Positions 1-64,000 of a stretch of DNA of 64,000 nt are shown one piece after another. Source of the DNA: Paraglomus occultum (Eukaryota > Glomeromycota > Glomeromycetes > Paraglomerales > Paraglomeraceae); NCBI GenBank assembly GCA_910592205.1, contig CAJVPJ010000014.1:1-64000 (forward strand), given 5' to 3'. The notes under the pieces were generated by a model. That model was given only the letters and a program-made list of their open reading frames with translations, was not told the DNA's origin and did no database searches. Made by a program: the position numbers and the translations under genes. The first letter of the stretch is position 1. Each line of letters begins with the position of its first letter.

Positions 1-2184
1 AAGGAAAAAACGATCGTCCTGAGTTTTGTAATAAGTATTCATGCATAGAATCATCAATCAGCATTTTAAAGCGTAAATATTACGTGGCAAATTGGGCATC
101 AATGGGATCCGGGTTTAATAATTTGGGGAAAAGTTCTATAAACATTTTTTGTCCCATGTCTAAATATCTACGAAACCACTTCCGAACCAGCGACAGAGTT
201 GGAACATAAACAGGGTTCAACAATTCCCGGATCCACTGACGCCTCAATTTTTTTCACGTAATCATCCTGCGAATGCGATATTAGTACCTTCGGGTGAAAT
301 GCAATCGCAGTAACAAAATCGGTATGTTGAAAACAGCATAGACATTCCGAACGTGTTATATGCCATAATCTACAACAAACGTACGCTTCTGTTATTATTA
401 AAGTTATACGGAATGTCGTTATTTCATTCTTATTCAATCCTTACCTCACTGTCTTGTCCATTGACGAAGATAGCAAAAAATTGTTCTATGAAAAAAAAAA
501 GTTGAATTTCAGTAACATTGACTACAAAGCATCTTTTCCGTCCATCCCTCTTCTTCCCATCAAAACTGAAAGAGATTTCAAACCTTGCTCCAGCTCAGAT
601 CTAACACGTCAGCAGCATGTCCATGATATTCATACATAGGCTTGTCTCTAAATACCGGAGCACCAAGCTTGGCCCCGCTCTTTCCTTCGTATATGCTTGT
701 TCCACTCCCTTCAGCAAAATGTTCTCTTTCCTCATCACTAGATATTACAGCCCAAACACGAACAACAGCATCTTGACCTCCAGTCGCTAAAAATTTGCCA
801 TCTTTACTAAACTTCATAATCCATATTGCCCCCGTTTTATTTGGACCGAATTTGGAAGATTGTGTGTTGGGGTTGAAGAGTTCCTGAGACAGGAAAAGTC
901 GATTAAAGTCCTTTTTGGTTTTGAAACGTGTTCTGACCTGATGGAATAACCAGAAAACAACGATTAAAGTTTATATGGCGATGCAATGACCCGAGCCAAT
1001 TCATTACAATTGTATCTAACCTTGATGTATCGTGGCTGAGCCTGACCATCATAAGATTGAACATCAGAATATACAGGGGCAGTGTTTCCCGTAAGAAAAT
1101 TATCGTCTGCATCCTCTATACCTTTTTCGTGATTAGAAGTCCGTTTCTTTAGCCGATTTAGGAACGACCTTGGGCTGAGACCAATTGATATATTCTGTAT
1201 TAATTTGAATACGTAAATGAATTCGCGTCTCCCGTTATATATATTTTCTTACCGATGATGTTTGCCATTTTTCTCTCTATCTCTTTTGTCATGCTCATTA
1301 CTATCATCATCTATCCCTTTTGATAAGCCGTTCCAATTGCCACTTCCGTGTTTAGCCTCATCATCTCGAGGGCTACCCATATCAGTATCAGAGCCTGTTC
1401 GTTTCAGTATATGAAACGAAAGCGGATCGATTTTCCCATTATTTGATTTTTTTAGTTCTGCCTCTACATCTGTTGCTAACACTTGCTTCCCAGTGTCTAG
1501 ATCTTTAACATACACTGTCACATCGGGATCTTCTTCGCAATTATCGGTTTCGATAAAAGTTTGAGAAGGATAATTGTCATTGGCTATAAATAAATTGGAG
1601 GTAACGGAATTTAGTAATAATTAAGAGAATGCTAATTAGTTGACTAGTGCGACTCCCGTATCGCACTGGCATAGTTATCAATAGTAAAAAAAACTTTATC
1701 AAAGACAAGAAAATATCAAATTGTTCTAAATGAAGAGTGAATTCGATCACTTTTCAAATAGGAAAAACAGCAGGAATGTATGCTAAAAGGAGTATACATC
1801 TAAATTATACTCTCTGGTATTATTGAAATTAGTTTTACCTGAAGTCAATGATGCATTATCCTTATCTCTTCTAGATGATACATCGGCTTCTGCAGTTTGG
1901 TCGTCTTCTGACAATGATCCACTTCCAGACAGACTGTAATCGGGGCCATCAGACAATCCATTCAATTCTTGTTCCCCATCGTCTAGTGATGTATCAGTAA
2001 CTGATATCTCTGGAATAACGCATTTTTTATCGTCCTCCTTAGGTAGAGACGCTAACAGCTTGCTACGAGCGGCGGATGATAGTTGAACAGCGGAAAATCT
2101 GAGATTTAATGGGCGACCATTTAAATCATAGAACGTATCCTCTGCATCTACAAAACTATCGCTGTCGTTATCGGAAATGTTCAT
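1..2184 (-). CDS. WD40-repeat protein, WDR44/Dgr2-like (partial, 3' end off window)
   Basis: Seven exons on the minus strand can be joined in phase: 2184-1839, 1583-1253, 1174-1021, 937-584, 485-445, 369-288 and 18-1 (runs off the left edge), giving the first 442 codons. The start is ATG at 2184. The first ~220 residues are acidic and Ser-rich (disordered), followed by a conserved linker ending in RLFLSQELFNP and then WD40 blades: one begins IMKFSKDGKFLATGGQDAVV and closes with a GHAADVLDLSWSK strand, the next carries LLSSSMDKTVRLWHI, and the third starts FHPK|DDRFFL across the last intron. This order matches the fungal WDR44/Dgr2 family, whose animal member binds Rab11 in endosome recycling. 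Fungal function is poorly defined. The remaining blades lie outside the window. Family assignment is fairly secure; function is inferred from homology. Confidence 0.85.
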
Positions 2185-2795
2185 GTTTCCAGTATTGAAC
2201 CCATTCTCTTTGGTTGTTCCATCTACTTATAGGCGCCCCCATGAAGTAATTATGATAGGAGATCTTGTCAAAAATGGTCAGATGGCATTACAAATTTCGG
2301 TTAGGTTTCACCAGATGCCATATTTCTTGATAATTTGGGCAAGTAAAGTTCAATTGGAGCGAACAAAAAGAAATGTCAACATAATATTTCAGGGGTCAAA
2401 AATGTAAATTTTGCTCCCCCGGCAATAGATTCTGAGTACAAAGGCTACACAGCACAGCCTGAAAGCCACAATCAAAAAAATAAAAATTTGCCGAGTTTCC
2501 GAGTTTGAAGCATCAATGTGGTTGGCCCAAAAGAATCGGCAATATATTGGTACTACACAGATTCGAGAATGAAGGCAGGTGTCATCAAAGACTAACATTG
2601 CGAAGACAAGTTTGAATGCTTGCATCGAAGAGGTGCATGGCTGACAATTAAACTCCTATTCGGAACAAACAAATAAAGAAATAATCCCTATCCATTTTCA
2701 AGTGGGACAATTCAATAATAGGATATTTTGCATATTAATAATAATGTTGATTCGTTTCACCTCACTGCCACAATGTTTCAACACATAGATATGCA

Positions 2796-3001
2796 CAGTC
2801 AGTCTCGATAAGTCGTTAAACTCCAGCTAACGTTAGCTGGATGTGTCTCGACAAGTCGGTTTTACGTGACCAATTTGTAAGGCGTATTCGGCGGACCATA
2901 CCGACTAAACTAGAATTGTATCATTACAGTATTAGTGTATGAATAGTAAACGGGTCTAACTAAATCGATCACGATAAGTCTGGACTACTTGTCGAGACTG
3001 A
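2796..3001. mobile_element. ~0.2 kb MITE-like element with pogo-type terminal repeats
   Basis: The motif TCTCGAYAAGTSR occurs at 2803-2815 and 2846-2858 (plus) and inverted at 2985-2997. The outer copies are preceded by CAGTCAG or ATCAG, so the segment has short terminal inverted repeats like those of pogo/Tigger-type Tc1-mariner elements. It is non-coding. The target duplication is not clear, so the exact ends are approximate. Confidence 0.45.
2822..2841. repeat. 20-bp perfect palindrome
   Basis: A perfect 20-bp palindrome centred on AACGTT lies between two direct copies of the TCTCGAYAAGTCG motif. It is probably a sub-terminal hairpin of the surrounding MITE-like element. Confidence 0.7.
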
Positions 3002-3073
3002 TATTTGATTCAATAACAATACTTTCTCGGTCAACTGATGGTCGTAATTTACTTATTATCAATAACTACTACA

Positions 3074-4819
3074 CAGTCACTCTCGATAAGATGAAGTTGG
3101 CCTAATACGCTATTTCCCGGAACCAAGTCAGTTACAATAAAATTGAACTCGGATATAATGATTTTACCTATAATCTCGCGATATAACGTTTAAGTATGTT
3201 GTGCGGTTCATATAGAACCAAGCATATCAAAACGATTTCGATATGATAAAGTATCTCTATAACTGGTGATAATTTTATGGAGCAGAACATCATATTAAAT
3301 CACTTAAATTGAACAACTTAATCAAGATTTTTAACTCGTCGTGGAGTAGATGTAATTACTAATTACATTAGACAGCAAACCAAAGAATTTATTATGATAA
3401 AATGAAAAGTTTAAACGTTAAAAATTTTATGAGGTTATCATCCTCAATGCATTCCGAAGACACATCATTGAATGTGTTATCATTGTCATCACACATTCTA
3501 TCGATGTCATGGTCATTTGACTTTAGAAAGCAGATTTTAATCAGATTAGGAGAGCAATACGGTACGCAAAACAAAAGTAAGCAAAATTATCTCAAGAACT
3601 TGTGGATAAAGAAGGCCGTACATATTCTATACTACGTCCTGGCGGATCTTGAGCCTTTTTGCATTTGCAGATTCTTCTGTCGCTGAAGCCGAAGTCGCAC
3701 CATGAGCGCGTTTCCCATTGGTAGCTATTACCGACCCACCTCCTGTAATCCTCTGTGAATAATATGTTAGTAAAGTGAACTAAATGTCATCGTAGATGGT
3801 ATTTCATATCGACAGCAAAATGAACCTTTCCAATTGTCGTTGCAAAGTTTTTTTTTGGTGATATTTATTAATGAACTAGTGGCTTCTACCTGCATCGATA
3901 AAAAGAAGCGAATTAATAAAACGCCAATTTATTAGAGCAATCAAGAAAGCTACAACCTTTGCAGTCTGCAGCTGATCTTGTAACTTTCTGTTCAGTTCGA
4001 TTTTATTCCAAACGCGTTGACATCGTGAAAAGTAAGACGGTGACCCTCAAGAACAATAAACAAATTAATGAGTAGTAAAGGTATTTACACGGACTTGCAC
4101 ACTACGAAAGCAGTACAACGGGCATTCCGAACATAAGGTAGACAGCATTCCGTTGTCACCGTAGCCCATACTTTGAAATTTCTGTTCAGCTGACTAACGG
4201 TTTTTTTCGGTTCTAATCTATTTTATTAAAATTGTTGTAACAAATGACAAGAATTTGTCAACTTCAGAATAACCACGTTTAATACTCGTAAAAATCGTTA
4301 TTGTTGCAATAGTTGCTTCCTGTAATTTGTCAGCAGTATTACTTACATATATTGGGGATATGGCTCGCGAAAGCACTAAGAAAACTTCATTAGTTGAAGT
4401 CGAAGCCTTTTATAACTGACCAGGATATTGCTCATGTTCACTGATTGCTTGGCAAGGCAGTCTCAACTACGACAATTACTTCTATTCATTTTTATTAAGC
4501 ATGGACAGTAACTGTTTCCATTACCATTTCATTAGCAGAAATTTTTTGAGCGATTTCCAAAGCCGTGCTAGCCTCTGATGTAATGGTCGACTTACCGTAA
4601 ATCACGAAAGTCTTTTATTTTAATTTAAGATTTTTAATATATAATAATAATTACATCATAACTGTAAAGTAAACTTACAGACTAGCTTGTTTTAGAGAAT
4701 CGATTTGCTCTTAATATTGTCGCACGATTCTGATAGTAATTACTATTCTAAGCTGATTAAGCTGTGATCCACGTGAATATGGCTGCGACTCATCACGTGG
4801 CTGACTTGTCGAGACTGGC
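3074..4819. mobile_element. Possible 1.75-kb pogo-like element (TIR-like ends)
   Basis: The left end ACAGTCACTCTCGATAAG (3074-3091) and the right end, an inverted CCAGTCTCGACAAGTCAG (4801-4818), resemble the ends of the 2.8-kb MITE. Coding-like segments on the minus strand lie inside, but I could not recognise pogo/Tigger helix-turn-helix or DDE motifs in them. It may instead be two independent MITE insertions flanking or within a host gene. Boundaries and identity are uncertain. Confidence 0.3.
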
Positions 4820-4990
4820 TATGTAAACATTAATTCAAATATGACATAGTAGAGCATATGGGATGCGGACAGAATATCGAATAACAAGTGCGTGCCACAA
4901 AGCGAAATACCCAGCACAAGGGTTAATATTACGGTTTTTGTTTTAAGAGCATCCAAAAGCTTTCTGTTATAGAGAATCTCACTCCAATCA
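3627..4990 (-). CDS. Unresolved small-exon locus, unknown protein
   Basis: Four minus-strand segments read like exons with splice sites. 4990-4933 (19 codons, DWSEILYNRKLLDALKTKT) follows TTTTTGATAG. A segment ending at 4525 before GTAATG contains ALEIAQKISANEM. 4045-3957 contains WNKIELNRKLQDQLQTAK. 3752-3627 begins RITGGGSVIATNGKRAHG and ends in a stop. The last two join in phase across a 204-nt intron; I could not close the model further upstream and found no start. The helical, Lys/Gln-rich third segment may be a coiled coil. It could be a host gene carrying MITEs or a decayed transposon ORF. Not recognised. Confidence 0.3.
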
Positions 4991-7388
4991 CTATCAAAAA
5001 ATAAATCAGAGTTATTTTTTCAAGGCAGAGGTTTTAACACGAAAAGAATTATAACAATTTATTTGAACGAGAAAAAAACCAACATGACGTCCGATATATC
5101 AACTAATTTGCCATTACGACTGACAGAGAGGTAATTAAGTTACTTCGAATACACACGATAGAGTAATTGTATTCGAAAGCATTTATGTTACGTCAACACA
5201 ATAATATAATTAAGCTTCATAAAGATGTCGGGAGACATAGAGTTTTCGTCCAAAGCAAGCGTACTTTTGACGATGTATACAAAAAAATTAAAGATATGTT
5301 AAAAAATTTTCCTCGTCTTCAATTCATAGTAATGTTGTATGATAGTTTAGATGAGCAATTTCTCGAAAAGCATGCGTGTAATTAATTTCTTATCGTCTAA
5401 GCAGCAACCGTCACATATAATAGTAGGACCAAATAACAGCCACTTGCGTCTTTTGTTTCGAATAATACAAATTAGAATTTAAATAAAGAAGAAAGCCGGT
5501 CACTGCTTTGGCTTTGCTCTGGATGTTATATTTTTAGTCTTAACCGCTCACTGATTGTTAATAGCATTCTGACGGGATTCTAAAAAAAGAATCTAGTTAC
5601 ACATACACACGGAGGATCATGTGTAACAACTGAAACGGGTTTGTTTTGTCATTGTGTGTCTCAATTTATGCAAATCATTATACGACCAGTAAATGCGGAA
5701 TAACGATAATCTCCGAACCCTTCTTACATTCCATATAAATCGGATGCACTTGTACAATGACCTATTTTTACGTAAATCCGTACAATGGAACTAATTTGAG
5801 GAATGTATTTAACTTCTGTAACAATGGGGGACTGGCATTAAATATTATTGTTATTATGAGTCATATCATATTATTTTTACAACTCTAGCATAGCAAAAGC
5901 CATATTCTAATCGCTAATTATAAAAACTAATATTTATTGTACTAATTATATTTGATTGCTTCGGTTTTTATCTATTAGCGGTCATGTGCACGTTCGACAA
6001 ATTTGGTTATGTGATACCATGAGCGAGTACGTTCCTCAAAAAGGGCAATATGATTGTTTTACGAAAATCATCAGGGTATGACTACGGCTCTTGCGTTTTT
6101 CTCAAGTAATAGTAATGATTGTGGTTGCGTAAAATGCGTAATGTTCTATTATTTGTTTATCTGAATTATCGATTTGCTCAAGTGGAGGAGCTCTATCGCA
6201 AGTGGTGAATGTATTAAACTGCGGCTGTATGTCTAGCAGTTTACACCACATATGAAGCAGGGGTCATGACAGCGTAACGACTATCCCATGACTCGGGTAA
6301 AAAAGGTATTTCGAATTTCTTTAAAATTACTGTAATAGTTCCATCCTAAATGGAGGAATGATAATATTGTGTAAACCGGAAACAAAATCATACCTTTTAA
6401 TTCTGGCATCTAATTAAAGATAATGGTGTAAAAATCAAAAGTAAATGAACCACGCGTCGATAAACCGTTTAGCTATCACCTCTTATTATTATGAACGATC
6501 ACATGAAATTTCACATTTTCTGTTATGACGACTTTAATAACACTTTAAAGGAAATTATCTTAGCGAACAGCTACATAATTAGTCAATGTTTATAGTATTA
6601 TTAATTAATCCCATTAAAGCTCAATACCATGTCTGTTGCACAGCATGATTGGTTTTTGAACGTGACAAGTTTATTTCAAAAACATGTTTAACAATATTGA
6701 AAATATTTATTTATTGGTACACTTCTTTTATATTCTACTACTCGTCTGATTAATGATGCAAACTTCTATCCCACGCTTTTAATAAACCTTTTTATCGTGC
6801 GGATAATGCATTGACGACATAATCGCATTGTCCACAATAATGATGGGAAAACATATTACCGCGGCTAAGAATCAATGCTGGCTACATTCCCACAAGTTCA
6901 TTCTTCCAATATCAATGCAACTACGGTTCTGGCTTTTCCAGTTTTTGTCACTATTATTGTTGTCGTTGTCTGTATTATTGTTGTCTGTATTATTAGTAAT
7001 AAGATCCGGATGATTGGCTGGTCACATGTAGTCTATCCATTGATATTGATTGTCTACCCAAAAATGAAGGACAAAACTTTCAAAACTTTCTTCTTAAATG
7101 ACAATGAAGAATAAACTTGTATATTGCCCACAATTTGCTGCGGGATATCTCACAATTGTGCACAAGTAGAATACTCAAAACCGGCTTTTTTATTTGTCCG
7201 GTAGCAAGTAGAAAGAATACTCTGCGCAGACTGTCGATCATTTAAATATTCATATATAAACCGTTAACTATTACCAATGTCAAGTGTGCCCAGAGTATGG
7301 TGTAACAATTACGAGATCACTGTTCTAATTCCCGTTACAATAAACTCTATAGAACTACTCACATTAGACCACACTATAATTATTCTGA
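4991..7388. other. Gene-poor stretch upstream of the P4-ATPase gene
   Basis: No convincing gene. The best uninterrupted reading frame is 5185-5385 (+, 66 aa from ATG, basic, e.g. TFDDVYKKIKDMLKNF), which looks protein-like but matches nothing I know. A second frame at 6875-7114 (+) has one hydrophobic segment and is weaker. The rest is AT-rich and includes the upstream region of the flippase gene; no TATA box is obvious near 7389. Confidence 0.4.
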
Positions 7389-10300
7389 ATGAGTCAAGCC
7401 GCGAGGGGAGTCGGCGACCCGAGGCATGCAGCAATATCAACTAATGATAACTTGAGGCGGTCTACTAGTGTGAACAGACCCAAGGAGTTTGCATCAAAAG
7501 TCAAAAACAGAAAAACTTCGAAACGAGAACGGAGAGTGTTTGTTAATCTACCTTTACCAAGTACTCACCTTGACCGTCGAAATGATCCAAAAGTCAAATA
7601 TGTATCAAACAGAATTGTTACGTCGAAATACACGACATTAACATTTGTACCAAAGAACTTGTTTGAACAGTTCAGACGGGCGGCCAATATGTATTTTTTA
7701 TTTATGGCCATTCTGGGACTGCTTCCCTTTTTTAGTGTTAATAATCCAGTTTTAACAGTACTTCCCTTATCAACAGTCGTATTTATTACAGCATGCAAGG
7801 ATGCAGTCGAGGACTATAATCGCCACAAAATTGATAAACAGTTCAACAGTTCAACCTGCTACTATCTACAAAACTTTGTTAACGTCAACTATCCTATGGA
7901 GAAACGTGTTTCTCTCTTTGATCGAATCATCTCGAGTATTGTGGACTTTTTCACAGAGCTAGTCAAAATAAAACCAAAGGATCAAAAATCTTCACGTGAT
8001 GTTCAAGACCAAAGTAAGGTTGAGGAACGTCAAGAGAGTATTGACGAAGAACCGTCAAACAAGGTTAATGGTGATCCAGAATGGAAAAAAACATATTGGC
8101 GCAATGTCAGGGTCGGTGATTTTATATTTCTTCGTAATGGCGATGCAGTACCTGCAGATGCTATAATACTTTCCACCTCTGAATCAGAAGGCGGATGCTT
8201 TGTAGAAACCAAGGATCTCGACGGCGAAACTAATTTAAAACCTAGGAAGGCTATCCCTGACACTAACAACATTGGGTCTGCAAAAGACTGTGTCGAAACA
8301 AAATTTTATATTGATGCGGAGGCGCCCAACTCGAATCTCTACTCCTTCTCTGCTGCCGTAGCATTAGTTGACCCGGCCGACCCAGATATACAACAACCGC
8401 CGGCGGTAGCGACAAGGAATAGGGATTCGATACAGTCTGTTCAATCAGTTAGCACGAATCGTCGGAGTTCAAGAAACAGTAATTTTTCAATGCAAGCACA
8501 AAAGTCTGTGCCAGTCAATATTAACAACTTATTGTTACGCGCGCACGTTATAAGAAATACCGAATGGGTGATTGCGATGGTTGTGTATACTGGTGTTGAA
8601 ACTAAAATTATGCTAAACAGTGGAGAGACTCCTAGCAAGAGAAGTCGGATCGAAAAGGAAATGAACAAAGAGGTATATGTCTCGTGCTTGTCATACCTCA
8701 GTTCTCAATGCGTCATACGTCATATGTTCCTAAACGTTTTAAATTTCATTGCCTTACAGGTTATATTCAACTTTTTTGTTCTCATTGCCCTCGCTTTGAT
8801 CTGCGCTATTGGAAGTGCAATATCTTCTGCAAATTTGTCAAGTAAAACGAACGGAATAGCCACAAAGCTGTTAGATTCTAATCGGGATAGCATTGCGTTT
8901 GCGGCTTTTCTAACCTTTTGGTAAGTATGTGCCATCTTGCATATAACAGTCCCCAAGACTAAAATAAAAGAAAATTCACTAAATGTTTTTGTACAATTAA
9001 CAGGGCAAGTCTGATTATCTTCCAAAATATTATTCCCATATCACTATATATTTCTATCGAATTTGTAAAGACGTTTCAAGTAAGTTGGATTATAATATCA
9101 CTTCAAACAATGGGTCATTCCGGATGCGATGATATAACCTACCAATGATCCAATCAGGCATATTTCATTTATAATGACCTCGACATGTGGGACGAAGACA
9201 CACAAACTTCCTGTGTTCCCAAATCTGTAAGTATTTTGCTTTTTCCACCAATATTTTTTCAGCCAACCGCTAATGATAAATTTCTTCTTTCCAGTGGAAT
9301 CTATCCGACGATCTTGGCCAGATAGAATATGTCTTCTCTGACAAAACCGGAACACTTACTCGTAACGTAATGCAATTTCGTGAATGTTCAATTAATGGTA
9401 AAGTCTACGGGCGTAATGGATGGGCCGGTAAAACTGATGCCGAGAAAGGGAAAGAAGCAATGCAAGGGCAAGAAACGGATGTCACAAAGCAAGACCCAGA
9501 AGACATATGGCGGTCATATCTCACCGAAATGAGAAAGACCTTTGAACCCAAATACGCAAGTACGGATCCAAGCTTCTTGACTTTTGTCGATCCAGAGCTC
9601 TTTAGAGGGCTGCAGCACGTAAAGAACAAGGATGATGGCTTGGAGGATGGCGGTAGTAGTAGCGAAAAAGTAACAGAAACCGACAGTAGTAGAGGAAACG
9701 CCGAAAATATAAAAGAATTTTTTACGCTCTTAGCAGTGTGTCACACTGTAGTACTAGAGAAAAGTTTAGAAACAGGAAAAGATGAGAGTGATGATAACAA
9801 GGCAGAATCCGAAGCGTTAATATCATCCGACACTAATTCATCGACTATTGACATTACTCAGAATGGTAGCAGCACAGATGACATTCCTAACAAATTATCT
9901 CTTCGATTTGCAAAAGTCAGTATCAAAAAACATTTGAACACAAAACGCTTGGGTTCCATCGTACCATCCCTCGGCGGTTTAAATTCTTTGGTTGGGCCTT
10001 CTCCTTCGGTCAATAAAGGTCCACCAATAGATGGCACTGTTGCTGTTCAATTAGTCTATCAAGCCGAGTCTCCTGACGAAGCTGCGCTAGTTTCTGCGGC
10101 GAAGAATGTAGGTTTTGCTTTTTTGAGACGAAACAATAATTATTTGAGAGTGGACATACTCGGAACGGAATATGATTTTGAGGTTTTGAACGTTTTGGAA
10201 TTTAATTCGACAAGGAAACGAATGAGTATCATTGTACGAAGACCAAAAGAGTTGGGAGGTGATGTTGCATTGTTTTGTAAAGGAGCAGATAACGTCATAA

Positions 10301-12275
10301 TGGAACGTCTGGCTGCCGGACAAGATGATCTTATCGCGGCGACTACGAAGGATATTGATGATTTTTCTAATGCGGGTAGGTGAACTCTATACGACGGGCC
10401 TTTTGTTTTAACTTTGCCTCATCGCTCCGTCCCCTTTTCTTTCTTTAACTTAGGTCTTCGGACCTTGACCCTAGCGTACCGTACGCTTGAACCAGCATAC
10501 TATGCCGAGTGGGCTGCAAAATATCGCGAGGCTTCAACGTCTATTGAAGACCGCAACGCTAAAATCGATGCTACTGCCGATGAAATCGAACGCGAGCTCA
10601 TATTGCTTGGTGCTACTGCCATCGAAGATAAACTCCAAGAGGGCGTCCCTGAATGTATAGCTACCCTTCGTGAGGCTGGAATGAAAGTGTGGGTACTTAC
10701 TGGTGACAAATTGGAAACGGCTATTAATATTGGTTTTGCAGCGCAACTACTTACAAAAGATATGAAGCTATGGACATTGAGAACTGCAAACAAGAAAGAC
10801 GTTATTTCAAGGTTTAATGAAATTGTTGATAAATTCATCGATATCGATGGATCAATACGGGAGGCAGATAAAGGAGAATCTTCAAGTGCACGACAACATG
10901 CATTTGTGGTTGATGGTGGTGCTCTAGCACATTTATTGGAGGATAAGCTTTCGCGGACAAAGTTGTTACAAGTTGCCGAAGTGTTTGCATCTGTAATATG
11001 TTGTCGAGTGAGCCCCTTACAAAAGGCATTGGTTGTAGAATTAGTCAGGAAGGGTAAGAGGACTGTTACCCTGGCTATTGGTGACGGTGCCAATGACGTT
11101 AGCATGATTCAAGCAGCAAACGTCGGTGTTGGCATTTCGGGTCAAGAAGGTGAGCACAAGGCGGAACAGATGTCAATTTATCAATTATGATGAAACTAAT
11201 GAACAAGGTATTCCGTCTTTGAAATAATTATAGGTGTACAGGCCGCAATGGCAGCCGACTATGCGATTGCACAGTTCCGATATCTCCAGAAATTACTTAT
11301 AGTACATGGACACTGGGATTATATGCGTATTTCCGAAATGATATTAAATTTCTTTTATAAAAACGTTATTTGGGTATTCCCAGTGTTATGGTATCAGATA
11401 TATTGCTTGTAAGTGATTGGAAACAGGCAAAATGTTGGGCATTTTTGTTTGACAACCATAATTGATACTGACTGTACATTTTTTTTCTCTAGATTCTCTG
11501 GAAATATATTCTATGATTACAGTCTTGTCCAACTTTACAACATGATTTTCACAGTAGGGCCTGTTATTGTATTAGGTAATTTTTTCATTCAACCTTTGAT
11601 ATCAGAATTTTATTCCGTCTCCTTTTCTCAATGACAAACATCACCTCATCGTCTTTCACTTTTCCAGGTACTACGGATCAGTCCGTGACGGCTTCATATT
11701 GCCTCCGCTATCCTGGTATCTATAGCATAGGCATAAAGCAACTCCGTTACAACCGCTTCCGTTTTGCACTATATTTTCTTGATGGGATCTGGCAATCTCT
11801 AGTTGTATATTACACCTTCCATTTCATCCATTACAATACGCAAGGGGTAGTCTCATCATCAGCTTACTCGACCGGTACTGATGAATTCTCGACAGCTGTG
11901 GCAGTGACAGTGATCATAATTGCTAATCTTTTTGTTGGATTCAACACATACCATTGGAACGTATTCATCTGGGTCACTGTATTTGGAGAGATTGTTATCC
12001 TGTTGGCGTTTGTTCTAGCGTATGGCGCATTTCCGTCTCTCACGCTTTACGGCATTGGAACGCAGATATTTAGTCAAGGAACATTCTGGTTTGGAATGTT
12101 ATTTGGAATCTTGGCAGCGGGGCTGCCTAGATATTTGATAACGTTTATTAAGCAGTGGTTCTATCCTGATGACTTGGACATTGTCAAACAGATTAAAGCA
12201 AAAGAAAAGCAGCAACGCTGGACAAAGGCAAAAACAACAAAGCCTGAGATTACTATTGAAGATACAACACATTAA
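7389..12275 (+). CDS. P4-type ATPase, Dnf-like phospholipid flippase
   Basis: Nine exons: 7389-8672, 8760-8920, 9004-9079, 9158-9226, 9295-10375, 10454-11149, 11234-11408, 11493-11575, 11668-12275. All junctions keep phase and give 1410 aa, near yeast Dnf1/2 (~1570-1610). P4-ATPases use ATP to move phospholipids from the outer to the cytosolic leaflet at the plasma membrane, Golgi or endosomes. Visible: FRRAANMYFLF near TM1; A-domain DGETN at ~278; phosphorylation site DKTGT with Asp ~546 in exon 5; nucleotide-binding KGADNVIMERL; TGDKLETAINIG at ~973; hinge GDGANDVSMIQ at ~1100; then the C-terminal membrane helices. Two long Ser/charged insertions (~200-230 and ~590-680) are Dnf-like. Intron 1 (87 nt) is in frame without a stop. 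Lipid specificity cannot be read here. Confidence 0.95.
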
Positions 12276-12687
12276 TTAATTGTAGTAATTCTATATACGA
12301 TATAATTGTTTGATATTGTAACATTTATTTTAGATCTGTTGTTTGTAATTAGAGAGTAAAATGAATGAATATTAATACAACTGCATCATAAGCCACAAAC
12401 TATATTTAATGCAATGCTGTTATGAATTGACGTGTGAACCGAGATGACATTGATAAATTGATTTTGTGGGTTCGACGCAAGACAAGAAACTAAAAATACG
12501 GTATACTCGCCGATGCTCACATATTTCCACGGAATGTAGACGCGTTCCTTTCTCGGAATGGAGCATCTGCAAATATCTATTGTCGCTCATAATTCAAAGA
12601 CACGATATTCCACAAGTACGGCGACATATCGTTTGCTTTTCTGACCGCTTTACGAAAATCAAACCGAGAAGCTATCCGATAGTCATT
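12276..12687. other. Convergent intergenic region
   Basis: The 0.4-kb gap separates the convergent stop codons of the flippase (+) and protoporphyrinogen oxidase (-) genes, so it holds both 3' UTRs. No gene or clear repeat seen. Confidence 0.6.
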
Positions 12688-14451
12688 TCACACTGGCGCC
12701 GGGATTTCTTCCACACCTTCTAACCCAGTAACATTTGATTTCCTCCTCTCTATCCACTCAACGACTCTTCCGGCTAACCTTCGCGAATTCAACACAATGT
12801 CATTAACACTAACGCCCAGATAACTGGCTCCCGCTACACTCAGCCTTCCCCCGCACGTATTCCTAATAGAATGGTGTAATTCCCGCATTCTGTCAAGATG
12901 CCCCACTCGATACTGTGGGATACATGCCCTCTGAATAGAAACATTCCACAGCATCGGTTCTTCTCCTATTCCCAAATGGTTCGATACAACCCATCGCGCA
13001 TGAGACAGCAATTCATCTTCATTTGGAATCGAATTCATTCCGGAATAATAATGTCCTCCCAGCATCACTGTCAGCTTGGTTATATTTACTTTGTCCTGAG
13101 ATGGAAGTGCATCAGAATCGAACACGACCCCGAGAGCGCTATAAATGTTATTTGGTGTTGATGCCGGGATTAAATAACCAAATCCAGTAACCGGAAGAAG
13201 AGATGGATCCGAATACGCTAGATTAACAACTGCCACAGTAGCTGAGCGTGTTTGACACAGATGAGGAAGGGTGGGTGTGAGAATATGTGAGAGTATATCA
13301 GATGGTAATGTGCTTATAATGTGCAATGATGAGAAGACGGATGACTCTGTATGGACCTGATGTAAAACGAGGGAAAGGGAGAATCATTCACAAGGATTGG
13401 ATGAGAAGACATAATGATGGAATAGATATTATCAATATGATGGCAATTATCAATGAAACTAACCTTGGCTTTCTCATTCTCAATTTCAAGTTTGACAACC
13501 TTCTCACCAGTTTTAATAGTTACATTCTCTTTCATTTTCAGTTCCCTTTCCAGCGCATCGACCATCATCTGAATTCCATCCTTAAATGAAAATATGCTGA
13601 TTTTACTCATATCATTCATTAAATCTCCTACACATTCTCCAAGTTCCCTCTCCAATTCCCTCTTATCTCCCACTTCTTTCAACCCTCTCATTAGTCCTTT
13701 TAACACTGATCCATAGTAACGTTCATAATAATACAAAGAAGGAAGGACAGAACGGACGGATAACTGGTTAGCGTCTCCAGCATATATTCCATGTATCACA
13801 GCACTCAGTATATTATCGGCAATGTGAGAGTTAAACCGACGGGCCATAAACGCGCCGATAGATTCGTCATCAGTGTTGGCAGGTTTGACAAAGGGTTCAC
13901 GAAGGATGCCTGGAATTGCCTTGCGGATGAAAGCACGAGATAAAGACGGAGCGAGAGAAAGAAGAGAATGAGGTAACTTGTTGAGACGGTCGGGATAGTA
14001 AATGTAACGATTAAGAGCAGCAGGATGAGTTTTTGGTATGGTTATGAGAGAAGGTGTGAGATTAAGACATTTTATCTATCAAAGTGATAAATGATACGCG
14101 TTAGAAAAAAAGAAGTTACTTGAAAATAATTTACAAGCACGTAAATGCATTGCACGTTTCTCACTCTACAATATTATCCTAACCTCCTCTTATTCTCTAC
14201 TACATTAGCTTCCTCACCAACTCCAATACGGCTAGCCCGCCCAGCCCACCAGGTCTTATTGTTCGTGGACCATACTCAAAGAGTATTCCCTGCTCTCCAT
14301 GTCGTCTCGACTGTATCCACCCACCAAGTCTGTTTGATGCTTCTATTATTGTTATTTTACATGACTTTGGCAAACTTTGTGAGAGATACCAAGCCGTAGA
14401 GAGACCCGATATACCACCACCTAAAATGGCGATGTTGAATGTGGAAGGCAT
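12688..14451 (-). CDS. HEM14: Protoporphyrinogen oxidase
   Basis: Three phase-0 exons, 14451-14218, 14075-13464 and 13356-12688, give 504 aa (human PPOX 477, yeast Hem14 539). The enzyme oxidises protoporphyrinogen IX to protoporphyrin IX at the inner mitochondrial membrane, the penultimate step of haem synthesis. The N-terminus has the FAD Rossmann motif (NIAILGGGISGLSTAWYL, with the following acidic ITIIEAS strand) and the family signature RLGGWIQS. THPAALNRYIYYP, VKPANTDDESIGAFMARRF and VIHGIYAGDANQLSVRS follow, and VTGFGYLIP and a late NDIVLNSRRLAGRVVEW segment complete the FAD enzyme. I chose ATG 14451 because the frame upstream only offers a TTG at 14496. No classical transit peptide is evident, as in human PPOX. 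Confidence 0.93.
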
Positions 14452-14464
14452 AGGAAAAATATTC

Positions 14465-14512
14465 TTACAGGAGAAGTGATAGAGTCTGCGCCACAATTCG
14501 TGAACGAAACAT
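14465..14512 (-). promoter_or_regulatory. Upstream ORF before protoporphyrinogen oxidase
   Basis: A 15-codon frame (MFRSRIVAQTLSLLL, then stop) begins at ATG 14512 and stops 13 nt before the HEM14 start at 14451. It is in a different frame from the enzyme. If the transcript starts upstream, ribosomes would meet it first. The peptide looks like a mitochondrial presequence, but a splice fusing it to the enzyme in frame was not found. Confidence 0.35.
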
Positions 14513-14746
14513 TTTGCAATTGGCCCCTGCTATGAAATTACTAAGATATTGGCTCAACAACGCATTTGCTCGATAACCAATACTTCTCTCGTCCTCGTCT
14601 TGGACTTTTAATCAGGCTGCCTCATCATGTATCCATGATCAATGAATATCCACTGCCAATACTAAGGAAAAGAGACTTTTCAATGCCTGATACCCAATAA
14701 TGATAGTGTTTTATTAGTGTAAATTATATTCATACATTTTATATAA

Positions 14747-16223
14747 CTATATACCAGAAACTCTACGTCCCTTAACAAAGACGTCTATAATATTTCTGTC
14801 ATCACCTAAAAATATAAACTTTTCAAATACACGCTCAGTATCGTCCATGTCGAAAACGTCGATAGGAGATCCTTCTGCACAAGGATCGATCAAAAGTGCA
14901 TCAAAATCCTTTCCAACTTTAAAGTTCCCAACAGTGTCTTGCAAATTAACCAACTCTGCTCCACCCATTGTGGCCAAGAAAACCAACTCGGATAATTTAA
15001 GATGTTCCCCATTCCCATCTGTCATAGCAACAACTCTGCTGGTTGCACTCGCTCTACGCATAGCATCCAAGATACTCTTGCTTCCTCCACCACTTATATC
15101 AGTCCCGAGCCCGACTTTGATACCATCTTGCAATAATTGGCGAACTTTGCACACACCGGATCGAAGAGCCAAGTTCGAATTAGGGCAATGAGATATACCA
15201 ACATTGCGTTGCTTGAGCAGATCTCTTTCATCATCCGTCAGGTGCACTCCATGAGCCATGATCGTTTTATGATTGAGTAATTTATGATGATCGTATACCG
15301 ATGTATAATCCTTTATGTCTGGAAACAGTTCGGAGACAAACGCGATTTCCGCAGTGTTTTCCGATAAATGAGACTGTATAGGGACATCATACTTTGCTGC
15401 AATGTCAGCGAGAGCAGTCATAAGCTTTTCCGTACAAGTAATGGCAAACCTCGGAGTCACTATAGGCTGTACTAGATTTTCGCCCGCATCAAGATCAAGC
15501 ACATATTTCACAAACTCTTCTGTATGCAGTACACTATCGTTACTATTCTCTACGTAGTATTCAGGAGAGTTTCTATCCATGTTCACTTTGCCAATGAAAC
15601 CTCGCTGACCACTACCTTTTACCGTTTCTGCTAGATACTTTGAAGATTCCAGATGAATCGTTGCATAGTATACGGCGGTCGTCGTACCGTTGCGAAGCAG
15701 ATGGGAGACGAAGCGAGGATAGATTTTTGCCGCGAATTCGGTTGATGAGAACGAATGTTCTAACGGAAATGTATACTTTTCAAGCCACTCCAGTAGTGGG
15801 AGATCCATTCCTGTGCCTGCGTTGGCATACTGAGGAGCGTGCTGTGTGGAAATATATAATTGGTTAAACGAAAGACTTTGACTTGAAAAAGGGGAAACCA
15901 GACTGACCGTGTGCGTGTCTATAAAACCAGGCATTATGAATTGCCATTCGGATAATCGTATGAGTTTCTGAAAGTTTTAACAAGGTCAACGACCAGTAAC
16001 TGTCAGAGCAATAAATTTTCAAGTGGGCTTTAAAGATCTCTACCGAATCTTCAGCCAGGCCTTCCAAAATACTATCCAATTCCTCTGCTTCCACGTTCTC
16101 TTGCAATGAAACAATCTTGCCGTCACCGTCTACGCTTAATAATCCATTCTTTATGATATGCAGCTTGTCTAGAGACAAGGAGTGTATTATTGTCCCATAA
16201 AACAACTGTTTGACGTTAGACAT
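14747..16223 (-). CDS. Guanine deaminase
   Basis: Exons 16223-16044, 15967-15908 and 15841-14747, all phase 0, give 444 aa (human GDA 454). The enzyme hydrolyses guanine to xanthine and ammonia in cytosolic purine catabolism. Amidohydrolase metal and active-site signatures are present: PGFIDTHT|HAPQYAN (HxH, split by intron 2), QSHLSENTAEI, a MAHGVHLTDDE segment, CPNSNLALRSG, and the late zinc/catalytic Asp in GLGTDISGG. The frame starts at ATG 16223 with MSNVKQLFYGTIIHSLSLDK, the usual beta-sandwich start of this family. It lies tail-to-head behind HEM14 on the same strand with a 250-bp gap and is divergent from pyruvate kinase. ADE/CAD-type amidohydrolases are less likely given the PQYANAG and DISGG context. 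Confidence 0.93.
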
Positions 16224-17955
16224 TGCGGGTAAAGTCGTGCTGAAAGACTTGAGCGATGCGCATTATAACTAGCAAATACAATTACAATCTGAATTTGGAA
16301 ATTGATTATTATTATCCGTAATAGTAACGCTATAGAGCCGACAAATAGAATTTCTAAATTGCGAGAAAGACGTCGCGTTTACTTGGTGTGTCAAAGCGTT
16401 ATCATGCACAATTTCTTTTCTTCTATCTATCACGACTCAGGCCAGGGATCTCTGTTAATATTTGAATACTAGAAAGCGTATTTGGTTACGATCAACGAGC
16501 GAAACCTGAAAGTGCACACACGTACGACTAATACTAATAATAGTTTTTAAACAGCCGGGAACATTCTCGACGTTATGAAAATTATAAGCCGTAATTTCTC
16601 GATTGAGATCTTAATTATTTGACGCGAGATGGAAGTAATATTCGCATATTTATTACTAACAATGGCTCACTATTTCTGTCATGACTTCGAGTATTACCCG
16701 GCTCGATACCAAATTTGGTCAAAGTCACCTATGACGATGAGAATATACTGTATATACGTGATCATGTAGCTGAGCAACTATCTAAACCGATTTCCGAATT
16801 CTTGTCCCATTGTATTCCTCATCAAATATTAATATGTATTGACAGTCTCTGGTTTTTTGATCTGAAGTAGTAATGTGTTCCTATCAAGCGATTAACGAGA
16901 TCGAATCGTTGTCGCATTTATGAATAATGGTTTCTTTCAAAGAACATTATCAAGCAGAGAATCGCATACTCCGTTGTATTACGAACTAATTGGAAGGTAG
17001 AGTTTGTAAAATACCTACTGAGAAACAATGTTGACATTAAAGATTGTTTTTATCGGAATTCATAAGTTGTAGGGATTATAGACAGCGTACCACTACTTTC
17101 CAAACTAAATCCTTTGTTTTTCCCCTTGCTTGCCTTGGATGAACTGGTGTCTGTTTACAGTGACTGTTGAACCCGTGTAGTATGATATATAGTTCCCGCT
17201 TCGTGCTAATCAACTAATTTCGAATCATTGTTTATAATAATAACGTGTCATTATAATATTGTGAGAATTTGGCCACAATGGATGTAGTGAGCGCAGATTC
17301 TGCGGATTTTATAACGTCCACTCTGCACCGCACGGCGATTTTTAGTTCGGTAAACCGCGCATACACGGTTATTTATGGGAATGGTTACCAAAATGTTATT
17401 ATCAAAAAGATTCTTGGACGTTATCGATATAATCTATAGATGTACGGTTGATCTTCGATCGCGCAGCAGCAAAAACGATGGTCCAGTTCCTATTGGAGAG
17501 GCACTGATTCAATTTCGATAGCCGATAATTCCCTTTGCCAAAGTTCTTCATCATTTACATTGATGACATGGACAGATCAAAGTTTGGCAGGATAATAAAG
17601 AGCATAAAGAGAATTGTTCAAATCGGACGATCTAAACATGTGCCTTAAAGAGGATCTAACAAAGAGAATATTTAATCAGGGTGGGCAATCCCACTTGTTT
17701 TGGGAATGAAAATCATGTTCGTATGACTGCTAGATAGGTGTGTTCCGAGTGTTAAAAAGATTGTATGGGCGTGTGCATGCAAATTTTATTGGTTACCCAT
17801 CAGTCAGATGAATAACAAACCGCATACTTTTTGAAGCTAGCGCGCTCTGATCTATCTTATCGGGCTGATGATGTAAAATCTATGAAAGACTGTGATATAA
17901 AAGAGACGTCTTTTGAATTGCAGTCGTTGTAACTTTCCGCCTAAATCTATAAGAA
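16224..17955. other. Divergent intergenic region (guanine deaminase / pyruvate kinase)
   Basis: A 1.7-kb gap between two divergent start codons. No coding segment seen. It must hold both promoters; only the pyruvate kinase TATA box is obvious. Confidence 0.6.
17896..17903 (+). promoter_or_regulatory. TATA box of pyruvate kinase
   Basis: TATAAAAG lies 53 nt before the ATG at 17956. This suggests transcription starting around 17925-17935 and a leader of roughly 20-30 nt, as expected for a highly expressed glycolytic gene. Confidence 0.6.
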
Positions 17956-20368
17956 ATGTTCAACGCCATGGCCAACGAAACAAGTCTTGGATGGATCACA
18001 TCATTGACACTCGATTTCCCCACGCAAAATATTCGCAAGACATCCATCATTTGCACTATTGGTATGTGCATATAACTCCCCATTTGTGTACTCATATATA
18101 GGCAATGGTCGCTGAATACTAATGTTTCGCGTTAAACCATGCTTTTCAAGGTCCTGCGACCAATACTGTGGAAAAATTAGTAAAATTACGGAGCGCGGGA
18201 ATGAATATTGTCAGACTAAATTTCTCGCATGGATCTCATGAGGTAAGTGACCGCGTATTTTAATCAAGAGAAAATGAGCCGTAATAATTAACAAATTCGA
18301 AACCTTTATAGTATCATAAATCGGTAATCGATAATGTCCGAAAGAGTTATGCCTGTAAGTCTCGCACTTTTCGTTGAGTCTAAAAGCTTCTGGTATCGTG
18401 TTTCTATCTTTGACGCCGCCTTTTTTTTTTTACCTCCAAAGTGCATCACGGACGACCAGTTGCTATCGCTCTCGATACGGTAATCTACAATGCAAATACT
18501 CTGTGTGTTTGTGTGTTTATGTAAACGCTAAACCACGTATCTTTTGTTGATCAACAATTGTTGTATCATATACACGTTGACACCATGTAGAAAGGTCCAG
18601 AAATACGAACGGGTATTATGAAAGACAATGTCGAGGTAAGAGATTGCTCGTTGGTTTTTTCGTTTTCCATTTTGCAACAAACTCGTTTTAAGAAATGGTC
18701 AATTTCTAGCTTCCGATAGAGGCGGGTCACATAATGAACATTACCGTCGATGACAAATATGCCAATTGTTGTGACCTCGACATGCTTTACGTCGACTACA
18801 AGAATCTTTCCAAAGTTATCGAAGTTGGGAAAGTAATTTACGTCGACGATGGTATCCTATCTTTTAAAGTGCTCGAAGTCCATGATGACCATTTGAAAGT
18901 ACAAGCGTTAAATTCTGGCACTCTAAGCAGTAAGAAAGGGGTTAACCTACCACAAACAGACGTTGATCTTCCTGCGATATCTGAGAAAGATAAAGGAGAC
19001 TTGAAATTTGGAGTTGAGAATAACGTGGATATGATATTCGCGTCGTTCATACGTAGCGCCAATGATGTCAAGGCAGTCAGAGCTGTTCTTGGAGAAGAGG
19101 GAAAATCTATCAAGGTTATTGCTAAGATAGAGAATTATCAAGGCGTTAACAATTTCGATGAGATTTTGCAAGAGGCTGATGGAATCATGGTTGCAAGAGG
19201 TGATTTGGGGATTGAGATTCCAGCATCGCAGGTGTTTGTTGCTCAAAAGATGATGATTGCTAAATGCAACCTTGCCGGGAAGCCTGTTATATGGTATGAA
19301 ACCCATTATTGTTTTTATGGGCCATGAATTTTCCATGTATGGAACGTTTGAACTTACTCGAGTTTTTCGGTCTGCTTCCCCAGCGCCACACAGATGTTAG
19401 AGTCTATGACGGTAAGTTTTTGGTTTCTCATATTGTTATATTCTTTCGTTATTTTATCCGACGACTTTTTGATACATTTTGACGGAAACAGTATAATCCT
19501 CGACCGACGCGCGCAGAAGTAAGCGATGTTGCAAACGCGGTTCTCGATGGTGCAGACTGTGTTATGTTATCTGGTGAAACGGCCAAAGGGACCTATCCTA
19601 TCAAAGCTGGTATGTTTTCATGTCATACACGTCAATTTTTATATCGTTTCATATATATAAGCTTATCCATTTTTTCTTTTAGTGGAGATGATGCACGAGA
19701 CATGCGTGAGGGCTGAATCAGTGATCTTTTATCCAACACTGTTCAATCAACTGCGAGCTCTAACCGTCACGCCAACACAAATACCAGAAACAGTAGCTTC
19801 GTCTGCTGTATCTGCAGCTCACGAGCAGCAGGCTGGATGCATTCTTGTGTTGTCGACTTCTGGCACTACCGCTCGGTTTATTTCTAAATACAAGCCAAAA
19901 TGTCCAATTATTACGGTGACGAGAAATGAACAGACGGCCAGACAAATCCATTTATGTAGAGGATGTTATCCATTTATTTATGATCAGCCTCGTAAAGATG
20001 ACTGGCAAGAAGATGTCGAAAGTCGAATAATGTGGGGAATGTCACAAGCCGTGCAACTTGGGTATGTTGAAGCTGTCGTGCGTTGGTTTGGAAAGTTAAC
20101 CGCGCAGAAAATTAGAAACTACTTGTTCTAGCGTACCTTAATTGCGTATGTTGATTTCTGCTGAACGCGTATCATTTTTTGTCCACTGTAGAGTTCTTCA
20201 TGCGGGAGATACCGTAATTGCTATCCAGGGATGGAAAGGAGGTCAGTAAACTTTCTGACATGTTTCCCTCCGATGTTTGATCATCAATACGTCTAACGTG
20301 TTTCTATTCGTAAAGGTCTCGGAAATACAAATACTATGCGAATCTTAAAGGCGCCCGAAACTGACTGA
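17956..20368 (+). CDS. Pyruvate kinase
   Basis: Eleven exons: 17956-18061, 18151-18242, 18312-18354, 18442-18479, 18591-18635, 18710-19293, 19384-19411, 19492-19609, 19683-20061, 20192-20241, 20316-20368; all phases agree and give 511 aa, the normal length. The enzyme makes pyruvate and ATP from phosphoenolpyruvate and ADP, the last step of glycolysis. Visible: [39 protein letters not shown], the B domain, catalytic Lys in [22 protein letters not shown] for metal binding, [39 protein letters not shown], and the C-terminal effector domain ending [20 protein letters not shown]. The start is the first ATG after the TATA box. Exons of 28-50 nt make this gene easy to miss without splicing. Confidence 0.96.
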
Positions 20369-20916
20369 TTAAACATGACTATTACTATAGCTTTTCTTGT
20401 ATTTTTAAATATTAAATATCTTGGGTTATTGCAATTATTAGTAGCACATGCTCTGATCTGTGTGGTTCCGTGTGAGGAAAATCCTCAATTTCTTCTAAAG
20501 TGTTTCACTACCGTCTCGTCTAATTATACGTTCAGGTGGGGAGTTTGTCTCTGTAAATTTCCATGACACCAAAATCACGAGAGGAGTATGCTTTCAAAAG
20601 TCGCGAATTTCTACAATTAACAACGCAATTTTATTTAACAAAATAAATTTGGCATTGTCATAGATGCTAACAATGATGAATGTATTGAATATACATTTTT
20701 AGCGTGCTGATATTGCATGGAACTAATCCCGTCTAGAGATTTCTTCATACAAGTTTCGCACAAGCATTAGCATTCGTTTTAATTACGTTATATATACTAA
20801 ACAATCGTCATTTGTATAACCCTGCTGTAATAATTACAGTATGAAAATGGACGAAATTAATTTAAAAAAAAAAAAACAATTATGAAAGCTGTATAAATTT
20901 TAGGTTACTTCCTCTT
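20369..20916. other. Convergent intergenic region
   Basis: 0.55 kb between convergent stop codons of pyruvate kinase and the 7TM gene; AT-rich, with a run of A at ~20863-20876. No gene seen. Confidence 0.6.
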
Positions 20917-22217
20917 CTACAGACTAAAGCTTGAATAATTACTAAGATGTGCGTCAGTTTTAATTTCTTTCTCATTGCTTATCTCTGCCAAGCTGTATTT
21001 ATCGTCTATTACTTTGTTCAGTACTGGGAGTGTAGTTGCAGACGTGTTATTGTCCCCATCTATCACCACTCTAATTGTAGTCGTAGACGCAGGAATTAAG
21101 TTGAAATGTTTGCTGGGATAAAAGACCAGAACTGAACGTGGGAAAACCATGTTAGTCACCAGTATTTACATTAGCGTTTATACATGTGATGTATTGCTAC
21201 TTACTGAGAATAATCCAGTCGAGTGTATGAGCCAAATTTGCGATATTGGCAAATAAATCGGATATAAATTTATTGCTGTTGAGCGTCTTTTCAGGCGTTA
21301 ATCCATCGACAGAGAGAATGAAGAATGAGATTGTACCAAGTGCAATACAAGTCATAAAGCGCGTATTCATATCCCTATAATACACAAGCTTGCTTGTTAT
21401 TAGTTGACCATCAAGCACCCCTTTGCTTTCATTGATAAATTGACTGAATTTGAAGTGTGCTCTGATTCCATAAAGAATTATGGGAATGTTACATGTTACT
21501 GCAAATAGCCTTGGCAGTACCTAAAAGATTACGCAATCAAATATTAGATTCCTTGGTGATAAAAAAACCAGTTTCACAATGTTCTTACTTACAAGAGCTA
21601 ACAATTCATTATATTGGAAAACAAATGGAATCAAGGGAAAAATTACGATGGCAACCAACGCAAAACCGTAATTGACTTTAAAATGGGTGCTTGCGATGAA
21701 ATTTTTTTGAACAATTGTTCCAGTCAAATAATTCCAGAAATTTTGCAACAAAAACAGTCCCGCGTTTTCAATTGCAAAATATGTCATCAGTAGGTAAGTA
21801 TCCATGTTTGACAAACGCATATCTTTTTCCGACCACAGTATTCCTGGTTTAGCTAGTGCCTGTCCATTGGGAAGAAGGATAAATCCTTCTTTGTATTTCA
21901 GATACGATGCAATCGAATCGTACAATGTGATTAAGAAAAGACAGATGAAGAAGAGAATTGTCATCAAGGATTTGATTTCGCCGTGTCGAATGCGATGCCA
22001 TCGTAGAGCCTCAAATTTGTCAACAGAGTAGATATGGAGCGCAGCCCACGGAAGAAGGAAGTAACCAGCTACTGCACGCTCTGATTATCAAGAAAAGAGA
22101 AGGGTAAAATTCGTCAATCGACAGTAATAATCGTGATTTAATAAAAATATTATTGGCGTTGACCACGATCGGTGATTACTTACGAAGAAAAGAATAGTCA
22201 GACTGTGAAGAAATCAT
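20917..22217 (-). CDS. Seven-transmembrane protein, GPCR-like, unknown
   Basis: Exons 22217-22184, 22071-21593, 21520-21205 and 21131-20917 join in phase to 347 aa. I do not recognise a named family. Seven hydrophobic segments are visible: ~13-28 (GYFLLPWAALHIYS), ~46-68, ~103-128, ~145-165, ~170-195, ~228-250 and ~275-300. The loops are charged, and a polar ~70-residue C-terminal tail (rich in Asp, Ser and Lys) follows. This is the topology of a fungal GPCR-like protein, but no diagnostic motif (e.g. DRY, NPxxY) is clear, so it could be another multi-pass membrane protein. The start at 22217 lies in an A-rich leader (AAAAAAATG); exon 1 encodes only 11 residues. Confidence 0.7.
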
Positions 22218-24402
22218 TTTTTTTAAAGATAAAAATTAAATAGCATAAAAGTTTATGTAGAAAAAAAAGGTCAAACCATCAAGGCTGTTTATTTAAATTA
22301 TCCGAGAGGATCAGACGAAACAGACTCTTGGGAAATTAAGCGCATTTCTAATCACATAATCATATAAATTGCAGGGAAACATTCGCGATGCGCATTGGTT
22401 ACAATAAACACGGACGTTGATTATATAATTATAGTGCGAGTCAAAAGATAAAAGTTTAAAGTTTGTAAAGCTAATGTTTATTATTACGAAATCGTCAGGG
22501 GGCGGACATTTTAGTTGGTCAAACATATTTGTAAGATTAAGTAATAATACTGCTGTGTGATTGGACTAAAATGATGCACAGCGTCTTTTGCGCACGGTGT
22601 CATAACATAAAGTTTCGCAAAATTAACGCCTACAATGGCCCCGTTGGTCCACCAAAAAAGACAATAAAACGTCTACATTATGTCTAACCGCAACGTCGAC
22701 TGTATAATAGAACTATAGACGACTAAGCAGCGTTAAGTATTACCCGGGAGCGAAATGTTATGTAATAAAATGGCAAACTCTCACAAGGGGTTTTGTTTAT
22801 GACATGGCCATCGTTTAATGTCTGGTGTTTATTGTCCAATAACGTTAATGCTAATACTAATACTAATACTAACGATGATAATGATAATGCTGTAAATAAA
22901 AAAGAAATCATCGAATAGGCCGCAGAAGAATTTACGCTTCATCGCAATATTATAGATGGCTGTTCACACGCGAATATATACAGTAACTAAACATATTCGT
23001 AAAATTAAAGTCGTTGTTAGTATTAGTATTAGTATTAGCTAGACTTTTTAATTTCTACGGTTTATTTCAATTCAACAATTATTGTTATTTGCCGTTATAA
23101 ATGAAATCTATTCAATAGCTGACATAATAATGAGTCGGTAACGCAACAATAGAATGCGCATAGTCCATGTGTGACAAACCCCAACATATACCATTATAGA
23201 GAGAGCTACGCTTTACAAATAGGAATTTTATTAAAGTTTAGATTCTTCAAGTGCAAGCTAAAAACATCATCATTCACATATAAACACAAAAGTATATCAC
23301 ATAAAATAAACCATAAATACGTAAGCATATGGTAACTTATATAATTTGCTCTACTAATCATGAAATATTATTTGTATTCGGTACTTATGCACTACAATTA
23401 AGTAGTCTATCCGCATTGCTACCAATAACAAGCACAAGATAAAATAGACTTTGCGCAGATGCCAATGCCAAGTCGGAACATTAGAAAAAATTGGTAACAG
23501 ACGTAGAAGCTTCCGATTTTCCCCAACAAGTTGACAGCATTGGTCATCTCGGTATTTTAGTATTCAAGGAAAATGGCGAATATGCATTTTATTCGGAAGT
23601 TAACGTGATAAAAAATAAATGATAGATGTCTACACAATACAGCAAATATCATTCAATTCCGATGGCATAGCAAACTATACTGTAGAATAAACAGCGATTA
23701 TAAAAGTATGCGAGTAAATAAATTAACATAACATATTTTGCACTTTAAATATTAGAAGCAAAGATTAGCTCAAAAACTTAATAATATGAACACTTTAATA
23801 TTAGTTTCGATACAAATATGTCAATGGTATCTATAAATAATCAAAGACACATCACAATAGTCGCTCTGTGTTTATACACTATTTGTCATCATGCGCATAT
23901 AACAGTTAATTAGTGGATTCCATCTCGGTTGACGACACACTCAGTTGGCCTATTTTTGTCCGACAAAAGTTTCCCTCGGATTATCTTCTCAAAGACAAGA
24001 GATGGATTTGGATTCTCACGCTTCTTATCTCTTCGTCTTTTCGTCTCATCTTTCCCCCTCCTTTTCTCTTAGTCTTTGTCTTTGTCATAGAAAGTGGGAA
24101 TTTATATTTTATTAGAGATTGTCAATAAAAATTTGTCCCATATATCATATGCAATGAGTAATGCTTAGCGATTCTCGATTCGCATTATCACAACGTCTTG
24201 TTTATCAGTAACTTGGCGCGAGAATGAGCAATTGTGCTTGTATTTTTACTTCGCTACAAATAAGAAATATTGATATAATATGTATGTGTGTTTAATAGTA
24301 AAACAAGTTGACAACAACGAAAAGTCTTCGATTGGTAGAGGGATAGTAAGTTGACATGTCGAGGTCATACAATACACAATTCGAATTAATAGTACTGTCA
24401 TA
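22218..24402. other. Gene-poor region with simple repeats
   Basis: No reading frame here looks like a gene. It holds a hexanucleotide-based inverted repeat (22850-22873 and 23016-23039) and otherwise AT-rich unique-looking sequence. A pyrimidine-rich tract lies at 24010-24070. Confidence 0.5.
22850..23039. repeat. 24-bp perfect inverted repeat of TACTAA units
   Basis: Positions 22850-22873 (GC then repeated TAATAC units) are exactly reverse-complementary to 23016-23039, with a 142-bp loop. The arms are short tandem arrays of a trinucleotide/hexanucleotide, in opposite orientation. Confidence 0.75.
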
Positions 24403-24536
24403 GTTAACCATGAGAACCGTTTACTTGCCCGACAGCCATTTGATTTGCCCGACAAATATTTACCGGCATTATTTCAAAGTTATCCTTTTTTGGGTAGTTT
24501 TTTTGTCGGGCAAATGATTGTCGACCCGTTAACCAT
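24403..24536. mobile_element. Small MITE-like element with 9-bp flanking repeat
   Basis: GTTAACCAT occurs directly repeated at 24403-24411 and 24528-24536. Inside are a 14-bp perfect inverted repeat, ATTTGCCCGACAAA (24443-24456) and its complement (24502-24515), plus another TTGCCCGACA copy at ~24425. A 9-bp duplication flanking inverted repeats is what Mutator-type MITEs leave, but the inverted repeats do not reach the duplications, so the assignment is tentative. Confidence 0.4.
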
Positions 24537-24787
24537 ATATTAATCACGTGATAAATTATGCAGGAAAACGCATCTACTATAAAATTGTAGTTTACCGCGC
24601 CATTTCCAAAGGTCTCGTTTGAGTTAGAGGAAGGAATAAAACGAAACCGGTTCCGACTTACGACATATTGATCAGACGAGCCTATACCCTGGTGACGAGG
24701 TTTTACATCGACGCATTTCTAATATCCTATCTTCCCCAAAACTAGAAAGCAGGTAATATGTTAAATAAATTTACTTTTTGTTTTACT

Positions 24788-25000
24788 TCAATGTAACTTG
24801 CTTAAGCACGAAAGAGGTCCGCGGCAGACTTTGGGTTTTTGCAGATCTCTATTAGACACCGCGGTAGACTCTGAGATGTCGGAAGCCATTAATGGCAAGT
24901 CATCTTGTCCACTATCGTGGTCAGAGTCATCTTGGTGGCCGCTCTGGGTTGTGTAAGCACGAAGGAGGTTTGCGACAGAGTTTGAGCTGTCGGAAGCCAT
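24788..25000 (-). CDS. Possible small acidic protein with internal duplication
   Basis: ATG at 25000 after a pyrimidine-rich leader opens a 70-aa frame. MASDSSNSVAN at the start is echoed by MASDISESTAV in the middle, and the matching DNA (24972-25002 versus 24861-24891) agrees at 26 of 31 positions; TAAGCACGAARGAGGT is also repeated (24803 and 24954). The middle is Asp/Ser/His-rich. No domain is recognised. It may be a short gene, one exon of a larger one, or chance coding over a duplicated segment. Confidence 0.28.
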   Translation of the reverse strand: MASDSSNSVANLLRAYTTQSGHQDDSDHDSGQDDLPLMASDISESTAVSNRDLQKPKVCRGPLSCLSKLH

Positions 25001-25852
25001 TAGGCTGAGAAAGGAGAATTTAAATTGCGGATTCAGGAAACAGTTGATGGTCCATTGTATGCATAGTGACCAATGATAATTAATGCGCAGAAACGCGCCC
25101 TCAACAAATAACATTTAAAACGATAAAAAACCAGATTTAACAATTTTTATCAATAACGCTTTGCGAAAAATGTTTTTTTACATTCTCTCATTTCACTTTG
25201 TTGCAGCATACCCAAATAACGTGCTATGCAATGTGTTGCGAATGAGATTAAGATCTCAATTACCATCTTTTCCCACACTTCAACTAGTGATAGTCCTAGT
25301 GCATAATACCCGAACGCCCACTGATAACAAAAAAGTAATATTAGCGATCGTTCCCATAAAAGAAAGGCTTATCTTGGTTTACTTATCCCATTGACGTTAG
25401 TTTGAAGAGGGTTAACTTTATTACAATTGTTCTGGCTCATTCTGGAATCACCATTTGCATCTATTTTATCACATAAAATGTATTATCAGAACGCCTAAAT
25501 TAGGTAACTCTAACATCGTGTAACCTAAAGCCACAATTGTGTGAGCATCAAGAACAATGCAAATATAACAAACCGTCTTATGATCTCAAAATAGACATAA
25601 CAATCACACACTTCGGTCCTTTCTGGTTAAAAAAACTTTGCCATTCATGATTTTTCCTTGTAGCCTCGAAACGTCAATTTCTCTCCCATACGGTTGAATA
25701 AGCCGGTCTGTTCAAACCGCTGCCTTAATCTTTTTCTTTCCTATACGCCTAATATTAGCCCTCCCCGCTCAATTACAGCCCCCCTCACTATATTCCCATA
25801 GTTAGACTTTTTAAATAATAATTGTAGTAATTTATAATATATTCTATATTAT
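25001..25852. other. Upstream region of the LRR gene
   Basis: No gene found. A C/T-rich block (~25735-25800, with CCCCCCTC and a run of TATAT-like sequence directly before the ATG) probably belongs to the LRR gene promoter. Confidence 0.45.
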
Positions 25853-28264
25853 ATGTTTGAGTCAGAATCTCAGGACTTTTCCAACGATTCGGAATTCTTG
25901 GACGCATCCCCAAATACCTTTAGGCGAACTATAAAAGAGCAGTTCCACAACACTCGGGCTACCAGCAACAGTTCTCTATTTCAAGACCCGGAAAACTTTG
26001 AAGACGTGTCCGATCAGTTTCCCATACTGAAAAGGGTTAACCAAGGAGCGGTTGAGAACGTTGAGAAATTGAGTGGAACACATATTGCTGACGAAGCTGT
26101 GCTCTATTCTCCAGTCAACAGCGATGGAGTAGGGGTTGGCGTAGAAGTCAATTTGGAGAGTGAGAGAAAGACCGAAGTCTTTGTCAACGACACTAACAAA
26201 AACATTGAAAACACTAAAAATTTTAATATAAAAAACATAGAGAATGTAGAGAATGTAGAGAATGTAAAGACTGTTGTGAATGAGGTGAATGTGAACAGGG
26301 GCATTGAACAAAAGAAAAAGAAAAGGTGGAAGTGGTTATGCTGTCCGATTTTTTGGCCATTCTATTTTTGTTTCTGGCGTGGGGAGGATAAAAGTCTGCC
26401 GATGACAAGAACAGACATTGAGATAAACCAGACAATCAAAGATAAACAAAAGATCAAAAAGAAGCGCAGAAACTGTTGCTTGATCATTCTTTTGATTATC
26501 ATAATACTTTTATTGCTCGGAAACATGGTTGCGTTGGATGTTAGAACTTTGCAATCTCCCCTTAATTCAGCTAGTTCTACGGACACCACCAATACTGTTG
26601 ATTCTCCCGTTCAAGTCAAGAAAGCGGTTTGCATTTCGCTCTTTAGCGCGTTTACTTTGCAACCACAACAATTTCCCTGCGATTTCTGCACCAGCGATTC
26701 AGATGTGGCTCCCAACATCACAGACTTTTGCGTGTTGAAAGGGATATGGGCTAATGCGGTTAACGTGACTTCAATAGAGACCGTGGCCGGCTGGATGAAG
26801 GATAATAACTTTTGTAAATGGGTTGGCGTGACGTGTGATCAGGGAGGAAGGGTCGTGGCATTACAAATGAGTTTCCCAAATGTACCGAATACTTTTATAG
26901 ACGATCTGGGTAACTTGGAGAACTTGTCATCCTTGTAAGTTTAACGATATCTATATGCATACCGTAGTTACTCGATGTACCACTCGTTGTTTACCAATCT
27001 TCTAATTCGTTTCTTTCACCCCGTGAGTAGAAAGATCACGGGCAACTCTCAAGTTCCAAGCGGCCCGTTTCCAACCAGTCTGTTTAATCTTAAAAACCTG
27101 GCTACCGTCAGGCTTGAACTGACTGCACTCTCCAATATGCCAAACACGTTCGATAAGCTGTCTTCCCTGACATCTTTGTAAGTATTCACATCGGCACGTC
27201 AGCTCTTTGATAATTTTTGTGACTATGCTAATAATTAATTTTAAATGCCGCTCACTACTTATAGGCAATTAATACGAAATCCTTCATTAGGCAATACATT
27301 TCCGAGTTCCGTTGCGTCATTGTCTTTGAATACTTTGTAAGTCTTTTGTTTGATATCTGCAGTAGTCGATCAATCGTGGGCCGAATTTCTAATGTTAATA
27401 TCTTTTTTACAGGGCAGTCTCGGGCCAGAACATCGGTGGTGCAATACCTGATGTCATAGGCAATAGTGCGACTTTGCAATCAAGTCTGCAAACTTTGTAT
27501 GTATTTAGTCCTTTGATTGTTGACGCTATTACATTATTTCCCGTTTTCCTTTTTAATTAACACTACTTTTCACTTTTTTTTTCTTTAGGGATTTGAGCTT
27601 TAATCAGTTTACTGGGACTGTGCCGGCTTCGCTTCTGCAGCTGAAATCTCTGACCTCTCTGTAAGCACATACAATTTGTCGTGTTTCGTTAAACTAAGAG
27701 CCATTCCTTTTCTCAATTTGCTTAATTGATCTAATATTTATGGATGTTTTCTTTTTTTTTCCCCCCATAGGGTGCTTGGTAGCAATCAGCTCTCAGGCCC
27801 AATTCCTGCTCTTCCGACAAGTCTAACCACGTTAGATCTTAATACGAACCAATTTTCGGGGTCAATTCCAACCACATTGACACAAATGACTGGATTGACT
27901 TTTTTATCCTTGCAGGCGAATTCATTGACCGGACCCATCCCGCCTTCAATTACGCAACTGACAAAGTTGACTGATCTGTTACTTCAGGGCAATAAGCTTA
28001 GCGGTGGAATACCCGATGGTATCGGTAACATGAATATACTTAGATTGTAAGTAAATCAAAAGTTGTTTCGACGATTATTTATCGAGGTGAAATGCAAACA
28101 CCATTGCTCATCATCATTTGTCTACTATTTTCATTAGGAACCTAGCCTCTAATGCACTCACAGGCCAGGTGCCGACATCAGTATGTCAGAAATCGTACAA
28201 TGCGTGCGATCTCTCACTGAACGCTTTAACGTCTCCTATTAAATGTACCGTTTGTCTTGTTTAA
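25853..28264 (+). CDS. Type II membrane protein with plant-like extracellular LRRs
   Basis: Seven exons (25853-26934, 27031-27177, 27265-27336, 27413-27496, 27589-27660, 27771-28046, 28138-28264) give 619 aa. The N-terminal ~207 residues are acidic, then basic/Cys-rich, with a short Glu-Asn-Val repeat (~125-145). One membrane helix follows at ~208-229 (NCCLIILLIIIILLLLG) with positive residues before it, so the N-terminus should be cytosolic. The outside part has an LRR cap with FCKWVGVTCDQGGRVVALQM, as in plant receptor-like proteins, then about nine 23-25-residue LRRs (e.g. LDLSFNQFTGTVPASLLQL), and a Cys-containing C-cap. All six introns cut LRR Leu codons at phase 2, and middle exons are 72, 84, 72 and 276 nt. 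No kinase is present. Ligand and role are unknown. Confidence 0.9.
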
Positions 28265-30178
28265 TTCACAATCAATGTATTCTTAATCCGAATTGTATTA
28301 CTGCATTCTCATACACTATTGCTACATTAGTCATACCTTAATTCTAGTCTGCAATCTACATTCATGTTCTACTAGTCTTTTTTTTTTTTTCAAAATCAAT
28401 TATTTTGTTAGTGTGAGCGGGAGCAAGATCACTACTGTAATAATAAAAATAAAATTTACTGGGCGGCGTATAGAGAACAAATTATCGTTTCAACAGTGTG
28501 TCAAGGTTAGCTTATTATTATTAGTAGAGGAATTCATTCTGACCAGAGTCTTACTTTCCGAGATAAAACTCGAATTGGGGTCATTATTATTTTGCAAGTA
28601 ATAGTAATAATAGTAAGGAGTAGAGAAGCATCAGTTACAAATAACAATCACTGGAATAAGGGCAAGGTTATTCCCCTGTCAAGATTTCAAGAAGTGTAGT
28701 TGAGAAGAACTCATTCTTAATTAAAATGTTCACAAATAAAAGCTTTAACTATTGATGAATTATTATCCAATGGTTGTTTAAGTGAGGATAAATAATGTGA
28801 TTGATAATCACGCCGGATGGCCTGTAATCTTCACTGCTCAGTAAACTGATCACGTTACAAAATTAGTCCAATGAAATCGGACAAATTCATTCTACTGTTA
28901 TTAAGACAATTGAGAATTTCAACTATTCGCTGACATGTTTCCCCATTTAACATAACACGAGGCCTTTCTCAGTGGAAACATTTTTGAGAAAAAATTAACA
29001 CACGATTTTAACATTTAACGTCAACGTCGAACTTTAAATGAATATGATCGAATTAACGAACGCGCAATCGGAGGTATACGCACTGGCTTATTTATACCTT
29101 CGAATTATTAGGAAGCTGTATTATAATAAGTCGAACTATAAAAAGTCAACTGTGTTCTGTTGCCAGTGTAATTATACCCGATTTTAACGTTATAACGCCA
29201 TTCTTGACATTTGACAGATGCATCAAAGCTGTTGGGAAACGTCTTCTGAGCTTTTCATCGTCATGTCCGAATAGTGAAAATGCAGAACTAGTTGCTATAC
29301 GCATTGAGACTGTATATAAAATTTAACACAAGAATGAGTAGATCAACTGAAATATCAGACCAACATAACATTTGGAGTGAACAACCGCTTTAAAAATATG
29401 CCACATCTCGATTCGCACATCCCTTTGTCGCCATAACAGTAAATTAGGTTTCACCGAGATATTTTAATTGCAAAAGTTTGTTTTATGGAATTTTCGGATT
29501 AACGGGGTATGCGTCATTTCGACAGCAAAATTTTATTCGTTTGCGGTATCCGGGTCACTCGACTACCTTAATATGGTTGAATGGAGATTTATATTATTTC
29601 AATATCTGATACTGTCTTTTCAACGTGACCGTTGATTTGTTTTATAAATCTTTGCAGTGACCGTATTTCAGGCATAAATGGAATATTAATATTGCTTAAT
29701 ATAAGGTTGTTTTTTATAATAAAATATAACGTTTACTGATCGTTAATGTTTAATGGTTGTAGGTAGATAAATCGATGAGCCTTCATTCGCGTTCATAGCT
29801 CATAAGTTCAAAGTATGCGAAAATAACTAACAATGGCTTAACAAGGTACTTTATAGCTGACTACATCTGTTAAATAATTTGCCGTCACTCGTTAGCTTTT
29901 CAGTAAGAAAATTTATTTGATAAAAAAGTCAGGCAGCAATTTTATTTGATTGGTCACGATCTGAGAAAAAGATATTATAGAGCAGACCCTGATTTAAAAT
30001 TTTTGTCTGACACAAGAAAGCCAAATTATGCTTATTTAATAGTTACTAAATACAATTTAGACGTATTTTTTATATTTAATGCTGCAAAAACACTGTTGTT
30101 TTTTATGTAACGGTGGACTAAATATGAATGTTAGGAAATTATTGAGCCAATTCTCAATCCCACTAATTTATTAAGTAA
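28265..30178. other. Gene-poor intergenic region
   Basis: 1.9 kb, AT-rich, between the LRR gene stop and the convergent P450 stop. No frame with protein-like character was found; a T run lies at ~28378-28390. Confidence 0.5.
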
Positions 30179-31896
30179 TTAGATAATTCTTTCTTTAGGA
30201 ACAACTCTAATCTTTAACTCTTTACAAACTGTAATCGTTGAAGTTTCTACTTTTACGGGGGCGTTCATATCTAACAACTCGACATCAAACCTTCTATAAA
30301 CTGCGGCTAATAACGTTTTCAATTCGATTATTGCAATTTTTCTACCTAGACACATTCTCGGACCTCCACCAAACATTGAAAACGAATTTTTGTGTATTCC
30401 CTGATTTTCATAAAACCTTTCCGGGATAAACTTTTCAGGTTCTTTCCAATAAAGTGGATTGTTGTTGATTCCACGAACGTACATTATGAATAACGTTTTG
30501 GCCGGCCACAGGTGTCCTGCTATTTCGTCAGGTCGTTGACTGTATCTTGAGACCATACTAACTGTAGGTCTTATCCTTGACGTTTCTTTAATAATCGCTT
30601 CAACGTATCTTAATTTTGCAAGATCTTCTAATGTTATCGGTTTATATGGGTCATCTTTGAATACTGTTGCAAGTTCTTCCAGCAATTTCTTTTTAACTTC
30701 TGGATGATGTGTGATGTAATATAATGCGAAACAGAAAGTATTTACGGTCTAGAAAGAAATTAATAAATAATAAATAATGAATATTAATAACAATTTAAAT
30801 TTTAAAAAAGGGCATAATTTTACAGTGTATTATTTGTGCAACTCACCGTATCTGTACCAGCAACAAACGCATCAAACATGACACCACGAATTTCATCATC
30901 ATTCATTGGTCTGTTCAATGATGGATCAACTTTTTCTTGAGGATGGGAATCATATTGTGTATTAGCAACGATTAAAGATGTCAACAAATCCATCCGTTTC
31001 GTGTCAAGTTCGCCATTCATGATTGTCTTTTCGACTTCTTTTCTTTTTTCTTTAACAATATCCACCAGTTTTTCGTAAAATCGGTTACAATTCTTCAATA
31101 GTTTGTCCACACGCGGTTTGATGAAAGGCAAGCTTCGTAAAATTTTCGGTATAAATATAACTTGATTGTCTGATACAAAGGTATTTATGCATTCGACAAA
31201 CTCTTCAGTATCGAGTATCTCTTCGGTGAGCGGTTCATTCTTTAATCTCTGACAATAATGCTTCATGACGGCCATTCGCTTTCCGGCCGTCAACATGGCG
31301 ATAAAGTCCGCTGTAAAATGACGCATCCAAACCGAGATGTCGATAACGGCTCCCCTCTCGCCTGTGTGCTGCTTTAAATCGATCCAATGTTGTTCCATTT
31401 CTTTATACAATTGGTTCAAGATCATGCTCGGTTTATCTGTTAAACTCAATGGCATGATGGCCTGGGAAAAGATATGGCGGTTGAATTTCCAATAATTGTA
31501 ATCGTGATTCAGTCCTACACCCTTCTTCTCAAGATCGAATAAATCCAATAGACCGTTATTTGCAGTTCTCATGATATGCGCCTTGCTATCGGTAGCCACG
31601 AGAGTGTCGACATATTCCGCGCGAGTGATTACGATTTGTCTATTGCCAGCAATATTTAATTCGTATATGCCATTGTGTCCGTATTTTTTGTTTAATCTCC
31701 AAAACCAGGCGTCAATGTCTTCCATGAAAATCGCGAGACTGCCAATTAATGGAATTGGAGTTGGACCAGGAAACGGATTAAGACGGGTAAAGTGTTTATA
31801 ATAGAAATGTATTACATATATGCATGTTAAGGATAACAATCCAGTTAAGATATCGGTAAATGTAATGTTGCTGAGAATGTTGTAAAGCACACCCAT
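30179..31896 (-). CDS. Cytochrome P450 monooxygenase
   Basis: Exons 31896-30847 and 30748-30179 give 539 aa, typical of fungal microsomal P450s. The N-terminus has a membrane anchor (FTDILTGLLSLTCIYVIHFYY) followed by the Pro hinge PFPGPTPIPLIG. I-helix AGTDT is split from the next Thr by the intron; K-helix ETSR (in IKETSRIRP), the PERF segment, and the haem loop FGGGPRMCLGR with the thiolate Cys are all present. P450s insert oxygen into lipophilic substrates on the ER using a reductase partner. The substrate is unknown; the sequence resembles a P450 type I know from Glomeromycotina (inference). The in-frame ATG at 31953 overlaps a TATA box, so I take the next ATG, 31896, as the start. Confidence 0.93.
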
Positions 31897-31952
31897 GTTG
31901 AATAATGAATAATGAAAACTTTCTTGGGTAAATGCTTCGCATCCAAAGGCCA

Positions 31953-31960
31953 TATATATA
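31953..31960 (-). promoter_or_regulatory. TATA box of the P450 gene
   Basis: TATATATA on the minus strand lies 57 nt before ATG 31896, the same spacing as TATA to ATG in the pyruvate kinase gene. The ATG at its 3' edge is therefore unlikely to be in the mRNA. Confidence 0.5.
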
Positions 31961-33896
31961 CCATTTCTTGCCCATTTGTCTCATTTATCTAACGCCATAT
32001 AGACCGCGAAACACCATTGGTTTCTCAAATCAATTGACACATGGCGACAAACTCCGGATGATTTTCCAATATTAAAAGTTGTACGTAAATCCTATCGGAA
32101 TCAGACTTCTCATTTAGCTGTCAATGCATATTACCAATTTTTGAAACAATAAATTTAAAAACTCTAAAATAAGGTTACTCTGGCATAGGAATTACCATAT
32201 TAATAGTTTATTGATATTACCATAAACCTTAATGACAATTTGTTATGACTAATGACTTTATCGTATGGTATGGATGCAAACTTTTTGCTGGTAATCCAGA
32301 CCGCACTAGGCAACACATGAGCGACGATTATGATACACAGCGAAACTCGCTACAAGGGAACTGATTGTTGATGTAACCGGTATAGTTTAATACAGACAAT
32401 ATCAAAATATACATTCAACTTTTGTCTTGATACTGTCTATCGAAACTTGTTAGTGATTTCTCGATATCATTTGCACAGTCTGACCAATCGAATGATATCA
32501 AATTATTAGATATTAATACTGGCATTTCCACTCTGTTCCACAAGGCGCTATAAGTGGTGCACAAATAAAAAATGACAAAAATGAAACGGAATGAGCGGAC
32601 AATCCTTATACCCAGACGTTTAGAATATTGGTCGAGTCTTGACGATCATGTCTGTGTGTGCGGAGAACATGCGATTCAAAAATTAGTAATTAATAAGGTC
32701 AATGCTCCGATTAACGTTAAAAGAGAAGTTTCCCTTTCGCAAAGGGGGTCGATATGATGTTCCGTGCTTCTGAAAAATAGACTTGTTCAAGCGTATGATC
32801 TTCGATTGTGACGAGATAGTCTTATGTAATTTTGATCGAACCAATTAGTTAGTGAAAACGCCTCTAGTTTTTTGTTCACAAATCAAGACGTCGTGTGCAT
32901 TTTGTGGCTTTAAGAGCTCAACCAAAAAGTATTTGTCCGGTTAATACTAAACCGTATAGAAAGTTACTTTTTGAATACCTGGATTGTTCGCATATATTAT
33001 GTAAGGAACAACAATTTTATATCGATTCGCAGTTAGTTGATGTACTCTTTTGAAAATAATGATATATTTTCAACCTATTATCGTTATAAGTTACACAACA
33101 TATTACAACGTATCGCTACTTCAGCCAGTCAGCCATCAGAAAGTATGGCCAATTGGGTTCAAAAACGATACAAATATTATGTAATTTGCTTAGCAGATGC
33201 AGACGATAGAAGTCAGGAAAATCCGAAAATAGGTTTTGGTGATTAGCGTACAATCGTAGGGTTTGTGAAAGTACCTTCAACAAAGACAAGTAATCAATAA
33301 TTGGTGTATCGTCAATGAAGAAATTCACATAACCTCACAAGACTCGTTGCATGTAAAAGGCATTGGAATTACGTCGAAAGATCTAATGTCAAACTGAATC
33401 CGTAATAAATTTCCTTTTGAATCGATGACACTGTATAACGGAAATTAGCGTAATTTATTGTAATTATCTGGTATATCGCAAACCTTGAAATGTTGCAACC
33501 GTACCCTTTGTTAATACGCATCGGTATGAACAATTACTTATTACATTTGCCACAGAAACAATCGTTGTTTCAAGTCATTGCGAGTTTATGTGTGGATTTA
33601 GCGATAAGCATGGTTAGACCCGTTGTTTTGCGTTTCACTGTGCGCTTATTCAAAAAGCATATAATATATTTTTCATTTCAAAATTATTGATTTTGATGCA
33701 TTCTTTGAGCATACTTCACATGAAAGAATATACACAGAATGGCCAATCAAAAAAAACCCCGTGTAACAATAGCTAATTATAGCTGCGATTTTGCCAAAGC
33801 ACGAAATAAATGACCTAATCGACGACAATACGTCCCGCCCCTTGCTAACCAGTAAGCGGTTTATTTCCTTTCAAAGTATCAGTATCGGCGTGTATC
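31961..33896. other. Gene-poor intergenic region
   Basis: No convincing gene in 1.9 kb. Frames such as 32572-32757 (+) and 33037-33246 (+) are short and lack recognisable features. Confidence 0.45.
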
Positions 33897-34130
33897 TCAC
33901 ATGAACCATTGAAATCTCTGTGCTATATCGATTACGTTAGTATCAGACAATTTTGATCTCACGGTATTTGAAACTAAAAATCCAATTGCTATTAAGCTCG
34001 AGATAAGTAATACTATACTTAAAAGTGGATAAGTCTCATCAAAAAAAGGAATCGTTCCGGAGACTGTCACAGGTAACAGCTTTCTCGGTCCCTCGACAAT
34101 TAATTCATCCGAATACCAATCAACGCTCAT
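33897..34130 (-). CDS. Small single-pass membrane protein, unknown
   Basis: A 77-aa frame from ATG 34130. The polar N-terminus (VDWYSDELIVEGPRKLLP) is followed by one strong hydrophobic helix (PLLSIVLLISSLIAIGFLVS) at ~35-54 and a polar tail. A leader intron with good sites (GTATGTG at ~34190 to TTTCAAG before AACTAC) fits just upstream, with two very short upstream ORFs. Layout loosely recalls small ER subunits such as TMEM258/Ost5, but the match is too weak to name it. The protein-like composition and leader intron favour a real gene. Confidence 0.5.
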   Translation of the reverse strand: MSVDWYSDELIVEGPRKLLPVTVSGTIPFFDETYPLLSIVLLISSLIAIGFLVSNTVRSKLSDTNVIDIAQRFQWFM

Positions 34131-36227
34131 TATTTGTAGTTCTTGAAATACGTGTAACTTTTGTTATTAAAGTAAAGAATTAACACATACCTCACGAAAC
34201 ATTATTTTTCCGATGCCGCATAAGGAGACTTAGCCATGATCCCAACGTCGACATGGACGTAAAATCCGCATACTGCCCTGCAGCTCTCATACGGAACAGA
34301 TTTCTTATGAAGACCATCGCAATGAAGGTTACACCGCTCTCTAACGCAAATCATCACTAAAACGCTGAATACATTTTTTTCGTACTTTGTGCATACAATG
34401 CATTCTTCATTAAGCCTGTCCTGTTTGTTCTCAGCAAAGACTTGTATTCACTTGTATTCATACTTTAATCAATCGCACTAACCGCACTGTGACGGCATAC
34501 TTATTCCTAAGAAAAAGTTTTTGGTGCTGTATAACCAATTACGCACAGAACGGCCAGACTCTCTGAGATCAGCGTAAGGAAACCAATGGCTGTTTTCACA
34601 CTTTTCTCGTAATTCGAGCCTTCCTTTGTTTCATATCACATACTCAATAATTTTGAAACAACGATAACTAATAAAAAAAAAAAAGAGTTTAACCGTAATT
34701 GTTCTGTAACGTGTTTAAAGCCTTTTATTAGGGTCAGGCAGTTATGAAAGTAGTAAAAATGAATTAAATTTGCTAACTCTGATTTTGAGACAGCTACTCC
34801 TAACAATATAGTATACTGTATAGTGTGTGATAAGCCTTATGCATCGTAAAGCGAATACGTTCTGTAGAGAAGATTGAGTACAAAAGCTTTTTGTCTCGAT
34901 GCATTGAAATAAGAAGGGAATTTTTGTATTCAATAATATTGCATTCTGGACACAAGATGTCACTTGAACTGATAATGAATCTTTTATCGTAATCTGATAG
35001 TACGATTACAAATATCGTTCTCTATTTTTAAATACATTATTATCCTTGTTGAATACGTACGGGCAGCGGTATGTTGGTTTTGAGTTTAAATACCGATTGT
35101 ACGGTTTGAGATTGTGTTGAACGATGTTTGTAACAGCTAGTGGCATCATATATCATAAACTTGTATCGTTTATTATAGGTAAATGATACAGTCAGTTTAT
35201 CTATTTATTACAAGCCATTCTAATGAAAGAACTTATTGACGTCATGAACAACAGTGTTACACGGATGTGTGTCTTTTGAAATTGAGGGTTTCTTTTCTAT
35301 TAAGCGCTGATTATTCACCTTCAGCAAATTTATTTGATCAATGTTTTTGAAAAACCAGGCGGCAGAGTTTTTGGCTTATGCCAATTTCTATAAGAAAATA
35401 ATTTAGAAATTTGTATTTGTCGGCCTACTCAGTAGAAATATGTCGTTTACAAGAACGATGTTGAAAAAAAATGCCAAATAGACAATAAATTGAAACTGTT
35501 TATAATAAATATGGAGGAAATTTTCTCAAAAAACAGCACAATTATTATTTACAGCAAAATGGTAATAGCTCTAGAAATTATCATTGAAATTAAGAATATC
35601 AAACTAGTTAAGAATTATCAATATCCCCAAGCGAAAAATCGGTTTGATAGTATTGAGTATCATTGAAAATTAAAAAAATATGATGAAGTTTTTGAAAAAG
35701 TCTACGATATTTTACGTAATTTTTGCCAACAAGCGGAACAATACAAACAATAATAGTTGAATAAAGAAATATCTTACGGACATACTGATCTTCTCAGGGA
35801 AAAAACCCCTCAATCTGAGGATTTTTGGTATCTTTTTGTCAAGAAACCACTTTTTGACTGTCAAAGGTAATCATTAGCAAAGCCAAAATCAACGTAAAAA
35901 TACTGACAAATGACGCAGTTAACAAACAATGCATAAGCAAATAGATAATAGTAAAACCAAATTAGGCTATATTCTGTAATAAATAATACAATTTTTGTTA
36001 CCACGGTTTTTTCTGTACATCAGGCGTACCGCGTACGGTAATACGATAAAGGTCTGTCAACTAAATCTAACATAGAAAATACTTGTGGACTAAATAGACT
36101 ATCTGATCAGTTGCTTCTATTGAGGTTGAATTGTTTAGAGATTATCTATAAAGTTTGGTACAAGTTTGCACTCGATTGCATTGTATGACTCAATTTTATA
36201 GTAATCTCCAATTGATGCATTAGCACA
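34131..36227. other. Gene-poor intergenic region
   Basis: No coding signal recognised. A-rich runs at ~34672-34685; otherwise unremarkable AT-rich sequence up to the Tc1-like element. Confidence 0.45.
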
Positions 36228-37018
36228 ATGTGGCCCGGCGCAAAAAAGTTGATACACCAATATGCTTATAGTAGAAATTTTTTTTTGAAATTCATTCATA
36301 TACTTAAATAAATTGACTTACAAATTGGGTTTTGAGGAATGTATCAGTAGAAATTTATTAAAACATGTACACAGACAAACTAGTCATCAATCTCTTCAAC
36401 TTCGAGATCTTCACTATCACTTTCGACCAATAATATATCATCCTTCATATTCTTTGGCGATCTTTTCAAAACCCAAGAATTACCTTAGACGTAACCTTTT
36501 CGTTAAATGCGTGCAATAATTTGTCTCTAATAGCAAGAAGATTAGGATGTGGACCAGTTCTAGCAACTTATGAGATCAACAACATTGTGATCGGGGCGTT
36601 TCCTTGGACGTCCTTGCATTCTTCGCTCTGAACGTTCTGAGAATTTTTCATTTTTACTGCTATTATGTTCAGAAACCACTCGCGCAAGGGTTGCCTCACC
36701 AATTCCAAGGACCGAAGTAACCTCCTTGCGTAGTGGTAAGTCTGAACATTGCGTCTGGTACTGTCGAGTATTTAAAAAGTATTGGTAAACGCGAATAATT
36801 ATTCGTTTTTCGTTACTGATTAAAGAACTTTGCTCTCTATTTAGGTCTTCTATGAAAAAGATAAATAATCAAGTTTGTTACAAATATTTGAAGTTCGACA
36901 TTTTCCTTACATTTTATTTGATTTGTATGCTCAAATGATTCGATTAGCAAATTTTGTACATGTGACGAATTTCAGGTGACAAATTTCGTGTATCAACTTT
37001 TTTGCGCCAGACCATAAT
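36228..37018 (-). mobile_element. Tc1-like transposon remnant, ~0.8 kb
   Basis: The ends carry a 21-bp perfect inverted repeat (36237-36257 and 36988-37008; core GCGCAAAAAAGTTGATACA), flanked by similar bases (ATGTGGCCC and, inverted, TATGGTCTG). Inside, the minus strand holds the N-terminal part of a Tc1-like transposase (36866-36560), followed by decayed sequence with stops. At under 0.8 kb it is too short for the usual ~1-kb transposase gene, so it is internally deleted and inactive. Confidence 0.8.
36560..36866 (-). pseudogene. Tc1-like transposase N-terminal fragment
   Basis: An open frame of ~100 codons without an early ATG. It reads NEKRIIIRVYQYFLNTRQYQ, then a helix-turn-helix region (LRKEVTSVLGIGEATLARVV) and the AT-hook-like linker QGRPRKRPDHN, the usual order at the start of Tc1/mariner transposases. 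It stops at 36560, before the second DNA-binding domain and the DDE catalytic core. Downstream codons (e.g. LLHAFNEKVTSKVILG) continue the homology in another frame, so stops or frameshifts have broken the gene. Confidence 0.75.
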
Positions 37019-37578
37019 ATAGAATTGCATTTTATGAGTTAGTTTACAACCATTATATAAAACTGCTATCTCAATCTCATATTTGGACTATTAATCCACC
37101 TATGAACCGTAAATTAGAAAAAGAATAAATTGGGCGAGACCAAACTCAAGAAAAGATTATCTGGGCAGATAAAAGATTAGTTTTAAGACTGGAACGAGTT
37201 GAATGGGACGTTGATCTTCTAATAGTAAGCGTTTGTTAGTAATAACAAGTTTTCTTAATTTAGATGTCCACACTTAGCTGTCATGTAAGGGCTATTGATA
37301 AGTTCTTTCATTATTAATCGTATTGTTTTTCTTTCGCTACCCAGATTCAAGGCCGAGATTAATGTTTGCGCGTTATTATGGTCGAAAGATAGATATGCGC
37401 GACTTTAATCATAACTTTTTGTTTAATCTTAGACAAGCAAATACTAACTTTCATAGTACATTGCTTAATTAATTTGAAAATACCTCTATTTACGAGCCAG
37501 GAAGTGCTGCTCTAACTGAAAACAAAATAATATTACTAAACGTGTTTCAGAAAAAATTTCTCCCCTGAAAAATGTCAG

Positions 37579-38232
37579 AAGTTTACACTACGTGAGCGTG
37601 TTGCTGAGATTCTAGGGTTTCAGAAAGTACAGTTAGGCGGGTTATTTGTAAATAAAGTAAGTGTAAAAAATGACTCATTTGCAGAGCAAAGCATTTGGAC
37701 GACCGCGATTACAACCGAGCCCTAACATTATTACACTTTTACGTGAAAATTTATCAATTTAAACAAAGCCGGAATACTTGTTTCAACATTAGTTTTGGGC
37801 AATATCTTGCTGAGAATGGGTTACGCTTTTTAAACGGTAAACTTTAATCGATTGGACGCGCTTAGGCTGTTGTCAAGGGTAAAGTAACAGGGACAGGTTG
37901 ACATAAAAAATTTTCAAAGTTAGCAATAAATTACTTGAGCTTTCAAAGAAAAGGCAATTTTTAATGTTACTATTGGATTATGGAAAAGAGCATTTAACAA
38001 TACGAAAGAAAATAGGGAAACGATAATCATGCATATTTATCTAATGGAGAACTGATGATGAATCTTCTTTTGAAGGCAACATGAATTTTAGCAAGCACAT
38101 TTTAATAAAACTTATCAAATGTTTCTGACAACTTAAAGAGATTATTGAAAAGTCAATTTTGGAATTTTTTTTTTAAAAAAATTGTTTGAACAATAATCTG
38201 AAGCATCTAACTTTTTGCACCGGACCATATTA
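37579..38232 (+). mobile_element. Second Tc1-like remnant, opposite orientation
   Basis: On the plus strand, FTLRERVAEILGFQKVQ (from ~37581) and, in another frame, FGRPRLQPSPN (~37692) repeat the helix-turn-helix plus GRPR-linker layout of the neighbouring element. The sequence AACTTTTTGCACCGGACC (38209-38226) resembles that element's right end. A matching left end was not found. Many stops: a decayed copy. Confidence 0.55.
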
Positions 38233-40426
38233 CATTCTCAATTCGAAAACTTAATAAACTGTTGCAGAATTACTGACTGCGCGTGTATCGATGGAAGATT
38301 TGTAGTTAGGGATTCATTATTTAATTAACAAAATTTCTATAATATACTGGAAGACGCATTTAACAGGCAACCGAGCATAACAGCTTCTGTTTCGTTGCAG
38401 GTCGTGGAGACTCATTAATCATGTGTCCTTACAAGTAATTAGTAAGTGGTAGGTGAAGGACTCAGTTAGTTGATTCGCAGTTATTGGTCTGTTTATGAAG
38501 GAGAATTGACTCAAAACAAATTAGAAGACGTTTAATAGGTTTTGCATAATTAAAGACTGTCACTTACTCTGTAGTTATTAATGGATAAAATAATCCTGAT
38601 GTTGGTGTCCCATACAATTGTCTCCAAAAGAGTGTCAACATTCCTACAAAGGAGTTTCCTGTTGACAAAAGTTGACATTAGTGACGTATCTAAGCTAATA
38701 AGAACAAAGTCTTTTGATTTATATTAGGCGACAAATTAGCAGGGAAAAGAGCTCGACAAAATAAATCGAGAATATTTTTTGAAGTAAAATAATAAATAAA
38801 ATTTTTTGATAACAGATTGAGTTCTGTTCAATATTTTGATATAGAATTAATTAGTTTTAAAAGTTTCTGAATAGAAAAAAACTAGAAACCGAGAAAGCTA
38901 CATTTAATTATTTTATCACAATCTTACCGAGTTACTTTATGATGAATAAATCCAAGTCAAGTCATTATGGTAGCATGTTGCAATCTTTATAGACTGCGTT
39001 GTCCTTTTGAACGGTATGAGCACGCTTCTCCCTCGCTAAAATAGATACAGCGTCAACAAGACTTATTGTCATAGTATGCTTTCATTTACGAGAAAAAGCC
39101 AAATTTTCGAGCATAATATGGTTTATGATAAACATAATCCGAGCTTTAATATCTTGTCAAAGCAATCTGAACGTTTTCAATAATTGCTGAATGCCTTTCG
39201 ACCCCAATTAAGAAGTTCAAGTTCTGCATCTTGGCGCGTGCGTGTCACTAATGTCGATTGACTCCGACAAAACAAGAAACGGCCGAGGTTACTTTTTCTG
39301 CCAAAATCTGTTGCGTCATTGACTGAAAGATAAATCACCACTTTCTAACTTTAATCCACTGTTAATCAACAACCAGATAACTATAATGACTGTCCTTTGA
39401 TATTTCATTTCGGAGATGAATTCCGGTCTTTGAATTACAATAATGGTATCCGATTTACACAAGCAGTTATTATGGACTCTACCTCGGTCTGGTCTTACAT
39501 TACCGGGCATCGAGTTTGTACAATAAAGTAGACCAGAAATATGACCGTTTCAAAAATTATCGATGATATATTGGGAAAGGCGTTTCATCATTGTTACAAT
39601 AATCCGTTTTTAAATCTATCCATTACGTCTATCATACATCTCATCATACATCCCCCTTTGCCCCCAACAATAAGTGCGGTTCGTTTTTTATGTTCGCCTT
39701 ATTAAGCTATCACACGTGACTATAACTACTTAATTGTCTTTTCTCGCTGAGTCAGCGGAATGAGTAATAACCGGTTATTACATGAGTATCGGCATTCTGA
39801 TGAATCTTTTGTGGCTTAACTTTATGCAGCGATTGTCAATATGAAACACCAAGTTTAGTATTTTTCTGAAGCACTCACAAGCATAACAGTAAACAAATCG
39901 TGAAATCAAACCATTGTTGTTGCTGTTATTATTCGGTTAAATTTGTAATTTGATCAACAGCATATTTCCATATTAAGAAAACAAACTGTTGGTTCATCTC
40001 TGGTTTAGGTAATCAATTCGGCACAACGAAACATGGAAGGGAAGGACAATAACGATAAGCTTTAAGTCACGCGATAGACGTAAAATCGATTGACCCATTT
40101 ATAGTAATGAGGTGATGTTCTCGACCGAACATGTGCATCGCGCGCACTTGTGAAGAAAGGGGTGTTGACCGTATGCGTACACAAATAATATAACGGAAAC
40201 TTTAATATGATTCACGTCGGACGTTGACGTAAACGACTGATGTATATTTTTGTCGTTTAACTGTGTCTTGTTTGCATGCATGCGAAACAGCAACCGAAAT
40301 TGATGTAAAGGTTTAAAAAAAAAGTGTGGAGGATGCAAATTTTATTCGGACATTCTACAAAATTAATTCTGTACATATTATAGTTTTTCAAAATGGATAA
40401 AAAAAAATGCCGTGTGTGTCTACAAA
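38233..40426. other. Gene-poor intergenic region
   Basis: AT-rich. No recognised coding sequence or clear repeat; a C-rich patch at ~39650-39666. Confidence 0.45.
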
Positions 40427-41269
40427 CTAAATTGATGTTTCAACCGGATAAATCGATCCAAATGCATACATATTCGAATCACATACAAAGTGCCCTATTT
40501 TGTTTATATCTTCTTCGCTCCCTCCTTCGGTGTTCGAGAACATTCCACTTTCAAGCAATTCAACCCATTTCTTCTGATCAATGTCGCTGACATCCACAGA
40601 GGGGTCGAGGAATTGACTATAATCGAACACTTCTAACTGTTGACTCGTATCATTTGAATCGTCAACTATTTCTGCATTTTCTGTCCATGTGTCGTCGACT
40701 ATTATTTGATCAGCGTCGTCGCATGTTATGCACCATAAAGTGCCTTCTACAAATGGTTGGCCACACGAAGAACAAATTGTTTGTTCTGCCGTATATGAAT
40801 CCGTCCAGTTGTTTAGTGTTTGGCAAAGTTCTTCGCATGTTGGAATATAATCGAATTGATCTATCAATGCATCAGCGCTAGAGAAAAATTGAAACGAGTC
40901 GGTTAGTTGAATGTTCAGTTGTCAAAGCTCCAATTCCACTTTCCAATTCAATTGCAAAGAAATTCAAAAAAAAAATATTTACCCAAAATCATTAGACATG
41001 TACATGCATACATTATTGTATCCATCGGCTCCTGTAGCATCCAACTCCATGTTGTGTTCTTGCTCGTTTGATAATATTTGTAAATCGGAAGTCGGGGGAG
41101 GTGTCATCAACTGAGACTGTGATGGTGACAAGGATACTTCTCCTTCTACCTGATCTGACACTGCCATCTCGGGAGATGGTAATTGTGGATAAATTTCGGT
41201 TGATTGCATGAGTTGAGAAAAGTTGTTGTTATTATTGGAGTTGTTGTTGTCAGTGATGTACGATTCCAT
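40427..41269 (-). CDS. Acidic protein with four-Cys zinc-ribbon-like motif
   Basis: Exons 41269-40983 and 40877-40427 join in phase to 245 aa. The N-terminus is Asn/Ser/Gln/Pro-rich and disordered (a run of Asn at ~8-18, then LPSPE and MTPPPTSD). The second exon carries CSSCGQPFVEGTLWCITC, i.e. CxxC-x10-CxxC, suited to bind one zinc, followed by an acidic region (VDVSDIDQKKWVELLESGMF). Low-complexity plus acidic plus zinc knuckle suggests a nuclear regulator, but no family is recognised. The start at 41269 is 69 nt after a TATA box; an upstream in-frame codon at 41323 is not ATG. Real gene: likely. Function: unknown. Confidence 0.65.
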
Positions 41270-41337
41270 CGTAGTAATGTGTAAAATGAATCGACAAAAT
41301 ACGAGTGATTGGAGTTGTAACAAGATGCAAGAGAGTT

Positions 41338-41345
41338 TTTATATA
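41338..41345 (-). promoter_or_regulatory. TATA box of the zinc-ribbon gene
   Basis: TATATAAA on the minus strand, 69 nt upstream of ATG 41269, matching the TATA-to-ATG spacing of the other genes here. Confidence 0.5.
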
Positions 41346-41991
41346 ATAATTTGGTTATCGGAATATATATTTACAATACGATGCTTAATTTCTGATTAGC
41401 GGGGTAGTGGTTGGAAGGCGGGGTATATAAGTGTCAAAAATCTTTGTTAACCAGTTTTATTCCGACTTTACCCTATTGAAATAAGAATTTCCCTTTAACC
41501 GCGTGGTTAGATTGTGGGACAACAATTTGGAGGAAAATGGTGGGCCTTTTATATTCGCATTTCAAAATGACAGATCGTGGCTGAGAAACAAACACGCGAA
41601 CAAATCGGGATACCCACATGCTGCGTCCGAAGGCTGATCAGCCGTATAATATTAATAGTAGTACCGTAGTGAAGTAACAATATTTATTTGTTGCCACGTA
41701 TGGGGTTGCAGAAAATTCCCATCGAATTTTGTGAAATGAATGAATGACCTTTCAGAAAGCCATTAATCTAGGCCATTGTTGAGGATTACAAATACTCAAT
41801 CGCGCCTGATTCTTCTAGACTCCGTAGATAGGCAGGTTGTGTTATAAGGCAAGTTACACAGTCAAACTTTGTGATGGGCGCATTTCTAATTTGTAGTTTA
41901 ATTGATTGGCAATGTGATGTGTGGCCAAGAAAAAAAAAACCACTATCGGGTCACTTTTTTCCCAATGGGTAAAAATTATGAAAGCCCCGTG

Positions 41992-42228
41992 TTATATGCT
42001 ATGCAATGCACCTCCAGTTATGACAATAGCCAATACATTTTGGCTGATGCAATAAGCGCCAAGAAACAAAGTTAGTTGATTTAAATTGCCCGGCAGAAAA
42101 CTTGTTCTGCAATAGGGCTGTGGGAAATCATTAACAAAGAAGCATTCCATTCTACGCCATCCAAATATAGTGCAGAAGGTCCAAAAAGAAAATTGTGTCA
42201 TGAAACAGGACTCGGTCAGCATTTTGGC
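41992..42228 (-). other. Coding-like orphan exon candidate (minus)
   Basis: Preceded by an acceptor-like GGTAAATAG, the frame reads MLTESCFMTQFSFWTFCTIF through NLNQLTLFLGAYCISQNVLA to a stop at 41992. Base composition is richer in GC than its surroundings and the peptide is hydrophobic with several Cys, as in a membrane protein. No upstream exon was found across the tandem repeats. Confidence 0.25.
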
Positions 42229-42263
42229 CTGGAGCCTATTTACCGCCAAAAGAAAAAAAAAAG

Positions 42264-42392
42264 AGGTCATTATTAAAAAGGTCATTATAAATAAGGTCGT
42301 TATAAAATGTCATAATAAAAAAGGTCGTCATATAATAGGCTACTATAAAAAGGGTCGTCATGAAATAGGCTATTATAAAAGGGTCATTATAT
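42264..42392. repeat. Degenerate tandem repeat (GGTCRTTATAAAA-type)
   Basis: Units of about 14-20 bp built on AAAGGTCRTTATA and AATAGGCTATTATAAAA recur eight or so times with imperfect spacing. Confidence 0.7.
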
Positions 42393-42654
42393 TGATTTAA
42401 TTGTGCGAGTGTCACGATGACAAATGGGCTGGTTTTGACTTGTAAATTTTATTTTACTATTAAAAATCGCTAAATGTTTGTATAACGAAATTGTTAACTC
42501 TGTTATTCTATATATAGTTTGATTAAAGCGATTATATTAATACATTAACCCATTTAATTTAGTTCATGTATTATGGGGAGAGAAGAACAGAAATAGTAAA
42601 AGGTTATAGAATAATAGATAGCCAAGACATATACACATACTCTCTATTGATATA

Positions 42655-42705
42655 CCCATATACACACATACGCATACACACACATACACATACATATACC
42701 GTAAC
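42655..42705. repeat. CA/CATA-rich microsatellite
   Basis: ATACACACATAC-type dinucleotide/tetranucleotide repeat; it explains the His/Thr/Tyr-rich frame read across it. Confidence 0.7.
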
Positions 42706-45700
42706 TTATCATTACACACACTCTTTTTTTCACATTCTTTTTAGTAAAAAGGTATGTATGCATTTCATCATCAGAAACGCAGATGTCACGCCAATGTGGG
42801 GATGGAGATATATAAACCCATATTCGGTATGTGCTGACTTGATCTATTTCCTTATCATTGAATAGCTTATTTTGACTTGCTACCGCCACTCGGCCCTATT
42901 CGGCACTTTCGTGCGATCATTTCGTATGTCTTACTAAAAAAAATTAATACTGATTATTCTGATTATTGTTCCAGATTTAAAAAAGAAAGAAAAAGGAAAA
43001 AAGAAAGGAGGTTGAGTGCCACCCCCACCCAACCCCTTTTGTCGGTTGCATGGATTGTTGTTGTGTTGTTGTGTTGTTGTCGTTGTCGTTGTGTTTCGTG
43101 ATGCGTCAGAATATGTTCACTGTGGACCAAATGTGTTATACAGGGATTGCCGTGTATCCTTATTTATATTTGGTCATCCCGACTTTACCATTCACCGTAG
43201 CATAAAAGATGGAAAAAAAAGGGGGGAGGGGATGGTGCTAATGTCAATAGTCGTATCACATGAAAAACCGGCAATGAGCCGGATATACTTCCGATTCGAG
43301 AATTTGAGTTTATGCTGAGACAAGCAATTGTGAACAATAAAGAAGAAAACTTGGTTAGAATGAAATTTTAGATTTACGTATTGGTACGACCGTATGATTG
43401 GCTGAACATTATATAATATTGTAATATGTGATTATCACTATTATTATCTCTCCTCCCCCCTCATTATATTATATAACGTAATTATTTATCCATTAATTAA
43501 TGATTTATAATAAAGTATCGCAAATGACACCAGCTGCCAAATGGACAATTCTCCCTTTCGTTTGACTTTTTTAGTCGGTAATTATAACAAATGTAGTATA
43601 ATACGAAATTCCCATCCTGATATACTACGGAGATGGGTTGTGTGTTAGAGATGTGATCAAGGGAGTAAATGGCATGTGGGTGCGTTTATTTGACGTGCTT
43701 GCTTTGTTTTTGTCATTATTTATTTATATTATGTTTGTTGATCTCTTATTATTATTATTATTGTAACGACCAACCTTCTTTGTAATGGCCCGCAACAATC
43801 CATACAACCCCATCCATCATACAGCCATACACAACCATACACATACACACACATACCCCCTCCCCATTATCGGCTTCTTTTTTTCTTCTTTCTTCCGTCT
43901 GCTTTGTCAATCAACCCAAGCAGGGAAAAATTTCGTCATCATTATGCGTGACCTGCGCCAAACGCCTGATACCGCAGGGAATACTGTGATGATGATGGTG
44001 ACAGTGCATGAGTAACAGTGGCATCTATGGACATATGCAATAAGTGACAAGTATCCTAACTTAATTTGCAATGTCTGTCATGAGCATCTGTTCGTAATCA
44101 TCCAATGATAATCCCGTTTGATTTTTGTGTGATTTGCCTCACATATTAAATCAAAGTTTATTGGATTATCTAACCACAAATAATCACGCAATATCAATAA
44201 TTGACATCTACAGTGAGTCACTTACATATCATCAACCAATCACAACAAATCTACGTGAGCCTGTGATTCCGAAACGTTTGATAACGCAAAAACGTAAGGT
44301 TATAGTGACTATGAAAATAGCCGTGTGTAACATATTCCGTATATCAATTGTAACACACAACCTGTTCCCGTTCGCGCATTATCGGTAAGTGCCGCATTAG
44401 ACATCCTCCTACTCTTTCCTCCCCTCCCCATAAACATTCCTGGGAACGACAACAGACATCTTGTTGGTAACACAGTTGTTTGTGCAATAATAAGGAATAT
44501 TCAGAGCAAAATGCAAAACAGGAATAAATGCTTGTGGGACAAACATGATTAAAAGGAGGAGCGTTTGAGGGAGAGAAAGATAGTGCACCAACCCCAAAGA
44601 TCTGTGGGTAACATTCTCATTGGAACGAATTGCAGATCTTCACGAACAGGCCATGCTATGACAACATGATAATGCATTCCACACACTAATTTGAAAAAAA
44701 ACCACCGCCAACTGTTATTATTAATACTGTGACAATGCATTTGATAAACAATCTCACAATCTTTGTCCAATAATCATAATAAGCAGAACGCAGATCCTAC
44801 GCCAAAATATAACAATATCGACATAAAAGCGGATTATTCCCAATATCTCGCTCTTGTCGTACGAACGCACGCTTCCGTCTAGAATTGATAACATAGTTCC
44901 GATATCGATTATAAGTTATTCCCAATTAGAGTTCAATGGCTGCTAATAAAAAAAAGTAACATTGTTATTATTATTATAATTATTTCGCATATAAATTAAT
45001 GAGTCTAAACTATGTAAACTTTAGTGCAACTAATATGGCGAAGAGGTCGGGCTGGGGCGTCGCTGATTGGTTCAAATCAATTTAATTACCAGTCTCATAA
45101 TTAATGTTCACATGTTTGGAACCGCATCGATGGAGCTTTATCGAGAAAGAGCTGTCCGCATATGGTCATTCACGCCCTTTCACACAGTTATCTGTAAAGT
45201 TTAGTTCTCTCCTTTGGAAACGCATGTTAGACGGTCCCCAGCCTTTTTCTACAACATCCCAGTATATTCGATATTCTATTTTCGGTTAAGATGTTTTTTT
45301 GTGTTCGTTCCATCGAATTGCAAAGGATTCGCCCCCACCCGCGCGCCTTGAAATAAAGACAGCAAAATTCCCTTTGTTTGTATGGCTTGTCAATCATATC
45401 TAATATTGTGGCATGCTGCCATATCGTCATTTAGTGATAATATCGGCTTTGCGCGATTTTAGTTATGATTCTTACTAATCTGTCCACCCTCCCACCCCAT
45501 AGAATACATCATTTTATTTCAAAAATTCATTAGCACAAGGGGAAAAAAAAAATAGAAACATACGTCGCCCAATATCAAGAGAGATCGGTATGCGCTATAT
45601 GGCTAGACTGACACGATTTTCATTACATGTGGCAAAAGTTAAAAAGCCAATTTGGGAGGAGGCTGTGAACCTTTTTGATACCAGGGCTAAAAGTGTGATT

Positions 45701-47673
45701 GTTGACTGCTTTTATCTATAGATTTCGTGTCTTTAGAATTTAAAGACATGTATTGAGTAAGCCAATTTTCTAGTCCTTTCCTTAATCGTATTTCATCAAC
45801 TTGTGTGATGTAATTACAAGTTAACTAACCTTTATAATCCCGCATATGCATGAAACGTTATGTAATCGACAATCAAACTAACTGTTTCTCTACCGTATTA
45901 ACTAAAGAAACATTTTGAAACAGTGCGTTTATTATGTACTTGTTACACAGTATTAAGCAAATTTTTGAACTTTGATTTTCAATAGGGAAAGTGGGAAGCA
46001 TGTAACAAAGACTTTCAATTATTGCAGGTCTGTCATGGCCTTTGTGATTGTTCGACGGAACCCCGGGTATGAAAGTAAAACGAGACTCTAGTAATCTTGC
46101 TTTGAAATTTGAATATCAGAAAGAGCGTGGGTTTTCTGATGCGCGTCTTGTATTTAATGAATCGGTAAAGTTGCTACTAAAGAAGCTCTGTTTACCGTAT
46201 CACGTTATCCATCGTAGAGCAAACGATGGGTAATAAGAAATGATAACGATAATTCTGTATGGAAGCGAGAGTCATGATCAGGCGTCATACGAGATGTGTT
46301 ATCATAAATGAGACATAATGTGTTACTGTTGTTGTTTTTTCAATTAGCTTCTGACCCTCGATTCTTTCGCAGTATATGAACGTGCATCCTAGGAATTTTT
46401 GGTTGCCTGGTAGAGCATATGCTGGTTTCATGCGTTAAACTACAACTCTGAACATGTTGTGTTGGAGAAGGGCATCATGACGCATTCTTCATTTCTTTCA
46501 CAATTTCATTTTGCTGATTATCCGGTCTTTCTCCTTAATATTAACTTAATACACATTGACTACACCGAAACGCAAGAATCAAAGAACGAAATTCGACATC
46601 AGGACTCCAATTTTATCAAGTAGTTATCACTTTTCTTTCAAAGAAACTGCTCAGGTTGTGAACGGCTTGTATGACAAAAGGATGTTTGTCATTATTCATA
46701 TTATAATAATGCATGGTCTTTAATGGTATACTTATCCTAAGGTGCCACACCTTCTGGGTGTCTGGAAATTGAATCAGCATCGCGTAAGGTCGGAATAAGT
46801 TATCATTTCGTTCATCCCAGTCAGTAATTGGAATTGATTGATTCGGCAGTAGCTCTATTACTTCAGTCGGCCGGTTTAAGTTCAGAAACTTGTTGGTGTT
46901 TAGGATGAGACAATAGATGCGTAAGTTGGTGAATTCTCAGTTTTTGTTCCGGTTAAATGATACACGAAATTTCTTTACCAAGAAAGAATATGTTGAACTA
47001 AAAAACTTATCTGACTACAATTAAAGAAGAGTTAAAAAACCGACGAATAAAAGTTTTTTATCCTGGCTGAGTTAGTGAGTAAGTTATTAGGATTAATTTT
47101 TTCTGTGATTTTAGCGGTAAATAAAATAAACAAAAAAAATATACGCTCAATCTACTTACGTAAATTTTGAGTGGAGATAATACATGCTCGATAGAAAAAA
47201 GATACTGATGACGAATAATGTTTGATACTATGCAAATACAGTGTTCAGCTGTCAACCAATGCGGCGAAGGATAAATTGAAAATGGGGAAATTAATTATAA
47301 CGTGAGCCGGAAAACGCATCGAAACAGCATTTGGTGCACACTATGTACATTCTCTGATGTAACGTAATGAGTTAAGACCCGACGTGGGAGATAATTTTAC
47401 GCAACTGGATGTATAACAACTACCTTTTCCATCTGTTAACAAAGAAAACTGCAAATGGGCGTACTACATCAGAACAATAAATAACCATAACGCTACAAAA
47501 ACCATTTACCCTCACCTACTACTAATACCGACCAATCGGCAAACTCGATAACAGAACTATTAACGTCAACACTCAACGTCCCAAAATACTCGAAACAACC
47601 TACATGAAAAGATTCAAAATAACAATTTATCAGTATCACAATACCTACGTGAAAAACTATCCATCAAAAAATC

Positions 47674-47698
47674 GACAAAAAGGTTCGAACCTTTTGTC
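47674..47698. repeat. 25-nt near-perfect hairpin
   Basis: GACAAAAAGG-TTCGA-ACCTTTTGTC pairs with itself except for one extra A. The centre mimics a tRNA B box (GGTTCGAACC), but no tRNA cloverleaf surrounds it. Confidence 0.6.
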
Positions 47699-49270
47699 CA
47701 ACAAATGGCTATTGAATTACTCAGAAAAGAATAATGGTCTGGATGTCTTTATTAGAAATCTTGTCTACAAGTAAAATGTTGGTTCTGTGCCCAACCGGCA
47801 ATACATAGATGAGGAATACTTGGATAGGAAAGCTGATGAAAAGAAGAACAAAGTTTAATGCCAGTGACACTACTATCGATATAGTAACAATAATAGTTAT
47901 AGGTGAAAATAGATGACACCGAGTAATCAAAAATTTGTCATACAGTACTAATACGCATTCATAGCTTGGATTTTCATGTAATTATTACTACCATCTCAGC
48001 CTTTGTCTATTTCCTCTTTTTGGCATATTATTGTAAAAGTAATTACCTTTCTGAATAAAGACTAAAATTAATATTTTTTGCTTAGGAAAAATTTAATATT
48101 CGACTTTCTGTCTAGTATATTTGATTTTGACGTTATTGGTTCTTTGGACCATTATGTTGAAACCAGATCATTTCATTGTGACAGCATTCCAAGCTAGCAA
48201 ATGCAATCAGTTCAATACATAATTTTTTCCTGAGTAAACCAATATTATTTTGCATGCATCCTTGCACTTAAAGAAGTGATCTTTCAAGCTTGACAATTAT
48301 GACTCCTGAAATAGATTACACGTTTTTGTGCTATTTAAACTGCATGACATCGAACATACTAAGTTTAAGCGTGACGGTATCTCGGACTCAGACACAACAT
48401 TTACAAGTTTTACAATGTCAGAAAGATATCATTACCTGGTAAATATATAAGTTTCTATGCTTTAAATATTCGTTTATACTAACTCACTAACTGATCTTTG
48501 TTTAAGTTAATTGTTTTTATATAAGAACATTAAAGTAACTGTTCGATCAGTAAATTTTAGAGAGATTTTTATTGAAATACAATGACTGGAGCAGATCAGA
48601 ATCTACTTAGCAAAAAAATTTGTAAAAAAGTTATGCCAGCAAAATATAATAAACATTCGCAGGGTTATGTATTTACTTTACGAATTTTCTAAAACGTAAG
48701 CGAAAAGGTCACACTGGGCATCTTCATTGTAATCGTCTTTCTTTCGACTTATGTTTATGATACACTCAATAGCTTTTGTTCAGACAAGTTAGTCAACGTC
48801 TATTACAACTTTATTGTCTCCTGTTACAGTATGATAAATATTTAATCTACAGTGTATAGAAAGAGGGCAAAAAGCTATTTATTGCTGTGTTATGATGATT
48901 AGAGAAATTAATAAGCTTCATACCCTATTTAATAGTTTATAAGCAGAGATTTTATTGTTATAAATTAATAAAGTATTTCTTCAAAAAATTTTGATAGTCC
49001 AAAAACATCTGTAATAGTATGTGCTTACGTCAAAACATAAAATAAAACGCGAAACAAAATAGTCTATATTGCATAACATCTATTTTTGTTATTTTTACAC
49101 TGTACGTGTATATCTGGTAATAAGTAGATTTTTTATCTGTCCGTCATACCGTCAGTGTTTATTCTACACTAAAACGCCTAATTAGTAGTTATTGCGTATT
49201 TAGAGTAATACTATACAATAAAGACGGCAAAAAAATAGATATTGGGTTGATAAGTAGACCTGCGTGATCT

Positions 49271-49787
49271 AGTGTGTAACGAAAAAAACCGCCTTCCGAA
49301 AATTGAACATATTTTGTAAAAAAACCAAGGGTGCGTGTTGTTATTGATGACAAACCCGTCTTTATGTTTGATTACTCTCCATGTATTCAAGTAATAATTA
49401 TCGTAATTAGTTCCGTTGTTCTCCCCCTTGTTCTTTGCAACCACAGAGAGACGAAGTTCAACGACAAACAATTATCATTATTGGCTTAATGGCGTCCAAT
49501 CCCTAAATGAAAGACCAATATTGTCAAGAATAACGTTGAAACATGGATGCTAAGAAATAAAACAATTTATGACCGAAGAATGGACGCAATTCCAGAAACG
49601 ACTGTACAAAATTAATTTCATTGATGAAAAAAAAAGTGTGAGCTTGTTTTGCAGAAAAATGGCGATAGAATTTTGTATTGCAAATTTTACCTGCAATAAA
49701 GCACATTATAAGCTTTATGTTTAAAAATTTTGCATGGCCATTGAGTTATGGTATATTTTATGATAGCGGTTTTTTTCGTTACACACT
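49271..49787 (-). mobile_element. Tc1/mariner-like element remnant, 517 bp
   Basis: A 22-bp perfect inverted repeat bounds the segment (49271-49292 and 49766-49787; core GTGTAACGAAAAAAACCGC). Ends beginning AGTGTG with an A run and CCGC are Tc1-like. The minus strand inside has only broken, protein-like scraps (e.g. INEINFVQSFLELRPFFG, NTWRVIKHKDGFVINNN) that loosely recall the C-terminal part of a Tc1-like transposase. Too short to be autonomous. Confidence 0.7.
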
Positions 49788-51430
49788 GTACAGTACATGT
49801 GATCTTTATTTGTGATATAACCCGGCGATTGCAGCATGAGTAGTTTCACTTCAAGATACAATTTATTAAGTTTGTGTAAATGCTCACTCATGCTTACTTT
49901 TACATGATAGCAGCAAGTTGCTTACATGCATATTAATATGTTAAATTTTGATCGTTAAAAAAATTTTATATATGATCTAAACTGGCGAAAAGAAAACGCC
50001 AGAATTTATGTATCTCTACAAATTTGACATTATTACAATTAAGAATGTTTGCTTTTTAAATAAAACTATCAAAACATATTGATGACATACCTTATTCGGC
50101 GCAAGCGCCCTATTATGAAGACAGGCGAAAAAAGCAGCCAGGCAGCAAGTCAACTGGCCGTACCCGCCGGGGAGTTTATTCTATTACTCCACAGACAAGG
50201 AGGGCCATGGAGGTGTTCCTTGCCGAAGTAGAAACAATAACTTTTCTTTTAAAAAATCTGTTAAAATTTTAAAGATATGTCAATATAACCAGTCTGTTAA
50301 GTAAAGAAGGAGGACAAATACAATCTAAAACTTACTTACAGCTTTATAAATTTCTTTAAATATTTACCTATGAAGTAAAAAACAATTTTTTATTTTCTCT
50401 ATCAACATGTTTTTACTAAATTTTTTAAAATTTATAATGTTTAAGTTTTTGCATTTGTAACTTGTTAGTTTAGAAATTTGACGAGAGCGTTTTATTTATA
50501 TTTGACTCTGTTTCTTCTCTCACTATCTTACGTACATTGTTTCGTCATTGTATGCATCGTTTTTTTTTCATAGTTTCACAACTATCAGAACAATTCTATA
50601 GTAATCGGACAAATAAACCGACTTTTTTTCTGCAGCTGCAGTACATTGAATCCATGCACTTATTCCGTAACGAAGACCGTTTTTAGACGAACGAGAAGCA
50701 GTATGGGGAAAGGAGAGTGACAAGCGCATGTTATTTTTGAGAACGACCAATAATCTTATGCAATAGCTTTATTGCATGGTTGTACGAAGGTAACATAAAT
50801 AAGCAAATGCGAATAGTGATTGGTAAAATGCACTCGTATGTGATATGTACGTCATAGGAAGAAAGCTACAGCCGTATCAGTCATGAATCATTTACTCTCT
50901 AGATCAAAGCGATATCCACCAACGTTTTCTTATCGAATGCTAGATTTCCTCGTTTGACAATACTAAAGAAAAACTCTTTATCGCATTCATCAATCCAACG
51001 CACACAATGTTAAGATATTCTATATAAGGAAACGACAGATGTCATTAGACATGGAATTACGCTTGTCAAAATCCAATCTAACTCCTTTTTGGTGATCTAC
51101 ATTTTGGTGCGTCCGCCCATGCATTTAAGGCGTTTCAGCACAACTTCTTTTGGCAAGTGACGCGTGGTAATGGAATAATATAGAACGAGTGTCGCAACAC
51201 ATGACCACATGATAATCAGGCGTTTTTAATATTGTACTATCGAACAAAGAGAAAAAAAAAAGACGACATTGCGATAGAATTTAAACGGGGAAGATCTACT
51301 GTTCGTGATTCGTTCAGTTTACAAAATGAAACATGCTGATACTGTGCATATCTATATCACATGTTCCTATAAACAATAACAATCATAGTCGCTACAAATC
51401 GGGATGCTTGCATACCGCTGCAAGGAAAAT
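49788..51430. other. Gene-poor region with a GC-rich island
   Basis: 50090-50225 is clearly richer in GC than its surroundings and reads open on the plus strand (SITPQTRRAMEVFLAEVETI) from ~50075 to ~50270, without start or splice partners. On the minus strand, 50895-51015 also reads protein-like (WIDECDKEFFFSIVKRGNL). Both may be fragments of decayed genes or transposons; nothing recognised. Confidence 0.4.
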
Positions 51431-51921
51431 CTAAAACTCGAGCAACAGCGCAACGACCATAGAAGTAATTAGCCGGTCTTGTAAATAGTCCACAAGAATG
51501 TATGATGGTAAAGATTTTAAGTATGACTTTTGATACGTAACAACTGTTGTGCTTTTGTTTGGTAGTAACAACAAATCAGCAGCTTTGGCCTTCGAATCAT
51601 GCTCATGACAAGGACAAGGCGATTTAATATTTGATAACTCGCATCTCACCGGATGCCCCCAGGAATACAGCAATTTCCGCAACGCTGATCTTTGTATCTA
51701 ATTCTGATATGCTCTCATTCGCAAGGACAACGCCGAATGCTTCAAGGCGAGAAAGTATTGAAGCTTTAATGGAACAACCTTTCGATAACCTAATGGAACA
51801 TGAAAACAACGAGAGGATACAAGCAAGAGGTTTTAATCCCAAACTAGTATCGAAATAACAGCGGACTTGCACTTATCGATGGATTTTCGCCGTCCAAATG
51901 GTGTCTTAGTGGAAGAGACAT
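51431..51921 (-). CDS. Tentative small three-exon gene, unknown
   Basis: Exons 51921-51867, 51778-51650 and 51543-51431 join in phase to 98 aa with introns of 88 and 106 nt, the usual size here. The protein begins MSLPLRHHLDGENPSISAS, continues ILSRLEAFGVVLANESISEL and ends VDYLQDRLITSMVVALLLEF. The second intron has good sites (GTGAGA, CAACAG); the first donor (GTCCGC) is atypical, which is the weak point. No family recognised; helical and possibly a small interaction module. Confidence 0.3.
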
Positions 51922-52146
51922 GAATGCTGTCATAAACACATTAAATATCAGCCTGAAATGTTGACTTCAAAGCGGAGCGATTGCCAAATTTTAACTTTCT
52001 TAGATTTTTATCAATCATATACTATAATTTTCTTTTCTTGTCTTAATTACTACAGGTCCGATTTCACTTAAAACACCATGTTTGTTTATCTAAAAAGAAG
52101 GGACCGGATATTTACCATGTGTTAAAGTCTCTGCGACCGCTGCGTA

Positions 52147-53286
52147 TCAAATAGAATATTTTGGTATGTCTGGGAAACGAAAAGGCTTGAGAAATAGGAA
52201 ATCGGGGTCTGCAAGATTCGAGTTTTGCGACGCAAGATATTTCGTGGACGTTGGCAAACCATCACATACTCGAGATAAGCTCGGGATCGCCTGGCCGCTT
52301 ATACTATTCAATTGGGATGTGCATCTAGATCTTCGCGCGAGGCATCCACTTTCACTGTTGTATTGTCTGCACAGTTACCCTAACCCAGCTACATGAAGAA
52401 CTAACGTTCGGTATTCCATTCCGCCAGGAGCCATCAATTCTATAATTACTCTGCGCAGGCAGCCTTCATACCAGATACGCAGACTCCGTTAATTGATAAT
52501 ACCTCATCGATGTGCGAGTCAAGTGAGCATATCACTTCGACTTAACGTAAGCAGACTGGCTGAACGGCTGAACAGGTGATATTCCGTAGAATACAGTCCA
52601 CGGGACGGGGATTTTTCTTCGCTATATCGAATATAGTAAAATTTTAATTTGGTTTAGAAAAATTCTTCACTCTAATGTAGACTTTATTATATGTCAGTTT
52701 TAATTCTATAAACATAACGGACTTTCTGCAGTAGTATTGGATCTTTATTAATAGGAATAATGAAACAGAATTATTATAAGCCTTTCTCAGCTTATACGCT
52801 TGCAAAGGTTCTCATCTCACCAATATCGATTTCACTGCGATAAATGCTGGCATTGACTTTGTAATCGAAACCAGACGTACTTGTATTTGTAGCATGACCG
52901 CAAAGCAGAATACAGTCTACCTGCAGGAACTCCAAATCAGTGTCTATCCATGTGGGGGGGATGTGCTGTCTTCCAGACCATCGACTGTATAAACCTTGGA
53001 TTTGGATGTACACCAGATTTTGGTCCGTTGTGGTTCTATAAAGAATCCCGCTCTGAATTAATCAGTTGTTTCTGGATTTTATTTACTGTTTGCAGCGTTT
53101 TACTTTTGCCGCCTACATCCGGGTGTTTACTCGAACTTGGTATCGCTCTCTCATAATCGCGGGTGATGTTATCTTGTCCTCCAAATCACAATATTGAGCC
53201 TTCCTTTCCCTGTTTTCTAATAGTTGGCATAAACATCTTGCCCAAAAAACAATCACACGCTCACTTGTGATAAATAGGAATCTCAT
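52147..53286 (-). CDS. Tentative five-exon gene, unknown 210-aa protein
   Basis: Exons 53286-53117, 53035-52798, 52555-52536, 52439-52379 and 52290-52147 join in phase to 210 aa plus stop. Exon 1 opens with MRFLFITSERVIVFWARCLC, possibly a membrane anchor or signal. Exon 2 is the most protein-like (LVYIQIQGLYSRWSGRQHIP ... WIDTDLEFLQVDCILLCGHA). Exon 4 has SWRNGIPNVSSSCSWVR and exon 5 ends LFLKPFRFPDIPKYSI. Three of the four introns (81, 96 and 88 nt) fit the local size range; the 242-nt one and the 20-nt exon 3 are doubtful. I trust exons 1 and 2 most. No family recognised. Confidence 0.4.
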
Positions 53287-56200
53287 CAAAAAGTGCTTTT
53301 TGAAAACGCATAAACAACTACTCGTTTATTAGAAAGAAATGTTAATTAAACGTGATGAATTCTAACGATTCTTATTACTAATGTATGACCGTGAGTGCTC
53401 TTACTATGTGCAACTACACCCTTATTATTCTCTCATTTCCAATATTTGTCGTGTCTTTCCTTTCCTTTCTCTTCATTACTATTACTAATATTCTCTTTAT
53501 GATTCTCGCATCTACATCGTTCGACTCATTTTTCCTCATACAGTTGGATAATACGGACCTACGCACCTTTGACTTTTCTCCACTAACGCATTCATATTAC
53601 GTGTAATATTCTTTACAAAAAACGCGAATTGTACAAAAAACTGTGGCGGTTGCGCTCCACTCCAAAGTGGAGTGGCTACGCAAACATATTTTATTCAAGT
53701 ATCATTCTCACCACCCGACTACTTATAAATAATATTACTGGTCCAAACACAAAACTCTAAATAATAGCAAAACAAAATTCAGCATTATAATGTTAGAGCC
53801 TTTCAGTACTTGGTGACTCATAATTTTGTAATTTTACAACTTGCAGGAGCTTGTTTGAAGGTTTACTCATATAATAATATGACATGTTTAGAAGTACAGG
53901 CTAATTAATAAGATTCCATAAAGTCAGTAGTTCTATTTTGTAATCGATCGATTTGCGGCATTCACTGTATTGACGTTGGGAAGTCCAACGCATAATTTGC
54001 GTTACTATCGGGTTTTTCCCTACTAAATTATATTCTTTTAGTGCTGACATTAAATCATTGTAAAACTTAATGCTGTTAAAAAAATACAGAACGCTTGTTG
54101 TTTTTGGCAAGCGAGACAATTTAAAAGTCGGTTGTTACCTTACCAGTCGAAGCAAACATAATTTACACACGAGTGTTTGTGGCGCGCGTAACGGTAATGA
54201 TGTCAGGTAAACAAAAGGATGAGATAATAATGTATTCATATGGCCTGGGAACATAGTAGCCTTTGATTGTCACAACTCACTCCCTGTTTATTGGAGCGAT
54301 AACAGAAACAAAACTTGACAAAATTAACACACATGTTTCTTCATAGATTTAAAGTGATAATTAATAGATTACAAAAAAATATTATAATGAGCGAACTAAA
54401 TTATTTTAATATAAACATCAACAAATATCAAAGATCGATATCTTGTGACTTGACTAATTTAAATAAAATTGTGTTATTAGTTGTGCTAATATAATTTATA
54501 ACAAAAAACTATGCTTAATGTCAAACTTGTCGAGATAAAGTATACAGTAGTTAAGGGCGGATAAATTGGCCCAGTATTGATTGAGGTGGGAAAAAATAAG
54601 TAGTCAGAATTTTGACCTATTAACGGTAAAATATTGTGAGTAGAAATATTCTCAATTAATTTGAAGGCGAACGCTCTTCGATATATATAATTGACTAGAA
54701 CAAGCAGCTTTTATGATCAGGAACTTCAATCATCATTATTTTCTACCACGGTCTCCGTTAATTTTACCAAACTAATTTAGAGGGAGTTTCTTAAATGTAA
54801 TAGTAACTCCATCTTTTCCGTCACAAAATGTTCTAAATTTTGGGTATGCACTTTCTTAATAACACTAATAATAACCCGAAGATTTAATTAGATTTAACGT
54901 CTAATTATTAGCAAATTAGTTCATAATTTAAAGAAAATATGTTTCAAGAAATGCTTAGCGACCTGACAGATATGCTTAAAGTCGTTATAAAACCGGGTTA
55001 ACAAGCAATGCAAAAGCATGAGCAAAATAATGAACAGACGTTTCGACACACATTTAATTGTATTTTACATAGTATAGATTGAAAATTACTCACGAATGAC
55101 AAGGAATTTTTGCAAACCCTTGTATTAATATGTATTATCGGGCACAAGTACATTTGAAAGTGAATCCATGTCTTAAATTTTACCTACACTACTAATTGAG
55201 ATGACACATTTATGACAACTAGCTTTCTTCGCAATAAAGAGAATTGACTCTGGTAGCTTTGTTATATTAATCATAGAATGCATCATCATACCCTGCAGTT
55301 TAGCTTGGTTCCCTAATCATTTCAGAGTTGATTGTAATTACTCTTATTGCATAAGGACTAGATTTTGTACCATATATTAGTTATAAGATTTCGTATAAAC
55401 ACACAGCTTACAAGCTGTTAATTTATAATACGAAAGGCATACAATCAATTAAGTGATAATGTTGGTTAGCCGCATACGAAAATTAATTACTGTCCTCATA
55501 ACATTCTCAAATCCTTGGTCATAAAAAAACGTTCAGTCTTTGTTAAAGACACGCAAACACAATTGCTAAACGTTAAACGCTGTCACGTTATGCGACAAAA
55601 GCACGACATTGTTTGCCTAAAAAAAATCGAAAGGTTATACGAGTCCACTCTTCCTTCAATGCCATGAACAATTCCGCATAATACTATTCAGAATTTGTAA
55701 GCAGGATCAATTAGCAGTTTCGTATTCCTTACAACTGTTGACATATTATTTATTTAGTTAAAGGGAGAGTTATATTTGAAATATTGAGTTTCGACAACAA
55801 ATCTTAAATAAGAACATCCAATAAGGTTACGCTCTGTCGGTATACAAACTTGCTCTATTGGAAGAGGGAGGCAAAGTATTATTAATTTCTGGAGTCAACG
55901 TAGCGCAAGACATCTAGATTAAATTCAATCATCGAAACTGTTCTATATTCTAATGACGAACTTTGTTTGAATTGTGTTGGCGTTTCCCCCTTTATTCTAG
56001 GCGAACGAGAATAAAGAATCGATGGATTATTGCACAAGAATTCTAAACAAACCACGTGATGTAGGAAAACGTTAATCCGCAATTACACATATTAATACTA
56101 ATAATGATAATAGTAACCACCTTTTTTGATACCACTTTCGGAGACGATTTTCAATTTAAATTTGTGAAAGATCAACCAATGTTTACTATGATATGTCAGT

Positions 56201-56833
56201 AATAACCTAGCCGAAGAGTCTGCGCTGTTACCCGTTACGCCATCAGGAATTCGTTGTGCCCTTTGTTATCTCCAGATAATTAATAAATGAGTATTGAAAT
56301 AATTAAATAAAGCAATTAATTGTACAAGTTTTTTGTTTTGTACCTGTTTCAGATAACAATAATAATATCAAACTCGTTGTAAGACTATAAAAGTTATACA
56401 ACTTCTTATCGAAGACGTATGTGCGAATCTAATATTTAAAAATAGTAACAAAGAATAAACATTAAACAACTAATATTACTTATTCGGGGAAGAGATAACC
56501 CATGTTTATGTCGCACCATTGTGTTCATTTATCCTGTTAATTTCAAGAAATCATTGTAATACCCGAAACTCTCAAATATCACACTTATCACAATATCGTC
56601 CTACGAGCAAGACGATTGTTCCCGTTCTTTTATTGTCCAAATTCTCGCGTAATTTATTTAAAACTTTTATTTTTCTACTATGAGAACAATTACCAAATAT
56701 CTACAAATCAGTTATTCAAAACTGACATCTTTCCCATGACAAAAACTTTGAGAAAACCAATTAAAGACTATCATTATGGAGTTGAAATTAAATAAACAAA
56801 TATGTATATATGTGTGTATATTATACATTCACG
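53287..56833. other. Gene-poor intergenic region
   Basis: 3.5 kb, AT-rich. A short perfect inverted pair (GCTCCACT/AGTGGAG type) lies at ~53654-53674. No gene or element recognised. Confidence 0.45.
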
Positions 56834-59175
56834 TTAGACATCGCGCAACGGATGTGATTCACCCCTAAGGACAGCACGAAGAGGCTTCTGTACAAGCCAT
56901 ACTTTCCTGTCGATCTCACTCTCACTTTCATCTCCATCCTCTCCATCACCTCCATCCTTTCCATTGCCTCCATTCCCTCCATTCTCTCCATTGCCTCCAT
57001 TGCCTCCATTGCCTCCTTCACCTCCATCACCTCCATTCCCTCTATTGCCTCCATTGCCTCCATCACCTCCATTCCCTCCATTGCCTCCATTGCCTCCTTC
57101 ACCTCCATCACCTCCATTCCCTCCATTCCCATTTTCACCTTTCTCAACATCATCATCAATAGCGGCTTCTTTCGTCTCCTTATTCTCTTCGATCTCTTCA
57201 GGAGCTCGATCAGCCTCATCCTCCGTTGCAGTATCAATTAATCCGACCGCAACTGCAGGTGAAGGTGCAGTTCCAGATCCATCATCAAACTGTACTGTAG
57301 ATGTACGACCCACGCCTTTACCAAGTTTCCCTCGACGGTAAGCATCAGACAATGCCGAATTTGACGTCTTCTTTTTGTTCGTGTAATCTATATCCCAAAT
57401 GTTGCTGCCCCTCAACGGAGAAATAAATGGAGTCGGATTACTATCTCTTGCTGATGACGATGATGTCCCAACGTTGGCATGTCCGGCATGTATTGGGTCC
57501 AGTGGTATTTCGATTGAAATATCGGGTCTGTTCTTTGTGTTTTCCGCATCCTGATCGAACCAGCCGGATCCAGACACATATGGCCTTGTTGCAGTAGACG
57601 TATCGTAAATGGATGCGAAACGATGCGAAGAGCGGCGAGATCGTTGAGATCGTTGAGAGGAAGCGCGCTGTAGTGCTTGGGAGGGTACCAAGGCTGTTTT
57701 TCTTTACATCGATTGAGAGGGAGGGAGATACGGTTTTTGGTGAAAAAGCAAATGTAAGTTATTATTTAAAATAGTAATCTCATTTAACAAACCACTTGTT
57801 TACTTACCGGCAAAACAAGACTATTTGGACAATGGTAATTACAACTACAGGCACGTAATTCCAAAATATCATGAACAATGCCCCAATTCCTTGTTTCCAG
57901 ATCGAAGGATTTTTGGCAACGAAAACAAAAGCGAAACGCGAGATGCCGTCAGTGAAATAAATGCAAGTCAACAAGGCGAATATTCCTATTAGCTATTTTG
58001 GCGAGAGGGGAAGACAGAACCCAGATCATTCAGCAAAAAGACAGTCAACAAAAGTCTGACACGCAATCTCTTGGAAAAAAGATTCAACAAAACTCACCCT
58101 CCATTTAAAGCTTTTCAACTCCATGACTCGCCATTGATAATAAACACCTTTTCTGTGAATTTCTCTCAAGCTTTTTGAATAATCTCTCAAAACATTGTTT
58201 AATTTGTACCATACAAGTATCGTTGAAATAGTATAACCCAAGTCCCAGATGCCGATGAGAAAATACTGTAGTTTGAGTATATTATTGGCACTTTTGAAAT
58301 TGTTGTTGTCAGCAAGGTGACCTGTAAGATACGCAATTGGCAACACAGAGACAAGCGGACCGAGTATAACGCTAACGCTTATGATATCAAGCATGCAAGT
58401 ATTGTGTGTCCATCGTATCTGCCTCTTGGCTATTGGATCGAGTGAGGCTATTGAGTAAACTAGAAACGGAAGAAGAGAAGGAGACGTGTTATTGGTGAGA
58501 TTACATCGATAAACAAGTGGAGAATTGGACAACTGACGGGGGGAGTTGGTCCCATCAAACTTACTCAGACTAATTGGGTATAACGTCGTTAGTGATAGAG
58601 TGAGTACGCGAGGTAAGGCAAACCCGACTATTGTGAGAATTGGAAGATGATGATTAGATACGACGTTGCGATAAAACAGAATAATGCGTAACCATGTACT
58701 TACTTTCTGCCACTGCAACATTGCCGTAGGCTTCCTTTAGTAGAAAAATTATATCAATGCCAGAGACTGAAAGGATGGAAGGGAAGGGGGAGAGAGAAGA
58801 GGAACATGTTAGAACAAATTGATTACCATCATCATCTGCCTCTCATTATCCTTGTCATCTTTCGTTAGTTATATACTCACGCAAACAGAATAAACAGGCC
58901 ATAACATGAAAGGTATCTGCGGGTCGCGGTCGTAATATTCCTCTTTCTTTAGATGGTGGAAAGAACAATGACTGGTGTTTGACAAGTATTCGATGGACCA
59001 GCGTCACAATCGAAGTAAGCATTGTTGTCGCAGTTAAGATCAGCAATATCCAGTATGAAAAGCGTAGAAAAGTTTCCTCTGCACATCCGGTAATGTTCAC
59101 GCGAAAGTCGCATACACATGATTGATTGTCGTCAAAAGTGCAGATTCGAGTGAAATTGTTGACCAATCTCACCAT
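56834..59175 (-). CDS. GPCR-like 7TM protein with Gly/Asn-rich repeat tail
   Basis: Exons 59175-58881, 58730-58704, 58627-58098, 57992-57808 and 57701-56834 join in phase to 634 aa. The short N-terminus has several Cys and Asn-glycosylation sites (DNQSCVCDFRVNITGC), followed by seven hydrophobic segments: ~36-60, ~83-112, ~145-165, ~185-205, ~228-255, a helix reading LIGIFALLTCIYFTDGISRF, and IFWNYVPVVVITIVQIVLF. A basic intracellular loop precedes the sixth. The ~290-residue cytosolic tail has Ser/Arg-rich and acidic parts, then a NGGNGGDGGEGG-type repeat near the end. Topology fits a fungal G-protein-coupled receptor; no ligand class can be assigned. Exon 2 has only 27 nt. Confidence 0.8.
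56935..57135. repeat. Coding minisatellite, 9-bp units
   Basis: About 22 imperfect copies of a 9-bp unit (CCTCCATTG/CCATCACCT on the plus strand) encode Gly-Gly-Asn/Asp/Glu triplets in the GPCR-like tail. A longer block ending in CTTCACCTCCATCACCTCC is repeated twice, so the array grew by duplicating larger segments. Length is probably variable between strains. Confidence 0.85.
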
Positions 59176-60881
59176 TATGAAATCGAATTTGTTATTATTA
59201 TACTGGACACTGTGTCAGGATACAAGAACAACGACGTGAACATGGGATAGACTTTTCGGTGGTTGTGTTGTAAATTTGTTTGGACAAGCCAAGCCGCGAA
59301 TTGTATGGAAGAGCAAAGAGATAACTTTTTGAATTGATTGTTTCGTTCAATACGCTTTGGTTTTTTTTGGTGTGCTTTTCTTTTTCCTTTTTTTTTTTCT
59401 TTTACGTTAATAACTTGGTTTGGTAAGCAAATTAGAGTCGTGGGAGAACAAGTAGAACGGGGGAATGTGCAAAGTATTATATATTGAATGTATTATATGA
59501 GTATTAATACATCGACCAGCGACTACTAATGCTGCTTAACCACCACCAAATTATCAAAGAAAGAGGAATATGAACGGAAGAATGCCAAATACTGCCAAGC
59601 AGAAAGGCGCGAACGTTTCTTATATCTTAAATTCCAAGATATAATAGTCCGCAGACGCAACGGCGCCCAAAAAGGTTGACAATCTTAACCAATCCACCAA
59701 TTTGCCAGTCTTCCAGACAAAACTCCTCTTTATAATTAAATATCAATGTGATAATCCGTTAACATTTATCTGTACGACTTTTGCTGGGTGATTTGAAAAA
59801 GTTAGAACGTACAGTGCGACACATCACTTCCCAATTCTTCGATGGTCATCATTATGAAGATACCAAATCGGAAGCGTGTAACTTTATCTATTGTCCGCAC
59901 GCGTTCCCTGCTAACCATATGTAGGGTCGATTTACACAAATAATGCATAAACGATTGGCTGAAATTGTATCGGTGAAAGTCGTGCGGTTTTCCGGCCGAA
60001 AATCTTTTTTACAGAGGTGACACAATATGTCAGTACGGGAAACTGCATGATTTATATGAATGGTAATAAAAGTTGCATGGTTGGACGTATTAATTAATAA
60101 GAGCTTTGCATGAGAGTATTGATGAAAGCTGATATCGTTGATAATTGCATTCGAACTTGCATACATTTCTTACATAACTGATAATTAACGACTTTTTGTT
60201 TGTCAAAAAAGTTTTATTTTTCTTGCAAGGGGGGTTAGGGGATGTCTTCTTAACACGGGAAAAATATATGCCCACGTTATTTAGGCATTGCATTCAACAG
60301 GACAATACTAAGTCGAATGCTAGTAGTACAACAGTTTGGACGTTGTACGAACGTCTTTCGGGGTTGATGATTAGAGTTAATACTGGGGGGACAGCTTGGC
60401 ATTTTAATATTAGCAAAATTAAGGGGGTGGCAGAGGAAGGGAGAAATATTATTGGTTGATGTGAAAAAAAAAGTAAGATAATAACTAAAGTTTGCACGTT
60501 TAAAAATTAATTCTTATTGCGATATCAATTAATATGTCACACGACAAATTACTCAATGTTATTGTTATATCGTTTTATCAGATAAACATTACTAATTCAT
60601 ACAAATACATAACTAGCTAACTTTTTTAATACACATTTCTGTCGAAATGACTATCATCCAATGTACATAATAAGCAAACAAATACCTTTAAATGTATTTT
60701 AATAATCGATGATATCAAGTTGTGTGTTTTTAATGTCAACAGCTTGTACCATTCTTACTTGTTGCATTTTATCCAAAGAAGAACGTGTCTTGCAGATATA
60801 AAGCAAAAGAAAACACTTCAATTCCATAACGGGTACTCGCAATCGCAGTCGGATCCTTCGATGCAATTTCTCATCATCACC
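59176..60881. other. Intergenic region with one exon-like stretch
   Basis: Mostly no coding signal. On the plus strand, 60227-60459 follows a good pyrimidine-rich acceptor (TTTTATTTTTCTTGCAAG) and reads GDVFLTREKYMPTLFRHCIQ to a stop at 60459, like a terminal exon, but no upstream exon was found. The minus-strand frame 59888-60166 has two CxxC pairs but otherwise looks random. Confidence 0.35.
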
Positions 60882-62303
60882 TCATTCCTTTTTTAGCTCT
60901 TTATTTAATGCCTCCTTCAACAAGCCCAAGAGTTTTCGTCCCCGTTTTTGACTGATGGTTGTTCTTTTAACGCGGCTTTGCGGTCCAATTTCTGTTTGCG
61001 TGATAAAGTTCCAATGCACCATGAACCATGAAGTATGATAGGCGAGATTTTCATAATATTCGTTTGCTATTTTGCGCACTTCCGGAAGGCGTGACCACGG
61101 GATCTAGTTAATTTAGGAAGGAAGAACAGCCCAATCGATGGTGTTAAATCAAATACGTTGATTAAACATACAAATGAATGTTTTAATCTGCCTCGTTTTC
61201 TTCCCATCGTTGGCATAAATGGCAACACAAAACTTTTTGTTGTGTTCAATATCATCCGTCACATGTATATGTATGACTCGAATCAATCTCACCCGTTCTC
61301 TTGTTCCTTCAACCTTCCGAACATTAATCTAGCCTTAGCCTAACCTCAGTTTAATCTCAGTCTAACTACTACAACATTAACCTAAACCTTACCCTCTCTC
61401 GTCTTGTTTTCTTACCTTTGTAAAGTCATGGTGTTCATTATGATATCCGCTATTCATAAAGAAGTAATTAAGAATTCCGTAATACGAATACGTCTCTTGC
61501 CCATCATCAAAGGTATAATGTTCTTGTATCAAACGTGCAGCAGCCGGATGTAACCCATATCCAAACCATGCAGATAAACACAAATAGCCAAATCCTCGCA
61601 TTCCAAATGCGACATATATCGACAAATCGACCACACTAGTAAACACTACGTTCAAATACTCCCACATTTGTGGTGGATACTTTTGTATAGCGATACCACG
61701 TGCAACATACAATATGGGATATATATTCAACCATAAAAACTTCATTATCGCATTACCGCCAATGAACTCGGCCTCCCACTTCATTGGCAGATCTGGATCT
61801 ATTCCCACTATACCCAGATTCACATGATGCTCAAGATGATATCGACGAAACGACATTGCAAGAGGAACTGGTATACCAATATTAGCTATCAACCCAACAA
61901 TCCGATTCTGAAACATGGTTCTGGCGGTCAGTCCATGAGCTGCCTCGTGGATTATGTTTCCGAGTAACTGCGACGCCGAACCTCCAACCACATAAGCACA
62001 TACGCACATTGTCCAATGCCAATCGACGAGAACGCGGCCAAACACAAAAGCTGCACACAGTTGAACAAATACGGCAAAGAGTGCAATCAATACCGTGCAC
62101 GAATCATATCCGTAAAGTTTTTCGATTTCGGGATAGTGTTTGAGTATCGTTAACCGACGTTTGAGGTGGGGTTCGTCGAGGTTGTCTGTAGCAAACTGAC
62201 TTTCGACGGTCGGAAGCGACTTGGTCCATTCACCGATATACAATGGGTATCGGTAGTCTATGTGGTCAATTGGCGGTGGCGTTCTTGAAAGTGTCTTGGA
62301 CAT
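60882..62303 (-). CDS. Sphingolipid delta-4 desaturase (dihydroceramide desaturase)
   Basis: Exons 62303-61416 and 61103-60882 give 369 aa, close to fungal delta-4 desaturases. The enzyme introduces the 4,5 trans double bond into the sphingoid base of dihydroceramide in the ER, using oxygen and a di-iron centre. The N-terminal DES domain is present (YIGEWTKSLP, LKHYPEIEKLYGYD), as are the three His boxes HEAAH, HLEHH and HNEHH, with hydrophobic stretches between and GYGLHPAAARLIQEHYTF, a family hallmark. Exon 2 begins IPWSRLPEVRKIANEYYENL and ends in a Lys-rich tail. The true ATG is 62303; two upstream codons in frame are not a start. A TATAAAAA sequence lies at 62328-62335, very close to the ATG. 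Confidence 0.94.
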
Positions 62304-64000
62304 AACCAAGGTTGCAAAGACAAGAAATTTTTATATTACTTAAAAAAACTCTAAAGAAAAAACTGGCGAACAAACAATCGCACGCAGAGTGATGAAATCA
62401 AAGCTGTGTCAGATATAATAACGAAAATATCAAAAACTATGAAAGGATGGAATCTTTATATATCAAATGCAATGGTTTTATATTCAACTTTCGAGGCTGG
62501 TTCAAGGAAAAAAACTTGTCCTTTTCGACCGAAGCCATATTTATTCATTATTTTGTAGTTATTCTGATTGTCAATGTAAAAAATCAGACCACATCACACC
62601 GTCAAATCATCTTTCGCTCTCAAAGTGCCATCATGTTTCAATCTCCTTTTATATCCATACGTAACAATGGTATTGGTATTTGAAAATACCATATATAATG
62701 TAGTATTTACTACTAGAAAAACCTCTTTATCATCTTATACTCTACTTGTCGACCGTCTTTTCTAGACCTTTCGTTTCCACATCCCTAAAAGTGGGATAGT
62801 TTATAATCGTGATGCATTATCCAATAGACTACAAGTATTAGTATGTGGATGAGAAGTGACTTTCATAAATAAGGTTTATTAAAAAACAAGTGCAGTTTAT
62901 ATATGTAATATTTTTCCAAGTTTTCTACGACTCTCGGTGCAGTCGACTTTGTTATATACTGTATAATATATAATCTATTGCTAACATTCTGCACGAGCAC
63001 CGAGCATCGATATCCGGACTTATTGATATTCAAACCAAAGTCTGTTATATTGTTCATTTCCTTTGTCCAATGCCTGTTTTCGGAAATTTTTAAAGTGAGT
63101 CAGTCAGCTTGGATCGGTATGATAGCACTATGTCTACCCAAGATGCTAAACGATCCAAGTCATAATACACTTAGGTATTACTCAGTTTTGCCTTAATGAT
63201 TTGAGCGGGTCTTGTCCCTTTATCGGGTTTCGTAATGTGACTCTCGCATGTGATGTCACGTGTACAAGATTAATGATAATGTAAGTGAAATATAATAACC
63301 TTTATTCGATGTAAATAGATGGTGATAGCTTAGAAATGGTAACCTCACATATGATCTTCCGTTATCAGATTTGACGATCCAAACAAGCTTTAATGGTTGC
63401 TTAATATGGAATCACTTTCCACAAAATGCATATCGTTGTGTGAAAATTTGCATACAAATAAATGTCTTATTCATTATTTACTACAAAGCTTAAATTCATT
63501 TGGTCGCAACTTACGAAAATTCGCACAAGATTAAGATATACCCATCCAGAGTCGGTCGATGGCACTCTTTCGCTCTATAGTTCGCCCCCCTTCATTTATA
63601 TCCCCACTCGCTTTATTTCACCTCGCCATTGTCAAACAAATGTTCTATCCTCTACCCTCACCCGCTTATAGTCCCACTTGAGGCTGAACAAAATGGGAGA
63701 TATACAGGTATGACTGTATTGATTCTACTTTATTTTTCTCGACAACACAATCGTAATATTCTATGTCAGTTCTAAACTTTCGACTTTTCGTCGCCACTGG
63801 TTGTCAATTTCAATTACCTTTTAGTTATGTGTCACGTTTATCGTCAATTACTCAACCAGATTCATACAGAAGTTAGCCAAGCATCTATTACTGATAGAAT
63901 CTGCGTAGTAGTTGGATTAATATGTTCATAAATATATTGGTTACAGGTATTGTGATTCAGTTCGGGACATCTCAGTTCAGAACTCTGACATTTTAGTTGT
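62304..64000. other. Right-end region, possible gene start
   Basis: No complete gene. At 63580-63690 a C/T-rich leader-like stretch precedes ATG 63693, which is followed by four codons (GDIQ) and a donor-like GTATGACT at 63708. This looks like a tiny first exon of a plus-strand gene whose remainder lies near or beyond the edge. Several acceptor-like sites follow (e.g. TTTTAG at ~63825), but none gives a persuasive second exon. Confidence 0.3.

Follow-up and report, generated by a model that had tools for sequence, protein, structure and literature searches.

A predicted type II membrane leucine-rich-repeat gene of a Paraglomus-like fungus with phase-2 introns in register with its repeats

The 64,000-nucleotide stretch of DNA analysed here (the window) carries on its forward strand, at positions 25853-28264, a gene of seven exons that encodes a leucine-rich-repeat (LRR) protein of 619 amino acids and in which six GT-AG introns lie in register with the repeats. 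We consider it probable that this is a real, spliced and conserved gene for a type II membrane LRR protein, likely a surface sensor or adhesin, whose exon modules are kept as a fixed set and do not serve to generate variants. The phase-2 LRR exon layout as such is already known; its presence in a fungus, and in a type II protein, is new. In the open-licence PMC literature, we recognised no report of the gene itself or of fungal phase-2 LRR exons among the titles and beginnings of abstracts of the matches listed. The host is a Paraglomus-like fungus of the Glomeromycotina; among the matches listed, the best named relative of the protein belongs to Paraglomus brasilianum (85%), and the next to Geosiphon pyriformis (46% over 61% of the query). 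Paraglomus is an arbuscular mycorrhizal genus. Contamination by plant DNA was considered and is ruled out by the P. brasilianum match and by the fungal transmembrane/cap family described below.

All features of the gene lie on the forward strand. Exon 1 (25853-26934) encodes the cytosolic tail, the transmembrane (TM) helix, the Cys-rich cap and the first repeat, and the same protein is found in the relatives P0001 and P0002. Exon 2 (27031-27177, 147 nt) holds two repeats, whereas exons 3 (27265-27336, 72 nt), 4 (27413-27496, 84 nt, 28 amino acids) and 5 (27589-27660, 72 nt) hold one each, and exon 6 (27771-28046, 276 nt) holds four repeats without introns. Exon 7 (28138-28264, 127 nt including the stop codon) adds the last repeat and a Cys C-cap (C594, C601, C614 and C617). 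The introns are 76-110 nt long and split Leu361 (intron 1, 26935-27030, 96 nt), Leu410 (intron 2, 27178-27264, 87 nt), Leu434 (intron 3, 27337-27412, 76 nt), Leu462 (intron 4, 27497-27588, 92 nt), Leu486 (intron 5, 27661-27770, 110 nt) and Leu578 (intron 6, 28047-28137, 91 nt). Their ends are GT and AG in all six, with GTAAG donors in five and GTATG in one, and all six are in phase 2. The split codons are, in order, TTA, TTG, TTG, TTG, CTG and TTG, each for the first Leu of the xxLxLxx motif. All five internal exons are symmetric, two of them measure 72 nt and three hold a single repeat. The initial annotation had read the exon lengths, the symmetric phase-2 modules and the common Leu position from the sequence, and all of these are exact in the gene model; its interval, 26935-28264, covers the LRR modules but misses exon 1 with the tail, the TM helix and the cap.

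Eleven sites of this register can be counted, of which five, at residues 337, 387 (a Val), 507, 531 and 555, are intronless. If 11 register sites in a 268-residue LRR zone are assumed and the introns are treated as independent, the chance, calculated post hoc, that six random nucleotide positions would all fall on register sites is P ~1e-12, and it is P ~3e-5 on the same assumptions if hits are limited to the 50 Leu codons of the zone. The pattern is therefore not a product of chance.

Two transcript-like proteins support the splice junctions. P0001 (616 residues from a 2222-base contig, 94% identity) and P0003 (393 residues from a 1310-base contig, 88% identity) align with the window protein without a gap across all six junctions. 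Such frames could not come from genomic contigs that contain these introns; we therefore take both (n = 2) to be derived from RNA contigs, and splicing of the LRR modules is probably constitutive. The exon bases before the donors are TT or CT, which together with GTAAG read as Leu-stop, so that retention would halt translation at once for five of the six introns; if intron 4 (GTATG) is retained, the frame stays open for about 20 residues. In intron-retaining transcripts the solenoid would therefore mostly end at the edge of a repeat.

In the protein, a disordered tail of about 200 residues leads to one TM helix and a Cys-rich cap, after which about 11 repeats form a plant-type LRR solenoid, followed by the Cys C-cap. 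Hydropathy places the TM helix (26471-26530) at approximately residues 207-226, and the AlphaFold model of P0001 has a helix at 184-229. The stretch KIKKKRRNCC lies before this helix, which by the positive-inside rule points to an N-in/C-out orientation, and the predicted topology is thus type II. The cap (26630-26860; C260, C276, C279, C293, C321 and C328) contains the motif W..NFCKWVGVTCD and resembles LRRNT_2 (PF08263), which scores 21.1 bits at 26786-26839 in a search of the genome, the one place to score there, against a cut-off of 20.7; in the whole protein and in P0001 the scores of 19.3 and 20.3 bits are under the cut-off. The LRR starts at residue 337, with LRR_1 and LRR_8 above their Pfam cut-offs, and the proposed order of TM helix first and LRR second was right. 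In the model of P0001 the fold match to plant LRR receptors begins at model residue 284. No kinase family is seen in the protein with Pfam up to E 1 and no TIR domain was found in the tail; a DUF3671 match in the tail is below threshold (19.4 bits against a cut-off of 34).

The best 120 of 879 matches in a protein search with the window protein are mostly plant proteins; P0001-P0004 were compared with it. A search with residues 155-365, which span the end of the tail, the TM helix and the cap, gave at least 11 matches: three Paraglomus-type proteins, P0121 and seven Rhizoctonia-type proteins. A Rhizoctonia-type member used as query found at least 29 including itself; 18 of them are named by organism (10 Rhizoctonia solani, 6 Ceratobasidium and 2 Tulasnella). 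These family counts are lower bounds, as the protein searches scored 7992 and 7993 candidates, a part of all. The Geosiphon protein P0004 is absent from the search with residues 155-365 although the full protein matches it, which implies that the word filter misses relatives.

Alignments of 8 and of 15 proteins reveal one order throughout, namely tail, basic stretch, TM helix, FLNVR/ALDVR, Cys pattern, W...C.W.GV.CD and LRR, and the window protein has basic stretch, TM helix, Cys-rich cap, LRR and Cys C-cap in this order. Some rows are incomplete: P0003 begins past the TM helix, P0002 and P0121 stop before the C-cap, and P0150 is without the long tail. In a midpoint-drawn tree of 12 rows, made without P0003, the window protein, P0001, P0002, P0004 and P0121 fall on one side (100/100), and P0121 adjoins Geosiphon (90/92, unstarred); the tree has long branches, among them that of P0121, and P0121, P0004 and P0150 are of odd composition. 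The inverted arrangement is thus normal for this fungal family. The initial annotation had called the inverted topology unusual for a fungus and had proposed a search of fungal proteins for the same order. That order is in fact found in proteins of Rhizoctonia, Ceratobasidium and Tulasnella as well as in those of the Paraglomus type, and the judgement of unusualness falls.

Rhizoctonia, Ceratobasidium and Tulasnella belong to the order Cantharellales. Their proteins, for example RSOLAG22IIIB_04307 (“L domain-like protein”), share the basic stretch, the TM helix, FLNVR/ALDVR, the Cys pattern and the order of cap and LRR with the window protein, but have approximately three fewer repeats and a longer linker. 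Geosiphon pyriformis G9A89_017298 has the same order and the same repeats, and differs in a longer tail and an insert of six residues in the part that corresponds to exon 6. In P0126, P0131, P0132, P0133 and P0138, from Rhizoctonia and Ceratobasidium, the LRR protein is joined to a TPR (PF07719) part; some of these are named “translocation protein Sec72”, and they may be fused models of neighbouring genes.

Judging from the proteins, the intron layout seems not to be shared beyond Paraglomus, and in other fungi the members of the family appear to carry their introns elsewhere. P0121, from a 90-kb contig, is a single frame of 507 residues that aligns with residues 169-577 of P0001 and reaches beyond the sites of introns 1-5 as far as roughly the site of intron 6. 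If, as we infer, this contig is genomic and no splicing was applied in calling the frame, the introns are absent there. Rhizoctonia-type genes, unlike the window gene, probably have their first intron just before the FC of the cap: P0142, P0143 and P0145 end just after ...GPA(T/V)Q, ahead of this FC, and P0144 diverges for seven residues after GPA(T/V)Q, like a read-through frame at an intron. P0146, a Tulasnella-like ORF, continues across the first Leu site and diverges from P0147 after DNSVPS. Such relatives, apparently without introns at the Leu sites, would fit parallel intron gain in the Paraglomus lineage, repeat after repeat, favoured by the repeated context at the Leu codon, as would the five intronless register sites among the 11 and introns that are unlike one another. 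We regard this origin as possible but doubtful. Usual proto-splice sites have AG before the donor, not the TT or CT found here, six hits on one register are improbable even among Leu codons, and intron loss in the relatives would look identical.

The likeness to plant receptor genes, which the initial annotation had pointed out, is stronger than could be known from the letters of the window. In the available passages of a study of rice, the introns of LRR-kinase genes split the first Leu of xxLxLxx in phase 2 and the exons are of 72 nt (PMC3050792), with site and phase the same as here, and the available passages of another describe the LRR-RLK genes of Brassica rapa as mostly phase 2 (PMC4654520). 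Plant LRR receptors (FLS2, MIK2, GSO1 and ERL/TMM) also combine a plant-type LRR solenoid with a Cys-rich N-cap, whereas in plant LRR receptor kinases the LRR is N-terminal to the TM helix and the kinase is cytosolic; in the window protein the LRR follows the TM helix and no kinase was found. Other known systems share parts of the layout. According to the accessible text of PMC11378527, the LRR exons of brown-algal ROCO genes measure 72 bp, have phase-2 introns and undergo shuffling and alternative splicing, and the introns of animal gonadotrophin receptors are all phase 2; ROCO is a GTPase family, and we propose no homology to the window gene outside the LRR. The accessible text of PMC6564038 describes similar arrays of symmetric exons with phase-2 introns in Tetrahymena, but these exons measure 90 bp and belong to an LRR system with species-specific expansion and more than 1000 LRR genes in most species. 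Two further candidates, PMC11863921 and PMC8286064, were set aside because the phase-2 introns in their available passages concern peptide genes, not LRR genes.

Common descent with the LRR-receptor exons of plants, through exons taken from a host plant with their introns or through an old eukaryotic module that was kept, would account for the shared split residue, phase and 72-nt exons (PMC3050792), for the phase of the Brassica genes (PMC4654520), for the plant-type repeat consensus and for a LRRNT_2-like cap at one place in the genome, where two other LRR genes (on contigs C551 and C451) hold 14 and 12 motifs in single open frames. We nevertheless find it unlikely. The TM helix and cap also occur in Rhizoctonia-type proteins, as would be expected of an old fungal gene; P0121, which adjoins Geosiphon in the tree, appears uninterrupted; the Tulasnella-like ORF continues through the first Leu site and is interrupted at another place; and the LRRNT_2 score is at the edge of the cut-off. 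Brown algae and gonadotrophin receptors share the phase, so that recurrence is possible (PMC11378527, available passages). It is just as improbable that an arbuscular mycorrhizal fungus here shows an inverted, host-receptor-like LRR ectodomain with intron sites that share a common ancestry with those of plant LRR receptors, in an exon set acquired together with its introns from a plant host or in an LRR module that predates the divergence of plants and fungi. If so, the ectodomain may bind a plant peptide or wall ligand, or act at the interface as a mimic of a plant receptor. The intron pattern could serve as a marker for testing deep homology versus recurrence.

The symmetry of all five internal exons means that each could be skipped in frame, and the initial annotation had proposed that the ectodomain may vary between strains or transcripts. 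Exon skipping, or gain and loss of modules between strains, would have a precedent in the brown-algal ROCO genes, whose 72-bp phase-2 LRR exons undergo shuffling and alternative splicing in the accessible text of PMC11378527. The comparison with relatives makes this very unlikely. P0001, P0002, P0003 and P0004 have the same repeats as the window protein in four of four cases where they overlap it (P0002 is without the C-terminal end, P0003 without tail and TM helix), and exons 3, 4 and 5 have 0 gaps in any of them, Geosiphon included, whose differences apart from the insert in the exon 6 part are of single residues. Identity to Geosiphon is 13/24 in exon 3, 17/28 in exon 4 and 18/24 in exon 5, compared to 20/49 in exon 2 and 40/91 in exon 6, which makes exons 3-5 the best-kept LRR exons at this distance; within Paraglomus the LRR exons are similarly conserved and exons 3-5 are not clearly ahead of exons 2 and 6. 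The larger difference in repeat number, that of the Rhizoctonia-type proteins, maps in our own reading of the alignment to exon 6 and the start of exon 7, and lies in the intron-free exon 6, not in the single-repeat exons bounded by introns. All 15 intron pairs are within 1.4 s.d. of shuffled pairs in their likeness, and this lack of detectable likeness rules out recent duplication of exon modules.

The concave face of the solenoid, for which we chose five positions per repeat, is not hypervariable within Paraglomus, where 53, 49 and 47 of 55 positions are identical (96, 89 and 85%) versus 96, 90 and 89% elsewhere. Compared to Geosiphon, 13/55 concave positions are identical, against 88/176 other positions and 27/33 of the scaffold. 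This pattern would fit a ligand that has changed from one lineage to another over long times, and not a fast arms race.

The genome searched, a 32.3-Mb assembly of 1408 contigs, also argues against a variable system, with one full copy of the gene, one broken copy and no expansion. The broken copy (L017, G000:C1182, 3744-5379), the only paralogue found, is 72-85% identical to the window gene in DNA. It likewise has a 276-nt exon 6, and its intron 6 and the acceptor of its intron 5 are at the same sites, so that the one available paralogue does not have its introns at unrelated LRR positions. The segment that matches window positions 26495-26831 is inverted, no match was found in this copy to 26110-26494 and 26832-27722, and the first frame stops about 20 residues past the breakpoint. 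The inverted cap gave no score in the LRRNT_2 search. Differences in exon 6 are mostly at third codon positions (32 versus 7 and 6), which suggests that the break is recent; alternatively, it is a misassembly.

A whole-genome LRR_8 search gave 40 matches, and besides C14 and C1182 the LRR contigs C551, C451, C1180 and C293 were inspected. The 14 motifs on C551 lie in an open frame of 748 residues and the 12 on C451 in one of 536, and the idea that LRR introns are a habit of this genome as a whole was dropped as unsupported. C1180 points against this rejection: its motifs lie in two frames (8 in 301 residues and 5 in 250), a split that makes an intron between them likely.

Taken as a fixed, constitutively spliced set, the phase-2 modules would be a layout either inherited or formed in this lineage, and would build an ectodomain in the cell-wall space of a protein located at the cell surface. 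The concave LRR face may bind a ligand. Neither a kinase nor a TIR domain was found in the tail, which would recruit partners for signalling. A surface sensor or adhesin is the likely role, judging from fold and topology and from the absence of any recognised signalling domain. Paraglomus, Rhizoctonia, Ceratobasidium and Tulasnella live with plants. These plant-associated hosts, together with an ectodomain like that of plant peptide receptors, make binding of plant peptides or of the fungus's own peptides a testable proposal.

The family also bears on the census of fungal receptors. The available passages of a 2010 survey state that LRR receptors are nearly absent from fungi, and set aside Cryptococcus CNAG_04363, in which the TM helix precedes a mid-protein LRR N-terminal domain, as a probable gene-model error for that reason (PMC2939053). 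With the same order found in two fungal groups, models such as CNAG_04363 may be genuine, and fungal LRR receptors may have been undercounted. CNAG_04363 shows the order usual for this family and may be a candidate member; a later table assigns another product to this tag (PMC4567374).

No RNA families or tRNAs are found in the 64-kb window. Scans of viral and of bacterial/archaeal contigs gave 22 and 31 pattern matches, none of them a relative. Of the eight neighbouring ORFs tested, none is LRR-related; that at 21521-22084 has no Pfam family, and the other seven (578-970 -, 7389-8924 +, 13314-14075 -, 14747-15976 -, 18710-19327 +, 30820-31980 - and 61389-62330 -) carry families that comprise WD40, phospholipid-translocating ATPase, amine oxidase, amidohydrolase, pyruvate kinase, cytochrome P450 and sphingolipid Delta4-desaturase. 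A 45-nt tandem repeat of 4.4 copies at window positions 56928-57127 lies within an ORF on the reverse strand (56834-57703) that reads as GNGGNGGDGG repeats.
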